NCBI RefSeq assembly: GCF_002127585.1 | Contig: NZ_NEGZ01000004.1 | Location: forward strand, 40,063-104,062 | Reading direction: 5' to 3' | Length of the DNA: 64,000 nt | DNA from: Janthinobacterium sp. GW458P | GTDB lineage: Bacteria; Pseudomonadota; Gammaproteobacteria; Burkholderiales; Burkholderiaceae_D | In this document: positions 1-64,000 of the stretch, one piece after another | Layout: each line of letters begins with the position of its first letter | Numbering within the stretch: position 1 is the first letter of the stretch | Position numbers and translations under genes: made by a program | The notes under the pieces: model-generated | What the model saw: only the letters and a program-made list of their open reading frames with translations | Database searches by the model: none | Told to the model about the DNA's origin: nothing

Positions 1-75
1 AGCCGCTGCTGGCTGCGGCATTTCCGCCAGGGGCCGATGGAGGCGCTGTGGCGCCGGCTGGCGCGCCTGCCTTAA
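1..75 (+). CDS. C-terminal end of a DUF418 family membrane protein (partial)
   Basis: An open frame enters from the left edge and ends at a TAA at 73-75. The last 24 residues contain FRQGPMEALWRRL, which matches the usual end of DUF418 membrane proteins (typically F-x-x-G-P-x-E-x-x-W-R). DUF418 proteins are multi-pass inner-membrane proteins of unclear function, often next to transport genes. Only the tail is visible, so start, length and completeness cannot be judged. The stop codon overlaps by 4 bases the stop of the convergent SRAP gene. Confidence 0.6.
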   Translation, partial: SRCWLRHFRQGPMEALWRRLARLP

Positions 76-788
76 TCCTTCCCCCAGTCAAACACACCTT
101 GCGGCGATGCCGGCGGCGGCGCCTTGGCCCTGGCGGACGGCACCAGCGGATTGTCGACGGCATGCCATTCGAACAAGTCCGCGTCGAGCATGCCGGTGCG
201 CGCCAGCTGCAGCGCCGCTTCGGGCGACAGCTGCGGATCGAGCCAGCGGTGGGCGTCTTCCCGGCCGACGGCCACGGGGCGGCGGTCGTGGATATCGACC
301 ATGCCGCCCAGGCTGTCGGCCGTCACCAGCACGAAGCCCGCTTCCTCGCGGCTGTGCTTGTATGGCCCGAACTGGGCCAGCGCCAGCAGGAACAGGGGCG
401 CGCGGTCGCGGCGGTGGATGTGCCAGGGCTGCTTGCCGCCTTTTTCGCCCGTCCATTCATACCAGCCCGACACGCAGACGATGCCGCGGCCCGCGCGCAG
501 CAAGGGCTTCCAGTAGGCGCCGGCGAGTTTTTCCAGCCGGGCATTGATGGCGATGGGGATTTTTTTCTTGCCGGGCGCGGGCACGGCGTGCGCGGCCCAG
601 GCGGGGCGGTAGCCCCAGTAGACATCGTCGACCCTGTGCTGGCCATCCTGGATGTGCAGCACGGGCCGGTAGGTGCCGGGCGACACGTTCAGGTGCGGCT
701 CGGCCTCGCTGTCGAACACCGCGTCGGTCCAGCCGAAGGATGACGCCAGCACGCGCGCCGTGTCATTTTGGTCGAATCGTCCACACAT
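72..788 (-). CDS. SRAP domain protein (YedK/HMCES type)
   Basis: A 238-residue SOS-response-associated peptidase family protein. HMCES and YedK bind abasic sites in single-stranded DNA and cross-link to them through Cys2, shielding the lesion. The start is fixed by biology: the protein must begin MCGRF so that Cys2 is exposed after Met removal, which places it at 788, although the frame stays open upstream to 887. Visible family features are MCGRFDQ at the N-terminus, N-A-R-x-E (INARLEKL) near residue 100, the C-V-S-G-W-Y-E-W block and a late conserved histidine (EWHAVDNPL). No LexA box was seen directly upstream. Confidence 0.9.
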   Translation of the reverse strand: MCGRFDQNDTARVLASSFGWTDAVFDSEAEPHLNVSPGTYRPVLHIQDGQHRVDDVYWGYRPAWAAHAVPAPGKKKIPIAINARLEKLAGAYWKPLLRAGRGIVCVSGWYEWTGEKGGKQPWHIHRRDRAPLFLLALAQFGPYKHSREEAGFVLVTADSLGGMVDIHDRRPVAVGREDAHRWLDPQLSPEAALQLARTGMLDADLFEWHAVDNPLVPSARAKAPPPASPQGVFDWGKD

Positions 789-932
789 GGCGAAATCATA
801 CCCGAATGCGGGGCGGCGCGAGGTCCCGCGCACGCGCAGGTCCTGAGTGTGATCAAACGTACAGACGATGCGCGGGCAAAGGCGCACAGTGGCGCTCAGT
901 CAGGTCGCTGACGCTATTGCATCGGAGGCAAC

Positions 933-1154
933 ATGTCTTTTGAAAATCCCACCATCCACAAAGGATTCACCATCAGCGCCACGGCCAGCCAGCGCCGCGA
1001 CGGCCGCTGGGTCGGCTCCTTCATCAGCCAGAACCATGCCCGCGGCGCATATGCGGACACCTGCGATTACGATGATTGCAGCAATGAAAAAGAAGCGCAG
1101 CAAGTGGCCCTGTCGGCCGGCTGGCGCCTGGCCGACGGCATGCCGGGCCGCTGA
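933..1154 (+). CDS. Small hypothetical protein (73 aa)
   Basis: A 73-residue soluble protein with a strong ribosome site (GGAGG, 7 bases before the ATG). It has no signal peptide or membrane segment. The N-terminal half (GFTISATASQRRDGRW-GSF) resembles the pattern in the protein encoded at 1516-1821 (GYEFHVAGALEKDGRY-GMI), so the two may belong to one small beta-rich family of unknown role. No recognised domain. The strong ribosome site and the shared pattern support a real gene. Confidence 0.6.
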   Translation: MSFENPTIHKGFTISATASQRRDGRWVGSFISQNHARGAYADTCDYDDCSNEKEAQQVALSAGWRLADGMPGR

Positions 1155-1187
1155 ACCGTATCACCCTCAGCGCTGCAGTCCGGCATG

Positions 1188-1433
1188 TCAGCGTTTGCGG
1201 CGCAAGGCCAGCAGCAGGCCCAGCAGCGGGAAGAGCAGGGCGGCGCCCAGGCGCACGGGCGTCAGCGACGCCGTCTCGACGCCCAGCACATGGGGCAGGG
1301 CCAGCAGCAACAGGGGGGCTGGCACGGCAATGGCAAAGAAAAACAGATACCACGAGTAGCCATTCTTCTTGGCCAGCAAGGCGATCAGGCCGCAGCCGAT
1401 CAGGAAGACCAGCGGCAAATTCACATGTTCCAT
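1188..1433 (-). CDS. Small two-to-three-helix membrane protein
   Basis: 81 residues, almost entirely hydrophobic, with predicted membrane segments near residues 5-20, 28-50 and 60-77 and a basic C-terminal tail (ALRRKR). No family is recognised. It converges with the small gene at 933-1154 and follows the hypothetical gene at 1516-1821 on the same strand. The ribosome site is weak, so the start is uncertain. The hydrophobic periodicity argues for a real inner-membrane protein. Confidence 0.5.
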   Translation of the reverse strand: MEHVNLPLVFLIGCGLIALLAKKNGYSWYLFFFAIAVPAPLLLLALPHVLGVETASLTPVRLGAALLFPLLGLLLALRRKR

Positions 1434-1515
1434 TCGTTTAACATCTCGTTCGGGGGAAGCGCGTGATTATACGCGCGCCCGTGCCAGTGACGGCGGCCGT
1501 CGATACCGAGCTGCC

Positions 1516-1821
1516 TCAGTTGCCGACCAGGTCGGGCGGCTGCGGCGCCGGCTTGCCGCTGGCGGGCGCCTCGGCCGGCAGCAGGGCCGTGATGGCGCCG
1601 TTATAGATGAGTTCCTGGGCATACGCGGACGCCTCGATCAAGGCCGCATGCACGGACTTGAAACTGCTCGGCGTTTCAATCAGCACGGGCTTGGCGTACA
1701 CCTGCAGCGTATCGCCGCGCTTGCTGATCAAGATCATGCCCCGGTAGCGCCCATCCTTCTCCAGCGCCCCCGCCACATGAAATTCATAGCCCCTGATCTG
1801 GTGTTTCTGTTGCTGATCCAT
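1516..1821 (-). CDS. Hypothetical protein (101 aa), possibly related to the 933-1154 product
   Basis: Soluble protein starting MDQQQKHQIRG. This start is chosen because GGAGG lies 8 bases upstream; a GTG at 1848 would add nine residues without a good ribosome site. The central pattern G-Y-E-F-x-V-A-x-x-x-x-x-D-G-R-Y matches the small protein at 933-1154. It has no signal peptide and its C-terminus is Ala/Pro-rich (PAEAPASGKPAPQPP). Function unknown. Confidence 0.5.
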   Translation of the reverse strand: MDQQQKHQIRGYEFHVAGALEKDGRYRGMILISKRGDTLQVYAKPVLIETPSSFKSVHAALIEASAYAQELIYNGAITALLPAEAPASGKPAPQPPDLVGN

Positions 1822-1936
1822 GTTTGCCGCCTCCAGGTCCATTGTCACGGCATCGGCTCAAAAACTCGACAGGAACAGCAGAGTGTTTGATCTGCATCAA
1901 TACCCCCATTCCTGACCTCGATCCAACGCACGTCAC

Positions 1937-2056
1937 GACGCTTGCTGCAAGCGTAGCGAGCGGAGGTGATGTGTGGCCGAGAAGCGCAACCGTACATGAG
2001 TACGGTGAGCATCGCAGGCCGCAAAGCGCCCCGCGCAGTAGCTTGCGGCAAGCGTC
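1937..2056 (+). repeat. Structured intergenic repeat, copy A
   Basis: About 120 bp of the dispersed element also found at 21868, 33635, 33762 and 57261. The core shared with other copies includes GTAGCGAGCGG, GTGGCCGAGAAGCGCAAC, the hairpin CCGTAC-ATGA-GTACGG, and GTGAGCATCGCAGGCCGCAAA. The outer arms differ from other copies (GACGCTTGCTGCAAGC and GCTTGCGGCAAGCGTC) yet pair with each other with one mismatch. It lies 1 base from the stop codon of the minus-strand gene at 2058-2264. Confidence 0.85.
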
Positions 2057-2057
2057 A

Positions 2058-2264
2058 TCACCCAGCGCGAATGGCGCGGATCTGCTGGGCCGTTTCCTCG
2101 ATCTCGCGATACGCTTCCTGGATGTAGCCGCCGATCGGGTGCCCGTCCATCCATTCAAAATAGGCGCGCTCGTCGTGCTTGATGGCAAAGGGGATGTGGT
2201 GGTCGCGTATCGAGACGGCCGTCTCGCGCACCAGCGAGGCGAAGATCAGCTCCAGAGTTTCCAT
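2058..2264 (-). CDS. Small hypothetical protein (68 aa)
   Basis: Soluble 68-residue protein starting METLELIFASLVRETAVSI. AAGGTG lies 6 bases before this ATG; an ATG at 2285 would add seven residues. The sequence is acidic and helical, with R-E-I-E-E-T-A-Q-Q-I near the C-terminus. No known domain. A much longer open frame running upstream to 3353 is rejected because it runs antiparallel to coding logic and overlaps mntP and uppP in another frame. Repeat copy A begins 1 base after its stop. Confidence 0.55.
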   Translation of the reverse strand: METLELIFASLVRETAVSIRDHHIPFAIKHDERAYFEWMDGHPIGGYIQEAYREIEETAQQIRAIRAG

Positions 2265-2359
2265 GAGGGTCACCTTGCGAGACATGAATGCAGAGCATTG
2301 AATGTAGCACAAAGCGGGCCGCCGGCCACGCCAGCGGCTGTGGCGTGCGCGCCCCGGCA

Positions 2360-2929
2360 TCAGGCCGGATGGCCGATATGCTCGTACAGGATCACGCAGC
2401 CGATGATGATCAGCACCAGGCCGCCCGCGAGTTCGGCGCGCCGCCCGGCGATGGTGCCGAGCACGCGGCCCAGCATCACGCCCAGGGTTACCATGACGAA
2501 GGTGGAAAAGCCGATGGCGGCCGCCGTGACGACGATATTGGCGCCCAGCAAGGCCAGGCCCGCGCCCACCACCATGGCGTCGATGCTGGTGGCCAGGCCC
2601 GTGACGGCCAGCACCCAGAACGAGTGCGACTGCGCGGGCGCTTCTTCCTCGTCGGCGTCGGACAAGGCATTGCGTATCATCAACAGGCCGATGCTGCCCA
2701 GCAGGCTGAAGGCGATCCAGTGGTCCCACGCTTCCACGTAGGGCGCGGCCACGCTGCCCAGGGCCCAGCCGATGATGGGCGTGATGGCTTCGATGACGCC
2801 GAAGATCAGGCCCGTGCGCAAGGCCTCGCGCCATTGCGGCTTGTGCAGGGCGGCGCCCTTGCCCACGGCGGCCGCGAAGGCATCGGTGGACATGGCAAGC
2901 GAGAGGGCGGCGGTGGCGGCGAAATTCAT
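2360..2929 (-). CDS. mntP: Manganese efflux pump MntP
   Basis: 189 residues, the usual length of MntP. It exports Mn2+ across the inner membrane and protects against manganese excess. It has six predicted helices in two repeats, with the family's charged intramembrane signatures ([14 protein letters not shown] near residue 10; [13 protein letters not shown] in the second half). The start at 2929 ([16 protein letters not shown]) matches the family N-terminus; the frame is open 42 bases further. It lies 60 bp downstream of uppP on the same strand and may be cotranscribed. That gap is too short for a yybP-ykoY manganese riboswitch, and I saw none upstream of uppP. Confidence 0.93.
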
Positions 2930-2989
2930 CGTTGGCTTTCTGTGAAACCTGGCTGGGATGGTGGGTTGCAAATGACAAACCCGGCGATT

Positions 2990-3844
2990 CTACCCCAGGT
3001 ACAGCACGACCAGCGAGGCCAGCAGGCAATAGGCGCCAAAGAAATGCCAGCGGCCCTGTTCCAGCCAGCGCGACAGCCAGCGCAGGGCCAGCAAGCCGGC
3101 CAGGAACGCGAGCAGCATGCCCAGCAGGCTGGGGCCGAGCAAATGCAGCAGGCTGTTGCCGTGTTCCAGATGGTCCAGGCTGCCATTTGCCACGGCCTGG
3201 TAGAAGCGCCAGCCTTCCTTGACCAGCACGGCGGGCGTCAGCACGACGGCCAGGGCGAAGCTGAATTCCTCGGCGCGGCGCTGCGGCACGCCCATGGCGA
3301 TGCCGGCCGAAATGGTGGCGCCCGAGCGGGAAAAGCCGCGGAAGGGCAGGCACAGGCCTTGCACGGCGCCGATCACCATGGCCTTGCCGATGGACAAGGT
3401 GCCATGCTGGCGCGCCTGCAGGCGCGACGACACAATGATCAGCACGCCGGCGGCGGCCAGCGCGGCGGCCATTAGTTTGGCGTTGCCAAACAGGTGCTCG
3501 ATTTCAAAGCCGGGCGCATTCTTGCTCATGACATGGGTGATGCCCTTGAGCAAGCCGAAGCCGACGATGCCCGTCAGGGCCGTGGCGGCCGCGAGCAGCA
3601 GCACATTGCTGCGCAAGGTGCCGGCCGAACTGAAATACGTGGCGCGCCAGGATGCCCAGAAATACACGATGACGGCGAACATGGTGCCTGTGTGTAACAT
3701 GACGAGCAGCATGGTCAGCTCGGGCGAGGTGGGGTCCAGGCCCATCCATTTTTCCGCCATGATGACGTGGGCGGAGCTGGACACGGGCAGCAGCTCGGCG
3801 AAGCCCTGGACGATGGAGAGGATAAATAATTGCAAAAAGCTCAT
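2990..3844 (-). CDS. uppP: Undecaprenyl-diphosphate phosphatase (UppP/BacA)
   Basis: 284 residues. It dephosphorylates undecaprenyl pyrophosphate so the lipid carrier can be reused for peptidoglycan and polysaccharide synthesis; loss causes bacitracin sensitivity. It is a multi-pass membrane protein with the first family motif QGFAELLPVSSSAH at residues 13-26. The second motif is FRGFSRSGATIS at about 168-179, where most relatives have P-G-x-S-R-S-G-A-T; the first Pro is Arg here, while the Ser-Arg-Ser core with catalytic Arg is kept. It is followed by mntP. Confidence 0.92.
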   Translation of the reverse strand: MSFLQLFILSIVQGFAELLPVSSSAHVIMAEKWMGLDPTSPELTMLLVMLHTGTMFAVIVYFWASWRATYFSSAGTLRSNVLLLAAATALTGIVGFGLLKGITHVMSKNAPGFEIEHLFGNAKLMAAALAAAGVLIIVSSRLQARQHGTLSIGKAMVIGAVQGLCLPFRGFSRSGATISAGIAMGVPQRRAEEFSFALAVVLTPAVLVKEGWRFYQAVANGSLDHLEHGNSLLHLLGPSLLGMLLAFLAGLLALRWLSRWLEQGRWHFFGAYCLLASLVVLYLG

Positions 3845-3920
3845 GGGGACGGGACTCGGGTGGCAAAGGCAAGGCCGCCGATTCTACCCGCCGTATCGCG
3901 CGCCTGCGCCGTGCGCGCCA

Positions 3921-4541
3921 TTACAGTTTGTCCATGTTGGCGCAGGCCAGCAGCACGCCGAGGGCCATCAGCAGCGTGCCGATCAGGCGGTCGATGGTGT
4001 GCTGGTGCTTGACCATGCGCAAACGAAAGTTTGCCTGCGAGAAAAACGTGGCCACCAGGGCAAACCAGGCCAGGTGGATGGCGGACATGCACAGGCCGTA
4101 GCCGAACTGGACACTCAAAGGCGTGCCGGGCTGCACTACCTGGGTGTAGGTGCTGATGACGAACAAGGTGGTTTTCGGGTTCAGGGCATTCGTCAGGAAA
4201 CCGCTCAGCAGGATCGTGCGCCGGGGCACGCGGGCGCCGCCCTGCAGCTCGATGACGAGACCGGCGCGGTTGCTCCAGGTTTTCCAGCCGATGACGATCA
4301 GGTACAGGGCGCCTACGGTCTTGATCAGCGTAAACAAGGCCGCTGAGCCGGCGATGATCAGCCCCACGCCAAACATCGTATAGCACACGTGCACTTGCAC
4401 GCCCAGCGCGATGCCCAGCGCGGCCAGCAGGCCGGCACGGCGGCCATGCAGATAGCTGTTGCGCGTGACCATCGCGAAATCGGGGCCAGGCACGATGGAG
4501 GCCAGCAGGGTAATCAATGCAACGGCGAGCAATGCAATCAT
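3921..4541 (-). CDS. LysE/RhtB family amino-acid exporter
   Basis: 206-residue inner-membrane protein with about six helices. The N-terminal signature P-G-P-D-F (SIVPGPDFAMVTRNS) and the G-x-x-x-G helix packing pattern identify the LysE/RhtB superfamily, which exports amino acids or homoserine lactone-like metabolites. The ribosome site GAGGAAAA precedes the ATG. A LysR regulator is transcribed divergently from the 170 bp spacer, the common arrangement in which the regulator controls its exporter. The substrate cannot be read from sequence. Confidence 0.9.
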   Translation of the reverse strand: MIALLAVALITLLASIVPGPDFAMVTRNSYLHGRRAGLLAALGIALGVQVHVCYTMFGVGLIIAGSAALFTLIKTVGALYLIVIGWKTWSNRAGLVIELQGGARVPRRTILLSGFLTNALNPKTTLFVISTYTQVVQPGTPLSVQFGYGLCMSAIHLAWFALVATFFSQANFRLRMVKHQHTIDRLIGTLLMALGVLLACANMDKL

Positions 4542-4710
4542 GGGTTTTCCTCGGGAAGTGGCGGCCGCATGGCAATCGGTGAGAATTCATCGCCTGTATG
4601 GGCAAGACCGTGTGCCCATGCCGCTGGCCGGAAGTCCTATTATCCCGATAGTGGCGGACGATGAAAAACGATGATATCTTGCCGATATGTGTGAGAAAAA
4701 GTGACAGATC

Positions 4711-5592
4711 ATGAGCAGACAGACAGCGCTTGGCAGCTTGCGTTTCTTCGAGGCGGCGGCCAGGCTGGGCAGCTTCGTCCAGGCGGCGGACGAGCTGCAC
4801 GTGACGCACGGGGCGGTCAGCCGGCAAATCCGCCTGCTGGAAGCGTCGCTGGGGACGGCCCTGTTTGAACGGCGCAACCGCGGCGTCTTCCTGACCGCGC
4901 CGGGCGCGCAGTTGCGCGACGCCGTGCAGCAGGCGTTCGAACGGCTCGACGCCGCCCTCGATGCGGTGCGCCAGCCGGCGCGCCCGGCGCCGCTGGTGGT
5001 GTCATGCGAGCCGACGATCGCCATGAAATGGCTGATTCCCCGCCTCGGCGACTTTTACCAGCGCCATCCCGGCGTGCCGCTGCACCTGTACGCCGCGGGC
5101 GGGCCGGTGGCCTTCCAGCGCGACGCGGTGGACGTGGCGCTGCGGCGCAACGATTTCGCGTGGGATGGGGGATTGCATGTGGAAAAGGTGTGCGACGAAT
5201 GGATCGCGCCCGTGTGCGCGCCGGCCCTGCTGCGGCAAGGCCGGCTGGACCTGTCCGCGCAGCGCCTGCTGCACACGGCGTCGCGCCCGGCCGCCTGGGC
5301 GCACTGGCGCGCCGCCGGCACGGACGACGGCAGCAGTAGCGACAGCCAGACCTACGAGCATTTCTATCTGAGCCTGCAAGCCGCTTGCGCCGGCCTTGGC
5401 GTGGCGATCGGCTCCATCTTCATGGTGCGCGAAGAGATCGACAGCGGGCGCCTGGTGGCGCCCCTGGGTTTCCGGCGCGACGGCAGCGGCTATGTGCTGC
5501 TGTCGCCGCTGCCGTTCGACGGCGATGCGCGCCGCACCACCTTGCTGCACTGGCTGTGCGAGCAGATGGGGTCGGCGCTGCCGGCGCCGTAG
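4711..5592 (+). CDS. LysR family transcriptional regulator (GcvA-like)
   Basis: 293 residues. It has an N-terminal winged HTH (LRFFEAAARLGSFVQAADELHVTHGAVSRQIRLLE, residues about 7-42) and a periplasmic-binding-protein-like effector domain from about residue 90. The HTH pattern with V-T-H-G-A-V-S-R-Q-I is typical of the GcvA/AmpR-like subgroup. It is divergent from the LysE exporter at 3921-4541 and probably controls it; the effector is unknown. The spacer contains ATATC-TTGCC-GATAT, a loose LysR-like dyad, noted but not strong. Confidence 0.92.
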   Translation: MSRQTALGSLRFFEAAARLGSFVQAADELHVTHGAVSRQIRLLEASLGTALFERRNRGVFLTAPGAQLRDAVQQAFERLDAALDAVRQPARPAPLVVSCEPTIAMKWLIPRLGDFYQRHPGVPLHLYAAGGPVAFQRDAVDVALRRNDFAWDGGLHVEKVCDEWIAPVCAPALLRQGRLDLSAQRLLHTASRPAAWAHWRAAGTDDGSSSDSQTYEHFYLSLQAACAGLGVAIGSIFMVREEIDSGRLVAPLGFRRDGSGYVLLSPLPFDGDARRTTLLHWLCEQMGSALPAP

Positions 5593-5601
5593 CAGCGCCG
5601 T

Positions 5602-6465
5602 TTACTGGGGCGCGGCGGCCGGCTTGAACACGGCGCGGAACGCTTTTAATGCTGCCGGGTGGTAGATGGTGCCATGGGTTTCGGCCGGCATCTTTTCCTG
5701 GTGCCATGCCAGGCCGGGCGGCGCCTGCTTTGCCAGCACGTCGGCCAGGCGCTGCACTTCCACGGCAATGCCCGCTTCGCTGCTGGACGCCAGGTACAGG
5801 CTGCGCTTGCCCGGCTTGCCCTTGGCCAGCAGATCGGCCGCCTGGCGCGGCAGGGCGCCGCCATTCCACCACAGGCTGGGGTCGAAGGCCAGGTAATGGT
5901 CGAACAGCTGCGGTTCCAGCAGATACGTTTCCACCACGAACAGGCCAGCCAGCGATTCGCCGACGATGGCCGTCTCGCCCGTCGTGCGGTAGCGGCGTTT
6001 GACTTCCGGCATCAGTTCATCGCGGATGAAGGCCCGGTAGGCTTGCGAGCCGCCCACGACGGGAGCGATCTTGCGGTCTGCCGCGCTGTCCGTCGGCCCC
6101 GTCAGGTCGCGCCGGCGCTGCGTGTTCTGCATGCCGACCAGCATGAACGGGCGCATGGTGCCATTCGCTACCGACACCTGCAGCAGGCCGGCCATGTGCA
6201 AAAAGTCTTCCGCCACGCCGCCGTCGGGCATGTACAGCACGGGCAGCGGCGCGTCGGGCGGCGTATCCCAGGCGCGCGCCACATACACATTGATGTGGCG
6301 CTGTTCCTGCAGCGCCCGCGAATCGATGATGAAGCTTTCGCCGATGACCAGCGGCGTGGCCGCGCTGGCGGTAGCGCTAGCGGCGGGTGCGGCAGTGGCG
6401 AGGTGGAAGGGGCTGGACAGCAGCAGGGCGGCGGTGAGGTGCAGTGCAAGGCAAGGGCGGCGCAT
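5602..6465 (-). CDS. Secreted alpha/beta-hydrolase esterase (Fes/IroE-like fold)
   Basis: 287 residues starting MRRPCLALHLTAALLL, with a signal peptide to about residue 25 (ATAAPA). The protein resembles the COG2819 esterases related to enterobactin esterase and S-formylglutathione hydrolase. It has V-L-Y-M-P-D-G-G near the start of the fold, the nucleophile elbow GESLAG, an acidic F-D-P-S-L-W-W segment and a late His (ETHGTIYHP). Upstream Met codons (to 6522) would bury the signal peptide. The substrate is not evident. Confidence 0.85.
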   Translation of the reverse strand: MRRPCLALHLTAALLLSSPFHLATAAPAASATASAATPLVIGESFIIDSRALQEQRHINVYVARAWDTPPDAPLPVLYMPDGGVAEDFLHMAGLLQVSVANGTMRPFMLVGMQNTQRRRDLTGPTDSAADRKIAPVVGGSQAYRAFIRDELMPEVKRRYRTTGETAIVGESLAGLFVVETYLLEPQLFDHYLAFDPSLWWNGGALPRQAADLLAKGKPGKRSLYLASSSEAGIAVEVQRLADVLAKQAPPGLAWHQEKMPAETHGTIYHPAALKAFRAVFKPAAAPQ

Positions 6466-6550
6466 GTTTTCCCGATAAATAAGTTGGATGGATGGCATGG
6501 ACGCGTATAGACATGCCACCAAGCAATTCTATCTTATCTTTGAGGCAGCT

Positions 6551-7189
6551 TTACTTGATCGTTAATAGTTTGCGCCCGCGCACGATCCCCGCCTTGTCGA
6601 TAGTATAGGCAACGAGCAGGGCGCCGTCGTCGGCGCAGGCATGACAGCTCTTCAGGGGCGTGGAAAACAGCACGCTCTGGCCGCCGTCGGCCGTCGCCGT
6701 GCTGCCGACGAAGTCGGCGGCGGCGAACGGCACGGCGTCCGGGTGGGCGGCGGCAAACGCGCGCCAGGCGGGCGTGGCGCGGTCTTCCTCGCGCACGGAG
6801 TGCTCGTCGACGTCGACGGCTGCGCCATCGCTGCCGATCAGCAAAGTGCCTTCATTCGTGTTGGCGCGAAACGGATAGGTGACGGTGGCCAGGGACGCCT
6901 TGCCCAGCGGGCGCCAGGCGGAAATGTAGCCGGTCATGTTGGCCTTGACCAGCATCCTGGCGGCGACGAGGGCTTGCGGGCTGGCGCCCGCGCGCTGCAT
7001 GGTGCGCAGCAGGCAGACATCGGGCGCAGTTTGCGATTGTTCGCTGCGGCAAGCCGACAGCGAGCGTTCCTGCCACACGACGCGCGCGTCGATGGTGCCT
7101 GTAGCTTGGGCATGGGCCGCCTGCATGGCGGCCAGGCCGGAGACGGCAAGGGCGCAGCTGGCCACGTGGCGCGAAAATCGTGTGGACAT
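6551..7189 (-). CDS. Hypothetical secreted protein
   Basis: 212 residues with a clear signal peptide (cleavage near AQAAHAQA, residue about 28). The mature part holds four cysteines, including the C-H-A-C pair near the C-terminus (SCHACADDGALLVAY). That pair resembles a heme-binding C-x-x-C-H only in reverse, so no cytochrome assignment is made. It ends VRGRKLLTIK. No family recognised. It is probably periplasmic and is preceded by CCTCCCCCC rather than a good ribosome site, so the start is set by the signal peptide. Confidence 0.6.
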   Translation of the reverse strand: MSTRFSRHVASCALAVSGLAAMQAAHAQATGTIDARVVWQERSLSACRSEQSQTAPDVCLLRTMQRAGASPQALVAARMLVKANMTGYISAWRPLGKASLATVTYPFRANTNEGTLLIGSDGAAVDVDEHSVREEDRATPAWRAFAAAHPDAVPFAAADFVGSTATADGGQSVLFSTPLKSCHACADDGALLVAYTIDKAGIVRGRKLLTIK

Positions 7190-7297
7190 GGGGGGAGGCC
7201 TTTCAAGAGCGGAAACAGGAGAGCCTCCGATTATAGGAGGAGGCCGGCGCGCTTGCCCACACGAAACGCGCTTGCTGGCGGGCCGCTTGCGCCTCGT

Positions 7298-7624
7298 TCA
7301 GCGCTTTTTCGCCGCCGCCTGGCGCAGGGCCTTGGCTTCCTGCTTGTTGGGGATATGCGGACGCGTGGCCAGCTCCGCCTTGACGGCGGCGATGGCGGCG
7401 CCGAACTGCTGTTCGGCCTGCGCCGGGCTGGCGCCCGCATAGTGCTGCTGGCTGGATTGGGCGGCCCGCAGCCGGCGCAGCAGCGCCAGCAATTGCCTGG
7501 CGTGCAGGGCAGGCAAGTCTTGCGCCAGTGCTTGCGCGACCACCGCGCCTTCCACATGGTCCGGGTCGAGCAGGCGCAGCAAGGCCAGCCCTGCGGGCTG
7601 CGGTACAGGAGTCAATTTGTCCAT
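7298..7624 (-). CDS. Hypothetical protein (108 aa)
   Basis: Soluble, Ala/Gln/Leu-rich and probably all-helical, ending in a basic tail (KQEAKALRQAAAKKR). No domain or signal peptide is recognised. It sits between two minus-strand genes of unknown function with short gaps. Composition and codon use match the neighbours, supporting a real gene, but nothing indicates its function. Confidence 0.5.
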   Translation of the reverse strand: MDKLTPVPQPAGLALLRLLDPDHVEGAVVAQALAQDLPALHARQLLALLRRLRAAQSSQQHYAGASPAQAEQQFGAAIAAVKAELATRPHIPNKQEAKALRQAAAKKR

Positions 7625-7649
7625 CCAGCCATTCTAAACGAGGCCAGGA

Positions 7650-8339
7650 TTACAGGTAATCCCAGATTTCATCGAAAGTTTCGCGCGCGAAATCGTTGCG
7701 CCAGGCTTCAGAGTTCTTTTCGCGGCTGACGGCAAACGCGGCGCGCCACGTCTGCTTCGGCGAGTTTGTGTAGCTGGCGGCGATCTTTTGCAGGCCCGCC
7801 TTGCATTGCTCGGCCTTGCAGCCGCTCTTGGCCAGCTGCTGCGCGGCGGTGGCCCACACCACGGGCACCTTGACGACCTGGCATTCGAAGCTGACGACAG
7901 CCGTCTGCATGCCGTTCTCCACCGTCACAGGGTCGGCCTTGGCGGCCTGGCACTCGGCGCCATTCTTGGCGGCGATGACATTGGCGGCCAGCTGTTCGGC
8001 GGCCGGCGTGACGGCAGCGCGCATGGCGGCGGGGAAAAGGTCGGCGATCAGCTTGCCGGTTTCTTTCGGGAAGATTGCATCCGTTTCCTTCAAGCCGCTG
8101 TACGACGCATATTCGGCCGATTGCTGGCCGGCCAGGCGCGTGGGGCGCAGGTAGGCATTGAGCCGGGCGACGCTCGCTTCATCATGGTTGATGATGGTCT
8201 TGATGTAGAGGTTGGCCACGTCGACGGGGGCCATTTCCACCACGGTTTCGGCGGCGACGGCGGGCTGGGCCAGCACCAGGGCGGCGGCAATGCTTGCCGC
8301 CAGCACGGTGGCGCGCGATGTTAGTTGTGTTACTTGCAT
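7650..8339 (-). CDS. Hypothetical periplasmic protein
   Basis: 229 residues starting MQVTQLTSRATVLAASIAAALV, with a signal peptide ending AVAAE at about residue 30. GGAG lies 7 bases before this ATG; the frame is open to 8435 without a signal sequence. The mature part is mixed alpha/beta with four cysteines that could form disulfides (AECQAAK, FECQVVK, SGCKAEQCKAG). No family recognised. The repeated M-x-x-V-x-x-A-N-L-Y-I-K pattern near the N-terminus suggests a helical domain. Confidence 0.6.
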   Translation of the reverse strand: MQVTQLTSRATVLAASIAAALVLAQPAVAAETVVEMAPVDVANLYIKTIINHDEASVARLNAYLRPTRLAGQQSAEYASYSGLKETDAIFPKETGKLIADLFPAAMRAAVTPAAEQLAANVIAAKNGAECQAAKADPVTVENGMQTAVVSFECQVVKVPVVWATAAQQLAKSGCKAEQCKAGLQKIAASYTNSPKQTWRAAFAVSREKNSEAWRNDFARETFDEIWDYL

Positions 8340-8436
8340 GTAGATTCTCCACGATTCGATGTCAGGCGCCAAAAGATGCCTCGTGGCAACTTCGGCGCGC
8401 GCATTATAGATGGCAAAGTTCATAACGTTGCGCACA

Positions 8437-10107
8437 TTAGGCGTCCGTCTTGCTGGCCGCTTCCAGCAGGGCCAGCAGCAACTCCTTGCGCCGCCCTTGC
8501 GCCTTGCGCGCCAGGGTGGCCAGTTTTTCCAGCTTGCCCCAGATGGGATACAGCATGTGTTCGACCAGATAGCCTTCCAGCCCCAGCAGTTGCTGGCAGA
8601 ACAGCTCCAGTTTCTCCACCTCTTCCAGTTCCGCCTGGATTTTCACCTTGGCGCGGTCTGTGCACGCGCGCAGGCACGCCGCCAGCACGGGGACGGAGTC
8701 GCGCGTGACGCCATGCTTTTCGGCAAAGGCGGCCGTGAACTGGTCCTGCACCGACTGGTGTTCCTCGTCGACGCTGGCCATGTAGTGCTGCACCAGGGGG
8801 AAATAACGCGCGTCGAGCAGGCCCAGGCCGAACGTGGCGTAGCTGCCGGGCATGCAGTTCTTTTCGCCTTCCGTGTCGGCATAGAATTCGAATTGCTCGA
8901 TGGCGGCGCGCGCATACGCTTCCAGCGGGGCGTGCAGTGCCGGATGGGCGAGGGCGTTGGCAAAGAAGCGGTGCGTGTCGGACCTGGCCAGGCCCTTCAG
9001 GGGAAGATACTGCTTGACCCTGGACTTGAGCTTGATCTGGCAGCTTTTCGGGAAGCCGTTGCTCAGCAAATGCGTGATGAAGGCCAGCGCCTGCGCATAC
9101 GCCTCTGCCTCTTCGCGGGCTATCGTGATGCTGATGGTGGCAAACACATCGTTGGCGCGGCATTCCAGCTGCGCATTTTTCAGGTGGATGGCGTCGGGCG
9201 CGAACGTGCCGCTGCCTTCCTTGAGCATGCGCACGGCCCGCTCGCTGCCCAGTTCGCGCGCGATTTCCAGGAATGTGAGGCCTGTCGACTTGGCGTAGCT
9301 CGGTTCATGGCGCAAGATCATGACGGCGCCATACAGCAGCAGGTCGATGGGCGCCAGTGATTGCCTGTCAAGCGCCGCGCCTGCCTTCAGGGTGTATTCG
9401 GTGGCGCGGTAGCTTGATTTCCGCATGTCATAGAACCGCGGCAGGAACTGCTTTTCCGCCCATGCCGACACGGCCTGGATGATATCGCTGCGGTGTTCGG
9501 CCAGCGCTTGCGGGCGCGACTTGTTGAGCTGCTCGATGCGCTCGAACTGGGCGATCGTCCAGCCGATATCGGGCTGGGGAAACAGGTGGGGATCGAGCAG
9601 GTGGCGCGCCAGGAAGAAGGTTTCCAGCTTTTTCGTCGGACGGCTGCCATGCTCGAGTTTTTGCGCGACATACGCGTGTATGTTCTCCAGCAAGGTCTTG
9701 CGCTTGCCTTCGTTGACATAGTCGAGCAGGTCCAGGTGCAGCATGCCCTGCGCCGTCTGGAACTTGCCGCGAAAGCTGAAGCGGTAATCGACGAAGGGCG
9801 TGTCGGCCAGCGTGTCCAGCTTCGCCCGCACCAGGGCGGCCAGCCGGGGCGCGATGCTGTCGCGCACGACGGCTTCATCGAGGCGCGATGGCGTCCTCGG
9901 TGCGTCATCCTCGGCGTCGGCCAGATGGAAATCGTCGGCCGTGGTGCGCCCCGGCTTGTAGTCGAGCAGGAAATCGTTAAAGATTCCCATTTGCAAGGTG
10001 GTCCGCTTCACGGCCGCTTCCAGGTCGGTGCGCTTGAGGCGCTCGGCAAACCACGCTTCTATTGCCGCCGTCATTTCCGCCGTTGCCTGTTCTTGCAGTA
10101 TGCTCAT
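8437..10107 (-). CDS. Large conserved-looking hypothetical protein (556 aa)
   Basis: Starts MSILQEQATAEMTAAIEAWF; the frame is open 54 bases further upstream but this ATG has AAAGG in range. It is cytoplasmic, with no signal or membrane segment, and is mostly helical and charged. No motif of a known enzyme is visible. Tryptophan/Tyr-rich blocks (FVDYRFSFRGKFQ, DIGWTIAQFERIEQ) and a C-terminal coiled-coil-like region (EELEEVEKLELF) are notable. It stands alone between unrelated genes. I do not recognise the family. Confidence 0.65.
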   Translation of the reverse strand: MSILQEQATAEMTAAIEAWFAERLKRTDLEAAVKRTTLQMGIFNDFLLDYKPGRTTADDFHLADAEDDAPRTPSRLDEAVVRDSIAPRLAALVRAKLDTLADTPFVDYRFSFRGKFQTAQGMLHLDLLDYVNEGKRKTLLENIHAYVAQKLEHGSRPTKKLETFFLARHLLDPHLFPQPDIGWTIAQFERIEQLNKSRPQALAEHRSDIIQAVSAWAEKQFLPRFYDMRKSSYRATEYTLKAGAALDRQSLAPIDLLLYGAVMILRHEPSYAKSTGLTFLEIARELGSERAVRMLKEGSGTFAPDAIHLKNAQLECRANDVFATISITIAREEAEAYAQALAFITHLLSNGFPKSCQIKLKSRVKQYLPLKGLARSDTHRFFANALAHPALHAPLEAYARAAIEQFEFYADTEGEKNCMPGSYATFGLGLLDARYFPLVQHYMASVDEEHQSVQDQFTAAFAEKHGVTRDSVPVLAACLRACTDRAKVKIQAELEEVEKLELFCQQLLGLEGYLVEHMLYPIWGKLEKLATLARKAQGRRKELLLALLEAASKTDA

Positions 10108-10567
10108 CCTGTCGTGCCTTTCGGTCAGTTGATCGTTCCATGCTGGCGGCGCCTGCCGCACCCAGCGCGGCAGTATAAGCGAGGCTGTCTTTTCGCCATG
10201 TTTTCAAACGTGCCAGGCTGATTTTTTGGCATGATTATCTTCCGGATAATGTTGTCTGCCTGCTTGCCGTGCGGCCGGGAAAGGCGCGCCATGCATGGGC
10301 TTTTGGTATTTCCGCACAGATCGTCAAGTAAATGCAGGTATGGCTGGACGGAAATGTTACATCTCGGTATTCTGCGCATCTGATACTTATTTCTATACAG
10401 AAAAAAGTAAGAGGATGGTTCGGGTCCGGCGGCGATGCCGGCGGACCCAGGCACGATCAGGCATGCAAAGGTGAAGTCGTCCGCCAGCTGAGCGAAACTG
10501 TCTTGTTTCGGCTCGCGGCGGGCAGGGAACAGTGCTGTCATCTTTAAAATAGTAGGAGAGGTTGCTC
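10108..10567. other. Intergenic region with a hairpin, 460 bp
   Basis: No convincing gene. The open frames here lack ribosome sites and overlap one another. The region is richer in A/T than its surroundings. It contains a stable hairpin at 10422-10448: GGGTCCG pairs with CGGACCC, and inside it CGGC pairs with GCCG around a GAT loop. It presumably holds the promoter of the DUF3334 gene at 10568; the hairpin would then lie in its leader or promoter. Confidence 0.5.
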
Positions 10568-11260
10568 ATGGATGCAGAAAAGGATGTTGTGTACGGTACA
10601 GAAGATTTGTTGATGAGTTTGTGCAACTCGGTGGTTCGGGTGCTCAACGTTGCAACGCAAAGCAAGGTAAATTATTCAGGCATGGTGCAGCGCATCACCA
10701 AGACGGGCCTGAAGCCGGACATCGGTTGTTTCGTCATGTTTGATGGCGGTTTCACGGGCCTGGTGGTGCTCAATTTCGCCGCCGATACGGCGATGGAAAT
10801 CTACGAGCGCTACATGTTGCACATGGGTATGCCGAAGTCGGAGCTGGCCAGCTTCTACACGTCGGACGAAGTGTCGAACATCATGGGCGAGCTGATGAAT
10901 CAGATCGTGGGCGATTTCACGGGCAAGGTGCGGCGTGAATTGCAAACGAATATCACCCAGAGCCAGCCGAAGATGCTGGTGCTGAACAAGCAGGTGATGC
11001 TCAGCGTCGATACGCCGCTGGACCGTCCGGAAATGCGCCGCGTCACTTTCTACACGGAAAAGAACAACATTTTCTATCTGGAACTGGCGATCGACCGTAC
11101 CGAGTTCATCAAGCTGCACGATTTCGATTCGCGCGAAGTCGACGCCGACTCGCTGATGGATAGCGAATACGCGAACCGCGAGCGGGAAACGGTCCCCGCG
11201 CCCGCCGCGGAGCCGGAAGACGACGACAACGCCGACCTGCTCAAGTCGCTGGGCATGTAA
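10568..11260 (+). CDS. DUF3334 family protein
   Basis: 230 residues, starting MDAEKDVVYGTEDLLMSLCNSV; AGGAGAGG lies 6 bases before this ATG, favouring it over a TTG two codons upstream. DUF3334 proteins resemble the CheX/CheC chemotaxis-phosphatase fold. Here the E-x-x-N-x-x-x-x-x-x-N-pattern (DEVSNIMGELMNQIVGDF, residues about 97-114) is where the CheX active residues E and N lie. A role in dephosphorylating a response regulator is therefore possible but is inference. The C-terminal 25 residues are acidic and disordered. Confidence 0.85.
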   Translation: MDAEKDVVYGTEDLLMSLCNSVVRVLNVATQSKVNYSGMVQRITKTGLKPDIGCFVMFDGGFTGLVVLNFAADTAMEIYERYMLHMGMPKSELASFYTSDEVSNIMGELMNQIVGDFTGKVRRELQTNITQSQPKMLVLNKQVMLSVDTPLDRPEMRRVTFYTEKNNIFYLELAIDRTEFIKLHDFDSREVDADSLMDSEYANRERETVPAPAAEPEDDDNADLLKSLGM

Positions 11261-11278
11261 GCGCATGTACCCGCCAGC

Positions 11279-11304
11279 GGCCGGCGGCAGGTTTGCCGCC
11301 GGCC
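11279..11304 (+). terminator. Strong hairpin after the DUF3334 gene
   Basis: Perfect 11-bp inverted repeat GGCCGGCGGCA / TGCCGCCGGCC with a 4-base loop, 19 bases after the DUF3334 stop and 15 bases before the end of the convergent GNAT gene. No T-run follows on either strand, so it may be a Rho-dependent end, a transcript-stabilising hairpin, or a bidirectional block. Confidence 0.5.
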
Positions 11305-11319
11305 ACTGCCATATGCAAC

Positions 11320-11766
11320 CTACAGGGTCTTGCTCATGAATACCCGGCTCGCCCCTTCGGGACTGCAGGCAAGGTCGCCGAAGCGGCGCCAGCCGCGGCG
11401 CTCGTAAAATTCAGGCGCCTGGAAACTGATGGTGTACAGCACCGCCGAGGCGCAGCCGCGCCGGCGTCCTTCCTCTTCGAACTGCGCCAGTATCCGGCTG
11501 CCCAGGCCCAGGCCCCGCAAGGCGGCAGGCAAATAAAACAAATCGAGAAACAGCAGGCCCAGCGAGGTCCGGCCCATGGCGCCGCCCAGCACGCGCTGGC
11601 TGTCGCGGTCGCGCACGGCCACGCTCAATACCTGCCTGTCCTGGTATCCCGTAATCGCATCGTTATAGGCGTTCAAGCCATCGAGGATGGTTTGCTCGAT
11701 CTCCGCGTCGATCGTGGCGCTGACGGAAATGGTGTAGGGCAAGGCCTTGTGCGGGTGTGCAGGCAT
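11320..11766 (-). CDS. GNAT family N-acetyltransferase, probably SOS-controlled
   Basis: 148 residues. It has the GNAT acetyl-CoA-binding motif A (LPAALRGLGLGSRILAQFEEEGRRRGC, R-G-x-G-L-G at about residues 86-91) and the C-terminal Y-E-R-R-G-W motif B. The family transfers acetyl groups to amines; the substrate is unknown. A LexA-type box (CTGT-N8-ACAG) sits 25 bases before the ATG, the position expected for SOS repression. E. coli has an SOS-induced GNAT (YafP in the dinB operon), which is a parallel, not proof of orthology. Confidence 0.88.
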   Translation of the reverse strand: MPAHPHKALPYTISVSATIDAEIEQTILDGLNAYNDAITGYQDRQVLSVAVRDRDSQRVLGGAMGRTSLGLLFLDLFYLPAALRGLGLGSRILAQFEEEGRRRGCASAVLYTISFQAPEFYERRGWRRFGDLACSPEGASRVFMSKTL

Positions 11767-11790
11767 GGCGGACAGGAAAAGAGTCGATAA

Positions 11791-11806
11791 CTGTATGAAT
11801 ATACAG
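11791..11806 (-). promoter_or_regulatory. LexA (SOS) box
   Basis: CTGTATGAATATACAG on the plus strand; on the minus strand TACTGTATATTCATACAG. It matches the CTGT-N8-ACAG LexA consensus of beta- and gammaproteobacteria, including the flanking TA and an AT-rich spacer. It lies 25 bases upstream of the GNAT start at 11766. Confidence 0.8.
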
Positions 11807-11814
11807 TATTTTGC

Positions 11815-12489
11815 CTAATTTTTCCCGGTTTGTGGCGGCAAGGTCAATGTTTCCATGCGGCGCATGCCTACCATGCCGCTCTGCTGGCTGTCATCGAGCG
11901 ACCAGTACTCAAGCGCATAGGCATAACTGCCGTCGATGATGGTCAGCGATTCCTTCTGGCGGCCGTTGGGCGCCTTGTAATACAGGCGCCGCGCGGGCCT
12001 GCCATCGACCGTGTGGCTGAACGCCTGCGGGCTCAGGGTGACGCGCTTGCCCGTCTTGCCTGCCATCGACATCGCCGTGATCGTCACGTAGGCCCGGTCC
12101 GGGCAGCGCGCCAGCAGGTGCGCGCCGCCCAGGACGGTGGGCTGCGCCCGGTCCAGCGGAAAGCCGAAAGGCTGCACGCCGACAATATCGTTGCACCCCA
12201 TCTGTTGCGCCAGGGCCGTCAGCGGGGCCGGATCGAGCGCGCTGGTCCAGTGTTTTTCGGCCGCCCGCGCCTGGCCCAGCGCCAGGCGGCGCTCCAGTTC
12301 GGCCAGCGAGATATCGCTGGGCACGGGCAGCGGCGCGGGCGCGCCGGGATCGGCGGCGCGGGACGTTTCCGCCTGCATGCGCGCGCTGACGGAGTGGCTG
12401 CGTTCGGCTTGCTCAAGCGGGCCGGCAGCCAGGGCCGTGTTGGCGAGGCCGGCGGCGATGGCCAGCGTGAAAACATGTTTGGTCAGCAT
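11815..12489 (-). CDS. Hypothetical secreted protein
   Basis: 224 residues starting MLTKHVFTLAIAAGLANTALAAG, a clear signal peptide that fixes the start (frame open to 12582). The mature part has about 60 residues of charged helix (SLAELERRLALGQARAAEKHW), then a beta-rich domain with two cysteines (QMGCND, ARCPDR) likely to form a disulfide. The end is K-E-S-L-T-I-I-D-G-S-Y-A-Y. No family recognised. Probably periplasmic. Confidence 0.65.
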   Translation of the reverse strand: MLTKHVFTLAIAAGLANTALAAGPLEQAERSHSVSARMQAETSRAADPGAPAPLPVPSDISLAELERRLALGQARAAEKHWTSALDPAPLTALAQQMGCNDIVGVQPFGFPLDRAQPTVLGGAHLLARCPDRAYVTITAMSMAGKTGKRVTLSPQAFSHTVDGRPARRLYYKAPNGRQKESLTIIDGSYAYALEYWSLDDSQQSGMVGMRRMETLTLPPQTGKN

Positions 12490-12946
12490 GGGGATCTCGT
12501 GGACGCGCATCTTCATTGATAAAAAAAGATGTCGAACAGCCTGGCGGCACCTTTGATGACTATGAGAAACGCAGTGTGGCAAAAAAATACAAACTCGATA
12601 TAAAAAAAGTATTTCTTAGCACCGCAGTGATAAATATCAAAAAGATTGTCACACATATACACAAATCTCGCTACCCTTCCAGAGGGCAGTTCCATCGCGT
12701 GTGTTCCTTTGCCAGTTCTATCTTAAGTCATTGATTATTAAGGATTCAATCCACTGCAGACAGTTGGCTGCGATGGTGTTTTATCCGCGCAGTCTTTCAT
12801 TGACTTTTATCATTCCAGAAAGATTCTGGAAAGCTAGAAAGGCTTGCATGAGTGCGACAGCTTATCTGGCTGCCTGCAGGGCGCCTCTTCTTGCGGGACG
12901 CGATGACGCGATGTCTTCTGATGCTCGCAGTCCATTTGGAGGCTGG
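12490..12946. other. A+T-rich intergenic region upstream of the sigma-54 activator
   Basis: About 457 bp, distinctly A/T-richer than the genes on either side, with several A-tracts (A7 at 12532 and others). Small open frames on both strands lack ribosome sites and are rejected. It should contain the promoters of the divergent genes at 12489 (minus) and 12947 (plus). A-tracts suggest intrinsic bending or H-NS-type (MvaT/Bv3F) silencing, which is inference. No -24/-12 promoter was found here. Confidence 0.45.
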
Positions 12947-14293
12947 ATGTTGAAACGACAGTTATTGCTTATCGATCTGAGTGGCAATGCTTCGCTACAT
13001 GAGGCAGGCAAGCAGCAGTTTGGTGTGGCGTGGGAGGGCTGGCAGGTCTGCACCGTGATGAGCCTGGCGGCTGCGGCACGAGCGCTGCGCACGCACACCT
13101 TTCCCGTTGGGGTATTGATTTCCTCGTCCGGTGGGTTGGGAGAAATCGACAGTTTCCTGCATCAGCACTGGGATATGCAATGGGTGGGAATTTTTCCGCC
13201 ACGCGCCCTGCAGACGGCCGCTTGCCGGCGCCTGGTACGTGACCATTGTCACGATTACCACACTTTGCCTGTCGACCTGCTGCGGCTGCGGCATACCCTG
13301 GGCCATGCTTATGGCTACGCCACTTTGCGCGAAATGCCGGACGCGCCTCTGTGTGCGCTGGAACAGCCGGACATGTCGCTCAAGGGCAGTGGCGTCGCCA
13401 TCGGCCGTTTGCGGCGCCAGATCCTGAAGGTCGCCGCTGCCAGCGCGCCGGTGCTGATCTGGGGCGAGTCGGGCAGCGGCAAGGAATTGACAGCGCAAGC
13501 CATACACGTCCATTCCGCGCGCGCGGCAGGTCCCTTCGTCCCCATCAATTGTGGCGCGATTCCGGCCGGCCTGGCGCAATCCGAGCTGTTCGGCCATGAG
13601 CGGGGCGCGTTCACCGGGGCCACGCGCGACAAGCGGGGCTTGATCGAGTCGGCGGCCGGAGGCACGGTCTTTCTTGATGAAATAGGCGACTTGCCGCTCC
13701 CCTTGCAAACCAATTTGTTGCGTTTCCTGCAGGAAAAGACGATTTACCGTGTCGGCGCCACGCACAGTACCGCCGTCGACGCGCGCGTCATTGCCGCGTC
13801 GCATGTCCATTTGCTGGAGGCCGTGCAGCAGGGGACATTTCGCGAGGATTTGTACTACCGGCTCAACGTGCTGGCGCTCGATGTGCCTCCCTTGCGCGAA
13901 CGGAAGGAAGACTTGATGTTGCTGGCAAACCATTTTTTTGCCGCTTTCATGGCGGAGCGGGCGCCGCTGGTGCGCGGCTTCAGCAACGCCGCCGTCGAAG
14001 CGATCTGCAAACATAGCTGGCCCGGCAATGTGCGCGAATTGATCAACCGGGTGCGGCGCGCCATGGTGATGGCGGAAGGCAGGGCGATCCTGCCACAGGA
14101 CCTGGGCTTGTCAGTTGCGGACGCGCCGGGCGCCGATGTCGCACTCGGCAGTATTCGCTGGCGCGCGGACCGTGACGCTGTGCAGGCTAGCCTGGCCAGT
14201 GCCGGCAGCAATATCAGCAAGGCCGCGCGCGACCTGGGCGTGTCACGCATGACGCTGTACCGGATGATGAAAAAGCTCAATATCGAATGTTGA
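12947..14293 (+). CDS. Sigma-54-dependent activator, VpsR-like
   Basis: 448 residues with a receiver-like N-terminal domain (1-140). It begins LLLIDLSG and lacks a clear phospho-acceptor Asp site. The AAA+ domain has Walker A GESGSGKE (173-180), the sigma-54 contact loop GAFTGA (220-225) and Walker B VFLDEIGD (241-248). The C-terminal Fis-type HTH is ISKAARDLGVSRMTLYRMMKKL. GGAGG lies 4-5 bases before this ATG; an alternative ATG at 12848 (AAAGG) would add 33 residues. The layout is that of VpsR, the Vibrio biofilm activator. It lies just upstream of a consensus sigma-54 promoter driving the amyloid-like cluster, its most likely target. Confidence 0.9.
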   Translation: MLKRQLLLIDLSGNASLHEAGKQQFGVAWEGWQVCTVMSLAAAARALRTHTFPVGVLISSSGGLGEIDSFLHQHWDMQWVGIFPPRALQTAACRRLVRDHCHDYHTLPVDLLRLRHTLGHAYGYATLREMPDAPLCALEQPDMSLKGSGVAIGRLRRQILKVAAASAPVLIWGESGSGKELTAQAIHVHSARAAGPFVPINCGAIPAGLAQSELFGHERGAFTGATRDKRGLIESAAGGTVFLDEIGDLPLPLQTNLLRFLQEKTIYRVGATHSTAVDARVIAASHVHLLEAVQQGTFREDLYYRLNVLALDVPPLRERKEDLMLLANHFFAAFMAERAPLVRGFSNAAVEAICKHSWPGNVRELINRVRRAMVMAEGRAILPQDLGLSVADAPGADVALGSIRWRADRDAVQASLASAGSNISKAARDLGVSRMTLYRMMKKLNIEC

Positions 14294-14575
14294 ACCTGGC
14301 GCATCAGGGGCAAGTCTGCGCCATGCGTGCGCATCGTCACAGATACAGGGGTGTAACAGGATTGCGCCAGCGGCAGGATAGGGATACGGCCTTGCAAGTG
14401 ATTGATTCGGCGTGAATGTCTCTGCTGTGGCGAGCGGGGGCAGAAAAGTGGGTGGCGCATGGCTGTGACAGTTTTCTGTTTTTTGTTTTCTAAGTTTCCT
14501 AGAGGAATGCCATGCAAGCCGAAGATCATCGAATAAGACGTTTCAATTCAATGGTTTGGCCAAGTTCTTAATTGC

Positions 14576-14591
14576 TGGCACCAAATTTGCT
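14576..14591 (+). promoter_or_regulatory. Sigma-54 (-24/-12) promoter of the Fap-like cluster
   Basis: TGGCACCAAATTTGCT matches TGGCAC-N5-TTGCW exactly, with GG and GC ten bases apart. The predicted transcription start is near 14602, giving a leader of about 59 bases with AGAGGA before the ATG at 14661. Two short TGT-N-ACA dyads upstream (14352-14358 and 14464-14470) are candidate activator sites. The rest of the 14294-14575 spacer holds no gene. Confidence 0.88.
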
Positions 14592-14660
14592 GTGAAGCTG
14601 TGGACCCGACGCTTCAGTCTGGTGCCAGCATCCTGATTAACTTTTAAAGAGGAAACTGCA

Positions 14661-16208
14661 ATGAAAAAAACTCTCATCGCGGCAGCGGTAGCGCTGGCCT
14701 TCGGTTTCAGCGCCCATGCCCAGAACAATGGCACGACCAAGGTCGATAATGTCACGGGTGTCAATACCCAGACGGCGAGCAATGCCACGACGCAGTCTGG
14801 TGCCGGGCCCGGGGCGAACGCGCATTCCACCGCCACGCAAGACAATAACTCAGACCAGAATAACGACAAGAGCACGGGGCAGAACAACAGCAGCGGCGGC
14901 GCGAATGCCACCGCGTTGGGCTCATCCGCGGCAAACAATGGCGGCACCAGCAGCAATAGCGTGGCAAATGCCTTCAACACCTCGACGGCGACGGCGGCGA
15001 GCACCCTGAGTGGCGCGGTGTCGGGCAACACGGTGAATAACATCGGCAATGTCGCCACCAACAACGGCAATACCGGCGGCGGCGCAGGCAAGGGCGGCAT
15101 CGGCGGCAGTGCGCAGGGGGGCAATGCCTACGGCAAGGGCGGCTCGGGCGGCGCGGCGGCCGGTGGCGACGGCGCATCGGGCGCGCAAGGGGGGAACGCC
15201 AGGAATGGCAGTGCCATCAATGGTGCTGCGACGGTCGGCGACAGCACGGCCGGGGCAGGTGGCGCGGGTGGACTGGCCAAGAATGCCAGCAGCGGGGATG
15301 CCGGTGCGGGCGGCAAGGGCGGCGCAGGTGGCCGTGGCGCGGCCGGCGGTGATATCTATGGCGGCAACGGCGGCAAGGGCGGCCTGGCAGGCGATGCCAG
15401 TGGCGGCGCTGGCGGCAATACTGGCCGCACGACTGGCGGTAGCGGCGGTGATGGCGGCAAAGCCATCGGCGGTCCAGGCGGCGACGGTGGCTACAGCCGC
15501 AGCGCCGCTGGCGGCTCTGGCGGCAGCGGCAGCGCCGGTAGCGTGGCCAGGAATGCGGGTGGCGGCGTATCCACCTCCAGCGGTGGCACTGCGACGGGCG
15601 GTGCCGGCGGTGCCGGTGGCACCAATACGGCGGGTGCCGGGGCTGCAGGCGGGGCTGGCGCCTCCGGTGCTGGCGGCGCTGGCGCTGCCTTGACGAGTAT
15701 GGGCGGCGCCGGGGCTGCGGCAACTGGCGGTGCCGGTGGCGCTGGTGGCGCCGGTGCGGGTGGCAGCAGCACCGGCGGCAACGGCGCCGCTGGTGCTGCG
15801 GGCGGCAATGGCGGCAGCAGCGGGATGGCGCAAAACACGGGTGGCGCTGGTGCGGCTGGCGGCGCTTCGAGCAATGGCAGTGCAAGCAACGGTTCGCCCT
15901 CGAACGGCAGCGCCATTGCCGGTGCTGGCGGCGCTGGCGGTGCCGGTGGCGGCAGCAATAGCGGCGGCGCCGCCGGTAACGGTGGCACCAACACGGGCGG
16001 CGCGGCAACCGGCGGTACCGGCGCTGGCGGCACGGGCGGTGCTGGCGGTGCGGTAGCTGTCAATGCAGGCGCCTTCGATATGTCCAACACCATGAGCGGT
16101 ACCGCGCAGTCGGCGGCAGGCTTGCTGGTCATCAGCCAGAACAGCGGCATTTCTTCGCTGATACAGCAAAGTGTGACGGTGCAGGCCAATCTGGCAGTGG
16201 GACACTAG
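14661..16208 (+). CDS. Large Gly-rich secreted protein, candidate matrix or amyloid-like subunit
   Basis: 515 residues with a signal peptide MKKTLIAAAVALAFGFSAHA. Residues 21-130 are Asn/Thr/Ser-rich, about 135-465 are Gly/Ala-rich GGxG-type repeats, and the C-terminal 45 residues return to mixed sequence ending in QNSGISSLIQQSVTVQANL. That end shares its pattern with the next gene (IQNSGANVLIQNATIINLQL). It is the first gene after the sigma-54 promoter. By position and composition it could be the main extracellular fibre or matrix protein, in the slot of FapB/FapC, but no clear sequence match to FapC repeats is visible. Function is inference. Confidence 0.75.
   Translation: MKKTLIAAAVALAFGFSAHAQNNGTTKVDNVTGVNTQTASNATTQSGAGPGANAHSTATQDNNSDQNNDKSTGQNNSSGGANATALGSSAANNGGTSSNSVANAFNTSTATAASTLSGAVSGNTVNNIGNVATNNGNTGGGAGKGGIGGSAQGGNAYGKGGSGGAAAGGDGASGAQGGNARNGSAINGAATVGDSTAGAGGAGGLAKNASSGDAGAGGKGGAGGRGAAGGDIYGGNGGKGGLAGDASGGAGGNTGRTTGGSGGDGGKAIGGPGGDGGYSRSAAGGSGGSGSAGSVARNAGGGVSTSSGGTATGGAGGAGGTNTAGAGAAGGAGASGAGGAGAALTSMGGAGAAATGGAGGAGGAGAGGSSTGGNGAAGAAGGNGGSSGMAQNTGGAGAAGGASSNGSASNGSPSNGSAIAGAGGAGGAGGGSNSGGAAGNGGTNTGGAATGGTGAGGTGGAGGAVAVNAGAFDMSNTMSGTAQSAAGLLVISQNSGISSLIQQSVTVQANLAVGH
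15063..16055 (+). repeat. Gly/Ala-rich low-complexity coding repeats
   Basis: About 330 codons dominated by GGC/GGT glycine, with alanine, serine, asparagine and threonine in irregular GGAGG-, GGNGG- and GGxGAxG-type units. The DNA is built of degenerate GGCGGTGCC-like repeats, which leaves the opposite strand open for over 1 kb and produces false open frames there. Such tracts can expand or contract by slippage. Confidence 0.85.
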
Positions 16209-16287
16209 GCGAGCGGCTGCTTAGTGTCAGGCTCCGTCGTGGCAATGTCGCGGCGGAGCATCGCAAGTCATGAACAAGGGGATGAGC

Positions 16288-16722
16288 ATGCGCCTTTTTT
16301 TTCATTCGATATGCTGTGCCAGCCTGGCCTGTCTTGCCACAGCTGCCATGGCTGCACAGGAAGCAAGGCCGCTGCCCTTGCTTGCCGGGCCAGAGTTGAG
16401 TCTGCCGATTATTGCTGCTCCGCCCACTACGCTGACGGCGCTGATGCCGCTGACAGCGGATGGGACCTCTGCCGGGGGCCTTGGCCGGGCCGCTGGCGAA
16501 TCCGCGCTGGAGCAGGCGCGTGGCGGCACCGAGACGATTACCAATGAAGCGCGCCTGAGCGGCTTTGTCACCGGCAACTCGGCCAGCTACGTCAGCACGG
16601 GGGCCAACACGATCGATGGCGCCGCGTTTGCCAACGCCTCCGGCATTCCGATCGTGATTCAGAACTCGGGCGCCAATGTGCTGATCCAGAACGCCACCAT
16701 CATCAATTTGCAGTTGCGCTAG
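16288..16722 (+). CDS. Small secreted protein with EQARGG motif
   Basis: 144 residues, starting MRLFFHSICC because AGGGG lies 6 bases before this ATG; an ATG at 16270 would add six residues. Signal peptide to about residue 22. Residues 71-80 read ESALEQARGG, a double-glycine leader-like site, and the segment after it (TETITNEARLSGFVTGNSAS) ends in IQNSGANVLIQNATIINLQLR. The gene stops 2 bases before the C39 peptidase start. It is a plausible minor subunit or nucleator and a candidate substrate of the C39 peptidase. No database family recognised. Confidence 0.75.
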   Translation: MRLFFHSICCASLACLATAAMAAQEARPLPLLAGPELSLPIIAAPPTTLTALMPLTADGTSAGGLGRAAGESALEQARGGTETITNEARLSGFVTGNSASYVSTGANTIDGAAFANASGIPIVIQNSGANVLIQNATIINLQLR

Positions 16723-16724
16723 GC

Positions 16725-17465
16725 ATGGTCACACTCGGCACATTTCCGCGGCTCATGCTGTGCCTGCCCTTGCTTGGCGGCCTGGCATCCCCGGGCGCTT
16801 GCGCGGCCGAGATCGGCGCCTTCGGCAGCGCGCGCTTCGAGGTGCCCGTTGTCAGCATGCGCGAGGCGCGTTTCCAGCGTACCTTGCACCAGCAATACGA
16901 CTTCAGTTGTGGCTCCGCCGCAGTGGCCACCCTGCTGACCCATCACTACGACTATCCAGTGACGGAAGAGTTTGTTTTTGAGCAAATGTATAAGCAAGGT
17001 GATCAGCAAAAGATTCGCAAAGAGGGATTTTCCTTGCTCGATATCAAGCGTTTTCTTGCAAGCCGCGGCTTTCTGGCCGACGGGTTTCAGTTGCCGCTGG
17101 ATAAGTTGGCTGAGGCGGGCTTTCCCGCCATCGTGCTGGTGGCCGAAAAAGGCTACCGGCATTTTGTCGTGGTCAAGGGGCTGAGCCAGAGCCGCGTGCT
17201 GATCGGCGATCCTGCCGGCGGCACGCGCGCCATGGCGCGTGCCGGTTTCGAGGCGATCTGGCAGGGCCATTTGCTGTTTGTGATCCATGGACGCGCGACG
17301 ACGGCCGCACCGGCTCCCGCCGCGACCGAGGTGGCAATGCAGGCGGCCCGCTTCAACGATGCGGATGACTGGCGTGCGGCGCCGCCAGCGCCACTGGGAC
17401 AGGCGATCAGCCGCAGCGGCCTCGATCAACTCACCATGCCGAAGAATGACGGTGGAAATTTCTAA
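16725..17465 (+). CDS. Periplasmic C39 family cysteine peptidase (FapD-like)
   Basis: 246 residues with a signal peptide to about residue 28. The C39 catalytic set is visible: Gln56/57 and Cys62 in QQYDFSCGSAAVATLL, His146 in YRHFVVVKG and Asp162 in IGDPAGG. C39 domains cleave after double glycine in leader peptides. This one is free-standing and exported, not fused to an ABC transporter, the arrangement of FapD in Pseudomonas amyloid operons. Residues 190-246 form a Pro/Ala-rich tail absent from bacteriocin proteases. It starts 2 bases after the previous stop, so the two are translationally linked. Confidence 0.88.
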   Translation: MVTLGTFPRLMLCLPLLGGLASPGACAAEIGAFGSARFEVPVVSMREARFQRTLHQQYDFSCGSAAVATLLTHHYDYPVTEEFVFEQMYKQGDQQKIRKEGFSLLDIKRFLASRGFLADGFQLPLDKLAEAGFPAIVLVAEKGYRHFVVVKGLSQSRVLIGDPAGGTRAMARAGFEAIWQGHLLFVIHGRATTAAPAPAATEVAMQAARFNDADDWRAAPPAPLGQAISRSGLDQLTMPKNDGGNF

Positions 17466-17494
17466 TGGCGGGCCAACGCCACGCTGGAGGATGT

Positions 17495-17998
17495 ATGTAC
17501 ACGAAAGAGCGGTTGATTGCGGCCAGCCTGGCGGGTCTGCTTGTTGCCGCGCAGAATGTCGGCGCCGCGCCGGCGGCGGCGGGATGGACGGCGGTCAGCG
17601 AGGAAACGCTGGAACAGGCACGGGGCGGCTTCGATGTGCCAGGCGGCTTGAGCCTGTCATTCGGGATAGAGCGCCTGGTCAGCATCAATGGCAGCGTGGT
17701 GTCCAGCGTGGCGTTTACGATTGCCGACGTGGCGCACCTGAGCGTCGAGGAAGCGAGCCTGGCGCGTACGGCCATCGCGTCGATGAATGTCGTGCAGAAC
17801 GGCGTCGGCAATGTATTTTCGCCAAGCCCGATGGCGCAAACGATGGCGGCCACCGTGATCCAGAATAGCTTGAACGACCAGGTCTTGCGTACCCAGACGA
17901 TCGTCAATGGCAGCGTGAACAGTCTTCAATTGCTGAAGCTGGCGAACTTTCAGGACACCTTGCAAAATGCGCTGGGCACGGTGGCAGGTCCCAAATAG
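17495..17998 (+). CDS. Small secreted protein with EQARGG motif and C-terminal QNS repeat
   Basis: 167 residues starting MYTKERLIAASLAGLL; GGAGG lies 4 bases before this ATG, so the upstream Met at 17465 is not used. Signal peptide to about residue 25. Residues 35-45 read SEETLEQARGG, very like a bacteriocin double-glycine leader. The rest is beta-prone (VSINGSVVSSVAFTIADVAHL) and ends with VIQNSLNDQVLRTQTIVNGSVNSL, echoing the ends of the two earlier secreted proteins. Likely processed and exported with them; FapE-like by position only. Confidence 0.75.
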   Translation: MYTKERLIAASLAGLLVAAQNVGAAPAAAGWTAVSEETLEQARGGFDVPGGLSLSFGIERLVSINGSVVSSVAFTIADVAHLSVEEASLARTAIASMNVVQNGVGNVFSPSPMAQTMAATVIQNSLNDQVLRTQTIVNGSVNSLQLLKLANFQDTLQNALGTVAGPK

Positions 17999-18114
17999 GG
18001 TTTGCAGCAAGCCGCCTGGATTCGCCGGGCGGCATCGTGCAGTAGCACCGGGCCGTTGTTGTATCGCTGCCAGGGCTGGCTACTGATTGGCAGGGCTTGT
18101 CATCGGGAGAGACT

Positions 18115-19449
18115 ATGCGGCATCTTTACTTAGTGCGATTTGGTACGGCGGGTGTATCTGCTATGTTGCTGTGTGCCGCCGTTCAGGCCCAGCAAACAGC
18201 CGGCGCCGGCCAGGACGATCTGGCGGCGCAGCTGGAAAGCCTGAAAGCGCAACTGGCCGAACAGCGGCACCTGCTGGAGGCGTTGCGTGCATCGATGCAG
18301 GAGCAGCAGCGCCGCATCGATATGCTGCAGGGCAGCGAACCTCTCGACAACAGCCGCCTGGCCAGGCAGCGGGGTACGGGTTTGCGCAGTGCATATCTGA
18401 CGCTGGCGGAGGTCCAGGACGGCGGATCGGCGCCGCAGGCGCCGCCGCCAGCGCCGCAGCCGGTGGGGCTGGCGCCAAGCCCGCCCGTCCGGCCGCCCGA
18501 AGTGGCGCCGCTGTTCGAGCAACCCGGGGTGCTGACGCCCAAGGGGGCATACGTGCTGGAACCCTCGATGCAATTCGGTTACTCTTCAAGCAACAGGGTC
18601 GCCCTGGTCGGTTACACCATTATTCCCGCCTTGTTGATCGGCCTGATCGATGTGCGCGAGGTCAAGCGCAATACCCTGACCGGTGCGCTGGCCGTGCGTA
18701 CCGGCTTGAGCAACCGCCTGGAAGTCGAAGCCAGGGTGCCGTACGTCTATCGTTCGGATGCCACCGTCAGCCGCGAACTGTTTACCGGCACGGCCTCGGA
18801 GCGGGTGTTTGACACCAGCGGGCGCGCCCTGGGCGATATCGAGGTTGCCGCCCGTTATCAACTGAACAATGGTGGCGCCGACAAGCCATATTATGTGGCT
18901 GGCCTGCGCTTCAAGTCGCGCACCGGACGCGATCCGTTCCAGGTCGTCACGGACTGTACGCAGCGCTGCGTGGGCGAGAATGCGACAGGCACGGGCTTGC
19001 CGCTAGACTTGCCCACCGGCTCCGGTTTCTATTCCCTGCAGCCCAGCCTGACCTGGCTGTTTCCCTCCGATCCCGCCGTATTCTTTGGCAGCATCAGCTA
19101 CCTGCACAGCTTCAAGCGCACTGATGTCAGCCGCCTGGTGCTCAATGGCGTGCGCGAACCGCTGGGCACCATTGAACCGGGGAAAATTTTTGGCGTCAAT
19201 TTTGGCATCGGCCTGGCGCTGAATGAAAAGGCCTCGCTCAGCCTGGGCTACGATCACAGCAGCGTTGGACGCACGCGTCAAAATGGCTTGACCGTGCCCG
19301 GCTCCGTGCGCACCCAGCTCGGTACCTTGCTGATGGGTTTTTCGTATCGCCTTAGCAAGGACAGGACCTTGAACGTGTCGGTGGGTGCCGGTCTGACGCG
19401 CGATACGCCCGATGTGTCCATCTCGGTCAGGCTGCCGATGACCTTTTGA
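18115..19449 (+). CDS. Outer-membrane beta-barrel with N-terminal coiled coil (FapF-like)
   Basis: 444 residues, starting MRHLYLVRF after GGGAGAG. Signal peptide to about residue 25; coiled coil at 33-75 (LAAQLESLKAQLAEQRHLLEALRASMQEQ); a Pro-rich linker at about 107-135; then an amphipathic-strand domain from about 140 to the C-terminal phenylalanine (RLPMTF), typical of outer-membrane barrels. Coiled coil plus barrel plus last position in the operon match FapF, the trimeric pore that exports Fap amyloid subunits. Automatic pipelines often call such proteins phenol-degradation MetA-like transporters. Confidence 0.8.
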   Translation: MRHLYLVRFGTAGVSAMLLCAAVQAQQTAGAGQDDLAAQLESLKAQLAEQRHLLEALRASMQEQQRRIDMLQGSEPLDNSRLARQRGTGLRSAYLTLAEVQDGGSAPQAPPPAPQPVGLAPSPPVRPPEVAPLFEQPGVLTPKGAYVLEPSMQFGYSSSNRVALVGYTIIPALLIGLIDVREVKRNTLTGALAVRTGLSNRLEVEARVPYVYRSDATVSRELFTGTASERVFDTSGRALGDIEVAARYQLNNGGADKPYYVAGLRFKSRTGRDPFQVVTDCTQRCVGENATGTGLPLDLPTGSGFYSLQPSLTWLFPSDPAVFFGSISYLHSFKRTDVSRLVLNGVREPLGTIEPGKIFGVNFGIGLALNEKASLSLGYDHSSVGRTRQNGLTVPGSVRTQLGTLLMGFSYRLSKDRTLNVSVGAGLTRDTPDVSISVRLPMTF

Positions 19450-19497
19450 TTGAGGGCGGCGGGCAAGGCAGCCCAGCAGGCTGCCGCTCGCTGGCCG

Positions 19498-20046
19498 CTA
19501 GCGGCCGGCGAGCGCCGTCGCAATCTCGATCGAACTCAGTTTCCAGCCCCATACACCGTGGCGCTGCAGGACCAGTGCGCCATCCTGCGCATTGCCGTCC
19601 TTCGCCCGTACGACGAAGGTGTTCACGCCGGCATAGCCTGCGGAATATTCGGCTTTTTTTCGGGCGCCATCGGCCGGCGCATCCGCGTCGCCTTCTGCTC
19701 CCGCTTGCGGGCTGACGGCGCTCTTGTTGACGAGGGCGACGACGCCGGCGGGCGAGACCATGGTATCGACCATCTTGCCCAGCATGGCGCTGGCGATCGA
19801 CTGGCCCAGGGCGGCCAGCGGGTTGCCGCTGCCGGCCGTCGCCTCGATGCTGCGCGCCATGCTCGCTTCCAGCTGCGTCTTGACGCTGGCGCGCAGGGCG
19901 GGGAAGTCCACCTGTTCGGCCAGGGCGTCGGCATTGCGCTCGGCCAGGGCGGTCTTGATCTGGTGCAAGGCATAGTAGGGCGACGCATAGGCGGTGGCGG
20001 CGATGGCGATGGCGGCCACGGCGGCGGCGATGGTGATTTTTTTCAA
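19498..20046 (-). CDS. DUF2939 family protein
   Basis: 182 residues if started at TTG 20046 (KKITIAAAVAAIAIAATAYA after the initiator). This gives a clean signal anchor and has CAGG 6-7 bases upstream. An ATG at 20115 would add 23 His-rich residues before the anchor and is less likely. The A-S-P-Y-Y-A-L-H-Q-I-K-T-A-L-A-E-R-N-A-D-A-L block is the DUF2939 hallmark, followed by F-P-A-L-R-A-S-V-K. Periplasmic or inner-membrane anchored; function of the family is unknown. Converges with the FapF-like gene. Confidence 0.85.
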   Translation of the reverse strand: MKKITIAAAVAAIAIAATAYASPYYALHQIKTALAERNADALAEQVDFPALRASVKTQLEASMARSIEATAGSGNPLAALGQSIASAMLGKMVDTMVSPAGVVALVNKSAVSPQAGAEGDADAPADGARKKAEYSAGYAGVNTFVVRAKDGNAQDGALVLQRHGVWGWKLSSIEIATALAGR

Positions 20047-20210
20047 GTGATGCCTGTGAAGTAAGGAGTGGAAACGGGAGGCATGCAGCGTATCCGCTAA
20101 ATGAAAATGCGGCAATCATATTTTCTTGCCATCAGCCACCGCTGTCTTTCTCCGCAGTGACTGCGCCTGCCCTTGCCGGGCCACTATAGAGAGGAAGAGG
20201 GTGGGTGCTG

Positions 20211-20216
20211 TATAAT
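20211..20216 (+). promoter_or_regulatory. -10 element of ybiT
   Basis: Perfect TATAAT 52 bases before the ybiT ATG. No good -35 is seen at 17 bases upstream (CTATAG at 20184), so the promoter may depend on the extended -10 context or an activator. Confidence 0.5.
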
Positions 20217-20268
20217 GGGAGAAAAGTACCTAACTAGCTGTTTTAACTGAATAAAGACCTAATATCAC

Positions 20269-21867
20269 ATGCTTTCAACCGCAAATATTACGATGCAGTT
20301 TGGCGCCAAGCCATTGTTTGAGAATATCTCCGTCAAGTTCGGCGACGGCAACCGCTATGGCTTGATCGGCGCCAACGGCTGCGGCAAGTCGACGTTCATG
20401 AAGATCCTGGGCGGCGACCTGGACCCGTCGGGCGGCAACGTCATGCTCGACACCAACGAGCGCCTGGGCAAGCTGCGCCAGGACCAGTTTGCGTTTGAAG
20501 ACATGCGCGTGCTCGACGTCGTCATGATGGGCCACACGGAAATGTGGGCCGCGATGCAGGAACGCGACGCGATCTACGCGAACCTGGAAGCGACAGACGA
20601 GGACTACATGAAGGCGGCCGAGCTGGAAGGCAAGGTCTCGGAATACGACGGCTACACGGCCGAATCGCGCGCCGGCGAACTGCTGCTGGGCGCCGGCGTC
20701 GCCATTGATCTGCATCAAGGCCCGATGAGCAATGTCTCGCCAGGCTGGAAGCTGCGCGTGCTGCTGGCGCAGGCGCTGTTCTCGAACCCGGACATCCTGC
20801 TGCTCGACGAGCCGACGAATAACCTGGACATCAACACGATCCGCTGGCTGGAAGACGTGCTCAACGAGCGCAACTCCACCATGATCATCATTTCCCATGA
20901 TCGTCACTTCCTGAACCAGGTCTGCACCCACGTGGCCGACATGGATTACGGCACCCTGAAGATTTATCCGGGCAACTACGACGAATACATGTTCGCCTCG
21001 ACCCAGGCGCGCAACCAGCAGCTGGCCAACAACGCGAAAGCGAAAGACAAGGTTGCGGAATTGCAAGAATTCGTGCGCCGCTTCGCCGCGAACAAATCCA
21101 AGGCGCGCCAGGCCACCTCGCGCGCCAAGCAGATCGAAAAGATCAAGGTCGACGACATCAAGCCCTCGTCACGCGCCTATCCCTTCGTGCGTTTCGACGG
21201 CGAAAAGAAATTGCACCGTCTGGCCGTGGAAGTGGAGAACATCTCGAAAGGCTTTGACCGCCAGCTGTTCAAGAATTTCAGCATCATGGTCGAGGCGGGC
21301 GAGCGCATCGCCATCATCGGCGCCAACGGCGCCGGCAAGACCACCATGCTGCGCTGCATCGCGGGCGACATCGCCGGCCTGCAGCCGGACCAGGGCCGCG
21401 TGAAGTGGGCGGAAAACGCCAACGTCGGCTACATGCCGCAAGATCCGACGGAAGATTTCGCCAAGGATACGAACCTGACCGACTGGATCGGCCAGTGGAC
21501 GAAAGAGGGCGACGACGACCAGGCCGTGCGCTCCATCCTCGGCCGCTTGCTGTTCGGCGGCGACGATGTCAAGAAGGCCGTCAAGGTGCTGTCCGGCGGT
21601 GAAAAGGGCCGCATGATGTACGGCAAGCTGATGCTGGGCCGCCACAACGTGCTGATGCTCGACGAACCGACCAACCACATGGACATGGAATCGATCGAAT
21701 CGTTGAACATCGCGCTGGAAAAATACGCGGGCACCCTGATCTTCGTGTCGCATGACCGCGAATTCGTCTCTTCGCTGGCCAACCGCATCATCGAAATCAA
21801 GGAAGATGAAGTGGTCGATTACCGCGGCAATTACGAGGACTACCTGAAGAGCCAGGGTATCGATTAA
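20269..21867 (+). CDS. ybiT: ABC-F family ATPase YbiT
   Basis: 532 residues, close to E. coli YbiT over its full length. It has two ABC domains in one chain: Walker [10 protein letters not shown] (about 35-43) and GANGAGKTT in the second half, two signature and Walker B blocks ([22 protein letters not shown]), and an interdomain linker rich in Lys/Arg ([17 protein letters not shown]). ABC-F proteins have no membrane part; they bind the ribosomal E site and relieve stalled or aberrant elongation. The signature of domain 1 is degenerate (VSPGWKLR for LSGG), as in E. coli YbiT. Repeat copy B starts directly after its stop. Confidence 0.95.
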
Positions 21868-21996
21868 ACGCCTGATCAAACCTCGCGCGTCGCGCTTTGC
21901 GGCCTGTGATGCTCACCGTGCTTTAGCACGGTTGCGCTTCTCGGCCACAAGGGGGCGCCGAGCCTCGCTGCCGCTCGCTACGGTTTTATCAGGCGT
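21868..21996 (-). repeat. Structured intergenic repeat, copy B
   Basis: About 129 bp, starting at the base after the ybiT stop. Read on the minus strand it matches the other copies: ACGCCTGATAAAACC arm, GTAGCGAGCGG, TTGTGGCCGAGAAGCGCAACC, hairpin CCGTGC-TAAA-GCACGG, GTGAGCATCACAGGCCGCAAAGCG, closing arm GGTTTGATCAGGCGT. The arms pair with each other. The hairpin carries GC in place of AT at one pair relative to copies A and C (compensatory). It holds an extra 10-15 bases before TTGTGGCC. Confidence 0.88.
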
Positions 21997-22114
21997 TTGG
22001 AAAGCTGGTGGTGTACCCTGGTATCGCCACACCGACGCGCCGCGGTTATTTCGTTCCGGCGCACCTGCTTCATTGCAATCGTGCCGGTCTATCCCGTTTT
22101 TGTTTGACACAGCC

Positions 22115-23248
22115 ATGCAAACTTTAGCCATCAAATCCGTCGAGTATGAACACCCGCAAGACGGAGCCAGCTGCACTGCCCACGCCTGGGCACGCACGCC
22201 AGCGACGCCGTCCCCGGCCGAAAAAGCCGAACTGATCACGCGCATCAAGCGCCTGCTGATCGAGCGCGAAGCCGTGCTCGTTGCCCACTACTACGTTGAT
22301 GCTGACCTGCAAGACCTGGCCGAGGCCACGGGCGGTTGCGTCTCCGACTCGCTGGAAATGGCCCGTTTCGGGCGCGACCATCCGGCCAAGACCCTCGTCG
22401 TGGCCGGCGTGCGCTTCATGGGCGAAACAGCCAAGATCCTCAGCCCTGAAAAAACCGTCCTGATGCCCGACCTCGACGCGACCTGTTCGCTCGACCTGGG
22501 CTGTCCGGCAGACGAATTCACGGCCTTCTGCGACGCCCATCCGGACCGTACCGTCGTCGTCTACGCCAACACCAGCGCAGCCGTCAAGGCGCGCGCCGAC
22601 TGGATGGTGACGTCGTCGATCGGCCTCGACATCGTGGCCCACCTGCATGCGCAGGGCAAGAAAATCCTGTGGGCGCCGGACAAGCACCTGGGTTCGTATA
22701 TCCAGAAAGAAACGGGCGCCGACATGCTGCTGTGGCAAGGTTCCTGCCTCGTGCACGACGAATTCAAGGGCATCGAACTCGATCTGCTCAAGGAAGAATA
22801 TCCGCACGCCAAGGTGCTCGTGCATCCGGAATCGCCCGCCAACGTGGTGGCCCTGGCCGACATGGTCGGTTCCACGTCGCAAATGATTGCGGCAGCGCAA
22901 ACCATGGACACGGACACGTTTATTGTTGCCACCGACAATGGCATCCTGCACAAGATGCGCGCGGCCGCGCCGGGCAAGCGCTTCATCGAAGCGCCCACGG
23001 CCGGCAACAGCGCCACCTGCAAAAGCTGCGCGCACTGTCCGTGGATGGCCATGAACGGCTTGCTGAACCTGGCCGAAACGCTGGAAAACATGCACAACGA
23101 AATCCACGTCGACCCCGCCGTCGGCCAGCTGGCCGTGCGTTCGATCAAGCGCATGCTCGACTTCGCCGCCGCCAAGAAGGCCGGCTTGCAGCCGGGCGCG
23201 GACCTGGCAAAAGAAACCACATTGTTCCAAGGAATCGGTCCAGCATGA
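22115..23248 (+). CDS. nadA: Quinolinate synthase A
   Basis: 377 residues. It condenses iminoaspartate with dihydroxyacetone phosphate to quinolinate in de novo NAD synthesis, using a [4Fe-4S] cluster. Visible features are [17 protein letters not shown], the cluster cysteines in [11 protein letters not shown], and [13 protein letters not shown] near the C-terminus (C-x-x-C-x-x-C type). The start [17 protein letters not shown] is chosen for family length; the frame is open back to 21932, inside repeat B. No strong ribosome site. nadC overlaps its stop by 4 bases, so they are one operon. Confidence 0.96.
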
Positions 23249-24111
23249 GTACCCTCGTCAATTCTTTCGCTCCTTTCGATCCCGCCCTGGCGCGCGCCTT
23301 TGAAGGCAATCTGCTGGCCGCCTTGCTGGAAGACGTGGGCCAGTGCGACCTGACGGGCGAACTGGTGCCGCCCGACCACATCGTCACGGCCAGAGTCATC
23401 GTGCGCGAGGCGGCCGTGCTGTGCGGCGCCCCGTGGTTCGAAGGCATCATGAAAAGCCTGGACCGCAGCATCGATATTGCCTGGCATTATGCCGAAGGCG
23501 ACATGATGACGGCCGACAGCGTCGTCTGCACGATCGAGGCACCGGCGCGCGCCCTGCTGACGGCCGAGCGCAGCGCCCTCAATTTCCTGCAGCTGCTGTC
23601 GGCCGTGGCCACGGCCACGCGCCGCTATGTCGACGTGATCGCCGGCACGAAAGCCTCCATTCTGGACACGCGCAAGACCCTGCCGGGCCTGCGCCTGGCG
23701 CAAAAATATGCGGTGCGCGTCGGTGGCGGCAAGAACCAGCGCCTGGCCCTGTACGACGGCATCTTGATCAAGGAAAACCATATCGCGGCCGCCGGCGGCG
23801 TCAGCCAGGCCCTGGAAAACGCGCGCAATCTCGACGCGGGCGTGCCCGTGCAGATCGAGGTGGAAACCCTGGCGCAATTGCAGGAAGCGCTCGATGCGGG
23901 CGCCGTCTCCGTGCTGCTCGATAACTTCAGCAACGACATGATGCGCGAGGCCGTGGCACTGACCAATGGCCGCGCCTTGCTCGAAGCGTCGGGCGGCATC
24001 AACTTCGATACCGTGCGCGCCATTGCCGAAACGGGCGTGGACCGCATCTCGATCGGCAGCCTGACCAAGGATGTGCGGGCCACCGATTACTCCTTGCGCA
24101 TCGTCGGCTGA
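23245..24111 (+). CDS. nadC: Nicotinate-nucleotide diphosphorylase (carboxylating)
   Basis: 288 residues. It converts quinolinate and PRPP to nicotinate mononucleotide, the step after NadA. The start overlaps the nadA stop (ATGA). Conserved family blocks are [39 protein letters not shown] (PRPP/quinolinate site), [14 protein letters not shown] and L-L-D-N-F. The stop overlaps the start of the next gene by one base, so the periplasmic-binding gene at 24111 is probably cotranscribed. Confidence 0.96.
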
Positions 24112-24875
24112 TGAAAGGAGCGGGGCGGCGCCTGCTGGCCCTGGCGCTGCTGTGGCCGGCATTTGCCGCGCCCCTGCCGGCGCAGGCGCGCGAGCTGCTG
24201 GCCGTGGGCGCGCAGTTCGAGCACGTGTTCGAATACCAGGACAGCGGCGAGTATGGCGGCCTGGGCGCGGATCTGCTGCGCCTGATGGCGGCGCGCACGG
24301 GCAATACCGTGCGTTTCCGCATGGTGCCCTGGGCGCGCGCGCAAGCCATGCTGGCGCAGGGCCAGGCCGATATCCTGATCGGCCCCTACAAGACGCCTGA
24401 ACGCATGGCCAGCATGGCGTTTGCCGACAAGCCCTTCTACCAGGACCAGATGGTGTTCTATACGCGCCAGAATGCCAGTGTCGGCTGGGATGGCGATTAC
24501 AGCGTGCTGAAGAACCGCAGGGTGGTGCTGCTCAACGGCTGGGCGTACGGCGCGGAGTGGGAGCGCATACGGCCCGGCCTGCAGGTCAGCGTGGCCAACA
24601 ATGTGGAAAATGGCTTGAAGATGCTGGTGCACAAGCACGTCGACGTGTTTGTCAGCAACCGCCGCAATACCGACCCCGTCATCGTCCGCCTGGGCTACGG
24701 CCGCCTCGTCAAACCCTTGCCGCGCGTCATAGAAGTGCAGAATGGCTATTTTGCCTTTCCCCGTGCCCCCGCCTTCGACAAGCTGCGCCTGCAGTTCGAC
24801 CAGGAATTCAGCGGTCTGATCGATAGCGGGGAATTGAAAAAACTGGGCAAGCGCTACGACGTTGCCATTCCCTGA
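24111..24875 (+). CDS. Periplasmic solute-binding protein, family 3-like
   Basis: 254 residues with a signal peptide ending in AQARE (about residue 27). It shows the SBP_bac_3 pattern: G-x-G-A-D-L-L-R-L-M near residue 45, M-V-P-W-A-R-A-Q-A-M-L, then G-Q-A-D-I-L-I-G-P-Y-K-T and a late acidic patch. Such proteins bind amino acids or similar small molecules. No permease or ATPase is adjacent, so it may work alone as a sensor or with a distant ABC system. Its TGATG overlap with nadC suggests cotranscription. Confidence 0.85.
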   Translation: MKGAGRRLLALALLWPAFAAPLPAQARELLAVGAQFEHVFEYQDSGEYGGLGADLLRLMAARTGNTVRFRMVPWARAQAMLAQGQADILIGPYKTPERMASMAFADKPFYQDQMVFYTRQNASVGWDGDYSVLKNRRVVLLNGWAYGAEWERIRPGLQVSVANNVENGLKMLVHKHVDVFVSNRRNTDPVIVRLGYGRLVKPLPRVIEVQNGYFAFPRAPAFDKLRLQFDQEFSGLIDSGELKKLGKRYDVAIP

Positions 24876-25036
24876 TGCCGCGTCCCTGGCTTTCCTCAAG
24901 GCGCCCGCCGCTCCTGTAGAATATTGTTACCCTGATAATGCCTCTGCGCGCTACCATGGACTGCCGTGCATTTTTTGCGCGGCTTAGAACCATTGGTCTG
25001 CCGTAAGGTATTTACAGGCAGCAAAGGAGAATGTCC

Positions 25037-25624
25037 ATGCGGGAGGGACACGGGGAGGACGCGCGCACAAGCGCTGCCAATCTGGACGAGGCGCAGCTGC
25101 TCGGCCGGGTCGTGGCCGGGGACAGGTGCGCCTTCGAGACGCTGTACCGTGCCTACTTCCCTCGTCTGACCCGGTTTCTGGGCCGGATGACGCGCAGCGC
25201 GCAATTGATCGAGGAAATCGTCAACGACACCATGTTGGTGGTATGGCAAAAGGCACAGCACTATGACGGGAGTTGCAAGGTGTCGACCTGGATCTTCGCG
25301 ATTGCCTATCGCAAGGCATTGAAAGGTTTCCGCACCTGCGACGAACCATTGGAGGCCGACATGGAGTTGTATCCGGGCGGCCCGGAGCTGGAGCCGGAGT
25401 ACGAACTTAGCCAGCGGCAATTGGGATGTGCCCTGGCAGCGGCGATAAGCGCATTGCCGCTGCCGCAGCGCATCGTGGTGGTATTAACCTATTATCACGA
25501 CATGGGTTATAACGAGATCGCCGCGATCATCGACTGCCCGCTCAACACGGTCAAGACGCGCATGTTCCATGCGCGGCGCAAGTTGCAGGAGCTGCTCGAG
25601 CGGGCGCGGGAGGATTACGAATGA
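25037..25624 (+). CDS. ECF sigma factor
   Basis: 195 residues. Region 2 is at about 25-95 (FETLYRAYFPRLTRFLGRMTRSAQLIEEIVNDTMLVVW) and region 4 at about 135-190 (LPLPQRIVVVLTYYHDMGYNEIAAIIDCPLNTVKTRMFHARRKLQELL, an HTH). The ATG at 25037 has AAGGAG 7 bases upstream; the Met two codons earlier is too close. Its stop overlaps the start of the anti-sigma gene by 4 bases, and that gene overlaps the subtilase. The sigma factor probably drives its own operon, but no promoter consensus can be read with confidence in the 160 bp spacer. Confidence 0.92.
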   Translation: MREGHGEDARTSAANLDEAQLLGRVVAGDRCAFETLYRAYFPRLTRFLGRMTRSAQLIEEIVNDTMLVVWQKAQHYDGSCKVSTWIFAIAYRKALKGFRTCDEPLEADMELYPGGPELEPEYELSQRQLGCALAAAISALPLPQRIVVVLTYYHDMGYNEIAAIIDCPLNTVKTRMFHARRKLQELLERAREDYE

Positions 25625-26268
25625 ACGGACGCATCGTCAAGCCGGATGAGCCTGCACATCAGGCCGCGCGCGCGCTGTTGCCATGGTTTGCGACAGGGCA
25701 ATTGCCAGCGCGCGACGCACGCATGCTCGAGCAGCATCTGGCCACATGCAAGCTGTGCCAGCGCGAGCTGGCGATCGAGCGCCAGTTGCTGGCGGCCTGC
25801 GCCGGAGCGGATACAGACCTTGCGCCTGCGCAATGCGATGTCGAGCGGGCGCTGGCGCAACTATTGCCGCGACTGCCCAGGCAAGCGGCCCGGGCGGTGC
25901 CTGCGCCAAGGTGGCGCTGGCCGGCCTTCCATCACGCGGCCTGGATGCCCTGGGCGCTGGCGCTGCAGTTTGTCGCCATCCTTGGCCTGGTTTTCCTGCT
26001 CGCCCGGCCCGCCTCTGATGAGGGCGCCTATCGCGGCCTGGGCGGCGCGGCCGGCGCCGGCAACCTGGTGGTCGTTTTCAAGCCGGATACCGCAGAGAAA
26101 GAGTTGCGCCGCATCCTGCAAGCGAATGACGCGCGTCTGGTCGATGGCCCGACCGTAACCGATGCCTATCTGCTCAACGTGCCGGAACCGGCGCGCGCTC
26201 GCGCCCGTCTGCGCGCCGAGCCGGCGGTCGCGCTGGCCGAAACGCTGGATGGGGGAGGTCCGCCGTGA
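25621..26268 (+). CDS. Membrane anti-sigma factor with a protease-inhibitor-like C-terminal domain
   Basis: 215 residues. An N-terminal zinc-finger anti-sigma domain has H39-x3-C43-x2-C46 (EQHLATCKLC). One membrane helix lies at about 108-128. The periplasmic tail (147-210) reads NLVVVFKPDTAEKELRRIL...VTDAYLLNVPEPARARARLRAEPAVALAE. That tail resembles the inhibitory propeptide (fervidolysin/I9-like) of subtilases. The next gene encodes a subtilase, so the tail may bind or inhibit it, linking protease activity to sigma release. Zinc-finger role is family knowledge; the inhibitor role is inference. Confidence 0.78.
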   Translation: MNGRIVKPDEPAHQAARALLPWFATGQLPARDARMLEQHLATCKLCQRELAIERQLLAACAGADTDLAPAQCDVERALAQLLPRLPRQAARAVPAPRWRWPAFHHAAWMPWALALQFVAILGLVFLLARPASDEGAYRGLGGAAGAGNLVVVFKPDTAEKELRRILQANDARLVDGPTVTDAYLLNVPEPARARARLRAEPAVALAETLDGGGPP

Positions 26269-27566
26269 TCCTGCTGCGCCTTGCCATGTCTGCGCTTGCC
26301 TTGCTGGCACTGGTTGTCGGCAGCGCGCCGGGCCACGCCGCCCCGGCACTTGATGATGCCGTGGCGTTCGTTCCCGACAGCATTAGCGCCGTCTCGCCAC
26401 GCCAATTGCTGGTCATGCTGCGCCTGCCGGCCCCGCACTACCGTCCGGACGCCAGTTACGGCGGGCGCTACATCGACGATGGTGGCCGCAGCGCGCGCCG
26501 CCGCATTACCGAAGACCTGGCGCGGCGCCACGGGCTGAAACTGGTCGCCGACTGGCCGATGCCGGCGCTGGGTCTTGATTGCTACCTGTTGGAATACGGG
26601 GAAGGGAAGCAGCCACAGCAGCTTGCCGACCTGTTGTCGCGCGATCCGCGCGTGGAATGGGCCCAGCCGGTCGGGCTTTTTTCCGGCATGGGGGATGTCG
26701 ATCCGCTGTATCCGGTGCAGCCCGGTGGCCGCTATTGGCAGGTGGACGCGCTGCACCGCACGGCCACCGGACGCGACGTGGCGGTCGCCGTGGTCGACAG
26801 CGGTATCGACAGCAGGCATCCGGACCTGACCGGGCAGGTGGCGCTCGCGGAAAATTTTGTCGATGGCAGCCCTTACGCGGCGGAGGCGCACGGCACCGCG
26901 GTCGCTGGCATCATCGCGGCGCGCGACGGCAATGGCGGCATGCTCGGCGTTGCGCCGGGCGCGCGGCTGATGGGTTTGCGTGCCTGCTGGCAGCAGCTGG
27001 ACCACAGCACCCGCTGCAACAGCTTTACCTTGGGCAAAGCGCTCAACTTCGCCATCGTGCACCAGGCAAAAATTATCAACCTGAGCCTGTCCGGACCGTC
27101 CGACCGCCTGCTGGAAAGCCTGCTCGATGCAGCCCTGGCGCGCGGCATCAGTATTGTCGGCGCGCTCGATCCCCATGGTGGGGCGCGGGCTTTTCCCGCC
27201 TCGCACGCAGGTGTGATTGCGGTCGCGCAACAGGATCACGCGCCCCCCGTCGCGGCGGCGCCTGATACGCCGCAGCATGCCGTACGGCTGGCGCCCGGAC
27301 GCGACATTCCCACCAGCATCCCTGGCGGCGGTTGGCGCTTCGTGTCCGGCAACTCGTATGCGGCGGCGCATGTCACCGGCTTGCTGGCCTTGCTGGCCGA
27401 ATTGCGGCCTGGCGCCATGCCGGCGCAACTGGAGCGTTTGCTCATGCCGGAAACGCGCTTGAATGCTACTATCGACGCCTGTGCCACCATCGCGCGCGCC
27501 GCTGGCGCGTGTCCCTGCTCATGCGCAACAGCCTCCGCCATCCTGCCTGCCGGCCCAGGTCCGTGA
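26265..27566 (+). CDS. S8 family subtilisin-like peptidase
   Basis: 433 residues from GTG 26265 with GGGGGAGG upstream and GTGA overlap with the anti-sigma stop. Signal peptide to about residue 26. The catalytic triad is visible: Asp178 (VAVVDSGID), His209 (EAHGTAVAG) and Ser364 (SGNSYAAAHVTG). The usual G-T-S-M is G-N-S-Y, and the segment that normally carries the oxyanion Asn (A-G-N) reads GALDPHGG (299-306), so the oxyanion hole is altered. Secreted. The C-terminus is Cys/Ala-rich and short, overlapping the start of the porin gene by 46 bases in another frame. Confidence 0.88.
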   Translation: MILLRLAMSALALLALVVGSAPGHAAPALDDAVAFVPDSISAVSPRQLLVMLRLPAPHYRPDASYGGRYIDDGGRSARRRITEDLARRHGLKLVADWPMPALGLDCYLLEYGEGKQPQQLADLLSRDPRVEWAQPVGLFSGMGDVDPLYPVQPGGRYWQVDALHRTATGRDVAVAVVDSGIDSRHPDLTGQVALAENFVDGSPYAAEAHGTAVAGIIAARDGNGGMLGVAPGARLMGLRACWQQLDHSTRCNSFTLGKALNFAIVHQAKIINLSLSGPSDRLLESLLDAALARGISIVGALDPHGGARAFPASHAGVIAVAQQDHAPPVAAAPDTPQHAVRLAPGRDIPTSIPGGGWRFVSGNSYAAAHVTGLLALLAELRPGAMPAQLERLLMPETRLNATIDACATIARAAGACPCSCATASAILPAGPGP

Positions 27567-28237
27567 TTGCCACTGCCGGTGCCGTGCTGCTGCTGTGCGC
27601 CGGCACCGCCGCCGCCCAGGTTGGCGGCAACATCGCGCTGCTCTCCGATTACCGCTTTCGCGGCGTTTCGATGAGCGACGGACATCCCGTGCCGCAGCTC
27701 ACCTTGAACTATGACGACCCGGACAGCTGGTACTGGGGCGTGCAAGCTTCGGGCGCCAGCCTGCACGAACGGGGCGGCACCCAGCTGATTGCCTATGCGG
27801 GCATGGCACGGCGCCTGGCATCCGGCTGGAGCTGGGAAGCGGGCGCCAGCAGGTCGGTGCTGACGCGCGATCATGGCAGCGACTACGGTGAATGGTATGC
27901 CGGACTTGCTGCCGAACGCATCGGCGTCAGACTCTATTTCGCGCCCCATTATTTTGGACGCGACATGCGCACCTTGTACGCCGAAATGAACGGATTCCAC
28001 CCCTTGCAAGACGGGTTCAAGCTGGTCGCCCACATCGGCGTGCTGCGCCAGTTGTCGCACCCTGGCATGGAGTCGGCCAGCATGCGCCGCGACGGCAGCA
28101 TCGGCCTGGCGGCGGCACTGGGCGACTGGCATGCGCAACTGGCCTGGGTGGCCAGCTCGGGCGGCGCGCCGCGCTCGGTCTACTACGTGGAAGCGGCATC
28201 GCGGGCGGTGGTACTCAGCGCTGCCTATTCTTTCTAA
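27521..28237 (+). CDS. TorF family putative outer-membrane porin
   Basis: 238 residues. The ATG at 27521 is chosen because it gives a signal peptide (ATAGAVLLLCAGTAAAQ) and then the TorF/gcw_chp opening VGGNIALLSDYRFRGVSMSDGHPVPQ; a GTG 12 bases earlier is also possible. The family is annotated as a short outer-membrane barrel of unknown substrate. It ends in a C-terminal phenylalanine (LSAAYSF), typical of barrels. It overlaps the subtilase end and may be cotranscribed with the sigma operon. Confidence 0.85.
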   Translation: MRNSLRHPACRPRSVIATAGAVLLLCAGTAAAQVGGNIALLSDYRFRGVSMSDGHPVPQLTLNYDDPDSWYWGVQASGASLHERGGTQLIAYAGMARRLASGWSWEAGASRSVLTRDHGSDYGEWYAGLAAERIGVRLYFAPHYFGRDMRTLYAEMNGFHPLQDGFKLVAHIGVLRQLSHPGMESASMRRDGSIGLAAALGDWHAQLAWVASSGGAPRSVYYVEAASRAVVLSAAYSF

Positions 28238-28339
28238 ATAGCAAAATGACATTTTTTTTCGCGGAGGCGAAACCTTTCGGGCGTGTGCGGGTATACACGG
28301 GGCAGCGACATTTTGCCCACCACGCCGAAAGGAATCGCC

Positions 28340-29419
28340 ATGAATACGCACCATGTCAGCAGAATAGCCTGTGCCTGCATCGCCGCGACGCTGTTTGCCT
28401 GCGGCGGCGGTCACGATGACGGCAGGGACCACATGCCGCCCAGCAGCAGCGCCTATGCGGCCACCAGCCTGGTATCCGATACGACAGCCTTGCCCGCCGC
28501 GCACACGGACGCCAACCTTGTCAACGCCTGGGGCGTGGCCTTCAATCCGCGCGGCTTCGTCTGGGTGACCGATAACGGCACGGCGAAGTCCACCTTGTAC
28601 GATGGCAATGGCGTGCCGCAGTCGCTGGTGGTCGACACGCCGGCAGGGCCGACGGGCATCGTGTTCAACGGCACGCAGGACTTCAAGCTCAGCCAGAACG
28701 GCGTGACGGCGCCCAGCCCCTTCATCTTCGCCAGCGAAAGCGGCAGCATCTCGGCCTGGTCGCCCACGGTCAGCCCGACGACGGCCGTGGTCGTGTTCGA
28801 TGGCAGCGCCGGCGGCAGCGTCTACAAGGGCCTGGCGATTTCCGTCTATGCGGGCGCCAATTATCTGTACGCGGCCGATTTCCATAACCGCCGCGTCGAC
28901 GTCTTCGATGCCAATTTCACCAAAGTCAGCTTGCCCGGCGCGTTCAGCGATCCCGGCTTGCCGGCCGGCTATGCGCCGTTCGGCATTCAGGCCATCGGCC
29001 AGCGCATCTATGTCGCCTATGCCATGCGCCAGGCCAGCGGCGACGATGAACAGGCTGGCGCAGGCCTCGGTATCGTCAATGTGTATGACACGGGCGGTAC
29101 CCTGATCAAGCGGCTGGTGAGCGGCGGCGCCTTGAATGCACCCTGGGGCATGGCGCTGGCGCCTGCCGGCTTCGGCACGGCCAGCAGCATGTTGTTGATA
29201 GGAAATTTTGGCGACGGCAAGATCAATGCCTACGACCCCGACACGGGCGCCGCCGGCGGACCGCTGCTCAAGGCTGACGGCACGCCGCTGGTGATCGACG
29301 GCCTGTGGGGCATCGCCTTCGGTAACGGCCTCAATAGCCAGCCCGTCAATACCCTGTTCTTTGCGGCCGGGCCCGGCGACGAGACGCATGGGCAGTACGG
29401 GCGCATCGACCTGAAGTAA
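28340..29419 (+). CDS. TIGR03118 family lipoprotein
   Basis: 359 residues from ATG 28340. A lipobox L-F-A-C (ATLFACGGG, Cys at about residue 20) predicts lipidation. The mature protein is a beta-propeller-like TIGR03118 domain: NLVNAWGVAFNPRGFVWVTDNGTAKSTLYDG, then G-P-T-G-I-V-F-N, N-A-P-W-G-M-A-L-A-P, and G-L-W-G-I-A-F-G-N. The family occurs in bacteria with surface-associated proteins; its function is unknown. A G-rich spacer precedes it; there is no clear operon partner. Confidence 0.88.
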   Translation: MNTHHVSRIACACIAATLFACGGGHDDGRDHMPPSSSAYAATSLVSDTTALPAAHTDANLVNAWGVAFNPRGFVWVTDNGTAKSTLYDGNGVPQSLVVDTPAGPTGIVFNGTQDFKLSQNGVTAPSPFIFASESGSISAWSPTVSPTTAVVVFDGSAGGSVYKGLAISVYAGANYLYAADFHNRRVDVFDANFTKVSLPGAFSDPGLPAGYAPFGIQAIGQRIYVAYAMRQASGDDEQAGAGLGIVNVYDTGGTLIKRLVSGGALNAPWGMALAPAGFGTASSMLLIGNFGDGKINAYDPDTGAAGGPLLKADGTPLVIDGLWGIAFGNGLNSQPVNTLFFAAGPGDETHGQYGRIDLK

Positions 29420-29466
29420 GGGCAGTGCGGCGCCAGGCAGTGCCGTGCGGCCCCGGGGGCGGCACG

Positions 29467-29494
29467 GACAGGCGCGCTTTGCAGCGCGCCTGTC
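29467..29494. terminator. Inverted repeat between convergent genes
   Basis: GACAGGCGCGCT and AGCGCGCCTGTC form a perfect 12-bp stem with a 4-base TTGC loop, in the short gap between the convergent TIGR03118 and YpfJ-type genes. It has no T-run, so a bidirectional, Rho-assisted end is likely rather than a simple intrinsic terminator. Confidence 0.55.
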
Positions 29495-29500
29495 ACAGGC

Positions 29501-30394
29501 TTACAGCTGGCGCGCCTCGAAGGTATTGCACTGTGAAATCTGGCCGCTTTCGATACCCTTGCTGAACCAGCGCACGCGCTGTTCCGAGGTGCCATGGGTA
29601 AACGAGTCGGGCACGACATGGCCTTGCGCCTGGCGCTGCAGCGCATCGTCGCCGATGGCCGTGGCCGCCTTGAGGGCCGCTTCCACGTCGCCCTGTTCCA
29701 GGATCTTGCGATCCTGGTTCGCGTGGTAGGCCCACACGCCGGCAAAGCAGTCGGCCTGCAATTCCAGGCGCACGGACATGGCGTTGGCCTGGCGCTCCGA
29801 CTGCGTGCGGCGCGCCTGGTCGACCTTTTCGGACAGGCCCATCAGGTTCTGCACGTGGTGGCCCACTTCATGGGCGATCACGTACGCCTCGGCAAATTCG
29901 CCCGACACCTTGAAGCGCTGCTGCATCAGCTTGAAGAAATCGAGGTCCAGGTAGACTTTCTGGTCGCCGGGGCAATAGAAGGGGCCGCTGGCGCTCTGGC
30001 CCGTGCCGCAGGCTGTCGGGATGCTGCCCGAAAACAGCGACAGCTTGGGGCGGACGTAAGTGCCGCCTTCGGCCTTGAACAGGGCGCCCCAGGTGTCTTC
30101 CGTATCGGCCAGCACGGTGCGCACGAAGCGGGCCATCTCGTCCGATTCGGGCGGCTGGCGCGCCGGCGACTGGCTTTGCTGGGTGCTGACCTGGCCGCCC
30201 CCGCCGCCGCTGAGCAAATTGAGCAGGGTCAGGGGGCTGACGCCAAAGATGTAGGAGCCGACGAGGGCGATGACGATGGTGCCGATGCCGATCGAGCGTC
30301 CGCCAAAGCCGAAGCCGCCCCCGCCGCCCCCGCCGTCACCTTCGCCGCGGTGGTCTTCCACATTGTCGCTTTCGCGATTGCCTTCCCATTTCAT
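29501..30394 (-). CDS. ypfJ: Neutral zinc metallopeptidase, YpfJ family
   Basis: 297 residues. A Gly/Asp-rich cytoplasmic start (GDGGGGGGGFGFGG) is followed by one membrane helix at about 35-55, then the peptidase domain. The zinc motif is HEVGHH (AEAYVIAHEVGHHVQN, about residues 171-176) with a downstream E-x-Q-A-D-C-F-A-G-V-W glutamate ligand. The substrate is unknown; family members lie in the inner membrane with the domain outside. The opening M-K-W-x-G-x-R-x-S-x-N-V-E-D-x-R is typical of the family and confirms the start. Confidence 0.93.
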   Translation of the reverse strand: MKWEGNRESDNVEDHRGEGDGGGGGGGFGFGGRSIGIGTIVIALVGSYIFGVSPLTLLNLLSGGGGGQVSTQQSQSPARQPPESDEMARFVRTVLADTEDTWGALFKAEGGTYVRPKLSLFSGSIPTACGTGQSASGPFYCPGDQKVYLDLDFFKLMQQRFKVSGEFAEAYVIAHEVGHHVQNLMGLSEKVDQARRTQSERQANAMSVRLELQADCFAGVWAYHANQDRKILEQGDVEAALKAATAIGDDALQRQAQGHVVPDSFTHGTSEQRVRWFSKGIESGQISQCNTFEARQL

Positions 30395-30541
30395 GATCTT
30401 TACTCCTGCTGCGATTGTGATTGATGACGGCGCAAGAATGGTCTTGCGGCGAATCGTGTGATTATCGCAGCAAACCGCACCGCGACAGGGGCGACAATGT
30501 TACCCTTTGCAACTTTCCAGGCACTTCACAACAGGTACATC

Positions 30542-31435
30542 ATGGCGCTAGTCAACGATACACGCATTTCCCCCGTCGCGGTGGTCCAGGCCCAGCTGGA
30601 CGCCTACAATGCCCACGACGTGGCAGCCTTGCTGGCCCTCTATGCCGATGACGCACAGCAATTCCAGCACCCGGACACCTTGCTGGCCACGGGCAGCGCG
30701 CAGATCGGCCCCCGTTTCACGGCCCGCTTCGCCGCCAGCCGCCCGCAGGCGCAGCTGCTCAACCGCATAGCCTGCGGCAAGCTCGTGATCGACCATGAAA
30801 TCGTCCACGGCGACACGGACGATGGCGTGTCGGCGCAGGAACTGGTGGCGACGTATGAAGTGGAGCGGGGGCGCATCGCGCGCGCCTGGTTCAGCTTTGG
30901 CGCCCTGACGCGCCTGCGCGTGGCGCTGCCGGCCGACGTGCCGCAGATGAATGCGCTGATCGCCCGTTCCGGCGTGGCGCTGAGCGCGGGATTTTATAGT
31001 GAAGAGCAGGCCGAGGCCGTGACGCGCCACGTATTCGGCGTCGATACGCAGCTCGTTGCCGATCAGACCTATTTTGTGATCGAAAGGGATGGCGCCATGC
31101 TGGCCTGCGGCGGCTGGAGCCGGCGCGCCACCCTGTATGGCGCCGACCGCGCCAAGAGCGGGCCGGACGCCTTGCTCGACCCGGCCAGCCAGGCGGGCCG
31201 CATCCGCGCGTTCTTCGTGGAACCGGCCGCGGCGCGCCAGGGCCTGGGCAGCATGCTGATGCGCCATTGTGAACGCCAGGCGCGGGCGGCGGGCTTTGCG
31301 GCCCTGGAACTGGCTGCCACCTTGCCCGGCGTGCCCCTGTACCTGGCACGCGGCTTTGCCGTCACCGAAGAGTTTCATCTCGACTTGCCAGGTGACATCA
31401 AATTGCCGCTGGCGCGCATGCACAAGGGCCTGTAG
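30542..31435 (+). CDS. NTF2-like (SnoaL) domain fused to a GNAT acetyltransferase
   Basis: 297 residues, starting MALVNDTRISPVAVV, with ACAGG 8 bases upstream. Residues 1-125 form a SnoaL/steroid-isomerase-like fold (LDAYNAHDVAALLALYADDAQQFQHPDTLLATG). Residues 125-297 are a GNAT domain with R-A-F-F-V-E-P-A-A-A-R-Q-G-L-G-S (acetyl-CoA site, about 235-250) and YLARGFAVTEE. Such a fusion is uncommon. A pocket domain beside an acyltransferase suggests modification of a small hydrophobic substrate; that is inference. Alternative Met codons upstream lack ribosome sites. Confidence 0.85.
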   Translation: MALVNDTRISPVAVVQAQLDAYNAHDVAALLALYADDAQQFQHPDTLLATGSAQIGPRFTARFAASRPQAQLLNRIACGKLVIDHEIVHGDTDDGVSAQELVATYEVERGRIARAWFSFGALTRLRVALPADVPQMNALIARSGVALSAGFYSEEQAEAVTRHVFGVDTQLVADQTYFVIERDGAMLACGGWSRRATLYGADRAKSGPDALLDPASQAGRIRAFFVEPAAARQGLGSMLMRHCERQARAAGFAALELAATLPGVPLYLARGFAVTEEFHLDLPGDIKLPLARMHKGL

Positions 31436-31441
31436 GGCAGC

Positions 31442-32146
31442 CTACCAGGGCAGCGGCGCTTTTTCCCCGTTGGCGTGCTCGCCGTAGTATAGCGACGGCA
31501 AAAAGCGCGACAGATAGGTAAATTCGCTGTAGCAATGGCGCAGCAGGTTCAGGCCCAGCACGTCGGGCACGTCGCGCACGGGATTGAGGCTGTTGCGACC
31601 CAACAAGAAGCGGCTGCGCAGCACGCAGCCCGTGGGCGTGTCGCGCGCGAGGTGCAGCATTTCGCCATCGAGCGGATCGCCGTACGGGTCGAGCACGACG
31701 TAGTCGCCAAAGCCGATGCGCGCGCAGACGGCGGCCGACAGGGCGCCGCTGTCCTGGGCCTGTTGCAGTTGCGCCGGATCAAACACGTCTTTCGGGTCAT
31801 GGAACTTCAGCTTGGCTTTCACGGGCGCAATGTCGCCCAGCGATTCCACGGCCTCGATCGAAGCGCCATAGTAACTCTCTCCCTTTCGCCACGCCTTGTT
31901 CCAGCCATGGTGCGCCACGTGATCGTGCGGATGCCACCATTTGATGTGCTGCGTCGTTTCGAAGAAAGTGAACCACCAGTCCAGCATGCGTCCGCTGCAG
32001 CCGTGCAGTTCCGTGCGCGCCGCCACCAGCAGGCAGCCATCGTCGAGGCGCGTGATCCCCGTTTCCAGATGCAGCGGAAACGGGTCGAGCAAGTCGCCCG
32101 TGCGGGCGATGGTCCAGGGGTGTTCATGGTGGTGCGTGTCCGTCAT
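31442..32146 (-). CDS. DAPG-hydrolase (PhlG) family protein
   Basis: 234 residues. Start MTDTHHHEHPW, with AAAGGAG 6 bases before the ATG. The family contains the 2,4-diacetylphloroglucinol hydrolase PhlG, a zinc carbon-carbon hydrolase in a SRPBCC-like fold. Visible are TQHIKWWHPHDHVAHHGWNKAW (His-rich metal-site region), KAKLKFHDPKDVFDP and HCYSEFTYLSRFLPSLY. True substrate unknown; detoxifying acylated phenols is possible. A TetR regulator is divergent with a dyad in the spacer, so the enzyme is probably induced by its substrate. It converges with the NTF2-GNAT gene. Confidence 0.85.
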   Translation of the reverse strand: MTDTHHHEHPWTIARTGDLLDPFPLHLETGITRLDDGCLLVAARTELHGCSGRMLDWWFTFFETTQHIKWWHPHDHVAHHGWNKAWRKGESYYGASIEAVESLGDIAPVKAKLKFHDPKDVFDPAQLQQAQDSGALSAAVCARIGFGDYVVLDPYGDPLDGEMLHLARDTPTGCVLRSRFLLGRNSLNPVRDVPDVLGLNLLRHCYSEFTYLSRFLPSLYYGEHANGEKAPLPW

Positions 32147-32186
32147 GTCGTTCTCCTTTGTTTGGGTGAGCCCATTATATATTAAA

Positions 32187-32203
32187 GAAACGTTTGACGT
32201 TTC
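32187..32203. promoter_or_regulatory. Candidate TetR operator
   Basis: GAAACG-TTTGA-CGTTTC, a perfect 6-bp inverted repeat with a 5-base spacer, next to an A/T-rich TATATATTAAAG stretch in the 107 bp spacer between the divergent PhlG-like gene and the TetR gene. Position and symmetry fit a TetR operator controlling both directions. Confidence 0.65.
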
Positions 32204-32253
32204 CGAAATGTTTTTCAGTGTAAAATTGCTCATCTTTAAGCGCAGGAGCAGGC

Positions 32254-32937
32254 ATGCAGGAAGCAGAACAGACACCGTTGCGCGGACGGGGCCGTCCGGC
32301 GCGCCCGCACGGGGAAGCGCGCGAGGCGGCCGTGCAGGCGGCCATGTGGCTGCTGCTCAACGAGGGCTATGCGGCCACGACCATGGAAGCGGTGGCGCGT
32401 CACGCGGGCATGGCGAAAAAGTCGCTGTATCAATATGCGGCCAACCGCGAAGAGCTCGTGGCCCTCGTGGTGCGCGGCTGGACGGATGCCTTCTTGCCGG
32501 CCATGGCGCACGATGCGGCCGCGCCAGGCGAGGTCCTGCCGCTATTGAAGGAGATCCTGCAGGCGATGGTCGCGCGCGTGCTGACGGCGGACGCCGTGGG
32601 CCTGTTCCGCCTGCTGTGCACGGAGTTTCCCGCGCGCGCCGACTTGCTGGCCGTGTATCAGCGCAACGGCATCGAGCGCGGCACGGCCCTGCTGGCCGAC
32701 TGGCTGGGCCGCCAGGGCGCGCGCGGCCATTTGCTGCTGCAGGATGGGCACGATGGGCACGAAATGGCCGGCTTGCTGCTGGCCATGGTGATCGCCGAGC
32801 CGCTGCGGCAAATGGCGCTGGGGCTGCTGCAACCCGTGCCGGCCTGGGATGCCGGCCCCCGCATCGACGCCGCGCTGCGCCTGCTGGGCGGGCAGGCCTT
32901 CAGCGTGGCTGGTGCTTCAGCGCTTCGCGGCGGCTGA
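32254..32937 (+). CDS. TetR family regulator
   Basis: 227 residues. The N-terminal HTH is at about residues 24-60 (AAMWLLLNEGYAATTMEAVARHAGMAKKSLYQYAANREELVALVV). The C-terminal ligand-binding domain is helical and poorly conserved. Divergent from the PhlG-like hydrolase; probably its repressor, responding to a phenolic or similar ligand (inference). Its end overlaps the convergent AlkD-like gene by 38 bases. Confidence 0.92.
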   Translation: MQEAEQTPLRGRGRPARPHGEAREAAVQAAMWLLLNEGYAATTMEAVARHAGMAKKSLYQYAANREELVALVVRGWTDAFLPAMAHDAAAPGEVLPLLKEILQAMVARVLTADAVGLFRLLCTEFPARADLLAVYQRNGIERGTALLADWLGRQGARGHLLLQDGHDGHEMAGLLLAMVIAEPLRQMALGLLQPVPAWDAGPRIDAALRLLGGQAFSVAGASALRGG

Positions 32938-33580
32938 GCGGCGATAGTTGCTGGCGGTGCGCGTTGACAAATGCCGTCACGGCCTCGGGCGCATGGTGCG
33001 CATGGTCGCGCAGGGCCCAGCCGATGGCCTTGCGGATGAAAAACTCGTCTTCCTGGCCCAGCGCCAGGGCCGCGGCGAACAGCCAGCGGGCGTCCGTGTC
33101 GCCGCGCCAGCCCAGCTGGTGCAGCATGGCGATGCGGCGCAGCCAGAAGTCTGCGTGGCGCAAGGCGTCGTCCATGTGCGCATGGCCGTCGCCGCCGCGC
33201 CGCAGCTGCGCCTGCAGCACGTCGCCGACAATGCCGGCCATGCCGTCGACGCTGTCCCACCAGGCGCCCTGGCGCGCCAGGCCTAGCAAGGCGGGGATAT
33301 GTTCGACGCCCAGTTGCCGCTGGTGCATGGCCAGCATGTCGAGCGCCACGTGCTGGTATTCGCGCTCGGGCCGCTGCCACAGCCGCTGCGCGTGTCCCAG
33401 CAGCGTATCGGCATCGATGCCCTTCAACCCCGCCAGCAGGGCTTTGACAGCCAGCCGCCGCTGCGGCGCCGCCACGCCGAGGAACACGAACTGGTCGCGC
33501 ATATACGCCTGCATGGGCGCTGCGCGGCCCGGTTCGGCGGCCGCTTCCAGCGCGGCTTTCAATTCTGCATGTAGATTCAT
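32900..33580 (-). CDS. DNA alkylation repair protein, AlkD-like
   Basis: 226 residues of HEAT-like helical repeats. Family signatures are M-x-x-Y-M-R-D-Q-F-x-F-L-G-V-x-A-P-x-R-R (residues 24-43), Y-Q-H-V-A-L-D-M-L, D-S-V-D-G-M-A-G-I-V-G and W-L-R-R-I-A-M-L-H-Q-L. AlkD glycosylases remove bulky N3- and N7-alkylpurines without base flipping. GGAG lies before a GTG-ATG pair; the ATG at 33580 is chosen. An intrinsic terminator lies just upstream, isolating it from ppiC transcription. Confidence 0.9.
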   Translation of the reverse strand: MNLHAELKAALEAAAEPGRAAPMQAYMRDQFVFLGVAAPQRRLAVKALLAGLKGIDADTLLGHAQRLWQRPEREYQHVALDMLAMHQRQLGVEHIPALLGLARQGAWWDSVDGMAGIVGDVLQAQLRRGGDGHAHMDDALRHADFWLRRIAMLHQLGWRGDTDARWLFAAALALGQEDEFFIRKAIGWALRDHAHHAPEAVTAFVNAHRQQLSPLSRREALKHQPR

Positions 33581-33595
33581 CACATCTCCAGGCGT

Positions 33596-33620
33596 AAAAA
33601 AAGCGCTCCGTGGAGCGCTT
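33596..33620 (-). terminator. Intrinsic terminator downstream of the ppiC genes
   Basis: On the minus strand AAGCGCTCC-AC-GGAGCGCTT is followed by a run of T. A 9-bp perfect stem with a 2-base gap and T5 tail, after repeat copies C2 and C1 and before the AlkD-like gene. It ends transcription arriving from the parvulin genes. Confidence 0.8.
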
Positions 33621-33634
33621 CATATCCGGGCAGA

Positions 33635-33750
33635 ACGCCCGATAAAACCGTAGCGAGCGGAAGTCAATTGTGGCCGAGAAGCGCAAACGTACTCTGGTAC
33701 GGTGAGCATCGCAGGCCGCAAGTCACGACGCGCAGCAGGTTGGACCGGGT
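33635..33750 (+). repeat. Structured intergenic repeat, copy C1
   Basis: Core GTAGCGAGCGGAAGTCAATT, TTGTGGCCGAGAAGCGCAA, hairpin CGTAC-TCTG-GTACG, GTGAGCATCGCAGGCCGCAA. The outer arms (GCCCGATAAAACC and GGTTGGACCGGG) pair less well than in other copies, suggesting it is decaying. It lies 12 bases from copy C2, in the same orientation, forming a tandem pair. Confidence 0.82.
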
Positions 33751-33761
33751 ATTCCAGCCAA

Positions 33762-33879
33762 ACGGCCGATAGAAGCGTAGCGGGCGGAAGTCAATTGTGG
33801 CCGAGACGCGCAACCGTACCTTGGTACGGTGAGCATCGCAGGCCGCAAAGCGCGACGCGCAGTAGCTTCTATCAGGCGT
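33762..33879 (+). repeat. Structured intergenic repeat, copy C2
   Basis: Best-preserved tandem partner: arm CCGATAGAAGC, GTAGCGGGCGGAAGTCAATT, TTGTGGCCGAGACGCGCAACC, hairpin CCGTAC-CTTG-GTACGG, GTGAGCATCGCAGGCCGCAAAGCGCGACGCGCAG, arm GCTTCTATCAGGCGT. The arms pair with each other and differ from copies B and D at paired positions (AAGC/GCTT against AACC/GGTT). It ends 2 bases from the ppiC stop at 33882. Confidence 0.85.
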
Positions 33880-33881
33880 TT

Positions 33882-34664
33882 TTACTGGATTTTGGCTTTT
33901 TTCATCAGTTCATCACGGAAAGCGGCCAGTTTCTTCTGCTGCAGCGATTCGGCCACCTGGCCCTTGACTTCTTCCAGCGCCGGCAGCTTCGTCGGACGGG
34001 TTTCTTCCAGCTTGATCACGTGGAAGCCGAATTGCGACTGCACCGGCGTTTGCGTGACCTGGCCTGGTTTCAGGGCGACCATGGCGTCGGAGAACGGCTT
34101 GACGTAGGAAGCAGGGCTGGCCCAGTCCAGGTCGCCGCCATTGGCTGCGGAACCGTCTTTCGATACTTTCGCCAGTTCTTCGAACTTGGCGCCGCCTTTC
34201 AGCTTGGCGATGATGTCTTTCGCTTCCGCTTCGGTGGCCACCAGGATGTGGCGCGCATGGTATTCCTTGTCGCCGGCCTGGGCCTTGAACTTGTCGTACT
34301 CGGCCTTGATTTCAGCGTCCTTGACGGGGTTCTTCTTGACGTAGTCGGCCAGCAGGGCGTTGATGATGATGCTTTGACGGGCATTTTCGATCTGCGACTT
34401 GACTTCAGGACGGGTGCCGTAGCCTTGCTTGTCGGCTTCCTGGATCAGCACTTCGCGGCCGATCAGGTCTTTCTTGATGGCTTCGCGCAATTGCGGCGAA
34501 TCAGCTTGCTTGCCTTGGGCGACGACTTGCTTGACGACCTGGTCGACGCGCGACGACGGGATGGCCTTGCCGTTCACGGTGGCGACGTTTTGTGCAAAAG
34601 CCGGAATCGCCACAACGGCGACCAGGGCTAGGATCAGGCGGGCTGGCTTCAAAATCATGTTCAT
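33882..34664 (-). CDS. Peptidyl-prolyl isomerase, PpiC/parvulin type (copy 1)
   Basis: 260 residues with a signal peptide ending AIPAFAQ. A SurA-like N-terminal helical region (NGKAIPSSRVDQVVKQVVAQG) is followed by the parvulin domain at about 130-225 (YHARHILVATEAEAKDIIAKLKGGAKFEELAKVSKDGSAANGGDLDW...FGFHVIKLEE). It isomerises prolyl bonds of periplasmic or outer-membrane proteins. It is a close copy of the gene at 34774, so this is a tandem duplication. It is last in the selO-msrB-yciB-bolA-ppiC run; repeats C2 and C1 and a terminator follow. Confidence 0.93.
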   Translation of the reverse strand: MNMILKPARLILALVAVVAIPAFAQNVATVNGKAIPSSRVDQVVKQVVAQGKQADSPQLREAIKKDLIGREVLIQEADKQGYGTRPEVKSQIENARQSIIINALLADYVKKNPVKDAEIKAEYDKFKAQAGDKEYHARHILVATEAEAKDIIAKLKGGAKFEELAKVSKDGSAANGGDLDWASPASYVKPFSDAMVALKPGQVTQTPVQSQFGFHVIKLEETRPTKLPALEEVKGQVAESLQQKKLAAFRDELMKKAKIQ

Positions 34665-34773
34665 TCCTAATAGATATACAAAAACTGATACGGAGAGTGC
34701 GCCTGCGGGGCAGTGCGCATTCAGGCGCAGAATACACGACCGGCGCCGAAAAGGGCGCCGGGGAGGTCAGTTC

Positions 34774-35553
34774 TTACTGAACTTTCGCTTTTTTGATCAT
34801 TTCTTCCTGATACGCTTGCAGTTTCTTTTGTTGCAGCGCTTCGGCGATCTGTGGCTTGACTTCTTCCAGGGTCGGCAGTTTTGCCGCGCGGGTGTCGTCC
34901 AGCTTGATTACGTGGAAACCGTTAGGCGTTTGCACCGGGGTGTCCGTAACCTGGCCTTTTTGCAGTTTCACGAAGGCGTCGGAGAACACTTTCGGGAACG
35001 ACGACGGGGCTGCCCAGTCCAGGTCGCCGCCATTGTCGGCCGAACCCGCATCTTTCGATTGCTTGGCCAGGTCTTCGAACTTGGCGCCGCCTTTCAGCTT
35101 GGCGATGATGTCTTTCGCTTCGGCTTCGGTGCCCACCAGGATATGGCGCACATGGTATTCCTTGTCGCCCGTCTGGGCCACGAAGCGGTCGTATTCGGCC
35201 TTGACTTCAGCGTCCGTGACGGGATTCTTTTTCAGGTAGTCGCCGACCAGGGCGTTGATGACGATGGCCTGGCGCGCGTTCTCGATTTGCTGCTTGACGG
35301 CTGCATCTTTACCGAAACCTTTGTTTTCCGCTTCTTGCATCAGCACTTCACGGCCGATCAAGTCCTTCTTGATCATTTCGCGCAGTTGCGGCGAATCCGG
35401 TTGCTGGCCTTGGGCGACGACTTGCTTGACGACTGCATCAACGCGCGACGATGGGATAGGCTTGCCATTAACGACGGCAACATTTTGCGCAAAAACAGGT
35501 ACCGCGACAACGGCGAGTAGTGCGATCAGCAAGCGGGCTGGCTTAAAAGTCAT
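34774..35553 (-). CDS. Peptidyl-prolyl isomerase, PpiC/parvulin type (copy 2)
   Basis: 259 residues, same layout as the gene at 33882: signal peptide (VAVPVFAQ), helical N-terminal region, parvulin domain YHVRHILVGTEAEAKDIIAKLKGGAKFEDLAKQSKDAGSADNGGDLDWAAP. Very similar to copy 1 along its length, with most changes conservative, so the duplication is recent or both are under selection. The usual betaproteobacterial cluster has one ppiC after bolA; the second copy is the extra one. Spacing is 109 bp between the two genes. Confidence 0.93.
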   Translation of the reverse strand: MTFKPARLLIALLAVVAVPVFAQNVAVVNGKPIPSSRVDAVVKQVVAQGQQPDSPQLREMIKKDLIGREVLMQEAENKGFGKDAAVKQQIENARQAIVINALVGDYLKKNPVTDAEVKAEYDRFVAQTGDKEYHVRHILVGTEAEAKDIIAKLKGGAKFEDLAKQSKDAGSADNGGDLDWAAPSSFPKVFSDAFVKLQKGQVTDTPVQTPNGFHVIKLDDTRAAKLPTLEEVKPQIAEALQQKKLQAYQEEMIKKAKVQ

Positions 35554-35666
35554 TATTAAATCCTGTTAGGGAAAGTTTCGTAAAAAACGCATGGAAAGAA
35601 ATCCATGACATGGCGCCGGAAGCAAAGGCGCACCCAAGCCGTCCGGGTACGCCAAAAACGCCATCC

Positions 35667-35969
35667 TTATGCTACCTCGGACGGCGCCAATGCCACAATC
35701 GCCAATGCATGTATCTCATTATGCATCATATCGTGCACGGAATCATACACCAGTCGATGGCGCATGACGAGTCTGAGGCCTTCAAATTGGCTAGAAATAA
35801 TGCGCAGATTGTAATGGCCTCCGCCCGAGGCGGCGCCCGCATGGCCCCGGTGGCGCGCCGAGTCGTCTTCCAGCACGCATTCCAGAGGGGAAAGTGCCGT
35901 TTCCAGGCGGGTAAGAATGCGCTGCATGCGCGTTGCCGGCGAGGTATTCCCGGTGGTGGTATCGATCAT
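35667..35969 (-). CDS. bolA: BolA family protein
   Basis: 100 residues starting MIDTTTGNTSPATR. The BolA fold is seen in ILTRLETALSPLECVLEDDSARHRGHAGA, then G-G-G-H-Y-N-L-R-I-I-S-S-Q-F-E-G-L-R-L-V-M-R-H-R-L-V-Y, with the conserved His in M-R-H-R-L-V-Y and H-A-L-A-I-V-A-L-A at the end. BolA works with monothiol glutaredoxins in iron-sulfur trafficking. The start overlaps the yciB stop by 4 bases (ATGA), so they are translationally coupled. Confidence 0.93.
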   Translation of the reverse strand: MIDTTTGNTSPATRMQRILTRLETALSPLECVLEDDSARHRGHAGAASGGGHYNLRIISSQFEGLRLVMRHRLVYDSVHDMMHNEIHALAIVALAPSEVA

Positions 35970-36595
35970 GCGTCTTCCTTGATATGTTTGGCGAGGAACA
36001 GGGTTTGCGCCACGATGAAGGCAAAGAAGATGCCCGTCGCGCCAAACGCCTTGAAACTGACCCAGGCGGCCATGTCGCCCTTGTACAGCACGAAGGCAAC
36101 GAACAAATTGAGCGCGCCGATGGCGCCGAAGAAGATGATCCAGGCGGCCAGCAACTGGTTCCATACGGCCTCGGGCAACTGCACCTGCGCTTCCATGGTC
36201 TTGCGGATCAGGTTTTTCTTGAAGCCCACATGGGCGATCAAGAGGGCCAGGCCGGACAGCCAGTAGATCAGGGTCGGCTTCCATTTCAGGAAGAAATCGT
36301 CATGCAGATAGATGCTGGCGCCGCCGAACACGACGAAGATGAACAGCGACAGCCACAGCATGCCGTCCACCTTGCGCCCGCGCAACAACAGATAGCTGAC
36401 CTGGCAGGCCGTGGCGACGATGCCGACGAGGGTGGCGAGTATCCACGGCGCCTGGTCGGCCTTGATCAGGCCGCCTGACACGAAGCCGGACAAATAGTGC
36501 TGCACGAAATCGTGCGTGGCCGCTTCATACATGCCGCCCAGCTTGAAGGCGGCGAAGAAGGCGATCAGGGGGAAGAGGTCGAATAGAAATTTCAT
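35966..36595 (-). CDS. yciB: Septation protein A (YciB) inner-membrane protein
   Basis: 209 residues with about five to six membrane helices. Opens MKFLFDLFPLIAFFAAFKLGG, the YciB signature, and holds K-P-T-L-I-Y-W-L-S-G-L and W-N-Q-L-L-A-A-W-I-I-F-F-G. YciB contributes to envelope integrity and division. Linked to msrB (84 bp gap) and to bolA (overlap), the standard betaproteobacterial order. Confidence 0.95.
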   Translation of the reverse strand: MKFLFDLFPLIAFFAAFKLGGMYEAATHDFVQHYLSGFVSGGLIKADQAPWILATLVGIVATACQVSYLLLRGRKVDGMLWLSLFIFVVFGGASIYLHDDFFLKWKPTLIYWLSGLALLIAHVGFKKNLIRKTMEAQVQLPEAVWNQLLAAWIIFFGAIGALNLFVAFVLYKGDMAAWVSFKAFGATGIFFAFIVAQTLFLAKHIKEDA

Positions 36596-36679
36596 GGCGA
36601 GACTTTACTATGAGCGTGGTGTAAACATCTTAGGAATGACTTAGGAGCAATATTCGCGCTCCCGGTCATTCCTGTGGCA

Positions 36680-37081
36680 TCAAGGCTGCGGATCGAAGCG
36701 CAAGGAGGCCGAATTGATGCAATAGCGCAAGCCGGTCGGCGGCGGGCCGTCCGGGAAGACGTGGCCCAGGTGGGCGTCACAGACGGCGCAGACGATTTCC
36801 GTGCGCACCATGCCGTGGCTGCGGTCGACGATTTCCGTGACATTCGCCGGGTCCAGCGCCTGGAAATAGCTGGGCCAGCCGCAGCCCGAGTCGAATTTCG
36901 TGTCCGAGGCGAACAAGGGCGTGTTGCAGCAGACGCAGGTGTAGACGCCGTGTTCATGGTGGTCCCAGAACTGGCCCGTGAACGCGCGTTCCGTGGCCGC
37001 GTGGCGCGTCACTTCGTATTGCATCGAGTCGAGCATGGCGCGCCATTCGGCGTCGGTTTTTCTGACTTTATTCGTGGTCAT
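36680..37081 (-). CDS. msrB: Peptide-methionine (R)-S-oxide reductase
   Basis: 133 residues. It reduces methionine-R-sulfoxide in proteins. The zinc ligands are two C-x-x-C pairs (TCVCCN, CAVCDA) and the catalytic Cys is in [11 protein letters not shown] near the C-terminus. [10 protein letters not shown] is the family core. It starts 9 bases after the selO stop, so they form one transcript. Confidence 0.96.
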
Positions 37082-37090
37082 AATGACTCC

Positions 37091-38569
37091 TTAGGATGAG
37101 CAGCTGACTTCAAGGTGGCTGGCCCAGTCGGGCGGCAGGGCCGCATAGTGCTGGTGTTCCGGCTGTTCGTCAAATGGCTTTTGCAGTATTTCCAGCAATT
37201 TCGCCACTTCCGTGTAGTCCTGCTGCAGGGCTTTCTCGATGGCCACCTGCGCCAGGTAGTTGCGCAGCACGTATTTCGGGTTGACCCGGTCCATGGCCGC
37301 CCGGCGCCCGGCGTCAACGCTGTGCTCCTGCGCCAGGCGCGCGCGGTATTGCGCTGCCCACGCATCGAAGGCGGGGCGGTCGATGAACATGTCGCGCAGC
37401 ATGGTGTCATGTTCGGGCGCCGCTAGCTGCAGTGTAGACAAGGCGCGGAAGAAATTCGTGAAATCCACGTGATTGGCTTGCATCAGCGCAAACATGCTGT
37501 CGAACAGGGCCGTATCGCCGTCCCGGCTCGCCTGCAAGCCCAGCTTGGCGCGCAGCAAGGCATTCATCTTCTCCGCAAAGGCGGGTTGGTAGCTGTCCAG
37601 CGCCGCCTGCGCCAGTTCCACTTCGCCGATCAAGGGCAGCAAAGCCTGGCCCAGCGCATAGCAGTTCCAGTGGCCCACCTGCGGCTGGTTGGCGTAGGAA
37701 TAGCGGCCCTGCTGGTCCGTATGGTTGCAGATGTGTTCGGCGTCAAACGCTTCCATGAAGCCGAAGGGGCCGTAATCGAGGGTCAGGCCGAGGATGGACA
37801 TATTGTCCGTATTCATGACGCCATGCATGAAGCCGACGGCTTGCCATTGCGCGATCATGTGCGCCGTGCGCACGCACACTTCGGCCAGCAAGGCCTGGTA
37901 TGGATTTGCTGCGGCGCGCAAAGCGGGATAAAAAGCGTCGATCACGTAATCGGCGAGGATTTTCAGTTCGTCCGGCTGCTTGCGGTAAAACCAGTGCTCG
38001 AACGAGCCGAAGCGCACGAACGTGGGCGCCATGCGCGTGACGACGGCCGCCGTCTCGACTGTTTCGCGCATCACGCCTTGCTGCGAGCCCATGATGGACA
38101 GCGCGCGCGAGGTGGGGATGCCCAGCGCCGCCATGGCTTCCGAGCAGAGGAATTCGCGGATGGACGAGCGCAGCACGGCGCGTCCGTCGCCCATGCGCGA
38201 ATACGGCGTGGCGCCGGCGCCTTTCAGCTGCAGCTCCAGCGGACCGCCTTGCGTGGCGATGTCGCCCAGCAGGATGGCGCGGCCGTCGCCCAACTGGCCG
38301 GCCCAGACGCCGAACTGGTGGCCCGAATACACGGCCGACAGGGGCTGCGAACGCTCGGCCACGGCATTGCCGATCAGCAACTCCACATAGTCGGGTTCGG
38401 CCAGGCGGGCCGCATCGAGGCCGATCAGGCTGGCAGCCGGCGCGCTGGCGGCGACGAAGTAGGGCGCGGGCAGGGGCGTGGGCATCAGCCGCGTATAGAA
38501 CGCGGGCGGCAGGGCCGCAAAGGCGTTATCCAGTGGTAAGGTAGTAGCGCTGATGGCAATTCCATTCAA
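37091..38569 (-). CDS. selO: Protein adenylyltransferase SelO (YdiU)
   Basis: 492 residues from TTG 38569. SelO pseudokinases transfer AMP to Ser/Thr/Tyr of proteins, tied to redox stress. Family blocks are [79 protein letters not shown] (metal-binding Asp), and the C-terminal [10 protein letters not shown]. The frame stays open to 38740, but a -10 element (TAAAAT at 38608-38613) would fall inside that extension, so the TTG is preferred. First gene of the msrB-yciB-bolA run. Confidence 0.92.
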
Positions 38570-38607
38570 GGTAGGTGCGCTGGCAGACGGCGCCAGCCTG
38601 GAATGCG

Positions 38608-38613
38608 ATTTTA
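38608..38613 (-). promoter_or_regulatory. -10 element of the selO operon
   Basis: TAAAAT on the minus strand, about 39 bases before the SelO TTG start, giving a predicted transcription start near 38600. The -35 is not clear. Its place inside the longer open frame argues against the upstream Met start. Confidence 0.45.
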
Positions 38614-38738
38614 CCGCACGGCGCCGCAGCGTGCGGCGGACGCCTTCTGGCCTGCCGTGGCGGGCTTGGGCAGGGTGAAAAACGGAATCAAAAATTCCAT
38701 GCTGCAATGCAATATCGAAATGCGTTGACGATTTCCGC

Positions 38739-38746
38739 ACGACCGT
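38739..38746. promoter_or_regulatory. ACGNNCGT dyad upstream of the acyl-CoA ligase
   Basis: ACGACCGT, about 60 bases before the ATG, just after TTGACG (-35-like, 38725-38730) and over the spacer to a -10-like AAACTA, a position suited to repression. The same motif occurs upstream of the fadJ-like gene (45525) and the thiolase gene (52762). Confidence 0.55.
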
Positions 38747-38807
38747 ACGAAACTAGGAAAAATCTGTCAATTCCAACAATAACCGAGTAGCCACCCCAGG
38801 AGACACG

Positions 38808-40460
38808 ATGTCGGCATTCCCCTTGAGTCCAGTGATGGGCCAGATGATGAACCAGCCCCTGCTGATTTCCAGCATTATCGAGTTTGCAGCGCGTCATTAT
38901 GGCGGCAGCGAAATCATTTCGCGGCGGGTCGAAGGCGATATGCACCGCTACACCTACCGCGATTGCCACCAGCGCGCGCGCCGGCTGGCCAATGCCCTGC
39001 ATGGCCTCGGCGTCGGCATGGGCGACCGGGTCGCCACCCTGGCCTGGAACGGCTACCGCCACCTGGAAGCCTACTATGCCGTGTCCGGCTCGGGCGCGGT
39101 CTTGCACACGATCAATCCGCGCCTGTTTCCCGACCAGATCGCCTATATCTCGAACCACGCCGAAGACCAGGTCTTGCTGTTCGACCTGACTTTCCTGCCC
39201 GTGGTGGAGAAAATCGCCGCCGACTGCACCTTTGTCCGCCATTTCGTGCTGATGTGCGACCGCGACCGCATGCCCGCCAGCAGCAGCATCCCCGACCTGC
39301 TGTGCTATGAAGACCTGATCGCCACGCATTCCGACGATTACGCGTGGCCCTTGTTCGATGAAAACGCGGCCGCCACCCTGTGCTATACGTCGGGCACGAC
39401 GGGCAATCCCAAGGGCGCCCTGTATTCGCACCGCTCGACCGTGCTGCACGCCTATGCCTCGGCCATGCCCAGCGCCCTGAACGTGCGCGCCTCCGATACC
39501 GTGCTGCCCGTCGTGCCCATGTTCCACGTGAATGCCTGGGGCTTGCCGTATTCCGTGCCCCTGTCCGGCGCGCGCATGGTGTTCCCCGGCGCGGCGCTGG
39601 ACGGCAAGTCGCTGTATGAATTGTTCGAGGCGGAAAAAGTGACGTTCTCGGCCGGCGTGCCCACCGTCTGGCTGGGCTTGCTGAACCATGCCTTGCAGAA
39701 TGACTTGAAATTCTCCTCCTTCCGCCGCACGGTGATCGGCGGCGCGGCGTGCCCGCCGGCCATGATGGATACCCTGATCGACAAGTTCGACATCGAGGTC
39801 ATCCACGCCTGGGGCATGACGGAAATGTCGCCGCTGGGCACGGCAGGGGGCTTGCAGACCAAGCACCTGGACTTGCCGAAAGCCGAACAGCGCAAGATCC
39901 TGCAAAAGCAGGGCCATGCGATCTACGGCGTGGACATGAAGATCGTCGACGACGACGGCAAGGAGTTGCCGTGGGATGGCGTGGCCTACGGCCATCTGCT
40001 CGTGAAAGGGCCGTGGATCATCGCCTCGTACTACAAGAACGAGGGCGGCGACGCGCTGCAGGACGGCTGGTTCCCCACGGGCGACGTGGCCACCATCGAC
40101 GCGGACGGCTACATGCAGATCACGGACCGCAGCAAGGACGTGATCAAGTCGGGCGGCGAGTGGATCGGCACGATCGACCTGGAAAACCTGGCCATGGCCC
40201 ACCCGGCCGTGCTGCAGGCGGCCTGCATCGGCGTGTTCCACCCGAAATGGGATGAGCGCCCCGTGCTTGTGGTGGTATTGCGCCCCGGCATGACGGTCAC
40301 GCGCGAAGCGTTATTGCAGTTTTTCGACGGCAAGATCGCCAAGTGGTGGACGCCCGACGACGTGCTGTTCATCGACGCCTTGCCCATGGGCGCCACGGGC
40401 AAGATCCAGAAGAACAAGCTGCGCGAGCAGTTCAAGGGGCACCGGCTGCCCGGCATGTAA
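38808..40460 (+). CDS. Medium/long-chain acyl-CoA ligase (AlkK-like)
   Basis: 550 residues of the AMP-forming adenylate family. It activates fatty acids to acyl-CoA for beta-oxidation. Core motifs are P-loop YTSGTTGNPKGALYSHRS (about 189-206), W-G-M-T-E-M-S-P (A5) and W-F-P-T-G-D-V-A-T-I-D (A7). A10 is G-A-T-G-K-I-Q-K-N-K-L-R-E-Q-F near the end. The chain-length class follows AlkK-type similarity. The SGGEW segment reads EWIGTIDLEN, where many relatives have EWISSIDLEN. An ACGNNCGT dyad in the promoter links it to the other beta-oxidation genes. Confidence 0.92.
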   Translation: MSAFPLSPVMGQMMNQPLLISSIIEFAARHYGGSEIISRRVEGDMHRYTYRDCHQRARRLANALHGLGVGMGDRVATLAWNGYRHLEAYYAVSGSGAVLHTINPRLFPDQIAYISNHAEDQVLLFDLTFLPVVEKIAADCTFVRHFVLMCDRDRMPASSSIPDLLCYEDLIATHSDDYAWPLFDENAAATLCYTSGTTGNPKGALYSHRSTVLHAYASAMPSALNVRASDTVLPVVPMFHVNAWGLPYSVPLSGARMVFPGAALDGKSLYELFEAEKVTFSAGVPTVWLGLLNHALQNDLKFSSFRRTVIGGAACPPAMMDTLIDKFDIEVIHAWGMTEMSPLGTAGGLQTKHLDLPKAEQRKILQKQGHAIYGVDMKIVDDDGKELPWDGVAYGHLLVKGPWIIASYYKNEGGDALQDGWFPTGDVATIDADGYMQITDRSKDVIKSGGEWIGTIDLENLAMAHPAVLQAACIGVFHPKWDERPVLVVVLRPGMTVTREALLQFFDGKIAKWWTPDDVLFIDALPMGATGKIQKNKLREQFKGHRLPGM

Positions 40461-40466
40461 AGCCGC

Positions 40467-41990
40467 CTAGGCCGCCTGCGGCAGCGCCGCCCCCAGCTTT
40501 TCCAGCAGGTGGTCGCACTGGAAGACGGACAGGGTCTGGCGCTGCGCCTCCGTGCCGATATCAAGCATTTCATCCATCTCGCTGCGCAGGTCGTCGTGCG
40601 TGCCGGTGCGGATGATTTGCGGCGCCGCAAAGCGCTGGCTGTCGGAAATGGTCATGATGTTATCGACGTGGTCGACGAGGAAGCCATAGCGTTCGTCGCC
40701 CCGTTCCACGATCAAAATCTTGCCGCTGCTGGCGTCCGGCAGGGGCGGCATCGCATACAGCCGGCGCAGGTCGATGATGCTGATCATTTGCTGGCGCAGC
40801 TTGAGCATGCCGCGCATGCAGGCCGGCATGCCCGGCGGCGTCGTGATGGCGCCGCTGAAGTCGATGATTTCGCGCACTTGCCCGATCTCCACGGCGAACG
40901 GCGTTTCCACGGTAAACGTGATGTAGACGCGGCGCCGCGCCTGGTGCGTGGCGGCGCTCGTTTCCGCATCGGCCGGATACAGGCGCGCGTGGCCGTCGCG
41001 CATCTCGACGATTTCCGTTTGCGACAGGATTTCTTTGTGGTCCAGGTAAATGATGTCGCCCAGGCCTTCTCGCGTGATGCAGCCGGCGAACATGGCGGCG
41101 CGCGCCTTGCTCAGCAGGGGAATCGGCAGTACTTCGTCGCCAAAGAAATGCACGATGCTGTCGATGGAATCGACAAGGAAGCCTACGCTCGTGTCGCCCA
41201 GCCGCACGACGATGACGCGCTGGTCCAGGGTGGCCGCCTTGGCCGCCTTGGCCGCCGCGGCCGGTTCTGCCGCCTGCAGCAGGGCGCCGAAATCGACGAC
41301 GGCCACCTGGCTGCCGCGAAAATGCATGCGGCCCAGGCACAGCGCGCTGTTCAGCAGGGAGCTGTGCAGCTCCGGCACCTTGATGATTTCCTGGATGGCC
41401 AGCATTTCAAAGGCAAACGTGGCGCCGGCCGCATGGAAGCTGACGCACCGGCGGCGTTCGCCCTGCGCATGGCGGCGGGCCGTGCCGGGCCTGGCGCCGG
41501 TCGCCTGCAGGGCCAGCACGTGGGGCACGTTTTCGATGTGCAGCAGGGCGTGCGGGTCGAGGATTTGCAGCAGGCGCGCGCCGCCGCCGAGCAAGATCGT
41601 GCCGGCAATGACGGCGTGGGCGTCGCCGCTCGCATAGTGCAGGGCGCTGCGGTCGCTGGCGGGCACGCGCAGGATTTCGCCCGTCTCCTGGAAGACGATG
41701 CCGACGAGCACCTGCTGGAAGTCGAGGATGGCGATCTTGTCCGTGGCCACGGCGCGCGGCGCATCGGCGCGGAACAGCCGGCCCAGGTTGACCACCGGAA
41801 TGACGCTGCCGCGCAAGGTAAACATGCCTTCCAGATAGGGCGGCGACAGGGGCAGGGCGGTGACCCTGGCCGGGTAGTTGACCACTTCGCGGATGCAGCT
41901 GGCGGGCAGGGCGAATTCATCGCCGCCGAGAAAGAAGGAGCCGAACAGTTCCGTGGCGCCGCCGCCCTCGCGTCCTTCATGCATGTCCAT
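40467..41990 (-). CDS. Triple CheW-domain chemotaxis protein
   Basis: 507 residues built of three CheW-like domains at about 13-160, 180-335 and 350-490. Each has the start F-x-L-x-x-x-x-F-A-[LIV] and the R-G-x-x-x-P-V-V-[ND]-L/[IV]-D-[FL] turn (LRGSVIPVVNLGR; FRGSQVAVVDFGA; LRQQMISIIDLRR). CheW couples receptors to CheA. Three in one chain could bridge several receptors or kinases. The end of the cluster; overlaps the preceding cheD by 14 bases. No CheA is in the window, so it must act with a distant kinase. Confidence 0.88.
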   Translation of the reverse strand: MDMHEGREGGGATELFGSFFLGGDEFALPASCIREVVNYPARVTALPLSPPYLEGMFTLRGSVIPVVNLGRLFRADAPRAVATDKIAILDFQQVLVGIVFQETGEILRVPASDRSALHYASGDAHAVIAGTILLGGGARLLQILDPHALLHIENVPHVLALQATGARPGTARRHAQGERRRCVSFHAAGATFAFEMLAIQEIIKVPELHSSLLNSALCLGRMHFRGSQVAVVDFGALLQAAEPAAAAKAAKAATLDQRVIVVRLGDTSVGFLVDSIDSIVHFFGDEVLPIPLLSKARAAMFAGCITREGLGDIIYLDHKEILSQTEIVEMRDGHARLYPADAETSAATHQARRRVYITFTVETPFAVEIGQVREIIDFSGAITTPPGMPACMRGMLKLRQQMISIIDLRRLYAMPPLPDASSGKILIVERGDERYGFLVDHVDNIMTISDSQRFAAPQIIRTGTHDDLRSEMDEMLDIGTEAQRQTLSVFQCDHLLEKLGAALPQAA

Positions 41991-42531
41991 ACGCGCTTTC
42001 CTTGCGTTGAGTCAAACCGGCTGGCGCCACGACGTCGACGACGGCATAGCTGTGGCGGGCGCAATCGATCAGCAACTGGCGCCCGTGGTTCCCGCCCAGC
42101 GCGCAAAAACTCACGCGCAAGCCGCATTGGGCCAGGTATTTCTGCGCCGCCTGCGCATTTTGCCGGCCCACCTGCAGGCGGCCATGGACGTGGGCGGGGC
42201 CGAACATGCTGGCGCCGCCCGCCAGCACCACCTCGATATCGGCGTAATCGGCCTGGCGCGCGCCCATCAGGCGCAGCAGCGCAGGCACGGCCTGGCTCAC
42301 ATAGCGTGCAGTCAGGGCGCATGCATCCGGCGCGCCCGCGGCACTGCCGGCGTGCGGCGCTTCGGGCAGCAGGCAGTGGGCCAGGCCGCAGCAATGGCCC
42401 TTCTTCCAGAGCAAACCGATGCCGATGCAGGACCCGAGCAGCGCCTGCAGCTGCTCGTCGCGCGTGCCCACGCTCAGCTGCCCCATGCCGACAAGCTGCA
42501 GCGGCAGGCCGGGGTCGACGATGGTGCTCAT
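41977..42531 (-). CDS. cheD: Chemoreceptor glutamine deamidase CheD
   Basis: 184 residues. CheD deamidates glutamines in chemoreceptors and interacts with CheC-like phosphatases. Catalytic Cys in LLGSCIGIGL and His in GLAHCLLPE are visible, with the family turn GGASMFGP and G-R-Q-N. The start overlaps the cheR stop by 4 bases (ATGA), so they are coupled. Confidence 0.93.
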   Translation of the reverse strand: MSTIVDPGLPLQLVGMGQLSVGTRDEQLQALLGSCIGIGLLWKKGHCCGLAHCLLPEAPHAGSAAGAPDACALTARYVSQAVPALLRLMGARQADYADIEVVLAGGASMFGPAHVHGRLQVGRQNAQAAQKYLAQCGLRVSFCALGGNHGRQLLIDCARHSYAVVDVVAPAGLTQRKESAYGHA

Positions 42532-43352
42532 GCGCTGCCCGCCTTGTAAATCATGGGGAACTCGAACTGGTAGCCGGTGCCCAGGCGGGCGATGCTTTCC
42601 GACTCGCCCAGGATCAGCCGGCCATCGTCCCTGAGGCTGGCGCGCGCCTGGCGCAGCACGGTTTCCTGGTGCTCCGCGTCGAAATAAATCAGCACGTTGC
42701 GCAGGAATACGAGGTCGAACCGCCGCGCGGGGCGCAGCACATCGAGCAGATTGTGCTGCGCAAAGCTGACGTGCCGCCGCAGTTCCTCGTTGACCTGCAC
42801 GCCATGCGGCGACGGCGTGAAGTATTTGCGCAGCAATTCCGGGTGCGACAGGCGGATGCGCTCGACGGAGCGCCCGCTGTACTGGCCCGCCTTCGCTGCG
42901 GCGAGGATGTGCCGTGAAATGTCGCTGGCCAGGATCTGGTAGCGGAAGGCGGGCGCTTGCAGCCGGAATTGCTCGCACAGCATGGCGATCGAATACAGTT
43001 CCTCGCCGCTGGCCGCGGCCGCCGACCACACGTTCAGGCAGCCGTCCGGATGGGCGCGCGCCCAGGCGGGCAGGTAGCGGTCGCGGAAGTAGTCCCAGAT
43101 GTGCGGCGTGCGGAAGAACAGGGTGTCGTTGGTGGTCACCAGGTCGATGAAATGGGCTACCTCGTCGCCGTCGCTGGCCACGCGCTCCAGGTACGCCTGG
43201 TAGCTGTGCAGGGCCAGCGCCTGCAGCCGGGGCTGCAAGCGCCGTTCCAGCAGCACGCTCTTGCGCGCCGTCATGGCGATGCCCGTATGCTGGCGCACCA
43301 GGGCGATCAGGGTCGTCAGGACTTCGGGCGTCAAGGTGGCCGCGTGGCTCAT
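42528..43352 (-). CDS. cheR: Chemotaxis protein methyltransferase CheR
   Basis: 274 residues. It methylates receptor glutamates with S-adenosylmethionine. Motifs visible are TTNDTLFFRTPHIWDYF (N-terminal domain), then W-S-A-A-A-A-S-G-E-E-L-Y-S-I-A (SAM loop; W-S-A-A-C-S-T-G in many), A-S-D-I-S, and F-D-L-V-F-L-R-N-V-L-I-Y-F. Follows the MCP by 3 bases and overlaps cheD. Confidence 0.95.
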   Translation of the reverse strand: MSHAATLTPEVLTTLIALVRQHTGIAMTARKSVLLERRLQPRLQALALHSYQAYLERVASDGDEVAHFIDLVTTNDTLFFRTPHIWDYFRDRYLPAWARAHPDGCLNVWSAAAASGEELYSIAMLCEQFRLQAPAFRYQILASDISRHILAAAKAGQYSGRSVERIRLSHPELLRKYFTPSPHGVQVNEELRRHVSFAQHNLLDVLRPARRFDLVFLRNVLIYFDAEHQETVLRQARASLRDDGRLILGESESIARLGTGYQFEFPMIYKAGSA

Positions 43353-43355
43353 CGT

Positions 43356-45053
43356 CTACACCACGAAGCCGGAAACGGTCTGGTTCAGGCTGCCCGCGCG
43401 CTCGTTCAGGCCATCCGTGGAGCGGGCGATGCTGTCGCAGTTGGCGGCCGACTTTTCCGTTTCCTCGGCGATGTACTGGATCGCTGTCGACACTTCGCGC
43501 GCCGTCAGCAGCTGCTCGTTGGCCGCCTTCGAGATGTCCGAGATGGCCAGCGTGGTCTTGGCCACGCCCGAGACGATCTTGTCGAAGGCGTCGCTGGCCT
43601 GGCGCGAAATCTCGCTGCCGGTGGAGACGCGCTTGACGGATTCGTTGATCAGCTTGGAAATCTCTTTTGTTGCCTGCGAGGAACGCTCGGCCAGCTTGCG
43701 CACCTCGTCGGCGACGACGGAAAAGCCCAGGCCGTGCTCGCCCGCGCGCGCCGCCTCGATGGCCGCGTTGAAGGCCAGCATATTCGTCTGGCTGGCGATC
43801 TCGCTGATGACCTTGACGATTTCGCCGATGTCTTCCGACGAGCGGTTGATCAGGTCCATCGCCTCGATGGACTTGGCGACGGCGCGCGCGCCCGCTTCCG
43901 CCTCCTGCTGCGTGGCTTTGGCCAGCGAGTCGGCGCTCGAGGTGTTTTCGGCGATGGAATTGATGGAAAACGTCAGGCCGTCGATGGAGGCGTTCATTTC
44001 CTCCACCGTCGCGCCCAGCGCCTGCGTGCCCACGGCCACGCCCGTGGCCCGCTCGGCGATCGTGTGCGAGGCGTCGGCAAAGCCGTTCGCCGCCGACACC
44101 ACGTTGCCGATCACGCCACGCAGGTCGGTAATCATCTTGCTGATGCCGCCGGCCAGCAGGTCGATCGGTTCCTCGCCTTCGGGCACGATATGGCACGTCA
44201 GGTCGCCCTGGGCCGCGCGCGCCACCGATTCGAGCAGGGCGTTGACCTTGCGGCTGTCGCTGGCGGACCTGGCCTGGATGCTGTTTTCCAGGTTTACCTG
44301 GTCCGTGATGTCGATGGCGAACTTGACCACTTTATAGGGCTTGCCGTTCAGGTCGAGGATGGGATTGTAGGTGGCCTGTATCCACACCACCTTGCCGTGG
44401 TTGCCCAGGCGCTTGTAGCGGCCGCTGTCGAACTCGCCGCGGTTGAGCTTTTGCCAGAATTTCTTGTAGTCGGTGCTGCCCGCGTACTCGGGCTCGCAGA
44501 ACAGGCGGTGATGTTCGCCCTTGATATCGCTCAAGTCGTAGCCCATGACGGCGAGGAAATTGTCGTTCGCGTCGAGCACGTTGCCGTGCATGTCGAACTC
44601 GATCACGGCCTGCGCCTTGCCGATGGCGCTGACCTTGCCCTCGTATTCGGCGTTGCGCGTCTTCATGGCCGTGACGTCGGTAGCGAACTTGATGACTTTA
44701 TACGGCTTGCCGTTCGCGTCGAGGATGGGGTTGTACGACGCGTTGATCCACACTTCGCGCCCATCCCTGGCGCGGCGCTTGTATTCGCCCTGGTCGAATT
44801 CGCCCCGTCCCAGCTTGGCCCAGAAGTTGCTGTATTCATCCGTTTTCACATACTCGGGGTCGCAGAGGATGGCATGGTGCTTGCCTTGCACTTCGGCCAA
44901 GGTATAGCCGAGCACGCGCAGGAAATTGTCATTCGCATGCAGGATGGTGCCGTCGAGTTCGAATTCGATGACGGCCTGGACACGGTTCAGTGCCGTATTT
45001 ATCGCTTGTAAGTCCAGACCCTGGGAGTGGCTGACATGGCTGGCTGCGTCCAT
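43356..45053 (-). CDS. Soluble PAS-PAS methyl-accepting chemotaxis protein (BdlA/Aer-like)
   Basis: 565 residues without any membrane helix or signal peptide. PAS 1 is at about 22-135 and PAS 2 at 140-255; both carry the motif N-D-N-F-L-x-x-x-G-Y and a Y-K-V-[IV]-K-F-A end. The MCP signalling domain runs from about 290 to the end, with the tip [41 protein letters not shown]. The two-PAS-plus-MCP layout is that of BdlA, a biofilm-dispersal receptor. No C-terminal CheR-docking pentapeptide is present. A perfect FNR-type box lies 190 bp upstream. Confidence 0.92.
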
Positions 45054-45243
45054 AATGTTTCCTTCGGTGTGAGAAGAGGAATGGGGGCGATCAGGCTGCG
45101 CTTATTATTTTTCTGCTATCCATATAAGGCAGCGATGTTATTGCATCGGTTCGCGCCTGGTGATAATCGGTGAGAATGTGCGCGATGAACGGCAGCCAGT
45201 GCCGGTCCCGCGGTTTGCATTAACATAAATAAATTGTAGATTA

Positions 45244-45257
45244 TTGATTTGAATCAA
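45244..45257. promoter_or_regulatory. FNR/ANR-type binding site
   Basis: TTGAT-TTGA-ATCAA matches the TTGAT-N4-ATCAA consensus without mismatch and sits in a longer 20-bp dyad (TTATTGATT-TG-AATCAATAA, 45241-45260). It lies about 190 bp upstream of the PAS-PAS chemoreceptor and 350 bp upstream of the fadJ-like gene. It could place either under oxygen control; the receptor is the more natural target. Confidence 0.65.
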
Positions 45258-45524
45258 TAATTTTATTATTCCCCAGCGTTTGGCGAAAAACAAGGGGCGG
45301 GAATAAATAATGTAAAAACTGTCGTAATTGACCCAGGCCGGCATATACCAGACGCATTCTTTCGTAATATAAAACGTCGTTATTATTATTGTGTTTTTAT
45401 TATTTAAATGAATATTCAAGCGATAGCTTCTACTGGAACTTGCTGCTTGCAGCAGAATCTTTCCGCAAACGTTGCGGTACCATGGCAAACAATGCATGCC
45501 GTAGCGGAAAACGATAAAAATAAT

Positions 45525-45532
45525 ACGAGCGT
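45525..45532. promoter_or_regulatory. ACGNNCGT dyad upstream of the fadJ-like gene
   Basis: ACGAGCGT, about 75 bases before the ATG, next to a TATACG/TATAGT -10-like region (45538-45550). Same dyad as at 38739 and 52762 before the other beta-oxidation genes. Confidence 0.5.
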
Positions 45533-45606
45533 TCTTTTATACGGTATAGTGAAGCTTCATCCCTTGCAACCACCTCATACTTGAGCAAAACCAATAAGGA
45601 AGAGAC

Positions 45607-47694
45607 ATGAGTGCTGAATATCAAGTGAACGGCGCCGTTGCCGTCATTACCCTGGCCAACCCTCCCGTCAACGGCCTGGGACTGGCCACGCGCACGGCCG
45701 CCGTGGCCGGCATCCGCCAGGCGCTGGCCGACGAGACCGTCAAAGCCATCGTCATCACGGGCGCCGGCAAGGCATTCTCCGGCGGCGCCGACATCAAGGA
45801 ATTCAATTCGCCCAAGGCCCTCACGGAACCGACCCTGCATACCCTGATCAATGTCGTCGAGCAATCCACGAAGCCGGTGGTGGCGGCCATCCACAGCGTC
45901 TGCATGGGTGGCGGCCTGGAGCTGGCGCTGGGCTGCAATTACCGCGTGGTCGCGCCCGGCGCACAGATGGCCTTGCCTGAAGTCAAGCTCGGCATCTTGC
46001 CGGGCGCGGGCGGCACGCAGCGCCTGCCGCGCGTGCTGGGCCTGGAAATGGCCCTCAACATGATCGTCTCGGGCACGCCCGTGGCGTCCGACAAGCTGGC
46101 CGGCACGGCCCTGTTCGACGAAGTCATCGCGCCCGGCGCGGACTTGCTGGCCGCCGCCGTGGCCTTCGCCACGAAAGTGGCCGATGTGCGCCCGCTGCCG
46201 AAAGTGCGCGAGCGCAAGGTTGACTACCCGAACCACGAAGCGTTCCTGCAGTTTTCGCGCAATACCGTCAAAGCCATGTCCGGTCCGTTCCCCGCGCCGC
46301 TCAAATGCGTGGACGCCGTGGCGGCCGCCGTGACGATGAAATTCGACGATGGCCTCAAGTACGAGCGCGAACTGTTCATGCAGCTGGTGCAGTCGCCTGA
46401 ATCGAAAGCCTTGCGCCACGCCTTCTTCGCCGAGCGTGTCGCCAGCAAGGTGCCCGACGTGCCGTCCGACACGCCCGTGCGCGCCATCGCCAAGGCGGCG
46501 ATCGTCGGCGCCGGTACCATGGGCGGCGGCATCGCCATGAATTTCGCCAACGCGGGCATCCCCGTGATGCTGCTGGAAACGAAGCAGGAAGCGCTGGACA
46601 AGGGCCTGGCCACCATCCGCAGGAATTATGAAAACACGGTCAGGAAGGGCAAGTTGACGCAGGACAAGGCCGAACAGCGCATCGCGCTCGTCTCCGGCAC
46701 GCTGGCCTATGCCGACATCGCGCAAGCCGACATCGTCATCGAAGCCGTCTTCGAAGAGCTGGGCGTCAAGGAAACCGTGTTCAGACAGCTCGACGCCGTC
46801 ATGAAGCCGGGCGCCATTCTCGCCTCGAACACCTCCACTTTAGACCTGGACAAGATCGCCGCGTTCACCGAGCGCCCGCAGGACGTGGTCGGCACGCATT
46901 TCTTCAGCCCGGCAAACGTGATGAAGCTGCTGGAAATCGTGCGTGGCAAGGCAACGGGCAAGGACGTGCTGGCCACGGCGCTGGCGTTGTCGAAAAAGCT
47001 CAAGAAGACGGGCGTCGTCTCGGGCGTATGCGACGGCTTCATCGGCAACCGCATGATCGAGCAATACAGCCGCCAGGCCGGCTTCCTGCTGGAAGAGGGC
47101 TGCCTGCCGGAGCAGGTCGACAAGGCGGTCGAGAAATTCGGTTTCGCCATGGGCCCGTTCCGCATGGCCGACCTGGCCGGCAACGACATCGGCTGGGCCA
47201 TCCGCAAGCGCCGCTATGTGGAAAAGCCGGACGTCACGTATTCGCAGACGGCCGACCTGCTGTGCGAACTGGGGCGCTTTGGCCAGAAGACGGGCGCCGG
47301 CTGGTATGACTACAAGGCGGGCGACCGCAAGGCGTATGCCTCGGAACAGGTCAACGCCATGATAGTCCGGCACTCGGCCGACATCGGCGTGGCGCGGCGC
47401 AAGATCGGCGACCAGGAAATCGTCGAACGCCTCGTGTACGCGCTCGTCAACGAGGGTGCGCGCATCCTGGAAGAGGGCATCGCCCTGCGCGCCTCGGACA
47501 TCGACATGGTGTATCTGACGGGCTACGGCTTCCCCCTGTTCCGCGGCGGCCCCATGTTCTATGCCGATACGGTCGGCTTGCCGAACGTACTCGACACCAT
47601 CAATGGCTACGCGAAAGGCCGCCACGGCGAAGCGTGGACGCCGGCGCCCCTGCTGGTGAAACTGGCGGGCGAGGGCAAGGGATTCAATAGCTGA
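45607..47694 (+). CDS. Bifunctional enoyl-CoA hydratase / 3-hydroxyacyl-CoA dehydrogenase (FadJ-like)
   Basis: 695 residues. The hydratase domain is at about 1-190 (GGADIKEFNSP; MGGGLELALGCNYR; LPEVKLGILPGAGGTQRLPR). The dehydrogenase domain starts at about 296, with the NAD loop IVGAGTMGGGIAMNFANAG and S-N-T-S-T-L-D-L-D-K-I, catalytic His in THFFSPANVMKLLEIV and G-F-I-G-N-R. It does two steps of fatty-acid beta-oxidation. It is shorter than E. coli FadB/FadJ. The matching thiolase and ligase are elsewhere in the window. A terminator follows directly. Confidence 0.95.
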   Translation: MSAEYQVNGAVAVITLANPPVNGLGLATRTAAVAGIRQALADETVKAIVITGAGKAFSGGADIKEFNSPKALTEPTLHTLINVVEQSTKPVVAAIHSVCMGGGLELALGCNYRVVAPGAQMALPEVKLGILPGAGGTQRLPRVLGLEMALNMIVSGTPVASDKLAGTALFDEVIAPGADLLAAAVAFATKVADVRPLPKVRERKVDYPNHEAFLQFSRNTVKAMSGPFPAPLKCVDAVAAAVTMKFDDGLKYERELFMQLVQSPESKALRHAFFAERVASKVPDVPSDTPVRAIAKAAIVGAGTMGGGIAMNFANAGIPVMLLETKQEALDKGLATIRRNYENTVRKGKLTQDKAEQRIALVSGTLAYADIAQADIVIEAVFEELGVKETVFRQLDAVMKPGAILASNTSTLDLDKIAAFTERPQDVVGTHFFSPANVMKLLEIVRGKATGKDVLATALALSKKLKKTGVVSGVCDGFIGNRMIEQYSRQAGFLLEEGCLPEQVDKAVEKFGFAMGPFRMADLAGNDIGWAIRKRRYVEKPDVTYSQTADLLCELGRFGQKTGAGWYDYKAGDRKAYASEQVNAMIVRHSADIGVARRKIGDQEIVERLVYALVNEGARILEEGIALRASDIDMVYLTGYGFPLFRGGPMFYADTVGLPNVLDTINGYAKGRHGEAWTPAPLLVKLAGEGKGFNS

Positions 47695-47710
47695 TTCAGA
47701 TGCTGAATGC

Positions 47711-47740
47711 AAAAAGGGCAGATTTCTCTGCCCTTTTTTT
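47711..47740. terminator. Bidirectional intrinsic terminator
   Basis: AAAGGGCAGA-TTTC-TCTGCCCTTT with T on the plus side and A on the other, between the convergent fadJ-like and alpha/beta-hydrolase genes. Stem and T-runs work in both directions. Confidence 0.85.
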
Positions 47741-48575
47741 ATTTCTTCTTCGTCAGCATCTTGACCGCCTCGTTGACGATGACGGGGTTGTCCTTCTGGA
47801 TGTAGGAGCCGGCGCCCGTGATGCGCTCGATGGCCGGCGCGCCGGAAAGGCGCTGCCAATCCTTTTCCTGGGCCCGCACGACGTCTTCAAACGAGCCCGT
47901 TTCCTCGATGCCGAACTTGTCGCGCACCAGCAGCATGGCGGGCAGGCGCAGCGGGCTGCTCATGTCGACGTGCTGCAGGCATTGCGTCTGTGCATCGAAT
48001 TCGGCCGATTCCGTACTGTTGAACATGAGCTTGCGCCGCGTCTTCACGAGCATGGCGTAGGTGAGCGCCTCCGTCTGCAGGCGGCTCCATTGCTGCGGAT
48101 GCGTGGGGTCGAGCAGGACCAGGCCGGCCACGTCCTGCGGGTACAGCCTGGCGTACACGTACTGGTACAGCCCGCCCAGGCCATGGCCGACGAGCACATA
48201 TGGCGGCTTCAGGCCTGCCTGCGCCAGCAGGGCGCGCTGCTGGGCGGCGATGGTGCAGGGGTCGCGCGGCGTGGCGGTCTTCTTGCTGTCGCCGTAGCCG
48301 GGGCGGTCGTAGACGAGCACGCGGTGCTGCTTTGCCACTTCGGGCACCACCTTGGCCCACACCTCCTTGCCGTCGCCCATGGCCGACTGGAAGATGACGG
48401 GCAAGCCGTCCTGGCCGCTCAGGGTATAGGCGATGCTCGCGTCGGGCAGGGCGGCCGTGGCGGGCACGCCCGGCGCGGCCGGGGTGGACGGCAGCAGGGA
48501 GCAGCCGGACAGCAGCAGGCCGGCGCCGGAGAGGAGCATGGTGCGCGCGCGGCGGCCGACGAATAGATGATGCAT
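47739..48575 (-). CDS. Lipoprotein with an alpha/beta-hydrolase fold, nucleophile Ser replaced
   Basis: 278 residues from ATG 48575, with AAGGAG 4 bases upstream (frame open to 48935). A lipobox L-S-G-C (LLLSGCSLL, Cys at about residue 25) predicts lipidation. The fold is alpha/beta-hydrolase: RVLVYDRPGYGDS, then LVGHGLGGLYQYVYARLYP where relatives have G-H-S-x-G-G. Reading from the DNA confirms Gly in the nucleophile position. The enzyme may be inactive, use another residue, or be a binding or scaffold protein. Confidence 0.85.
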   Translation of the reverse strand: MHHLFVGRRARTMLLSGAGLLLSGCSLLPSTPAAPGVPATAALPDASIAYTLSGQDGLPVIFQSAMGDGKEVWAKVVPEVAKQHRVLVYDRPGYGDSKKTATPRDPCTIAAQQRALLAQAGLKPPYVLVGHGLGGLYQYVYARLYPQDVAGLVLLDPTHPQQWSRLQTEALTYAMLVKTRRKLMFNSTESAEFDAQTQCLQHVDMSSPLRLPAMLLVRDKFGIEETGSFEDVVRAQEKDWQRLSGAPAIERITGAGSYIQKDNPVIVNEAVKMLTKKK

Positions 48576-48675
48576 GAATCTCCTTCTTGGTTCACTGCCC
48601 GGTATGGCGTGCCAGCCATTATAGGCAAATCGTCTGGAAGTGGAAATGCCGAACAGAAGCGCATTTCCCGTCCTG

Positions 48676-49074
48676 TCAGCCGGCGTCGGCACGATGGCAG
48701 ACGGCTTCGATGCGGTTGCCGTCGGGATCGAACAGGAAGGCCGCGTAGTAGCTGGCGTGATAGTGGCGCAGCCCGGGCGCGCCCAGGTCGAAGCCGCCGT
48801 GGGCCAGGCCCGCCTGCCAGAAGGCGTCCACGGCGGCCCGCGTGGACGCCTTGAAGCAGCAATGGCGGCGCGGCGCATCGTCGGGCTGCGGGCCCAGGCG
48901 CACGGAAAAATAGCTGCGTCCGGGGTGGTCCGCATCGCTGCGCTCGCCGTAGCCTATCCAGGCGTTGGCATGGTCGCTGCCCGCCTTGGGCACGTCCAGC
49001 GCGGCAAAGACGGCGTCATAGAAGCGCTCGGCGCGTTCCAGGTCGCTGACGGTGAGGGAAACGTGATCGAGCAT
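48676..49074 (-). CDS. VOC (glyoxalase/bleomycin resistance) family protein
   Basis: 132 residues starting MLDHVSLTVSDLERAERFYDAVFAAL, the typical VOC opening; GGAG precedes it, so the upstream Met codons (to 49104) are not used. Two beta-alpha-beta-beta-beta units; probable metal ligands are His4 in LDHV, Tyr/His in the middle (HYHASYYAAFLFDPDGNRIEAVCH) and Glu near the end. Substrate unknown. Confidence 0.88.
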   Translation of the reverse strand: MLDHVSLTVSDLERAERFYDAVFAALDVPKAGSDHANAWIGYGERSDADHPGRSYFSVRLGPQPDDAPRRHCCFKASTRAAVDAFWQAGLAHGGFDLGAPGLRHYHASYYAAFLFDPDGNRIEAVCHRADAG

Positions 49075-49173
49075 GGGCACTCCGCAGAAAACAGGGACGG
49101 CCATAGCATAGCCCGGATCGGGGTCGCCGTGGGCGGTAGTGACCGAGTGGCGCTGCGGGCGGGAAACTGCCGG

Positions 49174-49419
49174 TCAACTCGCCGCCTGGCGCGCCAGGCG
49201 GGCCGCGATATGCCGGCTCAGCTGCTGCACGCGGGGCGCGAACAGCATCACGGCGCAGAAGGCCACGGGCCAGGCGGCGAAAAACGCATGGCGCCAGCGG
49301 GGCAGGAAGTCGGCCTGCAGGCCGATATTGAGCCAGGTGACCCAGGCGCTCATCAGCAAGGTCATGACGAACGACATCAGCAGGGCAAACACGAAACGCA
49401 GGCGCAGGGCATCGGACAT
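49174..49419 (-). CDS. DUF2798 small membrane protein
   Basis: 81 residues with two membrane helices. The pattern F-V-F-A-L-L-M-S-F-V-M-T-L-L-M-S-A-W-V-T-W-L-N-x-G and W-P-V-A-F is that of DUF2798. It is divergent from a LysR gene, which may control it. Function unknown. Confidence 0.85.
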   Translation of the reverse strand: MSDALRLRFVFALLMSFVMTLLMSAWVTWLNIGLQADFLPRWRHAFFAAWPVAFCAVMLFAPRVQQLSRHIAARLARQAAS

Positions 49420-49532
49420 GGTGTATTTTTCATGAAAATGGAAGAGATGCCAGCGTAACGACTTGCAGCAATCTATACTAGAGCCATATTTTTAATTTCA
49501 AATTCCATAAATGAAACCATGCTTGAGGAATC

Positions 49533-50480
49533 ATGCTCGATGACCTAGCCCTGTTTGTCTCCATCGTCGAGGCGGGCAGCCTGCACGCGGCCGCCGTCAA
49601 GGAAGATTTGCCGGCCGCCACCGTCACGCGCCGGCTGCAAAAGCTGGAAGGCCAGCTCGGCTACCGCTTGCTCAACCGCAGCGCGCGCCGCCTGCAGCCG
49701 ACGGCGGAAGGCTGGCAATACTATGAACAGTGCCGGCCCCTGGTCCACGCCCTGCGGCAAGCCACGCAGCAGCTCGACGCCAGCCTGGCGGCCGTCTCCG
49801 GCACCATCCGCGTGCTGGCGCCCGTCAACTTCGCCAGCGGCCTGCTGACGCCCGCCTGGGTCAGCTTCATGCAGCAGTATCCGGACATCCGCCTGGAGCT
49901 GGAACTGTCGAACCTGCTGCAAGACCTGGTGGGCAGCGGCGCCGACCTGGCCATCCGCGTGGGCGCGCTCGACGATTCCTCGCTGATGCAGCGCCGCCTG
50001 GGCAGCGCTTCGCTGGTGATGGTGGCCGCGCCCGCTTACCTGGCCCGCGCCGGCGTGCCGCAGGACTTGCAGGCACTGGAACAGCACGAGTTGATCGTGG
50101 CCGAGCCGCTGCGCAGCTGGCGCTTGCGCCGGCCCGGCGACGGCGCCGAGATGGTGATCGCGCCGCAGGCGCGCCTGCGCGTCAACGAGATGCGCCTGGC
50201 CGTGGAGATGGCCGACGCCGGCATCGGCATCCTGCTGTGTCCGTTACTGCAATGCCGCGACGAGGTGGCCCGGGGCAGCCTCGTGCGCGTGCTGCCCGAC
50301 TGGATGCCGCAGCCGCGCCACGTCTACGCCGTGTGGACGCAGCGGCGCTACCTGCCGGCCCGCGTGCGCGTGCTGCTCGAACACCTGGCCGCGTTCGCGG
50401 AAAACAATCCGCTGTTGAACGAGGACTTGGACGAGCGGCATGCCGTTGACGCCCATGCCGGCCGCAGTCCATTCCCGTAA
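49533..50480 (+). CDS. LysR family transcriptional regulator
   Basis: 315 residues. HTH at about 4-40 (LALFVSIVEAGSLHAAAVKEDLPAATVTRRLQKLEGQLG) and a substrate-binding effector domain of the common CrgA/AaeR-like class (MQQYPDIRLELELSNLLQDLVGSGADLAIRVGAL). The divergent DUF2798 gene is a likely target. The spacer is A/T-rich (TATTTTTAATTTCAAATTCC). A short hypothetical gene follows. Confidence 0.92.
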   Translation: MLDDLALFVSIVEAGSLHAAAVKEDLPAATVTRRLQKLEGQLGYRLLNRSARRLQPTAEGWQYYEQCRPLVHALRQATQQLDASLAAVSGTIRVLAPVNFASGLLTPAWVSFMQQYPDIRLELELSNLLQDLVGSGADLAIRVGALDDSSLMQRRLGSASLVMVAAPAYLARAGVPQDLQALEQHELIVAEPLRSWRLRRPGDGAEMVIAPQARLRVNEMRLAVEMADAGIGILLCPLLQCRDEVARGSLVRVLPDWMPQPRHVYAVWTQRRYLPARVRVLLEHLAAFAENNPLLNEDLDERHAVDAHAGRSPFP

Positions 50481-50600
50481 GTAATTACCGAGCGCTTGTA
50501 CTTCTTGCTGGGAACGCGTTAAGATAAAGCGGCCCCGCTTACCAAGCTGGCAATCGGTGTTGTTTGTCGTGCCATCCCGTCCATCCACATGAGAGATGCA

Positions 50601-50804
50601 ATGAAATATCTGATCGTTCCCTGCCTGTTGGCCATGACCGGCTGCGAGGTGCTGTATGACGCGAACCGGGACAAGATCGGCGAGTACTGCAACAGCCTGA
50701 ACAATTTCGACGACCGCAATGCCTGCCGCAAGCGCAACCAGACCAGCTACCAGGAATACGTGCAGCAGCGCGACCAGCTGAAAAACGGCAAGAACGCCAA
50801 GTAA
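50601..50804 (+). CDS. Small lipoprotein (67 aa)
   Basis: Starts MKYLIVPCLLAMTGCEVLYD, with a lipobox (M-T-G-C, Cys at about residue 15). The rest is charged and helical (DANRDKIGEYCNSLNNFDDRNACRKRNQTSYQEYVQQRDQLKNGKNAK) with two more cysteines. Strong terminator follows. No family recognised; resembles small periplasmic lipoproteins. An ATG 12 bases earlier lies before a better ribosome site (GAGAG). Confidence 0.7.
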   Translation: MKYLIVPCLLAMTGCEVLYDANRDKIGEYCNSLNNFDDRNACRKRNQTSYQEYVQQRDQLKNGKNAK

Positions 50805-50834
50805 GCGGCCGCCGCTGGCGCCGCCGGTAAAAAA

Positions 50835-50864
50835 AACGCCGCTGACAAGTCAGCGGCGTTTTGC
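50835..50864. terminator. Bidirectional intrinsic terminator
   Basis: AACGCCGCTGAC-AAG-TCAGCGGCGTT with an A-run before and T-run after (T4), between the small lipoprotein gene and the convergent MFS gene. Works in both directions. Confidence 0.85.
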
Positions 50865-50903
50865 ATGGCGGCGCCCGGCCTTGCGGCCGGGGTTTGCACC
50901 GTA

Positions 50904-52604
50904 TCAATCGTCGGCGTAGATGTTGTTGTCCTTGGTTTCCTTGACGAACAGGGTGCCGATGACCACCGTCGCCAGGGCCACGACGATCGGGTACCACAGG
51001 CCGTAATAGATGTCGCCCTTGAAGGCCACCAGCGCGAAGGCCGTGGTCGGCAGCAGGCCGCCGAACCAGCCGTTGCCGATATGGTAGGGCAGGGACATCG
51101 AGGTGTAGCGTATGCGCGTCGGGAACATTTCCACCAGCATGGCGGCGATCGGGCCGTACACCATGGTCACGTACAGCACCAGGATAAACAGCAGCAGCAC
51201 GACCATCGGCTTGTTGATCTGCTCCGGATCGGCCTTGGCCGGATAGCCCGCTTCCTTGATGCCGGCGCCGATTTCTTTCTTGAACGCTGCTTCATGGGCC
51301 TTGCTTTCCGCATCGAAGTTCAGACCATCGGGCGTCATGACGGCATTAAACGACGTAAATTCCTTTGTGCCGATGCGTACCTTGGCGATGCTGCCGGCCG
51401 GTGCCGCTTCCTTCGTGTAGTTGACCGAGCTGTTCGACAGGAAGCCGGCGGCGATGTCGCACGACGATGGGAACTTCTTGGTACCCGTCATATTGAACTG
51501 GAAGTGGCAGGAGGCGGGATCGGCCACCACCACCACTGGCGAGTTCTTCAGTGCCGCTTCCAGCTGCGGATTGGCGAAGTGGGTCAGGCCGTTGAAGATG
51601 GGGAAGTAGGTGGCCGCGGCGATCAGGCAGCCGCCGAGGATGATGTATTTGCGGCCCAGGCGGTCGGACAGGCTGCCGAAGAACAGGAAGAACGGCGTGG
51701 CCAGCAGCAGGGCGATGGCGACCAGGATGGTGGCCGTGGCCAGGTCCACTTTCAGGGTCTGGGTCATGAAGAACAGGGCGTAGAACTGGCCCGTGTACCA
51801 GACGACGGCCTGGCCGGCCGTCAGGCCGATCAGGGCCAGGATGACGATCTTCAGGTTTTTCCATTTGCCGAACGCTTCCGTCAGCGGCGCTTTCGAGGTC
51901 TTGCCTTCGGCTTTCATCTTGGCAAACGCCGGCGATTCGTTCATGGCCAGGCGGATCCAGACGGAGATGGCCAGCAGCAGGACGGAGACGAGGAAGGGCA
52001 CGCGCCAGCCCCAGGCTTCAAACTCTTTCTCGCCCGTGGCCAGGCGGGTGCCCAGGATGACGATCAGCGACAGGAAAAAGCCCAGCGTTGCCGTTGTCTG
52101 TATCCACGCCGTGAATGCGCCGCGCTTGCCTTCAGGGGCGTGCTCGGCCACGTAGGTGGCTGCGCCGCCGTATTCGCCGCCCAGCGCCAGGCCTTGCAGG
52201 ATGCGCAGGATGACGAGGATGATCGGTGCGGCGATGCCGATGGAGGCGTGGCCCGGCAGCAGGCCGACGATGAAGGTGGAGCCGCCCATGATCAGGATCG
52301 TGATCAGGAAGGTGTATTTGCGGCCGATCATGTCGCCCAGGCGGCCGAAGACCAGCGCGCCGAACGGGCGCACGATGAAGCCGGCGGCAAAGGCCAGCAG
52401 GGCGAAAATGAAGGTGGTCGTGGGGTCGCCGATGAAGAATTGCTTGGCGATGATGGAAGCGAGCGAGCCGTACAGGTAAAAATCGTACCATTCAAACACG
52501 GTGCCGAGCGAAGATGCAAAGATGACCTTGCGTTCTTCTGGCGTAATCGGCGTTCCTTTGGTGGAAATTTTCCGCACGTCGGCCGGGCCGGATGATGATG
52601 CCAT
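50904..52604 (-). CDS. MHS-type major-facilitator transporter with a large insertion
   Basis: 566 residues. Twelve predicted helices with the MFS loop G-R-L-G-D-x-I-G-R-K-Y-T and the metabolite:H+ symporter layout (ProP/KgtP relatives; F-E-W-Y-D-F-Y-L-Y-G at the start). Between helices 8 and 9 there is an insertion of about 120 residues (residues 350-470) with three cysteines, beyond the membrane on the outer side. That insertion is unusual for the family and may shape substrate entry. The substrate is unknown. It is divergent from the thiolase operon. Confidence 0.9.
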   Translation of the reverse strand: MASSSGPADVRKISTKGTPITPEERKVIFASSLGTVFEWYDFYLYGSLASIIAKQFFIGDPTTTFIFALLAFAAGFIVRPFGALVFGRLGDMIGRKYTFLITILIMGGSTFIVGLLPGHASIGIAAPIILVILRILQGLALGGEYGGAATYVAEHAPEGKRGAFTAWIQTTATLGFFLSLIVILGTRLATGEKEFEAWGWRVPFLVSVLLLAISVWIRLAMNESPAFAKMKAEGKTSKAPLTEAFGKWKNLKIVILALIGLTAGQAVVWYTGQFYALFFMTQTLKVDLATATILVAIALLLATPFFLFFGSLSDRLGRKYIILGGCLIAAATYFPIFNGLTHFANPQLEAALKNSPVVVVADPASCHFQFNMTGTKKFPSSCDIAAGFLSNSSVNYTKEAAPAGSIAKVRIGTKEFTSFNAVMTPDGLNFDAESKAHEAAFKKEIGAGIKEAGYPAKADPEQINKPMVVLLLFILVLYVTMVYGPIAAMLVEMFPTRIRYTSMSLPYHIGNGWFGGLLPTTAFALVAFKGDIYYGLWYPIVVALATVVIGTLFVKETKDNNIYADD

Positions 52605-52761
52605 GGTTTGTCTCCCTATGTTTTATAGTGAACCGTTGCCGAGGTCTTTATTGACCATTCTTGCAACAGCTTGGAGGCGAGTGTGTTCTCGAAACCTTAC
52701 GTCATGCTTGCTTGAAACTTACGCGAAGCTTACAAAGTGAGGGTTGCCGCAACTTTGCGAA

Positions 52762-52769
52762 CGACCGTA
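52762..52769. promoter_or_regulatory. ACGNNCGT dyad upstream of the thiolase gene
   Basis: ACGACCGT in the 374 bp spacer before the thiolase, between TTGCGA (-35-like, 52756) and TATTCT (-10-like, 52782). The rest of the spacer (52605-52978) holds no gene. Same motif as at 38739 and 45525. Confidence 0.55.
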
Positions 52770-52978
52770 CTTAAATGTGCTATTCTGCTTGCGAGCTAGG
52801 TAATCGTCAGGAAATTCTTGTGGATTTATGACAAACAGAACCGGATGCAATACAAGGCGCCGACTGCTAGCAGTTGGCAACGCGGTAGGGCGCCGCTGAT
52901 GGAAGTCAGAAATCACAAGAATTTATTGGGCTTACTTAACATCATTGACCACATAACATTCCCACAAGGAGACACAGC

Positions 52979-54157
52979 ATGAATGAAGCCGTCATCGTAT
53001 CGACCGCCCGCACGGGCCTGGCCAAGTCCTGGAAGGGCGCGTTCAACATGACGCACGGCGCCACCCTGGGCGGCCACGTGCTGGCGGCCGCCGTCGAGCG
53101 CGCGCGCATCGAGGCGGAGGAAGTGGAAGACGTGCTGGTCGGCTGCGCCTTTCCCGAAGGCGCCACGGGCGGCAATATCGCGCGCCAGGTGGCCCTGCGC
53201 GGCGGCTGCCCCGTGACCACGGCCGGCATGACCGTCAACCGCTTCTGTTCCTCGGGCTTGCAGGCCATCGCCCTGGCGGCGCAGCGCATCATCGCCGGCG
53301 AAGGCGATATCTATGCGGCGGGCGGCGTGGAATCAATTTCCTGCGTGCAAAATGAAATGAATACGCATATGTATCGCGACGTCTGGCTGCAGCAGCACAA
53401 GCCGGAAGTGTACTGGCCCATGCTGCAGACGGCCGAAACGGTGGCAAAACGCTACCAGATTTCGCGCGAGCGCCAGGACGTGTACGGCGCGCAAAGCCAG
53501 CAGCGCGCAGCAAGCGCCCAGGCGGCCGGCCTGTTCGACGCGGAAATCGTGCCCATGACCACCATCATGGGCGTGGCTGACAAGGCCAGCGGCATGCTGG
53601 TGTCGCGCGAAGTGACGATTGCCGCCGACGAAGGCATCCGTGCCGACACGACGTATGACGGCGTGGCGAAGATCCGCCCGGCCATTCCCGGCGGCGTCAT
53701 CAGCGCCGGCAACGCCAGCCAGTTTTCCGACGGCGCGGCGATGGCCATCGTCATGAACGCGAAAGTGGCCGAAGCGAAAGGCTTGCAGCCGCTGGGCGTC
53801 TTCCGCGGCTTTGCCGTGGCCGGCTGCGAACCCGATGAAATGGGCATCGGCCCCGTGTACGCCATTCCCAAGCTGCTGAAAAAGGCGGGCTTGACGGTGG
53901 CTGACATCGGCCTGTGGGAACTCAATGAAGCGTTCGCCGTGCAGGTGCTGTATTGCGCCGACACCCTGGGCATTCCCATGGACCGCCTGAACGTCAACGG
54001 CGGCGCCATTGCCGTCGGCCACCCCTACGGCGTGTCGGGCGCGCGCCTGACGGGCCACGCCTTGATCGAAGGCAAGCGCCGCGGCGTCAAATACGTGGTC
54101 GTGACCATGTGCATCGGCGGCGGACAGGGCGCGGCCGGCCTGTTTGAAGTGCTGTAA
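52979..54157 (+). CDS. Acetyl-CoA acyltransferase (thiolase), FadA-like
   Basis: 392 residues. It cleaves 3-ketoacyl-CoA in the last beta-oxidation step. Active-site Cys is in [17 protein letters not shown], His in [18 protein letters not shown], and the second Cys in [21 protein letters not shown] precedes the ATG. It is followed by a strong terminator, then a Dabb-domain gene. Confidence 0.95.
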
Positions 54158-54178
54158 TGTTTGCGTGAACCCAGTCTG

Positions 54179-54205
54179 CGGGCGGCTTCCAGGGCCGCCC
54201 GTTTT
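54179..54205 (+). terminator. Intrinsic terminator after the thiolase
   Basis: CGGGCGGC-TTCCAGG-GCCGCCCG followed by TTTTCC. GC-rich 8-bp stem 20 bases after the thiolase stop, on the plus strand. Confidence 0.75.
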
Positions 54206-54284
54206 CCTTGTACGGCCACTTCCTGCAGAGTGCGCCGATAGCGGTTACAGTAATGCTTCATTAATAAACAAGCAGCCTGCCACC

Positions 54285-54587
54285 ATGATCAAGCACATTG
54301 TTTTTTGGAAACTCAAAGACCACGCCGAAGGCGCCGACCGCGCCACCAACGCCCTGAAACTGAAAGCCCTGCTCGACGCCTGTTCGGACCTGGTGCCCGG
54401 CATATTGAAATTCGAGGCGGCCGTGGCCCAGCCGGGCCTGGAAGCGAGCTACGACATCGTGCTCTACAGCGAGTTCGCCAGCCGCGCAGCGCTCGACGCC
54501 TACCAGAACCATCCCGAGCACGTGAAAATCAAGCCGTTTTTTGGCGCCGTGCGCGAAGCGCGGCAGTGTATGGACTATGAGATTTAA
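54285..54587 (+). CDS. Dabb family stress-response barrel protein
   Basis: 100 residues starting MIKHIVFWKLKDHAEG. The Dabb fold shows I-K-H-I-V-x-W-K-L and L-Y-S-E-F-A-S-R-A-A-L-D-A-Y-Q-N-H-P-E-H. Such proteins are dimeric alpha-beta barrels, some with hydrolase-like roles. The short spacer after the thiolase terminator suggests an independent gene. Confidence 0.9.
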   Translation: MIKHIVFWKLKDHAEGADRATNALKLKALLDACSDLVPGILKFEAAVAQPGLEASYDIVLYSEFASRAALDAYQNHPEHVKIKPFFGAVREARQCMDYEI

Positions 54588-54649
54588 TGATTGAATTACC
54601 CCAGCCCTTCGCTTTAGGGTTCAGCTTGTTCATCCAATAAGGAGCATTC

Positions 54650-55651
54650 ATGACCACCTACCAACGCATCGTCCTCGCCGCGCGCCCCGCTTCCAACGAG
54701 GAAGTGCAGCCGGCACATTTTCGTCTGGAAACGAAAGACATTCCCGCCATCACGGATGGGCAATTGCTGGTACGCAACCAGTACCTGTCGCTCGACCCCT
54801 ATATGCGCGGGCGCATGAGCGCCAATAAGAGCTATGCGGCGCCGCAGGCGCTCGATGAAACCATGATAGGCGGCACGGTGGGCGTGGTGCTGGAATCGAA
54901 GCATCCGAAGTTCGCCGCGGGCGACACGGTGGTGGGGACCCTGGGCTGGACGGAAGTGGCCGTGTCGGACGGCACCATGCTGCGCAAGGTCGACACGACG
55001 CATATCCCCGCGTCCGCCTACCTGGGCGCCGTCGGCATGCCGGGCATGACGGCCTGGTATGGCCTGAACCAGATCATGGCGCCAAAGGCGGGCGAAATGG
55101 TCGTCGTGTCGGCCGCCAGCGGCGCCGTCGGCAGCGTCGTCGGCCAGCTGGCCAAACTCAAGGGTTGCAGGGTCGTCGGCATCGCGGGCGGGGCGGAAAA
55201 ATGCCGCTATGTCGTCGAGGAACTGGGTTTTGACGCCTGCGTCGACTACAAGGCGGGCAAGCTGGCGGCCGACCTGGAAGCGGCCACGCCGGACGGTATC
55301 GACGCCATCTTTGAAAACGTGGGCGGCGCCGTGTTCGATGCGGCCCTGGCCCGCACCAACGCGTTCGGCCGCGTGGCCGTGTGCGGCTGGATCGCCGGCT
55401 ACAACGGCGAACCGACGCCGCTCGACAATGCCCGCCTGATCCTCACCAACCGCCTCACGGTGCGCGGCTTCATCGTGTCCGAACAGCCGGAATTCTGGCC
55501 GCAAGGACTGGCCGAGCTGGGCACCCTGGTGGCGTCGGGCAAGCTGAAGTTCCGCGAATCCGTGGCCGAGGGCCTGGCCAGCGCGCCCGACGCCTTCATC
55601 GGCCTGTTGAAGGGCCGTAATTTCGGCAAGCAACTGGTCAAGCTCGGCTGA
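54650..55651 (+). CDS. Zinc-free NADP-dependent medium-chain oxidoreductase (leukotriene B4 dehydrogenase-like)
   Basis: 333 residues of the MDR superfamily lacking catalytic zinc ligands. NADP-binding loop S-A-A-S-G-A-V-G-S-V-V-G (about 155-166) and G-x-A-G-G-A-E-K-C at the beta-alpha end fit the family. It reduces 2-alkenal or related double bonds with NADPH (family knowledge). The start opens MTTYQRIVLAARPASNE, typical of the class. Confidence 0.9.
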   Translation: MTTYQRIVLAARPASNEEVQPAHFRLETKDIPAITDGQLLVRNQYLSLDPYMRGRMSANKSYAAPQALDETMIGGTVGVVLESKHPKFAAGDTVVGTLGWTEVAVSDGTMLRKVDTTHIPASAYLGAVGMPGMTAWYGLNQIMAPKAGEMVVVSAASGAVGSVVGQLAKLKGCRVVGIAGGAEKCRYVVEELGFDACVDYKAGKLAADLEAATPDGIDAIFENVGGAVFDAALARTNAFGRVAVCGWIAGYNGEPTPLDNARLILTNRLTVRGFIVSEQPEFWPQGLAELGTLVASGKLKFRESVAEGLASAPDAFIGLLKGRNFGKQLVKLG

Positions 55652-55711
55652 TCTCGCCGAGGAAAGGCGGGCCGTGCGACAATTGCGGCCTGTCTCCTTT
55701 TACATTACACC

Positions 55712-56137
55712 ATGACCAAGCACACCATCCGTCTCGGCGACTGGGCCACCCTGGGCCCTGACGCCACCGCCATCCGCTTTGAAGTTTTCGTCGATGAACA
55801 GAAAGTGCCGGCCGAGATCGAACTCGACGATATGGATGCCGTCTGCCTGCACGCCGTCGCCTATGACGACGCCGGCCAAGCCATCGGCACGGGCCGGCTA
55901 TTGCCGGACGGACACATCGGCCGCATGGCCGTGCGCCAGCCGGGCCGCGGCACGGGCGTGGGCGGCGCCATTTTGACCTTGCTGATGGACAAGGCGCGCG
56001 AACGTGGTGACCTGGCGGTGATGCTGAACGCGCAAACCGTGGCCGCGCCATTCTATGCGCGCCACGGTTTCGTGCAGCAGGGGGAACAATTTGAAGAGGC
56101 GGGGATTGCGCATGTGGAGATGCGGCTGCAGTTTTAA
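55712..56137 (+). CDS. GNAT family N-acetyltransferase
   Basis: 141 residues, similar to the ElaA/YitI subset: A-I-R-F-E-V-F-V-D-E-Q-K-V-P (residues 20-33), then I-G-R-M-A-V-R-Q-P-G-R-G-T-G-V-G (acetyl-CoA loop, about 68-83) and F-Y-A-R-H-G-F. Substrate unknown. Ends just before a GGGGTC palindrome. Confidence 0.9.
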   Translation: MTKHTIRLGDWATLGPDATAIRFEVFVDEQKVPAEIELDDMDAVCLHAVAYDDAGQAIGTGRLLPDGHIGRMAVRQPGRGTGVGGAILTLLMDKARERGDLAVMLNAQTVAAPFYARHGFVQQGEQFEEAGIAHVEMRLQF

Positions 56138-56160
56138 GCGTTAACCCAGGAGCAAGGACT

Positions 56161-56188
56161 GGGGTCGGACCCTACAGGGTCCGACCCC
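56161..56188. repeat. REP-like GGGGTCGGACCC palindrome
   Basis: GGGGTCGGACCC-TACA-GGGTCCGACCCC, a perfect 12-bp inverted repeat. Another of the same type is at 63622 (GGGGTCTGACCC). Such palindromes are widespread in related genomes and may be REP elements moved by a RAYT transposase. It lies between a plus-strand GNAT gene and the convergent ABC permease gene, where it can also end transcription. Confidence 0.75.
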
Positions 56189-56209
56189 GGCAGTTCATGG
56201 GTTTAGGGT

Positions 56210-57223
56210 TTAATTCTGCGCGTGCGACTGGCGCCATTTATCCAGGATCACGGCCAGCACGATCACGACACCTTTCGCCACATACTGCCAGAACGACGAC
56301 AGCCCCAAAATCGTCAAGCCATTGTTCATCACGCCGATGATCAGGGCGCCGATGACGGTGCCCCAGACGGAACCGACGCCGCCCATCAGGCTCGTGCCGC
56401 CGAGCACGACGGCCGCGATGGCATCGAGTTCATAACCGGTACCCCAGTTGCCGTTGGCGGCATACAAACGGCTGGCCGACATGGCGCCGCCCAGGCCCGC
56501 GAACAGGCCGCTGATGGTGTAGACAAACATCAGCACGAGGCCGACCTTGATCCCCGTCAAACGCGCCGCCTGGATATTGCCGCCCACGGCGTAGATATGC
56601 AGGCCCAGGGTCGTCTTGCGCAAGATAAACCAGGTCAGCAGCACGACGGCGGCCGCCAGCCAGATCAGCCAGGGCACGGCCAGGAAGCTGCCGTTGCCCA
56701 TCCATTCGAAGCTGGGGATTTCCGTGTTCAGCACGCTGGTGCCGTCGGCCAGCAGATAGGCCGCGCCGCGCAGGGCCGTCATGGTGCCCAGGGTCACGAC
56801 GAACGGGTTCAGGCCGACGAGGGCGACGAGCACGCCATTGAGCGCGCCCAGCAGCAGGCCGACGATGAGGAAGGCAGGGATTGAAAAGCCGGCGAACTGG
56901 GCCGACAAGGACATCAGCATGCCCGCCACGGCCGAGACGGCCAGCACGGAGCCGACCGATAAATCGATGCCGCTGGTCAGAATGACGAAGGTCATGCCCG
57001 AGGCCAGCACGATATTGATCGACACCTGGCGGAAGATGTTCATGGTGTTGTTGCTCGTCATGAACGTGGACGTGCCGTCGGCCGAGAAATACACGGTCAG
57101 GCCGTACATGGCCAGGTACAGCACGACCAGCACGGGCAGCATGCCCAGGCGGCGCATCAGGTTCGAGGCATTGAAAGGTTCGCCGGCGCGCGGGGCGCCG
57201 CGGGTGGTACTAGTTGTCATCAT
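56210..57223 (-). CDS. Sugar ABC transporter permease (RbsC/XylH type)
   Basis: 337 residues with about ten membrane helices. The BPD_transp_2 pattern is clear: F-V-I-L-T-S-G-I-D-L-S-V-G-S-V-L-A near residue 80 and M-G-G-V-G-S-V-W-G-T-V-I-G-A near 280. It forms the pore for a ribose/xylose-type sugar. AGGAG precedes the ATG-ATG pair. Repeat copy D lies between this gene and the ATPase. Confidence 0.92.
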   Translation of the reverse strand: MMTTSTTRGAPRAGEPFNASNLMRRLGMLPVLVVLYLAMYGLTVYFSADGTSTFMTSNNTMNIFRQVSINIVLASGMTFVILTSGIDLSVGSVLAVSAVAGMLMSLSAQFAGFSIPAFLIVGLLLGALNGVLVALVGLNPFVVTLGTMTALRGAAYLLADGTSVLNTEIPSFEWMGNGSFLAVPWLIWLAAAVVLLTWFILRKTTLGLHIYAVGGNIQAARLTGIKVGLVLMFVYTISGLFAGLGGAMSASRLYAANGNWGTGYELDAIAAVVLGGTSLMGGVGSVWGTVIGALIIGVMNNGLTILGLSSFWQYVAKGVVIVLAVILDKWRQSHAQN

Positions 57224-57260
57224 GAGTCTCCTGAATGATTATTTAAGGCGTATTCTTAAA

Positions 57261-57391
57261 ACGCCTAACAAAACCGCAGCGAGCGGATGTGGGTTGTGGT
57301 TGAGACGCGGAACTGTGCGAAGCACGGGGACGCCGAGTCAGTGAGCATCGGAAACCGCGACCCGCGACGCGCAGTAGGTTTTGATAGGTGT
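57261..57391 (+). repeat. Structured intergenic repeat, copy D
   Basis: About 131 bp, between rbsA and rbsC, ending 2 bases from the rbsA stop. Arms ACGCCTAACAAAACC and GGTTTTGATAGGTGT pair with two mismatches. Inner GTGGTTGAG pairs with AACCGC, where other copies have GTGGCC/GGCCGC (compensatory change). Hairpin TGTGC-GAA-GCACG matches the GTGC type. It has an extra 15 bases (GGGACGCCGAGTCA) after the hairpin. The most divergent copy, lying inside an operon. Confidence 0.82.
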
Positions 57392-57393
57392 TT

Positions 57394-58893
57394 TTAGGCC
57401 GCTTCCAGCTGGGTGGCGTAGGCGAGGATGTTTTCCTGCGTGATATCGTCGCCCGTCACTTCGCCCGTCAGCCGTCCTTCGCACATCACCATCACGCGGT
57501 CGCAGATGCCGACCAGCTCGGCCAGTTCGCTGGAAATGCACAGTACGGCCGTGCCCGCGTCCGCCAGCTGGTGGATGATCTTGTAGATTTCGCTTTTCGC
57601 GCCCACGTCCACGCCCCGCGTCGGTTCGTCGAGGATGAGGACCTTGGGGGCGATGGCCAGCCAGCGCGCCAGCAGGACTTTCTGCTGGTTGCCGCCAGAC
57701 AATCCCCCCACGATGCCGTCCGGCCCCGAGACCTTGACGTTGAGGTTGGCAATCGCCTCGCGCGTGAGCTGCGTCAGGGCGCCACGGTTGACCACGCCCG
57801 CCGTGGAATGCTTTGAAAGTATGTTCATCGACATGTTTTCCATGGCCGACAACTGCATGAACAAGCCCAGGCTCTTGCGGTCTTCCGGCAGATAGCCGAT
57901 GCCGTGGCGTATCGCCGCCAGCGGCCGCTGGATGTGCACTTCCTGGCCGTCGAGCCACACTTGTCCCGATGCTTTCTTGTCGGCGCCAAAGATCAGCCGC
58001 GCCAGTTCCGTGCGGCCCGCGCCCACGAGTCCCGCCAGGCCCGTCACTTCGCCCGCATGCAGGGCGAACGAGGCGGGTTTGACCTTGCCGCCGCCCACGT
58101 TTTCCACGCGCAGGCGCTCGGCGCCCCGCGTGCTGCGGCGCTGGTGCGAATAGAAGTCGTCGGCGGGACGGCCCACCATCATTTGCACGACTTTCTTTTG
58201 ATCCAGCTCATCCTTGCCCAGTTCGCCCACATAGGCGCCGTCGCGCAGCACCGTGATGCGGCGCGCCAGGCGTTCCACCTCGGCCATGCGGTGGCTGATG
58301 TAGAGCACGGCCAGGCCCTTGTCGCGCTGTTCTTCGATGATGCGGAACAATTGTTCGGTTTCCCGGTCGGACAGGGCGGCAGTGGGCTCGTCCATGATCA
58401 GGATGCGGCTTTCGTGCACGAGGGCGCGGGCGATTTCCACCTGCTGCTGCTCGGCGATCGACAGGGTAGCCACCATGGTGTCGGCGTCGAAGCGGGAACC
58501 GAGGTCGGCCAGGATGGCGTTCGTGCGCGCGCGCATTTCGCCGCCCTTGACGGTCCAGAACGGTCCTTGCGGCTCGCTGCCCATGAAGACGTTCTGCGCC
58601 ACCGTCATGTTCTTGGCCACGCTCAGTTCCTGGTAGATCAGGTTGATGCCCAGGGCGCGGGCCTCGCCCGGGTTGCGGATGCGGATTGGCTTGCCGTCGA
58701 GAATGATTTCACCGGCGTCCGGCGTGTACACGCCCGAGAGGATCTTCATCAGGGTGCTCTTGCCGGCGCCGTTTTCGCCCATCACGGCATGGATTTCGCC
58801 GCTGCGCACCGTCAGGTGCACGCCGCGCAGCGCGCGCGTGGCGCCGAAGCGCTTCTCGATGCCGCGCATTTCAAAAATAATATCGTCGCTCAT
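57394..58893 (-). CDS. Sugar ABC transporter ATP-binding protein (RbsA/XylG type)
   Basis: 499 residues with two ATPase domains. Walker A 1 is GENGAGKST (about 36-44), signature LSIAEQQQVEIARAL; the second domain has GLVGAGRTEL, LSGGNQQKVLLARWL and LILDEPTRGVDVGAKSEIYKII. It powers sugar import with the permease and RbsB. It lies upstream of the permease with copy D in the gap. Confidence 0.94.
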   Translation of the reverse strand: MSDDIIFEMRGIEKRFGATRALRGVHLTVRSGEIHAVMGENGAGKSTLMKILSGVYTPDAGEIILDGKPIRIRNPGEARALGINLIYQELSVAKNMTVAQNVFMGSEPQGPFWTVKGGEMRARTNAILADLGSRFDADTMVATLSIAEQQQVEIARALVHESRILIMDEPTAALSDRETEQLFRIIEEQRDKGLAVLYISHRMAEVERLARRITVLRDGAYVGELGKDELDQKKVVQMMVGRPADDFYSHQRRSTRGAERLRVENVGGGKVKPASFALHAGEVTGLAGLVGAGRTELARLIFGADKKASGQVWLDGQEVHIQRPLAAIRHGIGYLPEDRKSLGLFMQLSAMENMSMNILSKHSTAGVVNRGALTQLTREAIANLNVKVSGPDGIVGGLSGGNQQKVLLARWLAIAPKVLILDEPTRGVDVGAKSEIYKIIHQLADAGTAVLCISSELAELVGICDRVMVMCEGRLTGEVTGDDITQENILAYATQLEAA

Positions 58894-58970
58894 GACTGTC
58901 CTTCCTTGCTGGTGAAACTGGCGCCGCCTGCCAACTGGCTGGCGGCGCCGCGTGGTTCAGGTCAGGCAGA

Positions 58971-59906
58971 TCAGTTCTTCACCCAGCCCGTGTAGGTGGC
59001 GACGTTTTCCTTGGTGATGGCCGGGGTCGGCAACAGCACCATGGTCTGTTTCGGCGTGCGGCCGTTCATGATGTCGTAGCCCATCTGCACGGCGTCCGTT
59101 GCCATGCGGTAAGGGTTTTGCGCCGAGGTGGCGGCAAACAGGCCGGCCTTGTTCTTCAGGGCGTTCTGGCCGTCCGGCGCGCCATCGACGGCCGTGATCA
59201 GTTTGACGTCCGTGCGCTTCGATTGCTTGATCGCCAGTTCGGCGCCGATGCCGGTCGGATCGTTGATGGCGAACACGGCGTCGATCTTCGGATGGGCCGT
59301 CAGCAAATTCGACATCACGGTCATGCCGCCGTCGCGGCTGCCGCCCGCGTTCTGGTTGTCGGACAGGATTTTTATGTCCTTGAAGGCGGCCAGGGTTTTC
59401 TTGCAGCCGTTGACGCGGTCGATCACGGAGGTGACGGGCGGCCCGTTGAGGATCACCACATTGCCCTTGCCGCCGATCTGCTTGGCCAGGTAGGCGCACG
59501 AGACGTCGCCGGCCATGGTGTTGTCGGACATCACGGTGGCCGAAGCGCCCACGGCGCCCACGTCGACGGCGATCACGACCACGCCCGCATTGCGCGCCTT
59601 CTTGATGGCCGGGGCGATGCCCTTGGAGTCGACGGCGTTCAGGATGATGATGTCGGTCTTGTTGGCGATGAAATTCTCGATCTGGTCCACCTGGGTGTTC
59701 AGGTCATACTTGCTGGAAACAGTCGTGACTTTCACGCCGGGGCCACCGAGCTTTTTCGCGCTTTCTTCCGCGCCGCGGCCAATCGCCACGAAAAACGGGT
59801 TGGCCAGGTCGCCCACGCTCACGCCGATCGATTTGAGCGGTTTATCGGCGGCAAAGGCGCCGCAGGCGGCGGACAGCAGCAGGGTGGCGGTAATGACTTT
59901 TTTCAT
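58971..59906 (-). CDS. Sugar ABC transporter substrate-binding protein (RbsB type)
   Basis: 311 residues from ATG 59906 (GGAG 5 bases upstream; the frame is open 12 bases further). Signal peptide MKKVITATLLLSAACGAFA. The RbsB fold is seen in SIGVSVGDLANPFFVAIGRGAEE and GMTVMSNLLTAHPKIDAVFAINDPTGIG. It binds a pentose or hexose in the periplasm. The transaldolase gene lies 63 bp upstream on the same strand. Confidence 0.92.
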   Translation of the reverse strand: MKKVITATLLLSAACGAFAADKPLKSIGVSVGDLANPFFVAIGRGAEESAKKLGGPGVKVTTVSSKYDLNTQVDQIENFIANKTDIIILNAVDSKGIAPAIKKARNAGVVVIAVDVGAVGASATVMSDNTMAGDVSCAYLAKQIGGKGNVVILNGPPVTSVIDRVNGCKKTLAAFKDIKILSDNQNAGGSRDGGMTVMSNLLTAHPKIDAVFAINDPTGIGAELAIKQSKRTDVKLITAVDGAPDGQNALKNKAGLFAATSAQNPYRMATDAVQMGYDIMNGRTPKQTMVLLPTPAITKENVATYTGWVKN

Positions 59907-59969
59907 GAGGATCTCCAAGGGTTTTTATTGTAAAAACGACTGTGCTACGGGTAAAAACTTTGTTATTCG

Positions 59970-60920
59970 TTAATGATTACGCAATTTCTCGATCATGGCA
60001 TCGAGCTTGCCCGCATCGACGGCAAAGCCGCGTATGCCTTCGGCCAGCTTTTCGGTGGCCATGGCATCGTCGTTCAGGGCGTAGCGGAAGGCCGCTTCGT
60101 CATAGCTGACGGCCGGCTGCGCCGCGCCCAGGTCAGCGCCCAGCGCGCGCTCGAACGGCGCATCCAGCGCTTCGAGCTTGGCCAGCAAGTCCGGGCTGAT
60201 GGTCAGCAAGTCGCAGCCGGACAAGGCCGTGATCTGCCCCACGTTGCGGAAGCTGGCGCCCATCACTTGCGTGGCGATGCCATGTTGCTTGTAGTAATTA
60301 AAGATGCGCGTGACGGACTGCACGCCTGGATCGTTGGACAGGCTGCGCGCCGCTTCGTCCCATGCCGCGCCCAGCGATTTTTTATGCCAGTCGTAGATGC
60401 GGCCCACGAACGGCGAAATCAGCCGCACCTTCGCGTCGGCGCAGGCGACGGCCTGGCAAAACGCGAACAGCAGGGTAAGGTTGCAAAAAATGCCATCTTT
60501 TTCCAGTTCGCGCGCGGCCTCGATGCCTTCCCAGGTGGCGGCGACCTTGATCAGCACGCGCTCGCGTTTTACTCCAGCCTGCTCGTACAGGGCGATCAGG
60601 CGGCGTCCGCGGGCCACGGTGGCGTCGCGGTCAAAGCTCAAACGGGCATCGACTTCCGTCGAGACGCGCCCCGGCACGACTTTTAATATCTCCAGGCCGA
60701 AGCGCACCAGCACCTGGTCGACGATATCGTCGAGCGCGGCATTCTTGTGGGCGGCGACCGTGCTTTCCAGCAAGGGCGCGTAATCGGGCTGCAGCACGGC
60801 CTTTAAAATCAGCGACGGATTGGTGGTGGCGTCCTGCGGCGCGAAGCGGGCCAGTTGCAAAAAGTCGCCCGTGTCGGCGACGACGGTGCTGGTTTGCTTC
60901 AGTTGTTGCAGCTGATTCAT
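59970..60920 (-). CDS. tal: Transaldolase
   Basis: 316 residues, TalB size class. It moves a dihydroxyacetone unit between sugar phosphates in the pentose phosphate pathway. Schiff-base Lys is in [20 protein letters not shown] near the N-terminus and C-N-L-T-L-L-F-A-F are the family blocks. Two bases after the xylB stop, so cotranscribed. It supplies the lower pentose phosphate route from xylulose 5-phosphate. Confidence 0.95.
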
Positions 60921-60922
60921 TA

Positions 60923-62419
60923 CTATTCCTTCTCACTGAGTTGGTGCAGGGCTTGCACGGCGGGAAACAGGCTACGGTAGCGGCCGTAACGGATGCCCAA
61001 GGCTGCGCCGTGCGCGGCGTCGGGCTGGAAAACGTTGTTAATGGGCAATCCCTGCGTCAGCAGGCTGGCGTCGCCGATGGCGGCAAAGCCCAGCTTGGCC
61101 GCACCGAGGCTGGCCGACAGTTCGCTGTTGTGCAGGGTGCGCATCTCGCGTCCCAGCACATTGGCCAGCAGCTGCGCCCAGTACTGGCTGCGCGCGCCGC
61201 CGCCCACCAGCATGCAGTGGGGAATCAGCGCGCCCGTCGACGTGACGGCGGCCATGGCGTCGCGCAAGGCGAAGGCCACGCCTTCGAGCACGGCGTAGCC
61301 GAGCTGCGCCGGCGTGCTGTCGTGGCCCAGCTGCAAAAAGGCGCCGCGCACCTGCGGGTCGTTGTGCGGCGTGCGCTCGCCCGACAGGTAGGGCAGGAAC
61401 AGCGGCGCCGATGGCGCGATGACAGTGTCGAGCGGCAGGGCGTTTTCCACCAGCGCCAGCAGGGCTGCCTCGTCGGGCTGGCCCAGCACGCCAGTGGCCC
61501 AGCGCAGACAGCTGGCGCCGGAGAGAATCGCGCCCATCGCATACCAGCGGCCGGGCAGGGCGTGGCAAAAGCTGTGCACGCCGCCGGCCGGATTGCCCAG
61601 CGGCGTTTCCGTCACGGAAACGATGGCGGCGCTGGTGCCCAGCGAAATAAAGCTGTCGCCGCCGTTGACGGCGCCGATGCCCACGGCCGAGACCGGGTTA
61701 TCGCCGCCGCCGGCGGCCACCACCACGTCCATGGGCAAGCCCAGCTGATCGGCGACGGCGGCCCGCACGGTGCCCGTGGCCGCGTCGCCTTCGGCCAGCG
61801 CCGGCAGCTGGTCGAGCCGCAAGCCGCAGGCGGCCACCATGGGCGGGAACCAGGCGCGGGCGGCCTCGTCCAGCCACAAGGTGCCGGCCGCGTCGGACAT
61901 GTCCGTCAGCTTGATCCCCGTCAACTGCAGGCGCAGATAGTCTTTCGGCGACAGCAGGCAGGCGATGGCGGCAAACGCGGCCGGTTCATGCTTTTGCAGC
62001 CACAGCAGTTTCGGCGCCGTCAGGCCCGCCATCGGCAGGCTGCCCGTCACGTCCGCGTAGGCGCGATAGTCGCGCGCCAGGGCGGCCGCTTCGGCATCGG
62101 CGCGCGCGTCGTTCCACAGGATGGCGGGGCGGATCACCTTGTCATTGCTGTCTAGCAGCACGGCGCCGTGCATCTGGCCCGACAGGCCGATGCAGGCGAC
62201 GTGCGCGTAGTCCTGCGGCCAGGCGGCGCGCAGCTGGCCCAGCGCCTGGACGCAGGCGGCCCACCAGTCCTGCGGCGACTGTTCGGACCAGCCCGGCCGC
62301 GGGCGGCTGGTGTCGATGCGCACGGAAGCCTGGCCGCGCACGGCGCCGCTGCCGTCCATCAGCACGGTTTTCAGTTCGGAGGTACCGAGGTCGATACCGA
62401 GGGAAATGGCTGGATGCAT
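60923..62419 (-). CDS. xylB: Xylulokinase (FGGY kinase)
   Basis: 498 residues. It phosphorylates D-xylulose to xylulose 5-phosphate. The FGGY fold opens [39 protein letters not shown] near residue 75 is a XylB signature; then [11 protein letters not shown] and G-G-A-R-S-Q-Y-W. Follows lacI by 20 bases. No xylose isomerase is in the window. Confidence 0.93.
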
Positions 62420-62438
62420 GTGTATTTACGGTAAAAGG

Positions 62439-63446
62439 TCAGGGGCAGCCGCAGGAATTGCGCACGCGCAAGGTCGGCGACAAACGCTGCACGTGCCGGG
62501 CGCGGCCCGGGTTGGCGATGCGTTCGATCAGCAGGTCGACGGCCCTGGCGCCCAGCTCTTCGAGCGGCTGGGCCATCACGGTCAGGCGGGGGCTGAAGTA
62601 ATCGGCCCAGTCGAAATCATCGAAGCCGGCCAGCGCGACGTCTTGCGGTACCGCAATGTGCGCGTCGCGCAAGGCGTGCATGGTGCCGATGGTCATCAGG
62701 TTATTGCCGGCCACGATGGCCGTCGGGCGCTGTCCGGCGGGCAGGGCCAGCAGCTCGCGCGTGGCCGCGCCGCTGCGCTCGAGGTTCGAGTCGCCCGAGC
62801 GCAGCAGGTCCGGGTCAAAGACGATATCGGCGCGCTGCAGGGCCAGGCGGTAGCCGTCGATGCGCTCGTCCGTCGTCGACAGGCCCGGTGCGCCGCTGAT
62901 GAAACCGATGCGGCGGTGGCCGTGGGCCGCGATCAGATGGCTGACCAGTTCGGCCGTCGCCTCGCTGTTTTCCACGCCCACCTGGTCGAATGGCTGGGGC
63001 GACATGCGGTCAACCAGCACGGAAGCGATCTTGTTGCTGTTTAAATAGTCGAGGGCGCGGTTGTGCGCATCGCCGGACGGCGCCAGCACGATGCCGTCGA
63101 CCCGGCGCTGGTGCAGGTTCTGCACTACCTTGAGTTCCTGTTCCGGATCGTCATGCGTATCGGAAAACAGCATCATCAGGCCGTGGCGCGTGCAGGCGGC
63201 CTCGATGGCGCGCACGGTTTCGCTGAAGTAATGATTGGTGAACGCGGAAATGGCCACGCCGATGGTGCCCGACGAGGAGCCGGCCAGCGCGCGCGCCAGC
63301 ATGTTCGGCACGTAGCCGATCTGCTGCATGGCCGCGTTGACGGCGGCGACGGTTTTCGGGCTGACCTTGCGGGTGCCGTTGAGTACGTGCGAGACGGTCG
63401 ACAGCGATACGTCCGCCGCCCGCGCTACATCTTCCATGGTGGCCAT
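62439..63446 (-). CDS. LacI family repressor of the pentose operon
   Basis: 335 residues. HTH at residues 1-25 (MATMEDVARAADVSLSTVSHVLNG), then a periplasmic-binding-like sugar domain (about 60-330). Start at the ATG with AGGAGA upstream; the frame is open to 63569. As the first gene of lacI-xylB-tal-rbsB-rbsA-rbsC it is probably autoregulated, and operators lie just upstream (63531, 63568). Effector not known. Confidence 0.93.
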   Translation of the reverse strand: MATMEDVARAADVSLSTVSHVLNGTRKVSPKTVAAVNAAMQQIGYVPNMLARALAGSSSGTIGVAISAFTNHYFSETVRAIEAACTRHGLMMLFSDTHDDPEQELKVVQNLHQRRVDGIVLAPSGDAHNRALDYLNSNKIASVLVDRMSPQPFDQVGVENSEATAELVSHLIAAHGHRRIGFISGAPGLSTTDERIDGYRLALQRADIVFDPDLLRSGDSNLERSGAATRELLALPAGQRPTAIVAGNNLMTIGTMHALRDAHIAVPQDVALAGFDDFDWADYFSPRLTVMAQPLEELGARAVDLLIERIANPGRARHVQRLSPTLRVRNSCGCP

Positions 63447-63530
63447 GGTGTCTCCTGATGGTTTTATTCTTATTGTGTGCTGCGATGGGGTGCGGCTGTG
63501 TCGCCGCGTTGGATTCCATCGTAAACAAAA

Positions 63531-63554
63531 GAAAGCGCTTGCGCAAGCGCTTTC
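63531..63554. promoter_or_regulatory. LacI-type palindrome / possible terminator
   Basis: A perfect 24-bp dyad (GAAAGCGCTTGC followed by its reverse complement), containing two AAGCGCTT palindromes side by side. It is followed by CTTTCTTTTTTT on the plus strand, so it could also be an intrinsic terminator; the position upstream of lacI favours an operator. Confidence 0.55.
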
Positions 63555-63567
63555 TTTTTTTGCGCGC

Positions 63568-63575
63568 AAACGTTT
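63568..63575. promoter_or_regulatory. Candidate RbsR/LacI-type operator
   Basis: AAACGTTT, a perfect 8-bp palindrome within GCAAACGTTTT, like the RbsR/LacI operators of pentose operons, about 120 bases upstream of the lacI ATG. Confidence 0.5.
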
Positions 63576-63621
63576 TAAAGCGTCATGGGATGGTCATGCG
63601 GAGGCAGCAGTGGCGGTGTCC

Positions 63622-63648
63622 GGGGTCTGACCCGGCGGGTCAGACCCC
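63622..63648. repeat. REP-like GGGGTCTGACCC palindrome
   Basis: GGGGTCTGACCC-GGC-GGGTCAGACCCC, a perfect 12-bp inverted repeat of the same kind as at 56161. It lies 9 bases before the end of the next gene and may stop its transcripts. Confidence 0.75.
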
Positions 63649-63656
63649 GGAGCGGT

Positions 63657-64000
63657 TTATTGGATCACCAGCTCATGCAGTTCGCCGGGCGAGTCCGGGA
63701 ACAGTTTGACGACGGTGGAGGTGCGCGTGCCGTAGCCCGGCGTGTCGATGCAGACGGCGGACAGCACGCGCTCGAGGTCGAGCGGCACGCCCGTGTCGGG
63801 CAGGCGGAAGTCGGGCGCGCGCGTGGTGTCGGCCAGCATGTCGAAATAGGCGTCGTCGGGCGCGCCCTGGCACAGCAGGCTGGCGAACTGGGCCTTGGTT
63901 TTCAGGACCTTGGGCCATGGCGCGTCGAGCAGGGCGTTCGACAGGCCGTAGATGCCCGGTTCCAATGGATGGCCATTGCGCGCATCGCCGTCGCCCCGGT
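63657..64000 (-). CDS. NRDE family protein (partial, 5' end outside window)
   Basis: The C-terminal 114 codons of a minus-strand gene that runs off the right edge. The visible start of the frame reads GDARNGHPLEPGIYGLSNALLDAPWPKVLKTK, the G-I-Y-G-L-S-N block typical of NRDE (TANGO2-like) proteins, then RTSTVVKLF near the end. Family knowledge: cytoplasmic proteins of unsettled function, with an N-terminal Cys nucleophile that would lie outside the window. The real start is not visible. Confidence 0.82.
   Translation of the reverse strand, partial: RGDGDARNGHPLEPGIYGLSNALLDAPWPKVLKTKAQFASLLCQGAPDDAYFDMLADTTRAPDFRLPDTGVPLDLERVLSAVCIDTPGYGTRTSTVVKLFPDSPGELHELVIQ

Follow-up and report, generated by a model that had tools for sequence, protein, structure and literature searches.

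A non-coding imperfect palindrome of 120–145 nt, a single hairpin with a conserved core, is mostly placed flush behind stop codons and in one orientation, and this rule is general in Janthinobacterium and far from random. In the genome of Janthinobacterium sp. GW458P, a same-strand coding stop was found at −3 to +3 nt from the start of the element in 75 of 103 copies (open-frame test; mode 0 nt, 29 copies), against 266 of 13,848 random intergenic positions (1.9%; either strand of the window, within ±3 nt of a stop). The statement of the initial annotation that random insertion would not give such a pattern was thus borne out in this genus. The explanation that we prefer, with middling confidence, is that the element is a dispersed, mobile-like palindrome of the ERIC/REP kind from a superfamily related to sX9, that its flush placement is mainly a trace of purging, and that most of its copies are near-neutral.

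Copies in the window and structure of the element

The window, that is the whole 64-kb stretch of DNA that was analysed, contains five copies of 120–135 nt, named A, B, C1, C2 and D (Table 1). As had been described in the initial annotation, copies A, C2 and D adjoin stops on the minus strand; their starts (2057, 33881 and 57393) follow directly after the stops at 2058, 33882 and 57394. Copy B does adjoin the ybiT stop, but the base given for its start was 2 nt off. The conserved start AAACGCC runs from 21866 and shares two bases with the TAA at 21865–21867. The strand of the gene relative to the repeat, which was said to be the same for A, B, C2 and D, was indeed identical in four of four cases. 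C1 (33754–33634, minus strand) is a fifth copy, in addition to the four described in the initial annotation; it follows C2 as a tandem copy, 127 nt downstream of the stop that C2 adjoins.

Table 1. Positions of the element copies and of neighbouring features in the window.
Feature	Position	Strand	Remarks
Copy A	1937..2057	-	outer-stem sequence divergent, self-complementarity retained
Copy B	21866..21997	+	carries 3'-arm insert; downstream of ABC-F ATPase ORF
Copy C1	33634..33754	-	tandem behind C2
Copy C2	33761..33881	-	adjoins TAA of PPIC-type gene
Copy D	57260..57393	-	adjoins TAA of sugar-type ABC ATPase gene; carries apical insert
ORF with putative start, ending at copy A	2058..3353	-	no family match
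ABC-F family ATPase gene	20269..21867	+	NF011646 over cut-off; upstream of copy B
Intrinsic-terminator-like hairpin and T run	33594..33620	-	read from sequence; downstream of C1; also in orthologues without the element
PPIC-type peptidyl-prolyl isomerase gene	33882..34664	-	upstream of C2
ABC transporter ATPase gene	57394..58893	-	sugar type by best NCBIfam matches, none over cut-off; upstream of D

The ORF that ends at copy A had no match in Pfam, NCBIfam or plasmid collections, and its upper part overlaps the BacA gene (2990–3844). In the open-frame test, copy A belongs to the 16 of this genome for which no coding ORF was found. The gene caller chose an overlapping plus-strand ORF at this place, and this call is probably wrong because the BacA gene there is on the minus strand. 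Upstream of C2, two adjacent PPIC-type isomerase genes (33878–35553) form a tandem duplication whose DNA is 75–82% identical.

The predicted fold of copy B has an energy of −69.1 kcal/mol (z −5.0). RNAalifold gave 36 pairs for 51 aligned copies, and 20 of these pairs showed at least one pair-keeping double change. This covariation of the stems could alternatively stem from arm-to-arm correction of palindromic DNA. The outer stem varies among copies and genera and is nonetheless largely self-complementary. Three blocks are conserved, namely CTRCTGCGCG, GCGATGCTCAC..GTTGCGCTTCTC and CCGCTCGCTACG; the search pattern behind the cross-genus set prescribed the middle block and left the outer two free. 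Some copies carry mutually complementary inserts, which were apical in 29 of 104 copies, in the 3' arm in 14 and at both places in seven. One or both arms of some copies (B and D of the window, and those at loci L007, L009, L019 and others) contain a short module close to GGCTCGGCGCCCCC or its complement GGGGGCGCCGAGCC, which looks as though a smaller unit, mobile or exchangeable, were moving within the element.

Register and orientation at stop codons

The genome comprises 156 contigs with a total of 6.28 Mb. We scored the best 40 of 151 candidates of the DNA search, and a pattern search added further places. When duplicates and two partial matches had been removed, 104 distinct full copies were kept, so the genome holds at least 104. 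The open-frame test covers the 103 copies with enough upstream sequence. In this test, 87 of the 103 copies had a same-strand coding stop at −33 to +11 nt and 16 had none. At the 3' end of the element, a stop on the opposite strand fell inside the test range in 22 of 103 copies, and within ±3 nt in only three. The stops of the 87 copies were TAA (40), TGA (28) and TAG (19). For comparison, 189 other genes, a set that may include overlaps between loci, used 90 TAA, 74 TGA and 25 TAG, and the proportions of TA-containing and TGA stops were similar (Fisher p = 0.29).

A simple gene caller that scores codons, for which 30 long ORFs of the window served as the training set, gave a similar picture. 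The 5' neighbour was a same-strand gene in 90 of 104 copies and a minus-strand gene in 11, and three had no call. Among the 90 copies with a same-strand 5' gene, the distance was −3 to +3 nt in 73 and −15 to +15 nt in 83. The stops of convergent neighbours were a median of 37 nt away from the 3' end of the element (50 cases), and the element is therefore not simply squeezed between genes. Eighteen copies without an upstream coding gene were hand-picked; a stop-like triplet was present at the junction in 13 of these 18 against 19 of 144 control windows, a count that is inflated by the A-rich start of the element. Given that most copies are flush and one-way, a transcript that extends beyond such a stop would have a 3' UTR that opens with the hairpin in a fixed sense. 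Tandem copies also occur: locus L087 has three behind one gene (at about 1459, 1701 and 1910), with a shared outer stem that differs from the genus consensus.

We also assessed 101 further copies in other genomes, mostly of Janthinobacterium with some from other genera, and some of them orthologous to one another. A stop lay within −3 to +3 nt in 49 and within −14 to +14 nt in 72, and 29 had none. In Massilia, none of eight assessable copies was flush with a stop, and a ninth runs off the end of its locus. Loci outside Janthinobacterium, Massilia included, had a stop at −4 to +3 nt in 13 of 28 cases, and one Hylemonella copy begins at the end of a tRNA-Sec gene. For the first eight distant loci, a frame of at least 80 codons ended at −14 to +1 nt in six. 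For the next 23, a stop abutted the sense side in eight and the other side in six (shifted controls, 8 of 182). Because stops were found on either end in these distant lineages, the one-way rule is not general in the class. In a plasmid match from Aeromonas (partial, with a distant copy as query), the copy starts with the TGA that closes a frame of 331 codons, and a Yersinia copy is oriented opposite to both neighbouring genes, contrary to the rule. The tabulation of distance and orientation that the initial annotation had proposed therefore came out non-random for the collected Janthinobacterium copies and weaker outside the genus, in Massilia and the distant lineages.

In seven distant relatives (L420, L424, L425, L428, L431, L432 and L437), the outer stem follows the pattern TA-GCAGGCTGTTGAAAAAC / GTTTTTCAACAGCCTGC-TA, and thus either end can give the flanking frame a TAG or TAA stop.

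Spread and turnover of the copies

The element was found in many named Janthinobacterium records. All copy numbers are lower bounds, with the best 40 (own genome), 86, 18, 12 or 8 candidates scored per genome. In the genus search, 24 of 25 genomes matched (own included), with 1 to at least 86 copies; the sole genome with 0 copies is 82% complete. The family search gave matches in 106 of 195 genomes and 32 of 44 genera at E 1e-5, and among other families of the order one of 16 genomes matched, weakly. Class-wide, model R1 found the element in 9 of 274 genomes at E 1e-8, and model R2, which was built from distant members, in 78 of 369 genomes and 65 of 272 genera at E 1e-6 (own genome included in both). 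R2 recovers Janthinobacterium copies (locus L401, E 4e-15; own genome, best 1.5e-15), and L401 was also recovered by a sequence profile of eight distant copies (E 4e-8). With a Janthinobacterium copy as query, no match was found in plasmid or phage collections. A distant copy gave partial matches in two plasmid records (Aeromonas, Yersinia) and in two records of one Yersinia phage, and a match in one of 5,426 E. coli genomes. In the abstracts of the literature on Janthinobacterium repeats and on structured RNA of Burkholderiales, we recognised no account of the element.

Ten sites of this genome were compared with 7–15 relatives each. The resulting 100 relative sites were hand-picked among the matches listed (all loci given plus selected genomes); weaker paralogous matches were dropped, and four genomes are represented by only a minority of their rows. 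A full element was present in 16 of the 100, and the rest were empty or held a shortened remnant or other sequence. At one site, which we take from its sequence to be dnaA-dnaN, the insertion in this genome lies directly after the base following the stop; most of the relatives read have no element there, or only what is left of one. Orthologous sites also hold remnants that have lost most of the core. The suggestion in the initial annotation that the repeat is a mobile element was upheld in the sense that it is mobile-like, as seen from empty sites, variable copy number and remnants. Its terminal inverted repeats, non-coding nature, dispersal and empty sites are traits of MITEs, and its termini vary among copies and genera.

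Some remnants (L292, L289, L262, L310, L311 and L273) lack the interior and often retain the outer palindrome, the pattern expected of deletion at palindromes. In several Janthinobacterium orthologues of window positions 21840–22080 (L290, L293, L298, L319 and L337), the place of copy B after the ABC-F gene is taken by a GTAG-type inverted repeat pair; this pair is a family separate from the element, and its 14-base core has 12 matches in this genome with at most one mismatch.

We did not find a mobilising gene. Y1 transposases were present in 24 of 24 genomes searched, whatever the copy number; this genome has two Y1 genes, neither with a copy of the element closer than about 1.5 kb. A RAYT-mobilised REP was rejected, as the unit is 120–145 nt against 20–40 bp and is not near the Y1 genes. 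A TA-targeting MITE was rejected as well; there was no consistent signal of target duplication at the element sites, and none of the 104 copies had TA flanking its outer stem on either side together. No related autonomous element came to notice. At the site of copy D, the comparison with empty sites is compatible with a duplication of TA or TAA.

To judge how settled copies change, we made 25 comparisons, which are not independent, between orthologous copies. Single changes broke pairs in 56 cases and kept them in 23, and double changes kept pairs in 21 and broke them in nine. The divergence of the element against that of the 60 nt downstream ranged from 1/121 versus 6/60 up to 24/121 versus 3/58, and the last case may possibly be an independent insertion. 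Judged from these changes, the decay of orthologous copies looks unconstrained, and the structure is not visibly maintained. Such decay would count against strong gene-by-gene regulation, and it suggests that the conserved core more likely reflects copies competent to spread than copies that regulate.

Origin of the placement and likeness to known repeats

The placement could be caused by targeted insertion, in which the mobility machinery is guided either by the place where a translated or functional stretch ends or by a stop-like triplet, and there inserts the element in one orientation. The very tight register (mode 0 nt) speaks for it, as do the junction triplets in 13 of the 18 copies without an upstream coding gene and several empty sites that reveal insertion directly behind the stop. 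However, all three stop codons are used as in background genes, and no consistent target duplication was seen. With neither of these signs, no DNA target is evident. The Hylemonella copy at the end of a tRNA gene and the 11 of 104 copies with a minus-strand 5' gene likewise give no support to the earlier suggestion of a mobile element that targets stop codons, if this is taken to mean a DNA target. None of the eight assessable Massilia copies and only part of the distant copies follow the rule; we regard targeted insertion as rather unlikely. A wider conjecture, which we consider quite improbable, is that a widespread mobile hairpin, with sX9 as a fragment of it, inserts in coupling to translation termination or transcript ends, is thereby set flush behind stops in one sense, and so reads gene function and not DNA sequence.

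It may also be that the hairpin is a selected cis-regulatory RNA of the 3' UTR, kept gene by gene for mRNA decay or for the release or stalling of ribosomes, like the REPs of E. coli. Orientation and register are fixed, the core is conserved and the stems covary, and, according to work cited in the available part of PMC12306157, ribosomes stall at E. coli REPs that lie close to stops. However, close relatives differ in the presence of the element, pairs are lost in orthologous copies at a neutral-looking ratio, and remnants missing most of the core stand at the same sites. This role is thus doubtful, with a modest chance of being right. A transcription terminator would account for a strong hairpin right behind genes, and the initial annotation had proposed an effect on termination. 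Against this stands the C site, where a second, terminator-like hairpin further downstream persists in relatives whether or not they have the element; in the copies read by eye, moreover, no T run followed the hairpin consistently. We therefore consider this function very unlikely. The size range of attC sites of integrons is comparable to that of the element, and an imperfect hairpin abutting a stop codon would suit an attC-like recombination site. However, no integron integrase over the family cut-off was found in this genome, the copies are scattered singly or in tandem with a gene-cassette array in none of 80 loci checked, and the outer stem differs among genera without the constant AAC/GTT. 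An attC site was rejected as extremely improbable.

In the preferred explanation, that of purging among mobile-like copies, the hairpin would be tolerated where a terminating ribosome repeatedly opens its foot, and selection would act against it at other places or in the opposite sense. The one-way flush placement would then be mainly the trace of this purging. The core may be conserved because copies need recognition to spread. Settled copies would mostly be near-neutral, with at most a mild effect on the decay of the upstream mRNA, as described for ERIC in Yersinia. A role in mRNA stability is possible. Against this explanation stand the Massilia copies that are off the rule, a mobilising gene and a target duplication that were not found, and the stop-like junction triplets without a coding gene upstream (13 of 18), which purging does not predict. 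Small palindromic repeats near stops are already known; in the present case the placement is so narrow (mode 0 nt, with one orientation and all three stops) that a simple comparison of strains could separate targeting from purging.

Comparison with Rfam gave nothing over the gathering score in the window and nothing at E 10 around copy B. For six loci at E 5 there were four matches, one of them on the element (sX9, locus L168, below threshold); two microRNA family matches at L168 were taken as chance matches to a palindrome. Against the distant loci, the model of the Xanthomonas sRNA sX9 (RF02228) scored over its gathering score of 44 in two of eight, at 51.6 and 46.8 bits, and seven of eight were at E ≤ 1. 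These two matches span the full 76 model positions, along the apex and the 3' arm. A Burkholderiaceae copy reached 22.9 bits, below threshold. At genome level, sX9 was over threshold in two of 10 genomes; this genome and a second Janthinobacterium genome had no match. The sX9 model covers only about half of the element, and the Janthinobacterium copies lack a match to it. This suggests that sX9 may be part of a larger dispersed repeat at gene ends, which would alter the reading of sX9 annotations; the available part of PMC9029176 places sX9 in the top 20 of annotated sRNAs by prevalence.

ERIC (IRU, RU-1) is described in the accessible parts of two papers as an imperfect palindrome of about 127 bp at gene ends, mobile and with orientation-dependent effects on RNA (PMC2229807, PMC10969869). 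From that description, it shares with our element the long imperfect palindrome at gene ends and a mobile-like character, whereas TA duplication is a feature of ERIC that was not seen here. At two E. coli loci, ERIC starts a few nt behind the stops of cusC and ybhI. The nhmmer sequence profile of distant members did not find ERIC at E 10 and R1 found none, and R2 gave 15.7 and 13.9 bits for the two ERICs (E 0.04 and 0.11). Judged from these scores, homology with ERIC is suggestive, not established. De Gregorio reportedly made findings on stop codons and orientation of ERIC in 2005.

For REP and GTAG-tagged repeats, the portion available of PMC3733652 describes a position near the 3' end of the upstream ORF, with termini that can supply the stop codon, and nearly half of E. 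coli REPs are close to stops according to what was accessible of PMC12306157. Between them, the sections seen of PMC3733652, PMC12306157, PMC2229807 and PMC10969869 report stop-proximal placement, orientation effects, ribosome stalling and exposure to RNase E for ERIC and REP repeats. REPs are units of 20–40 bp, in contrast to the single hairpin of 120–145 nt with its own core. The Betaproteobacterial repeat element (BRE) of Bordetella is dispersed and tandem, mostly intergenic, variable in copy number and about 90 bp long, and the genome table in the available part of that paper does not include Janthinobacterium (PMC3110155). Compared by this description only, our element is also dispersed and tandem but longer. 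As its anatomy and location are like those of ERIC and REP repeats, and homology with ERIC is only suggestive, we file the element with the ERIC/REP kind and link it to sX9.
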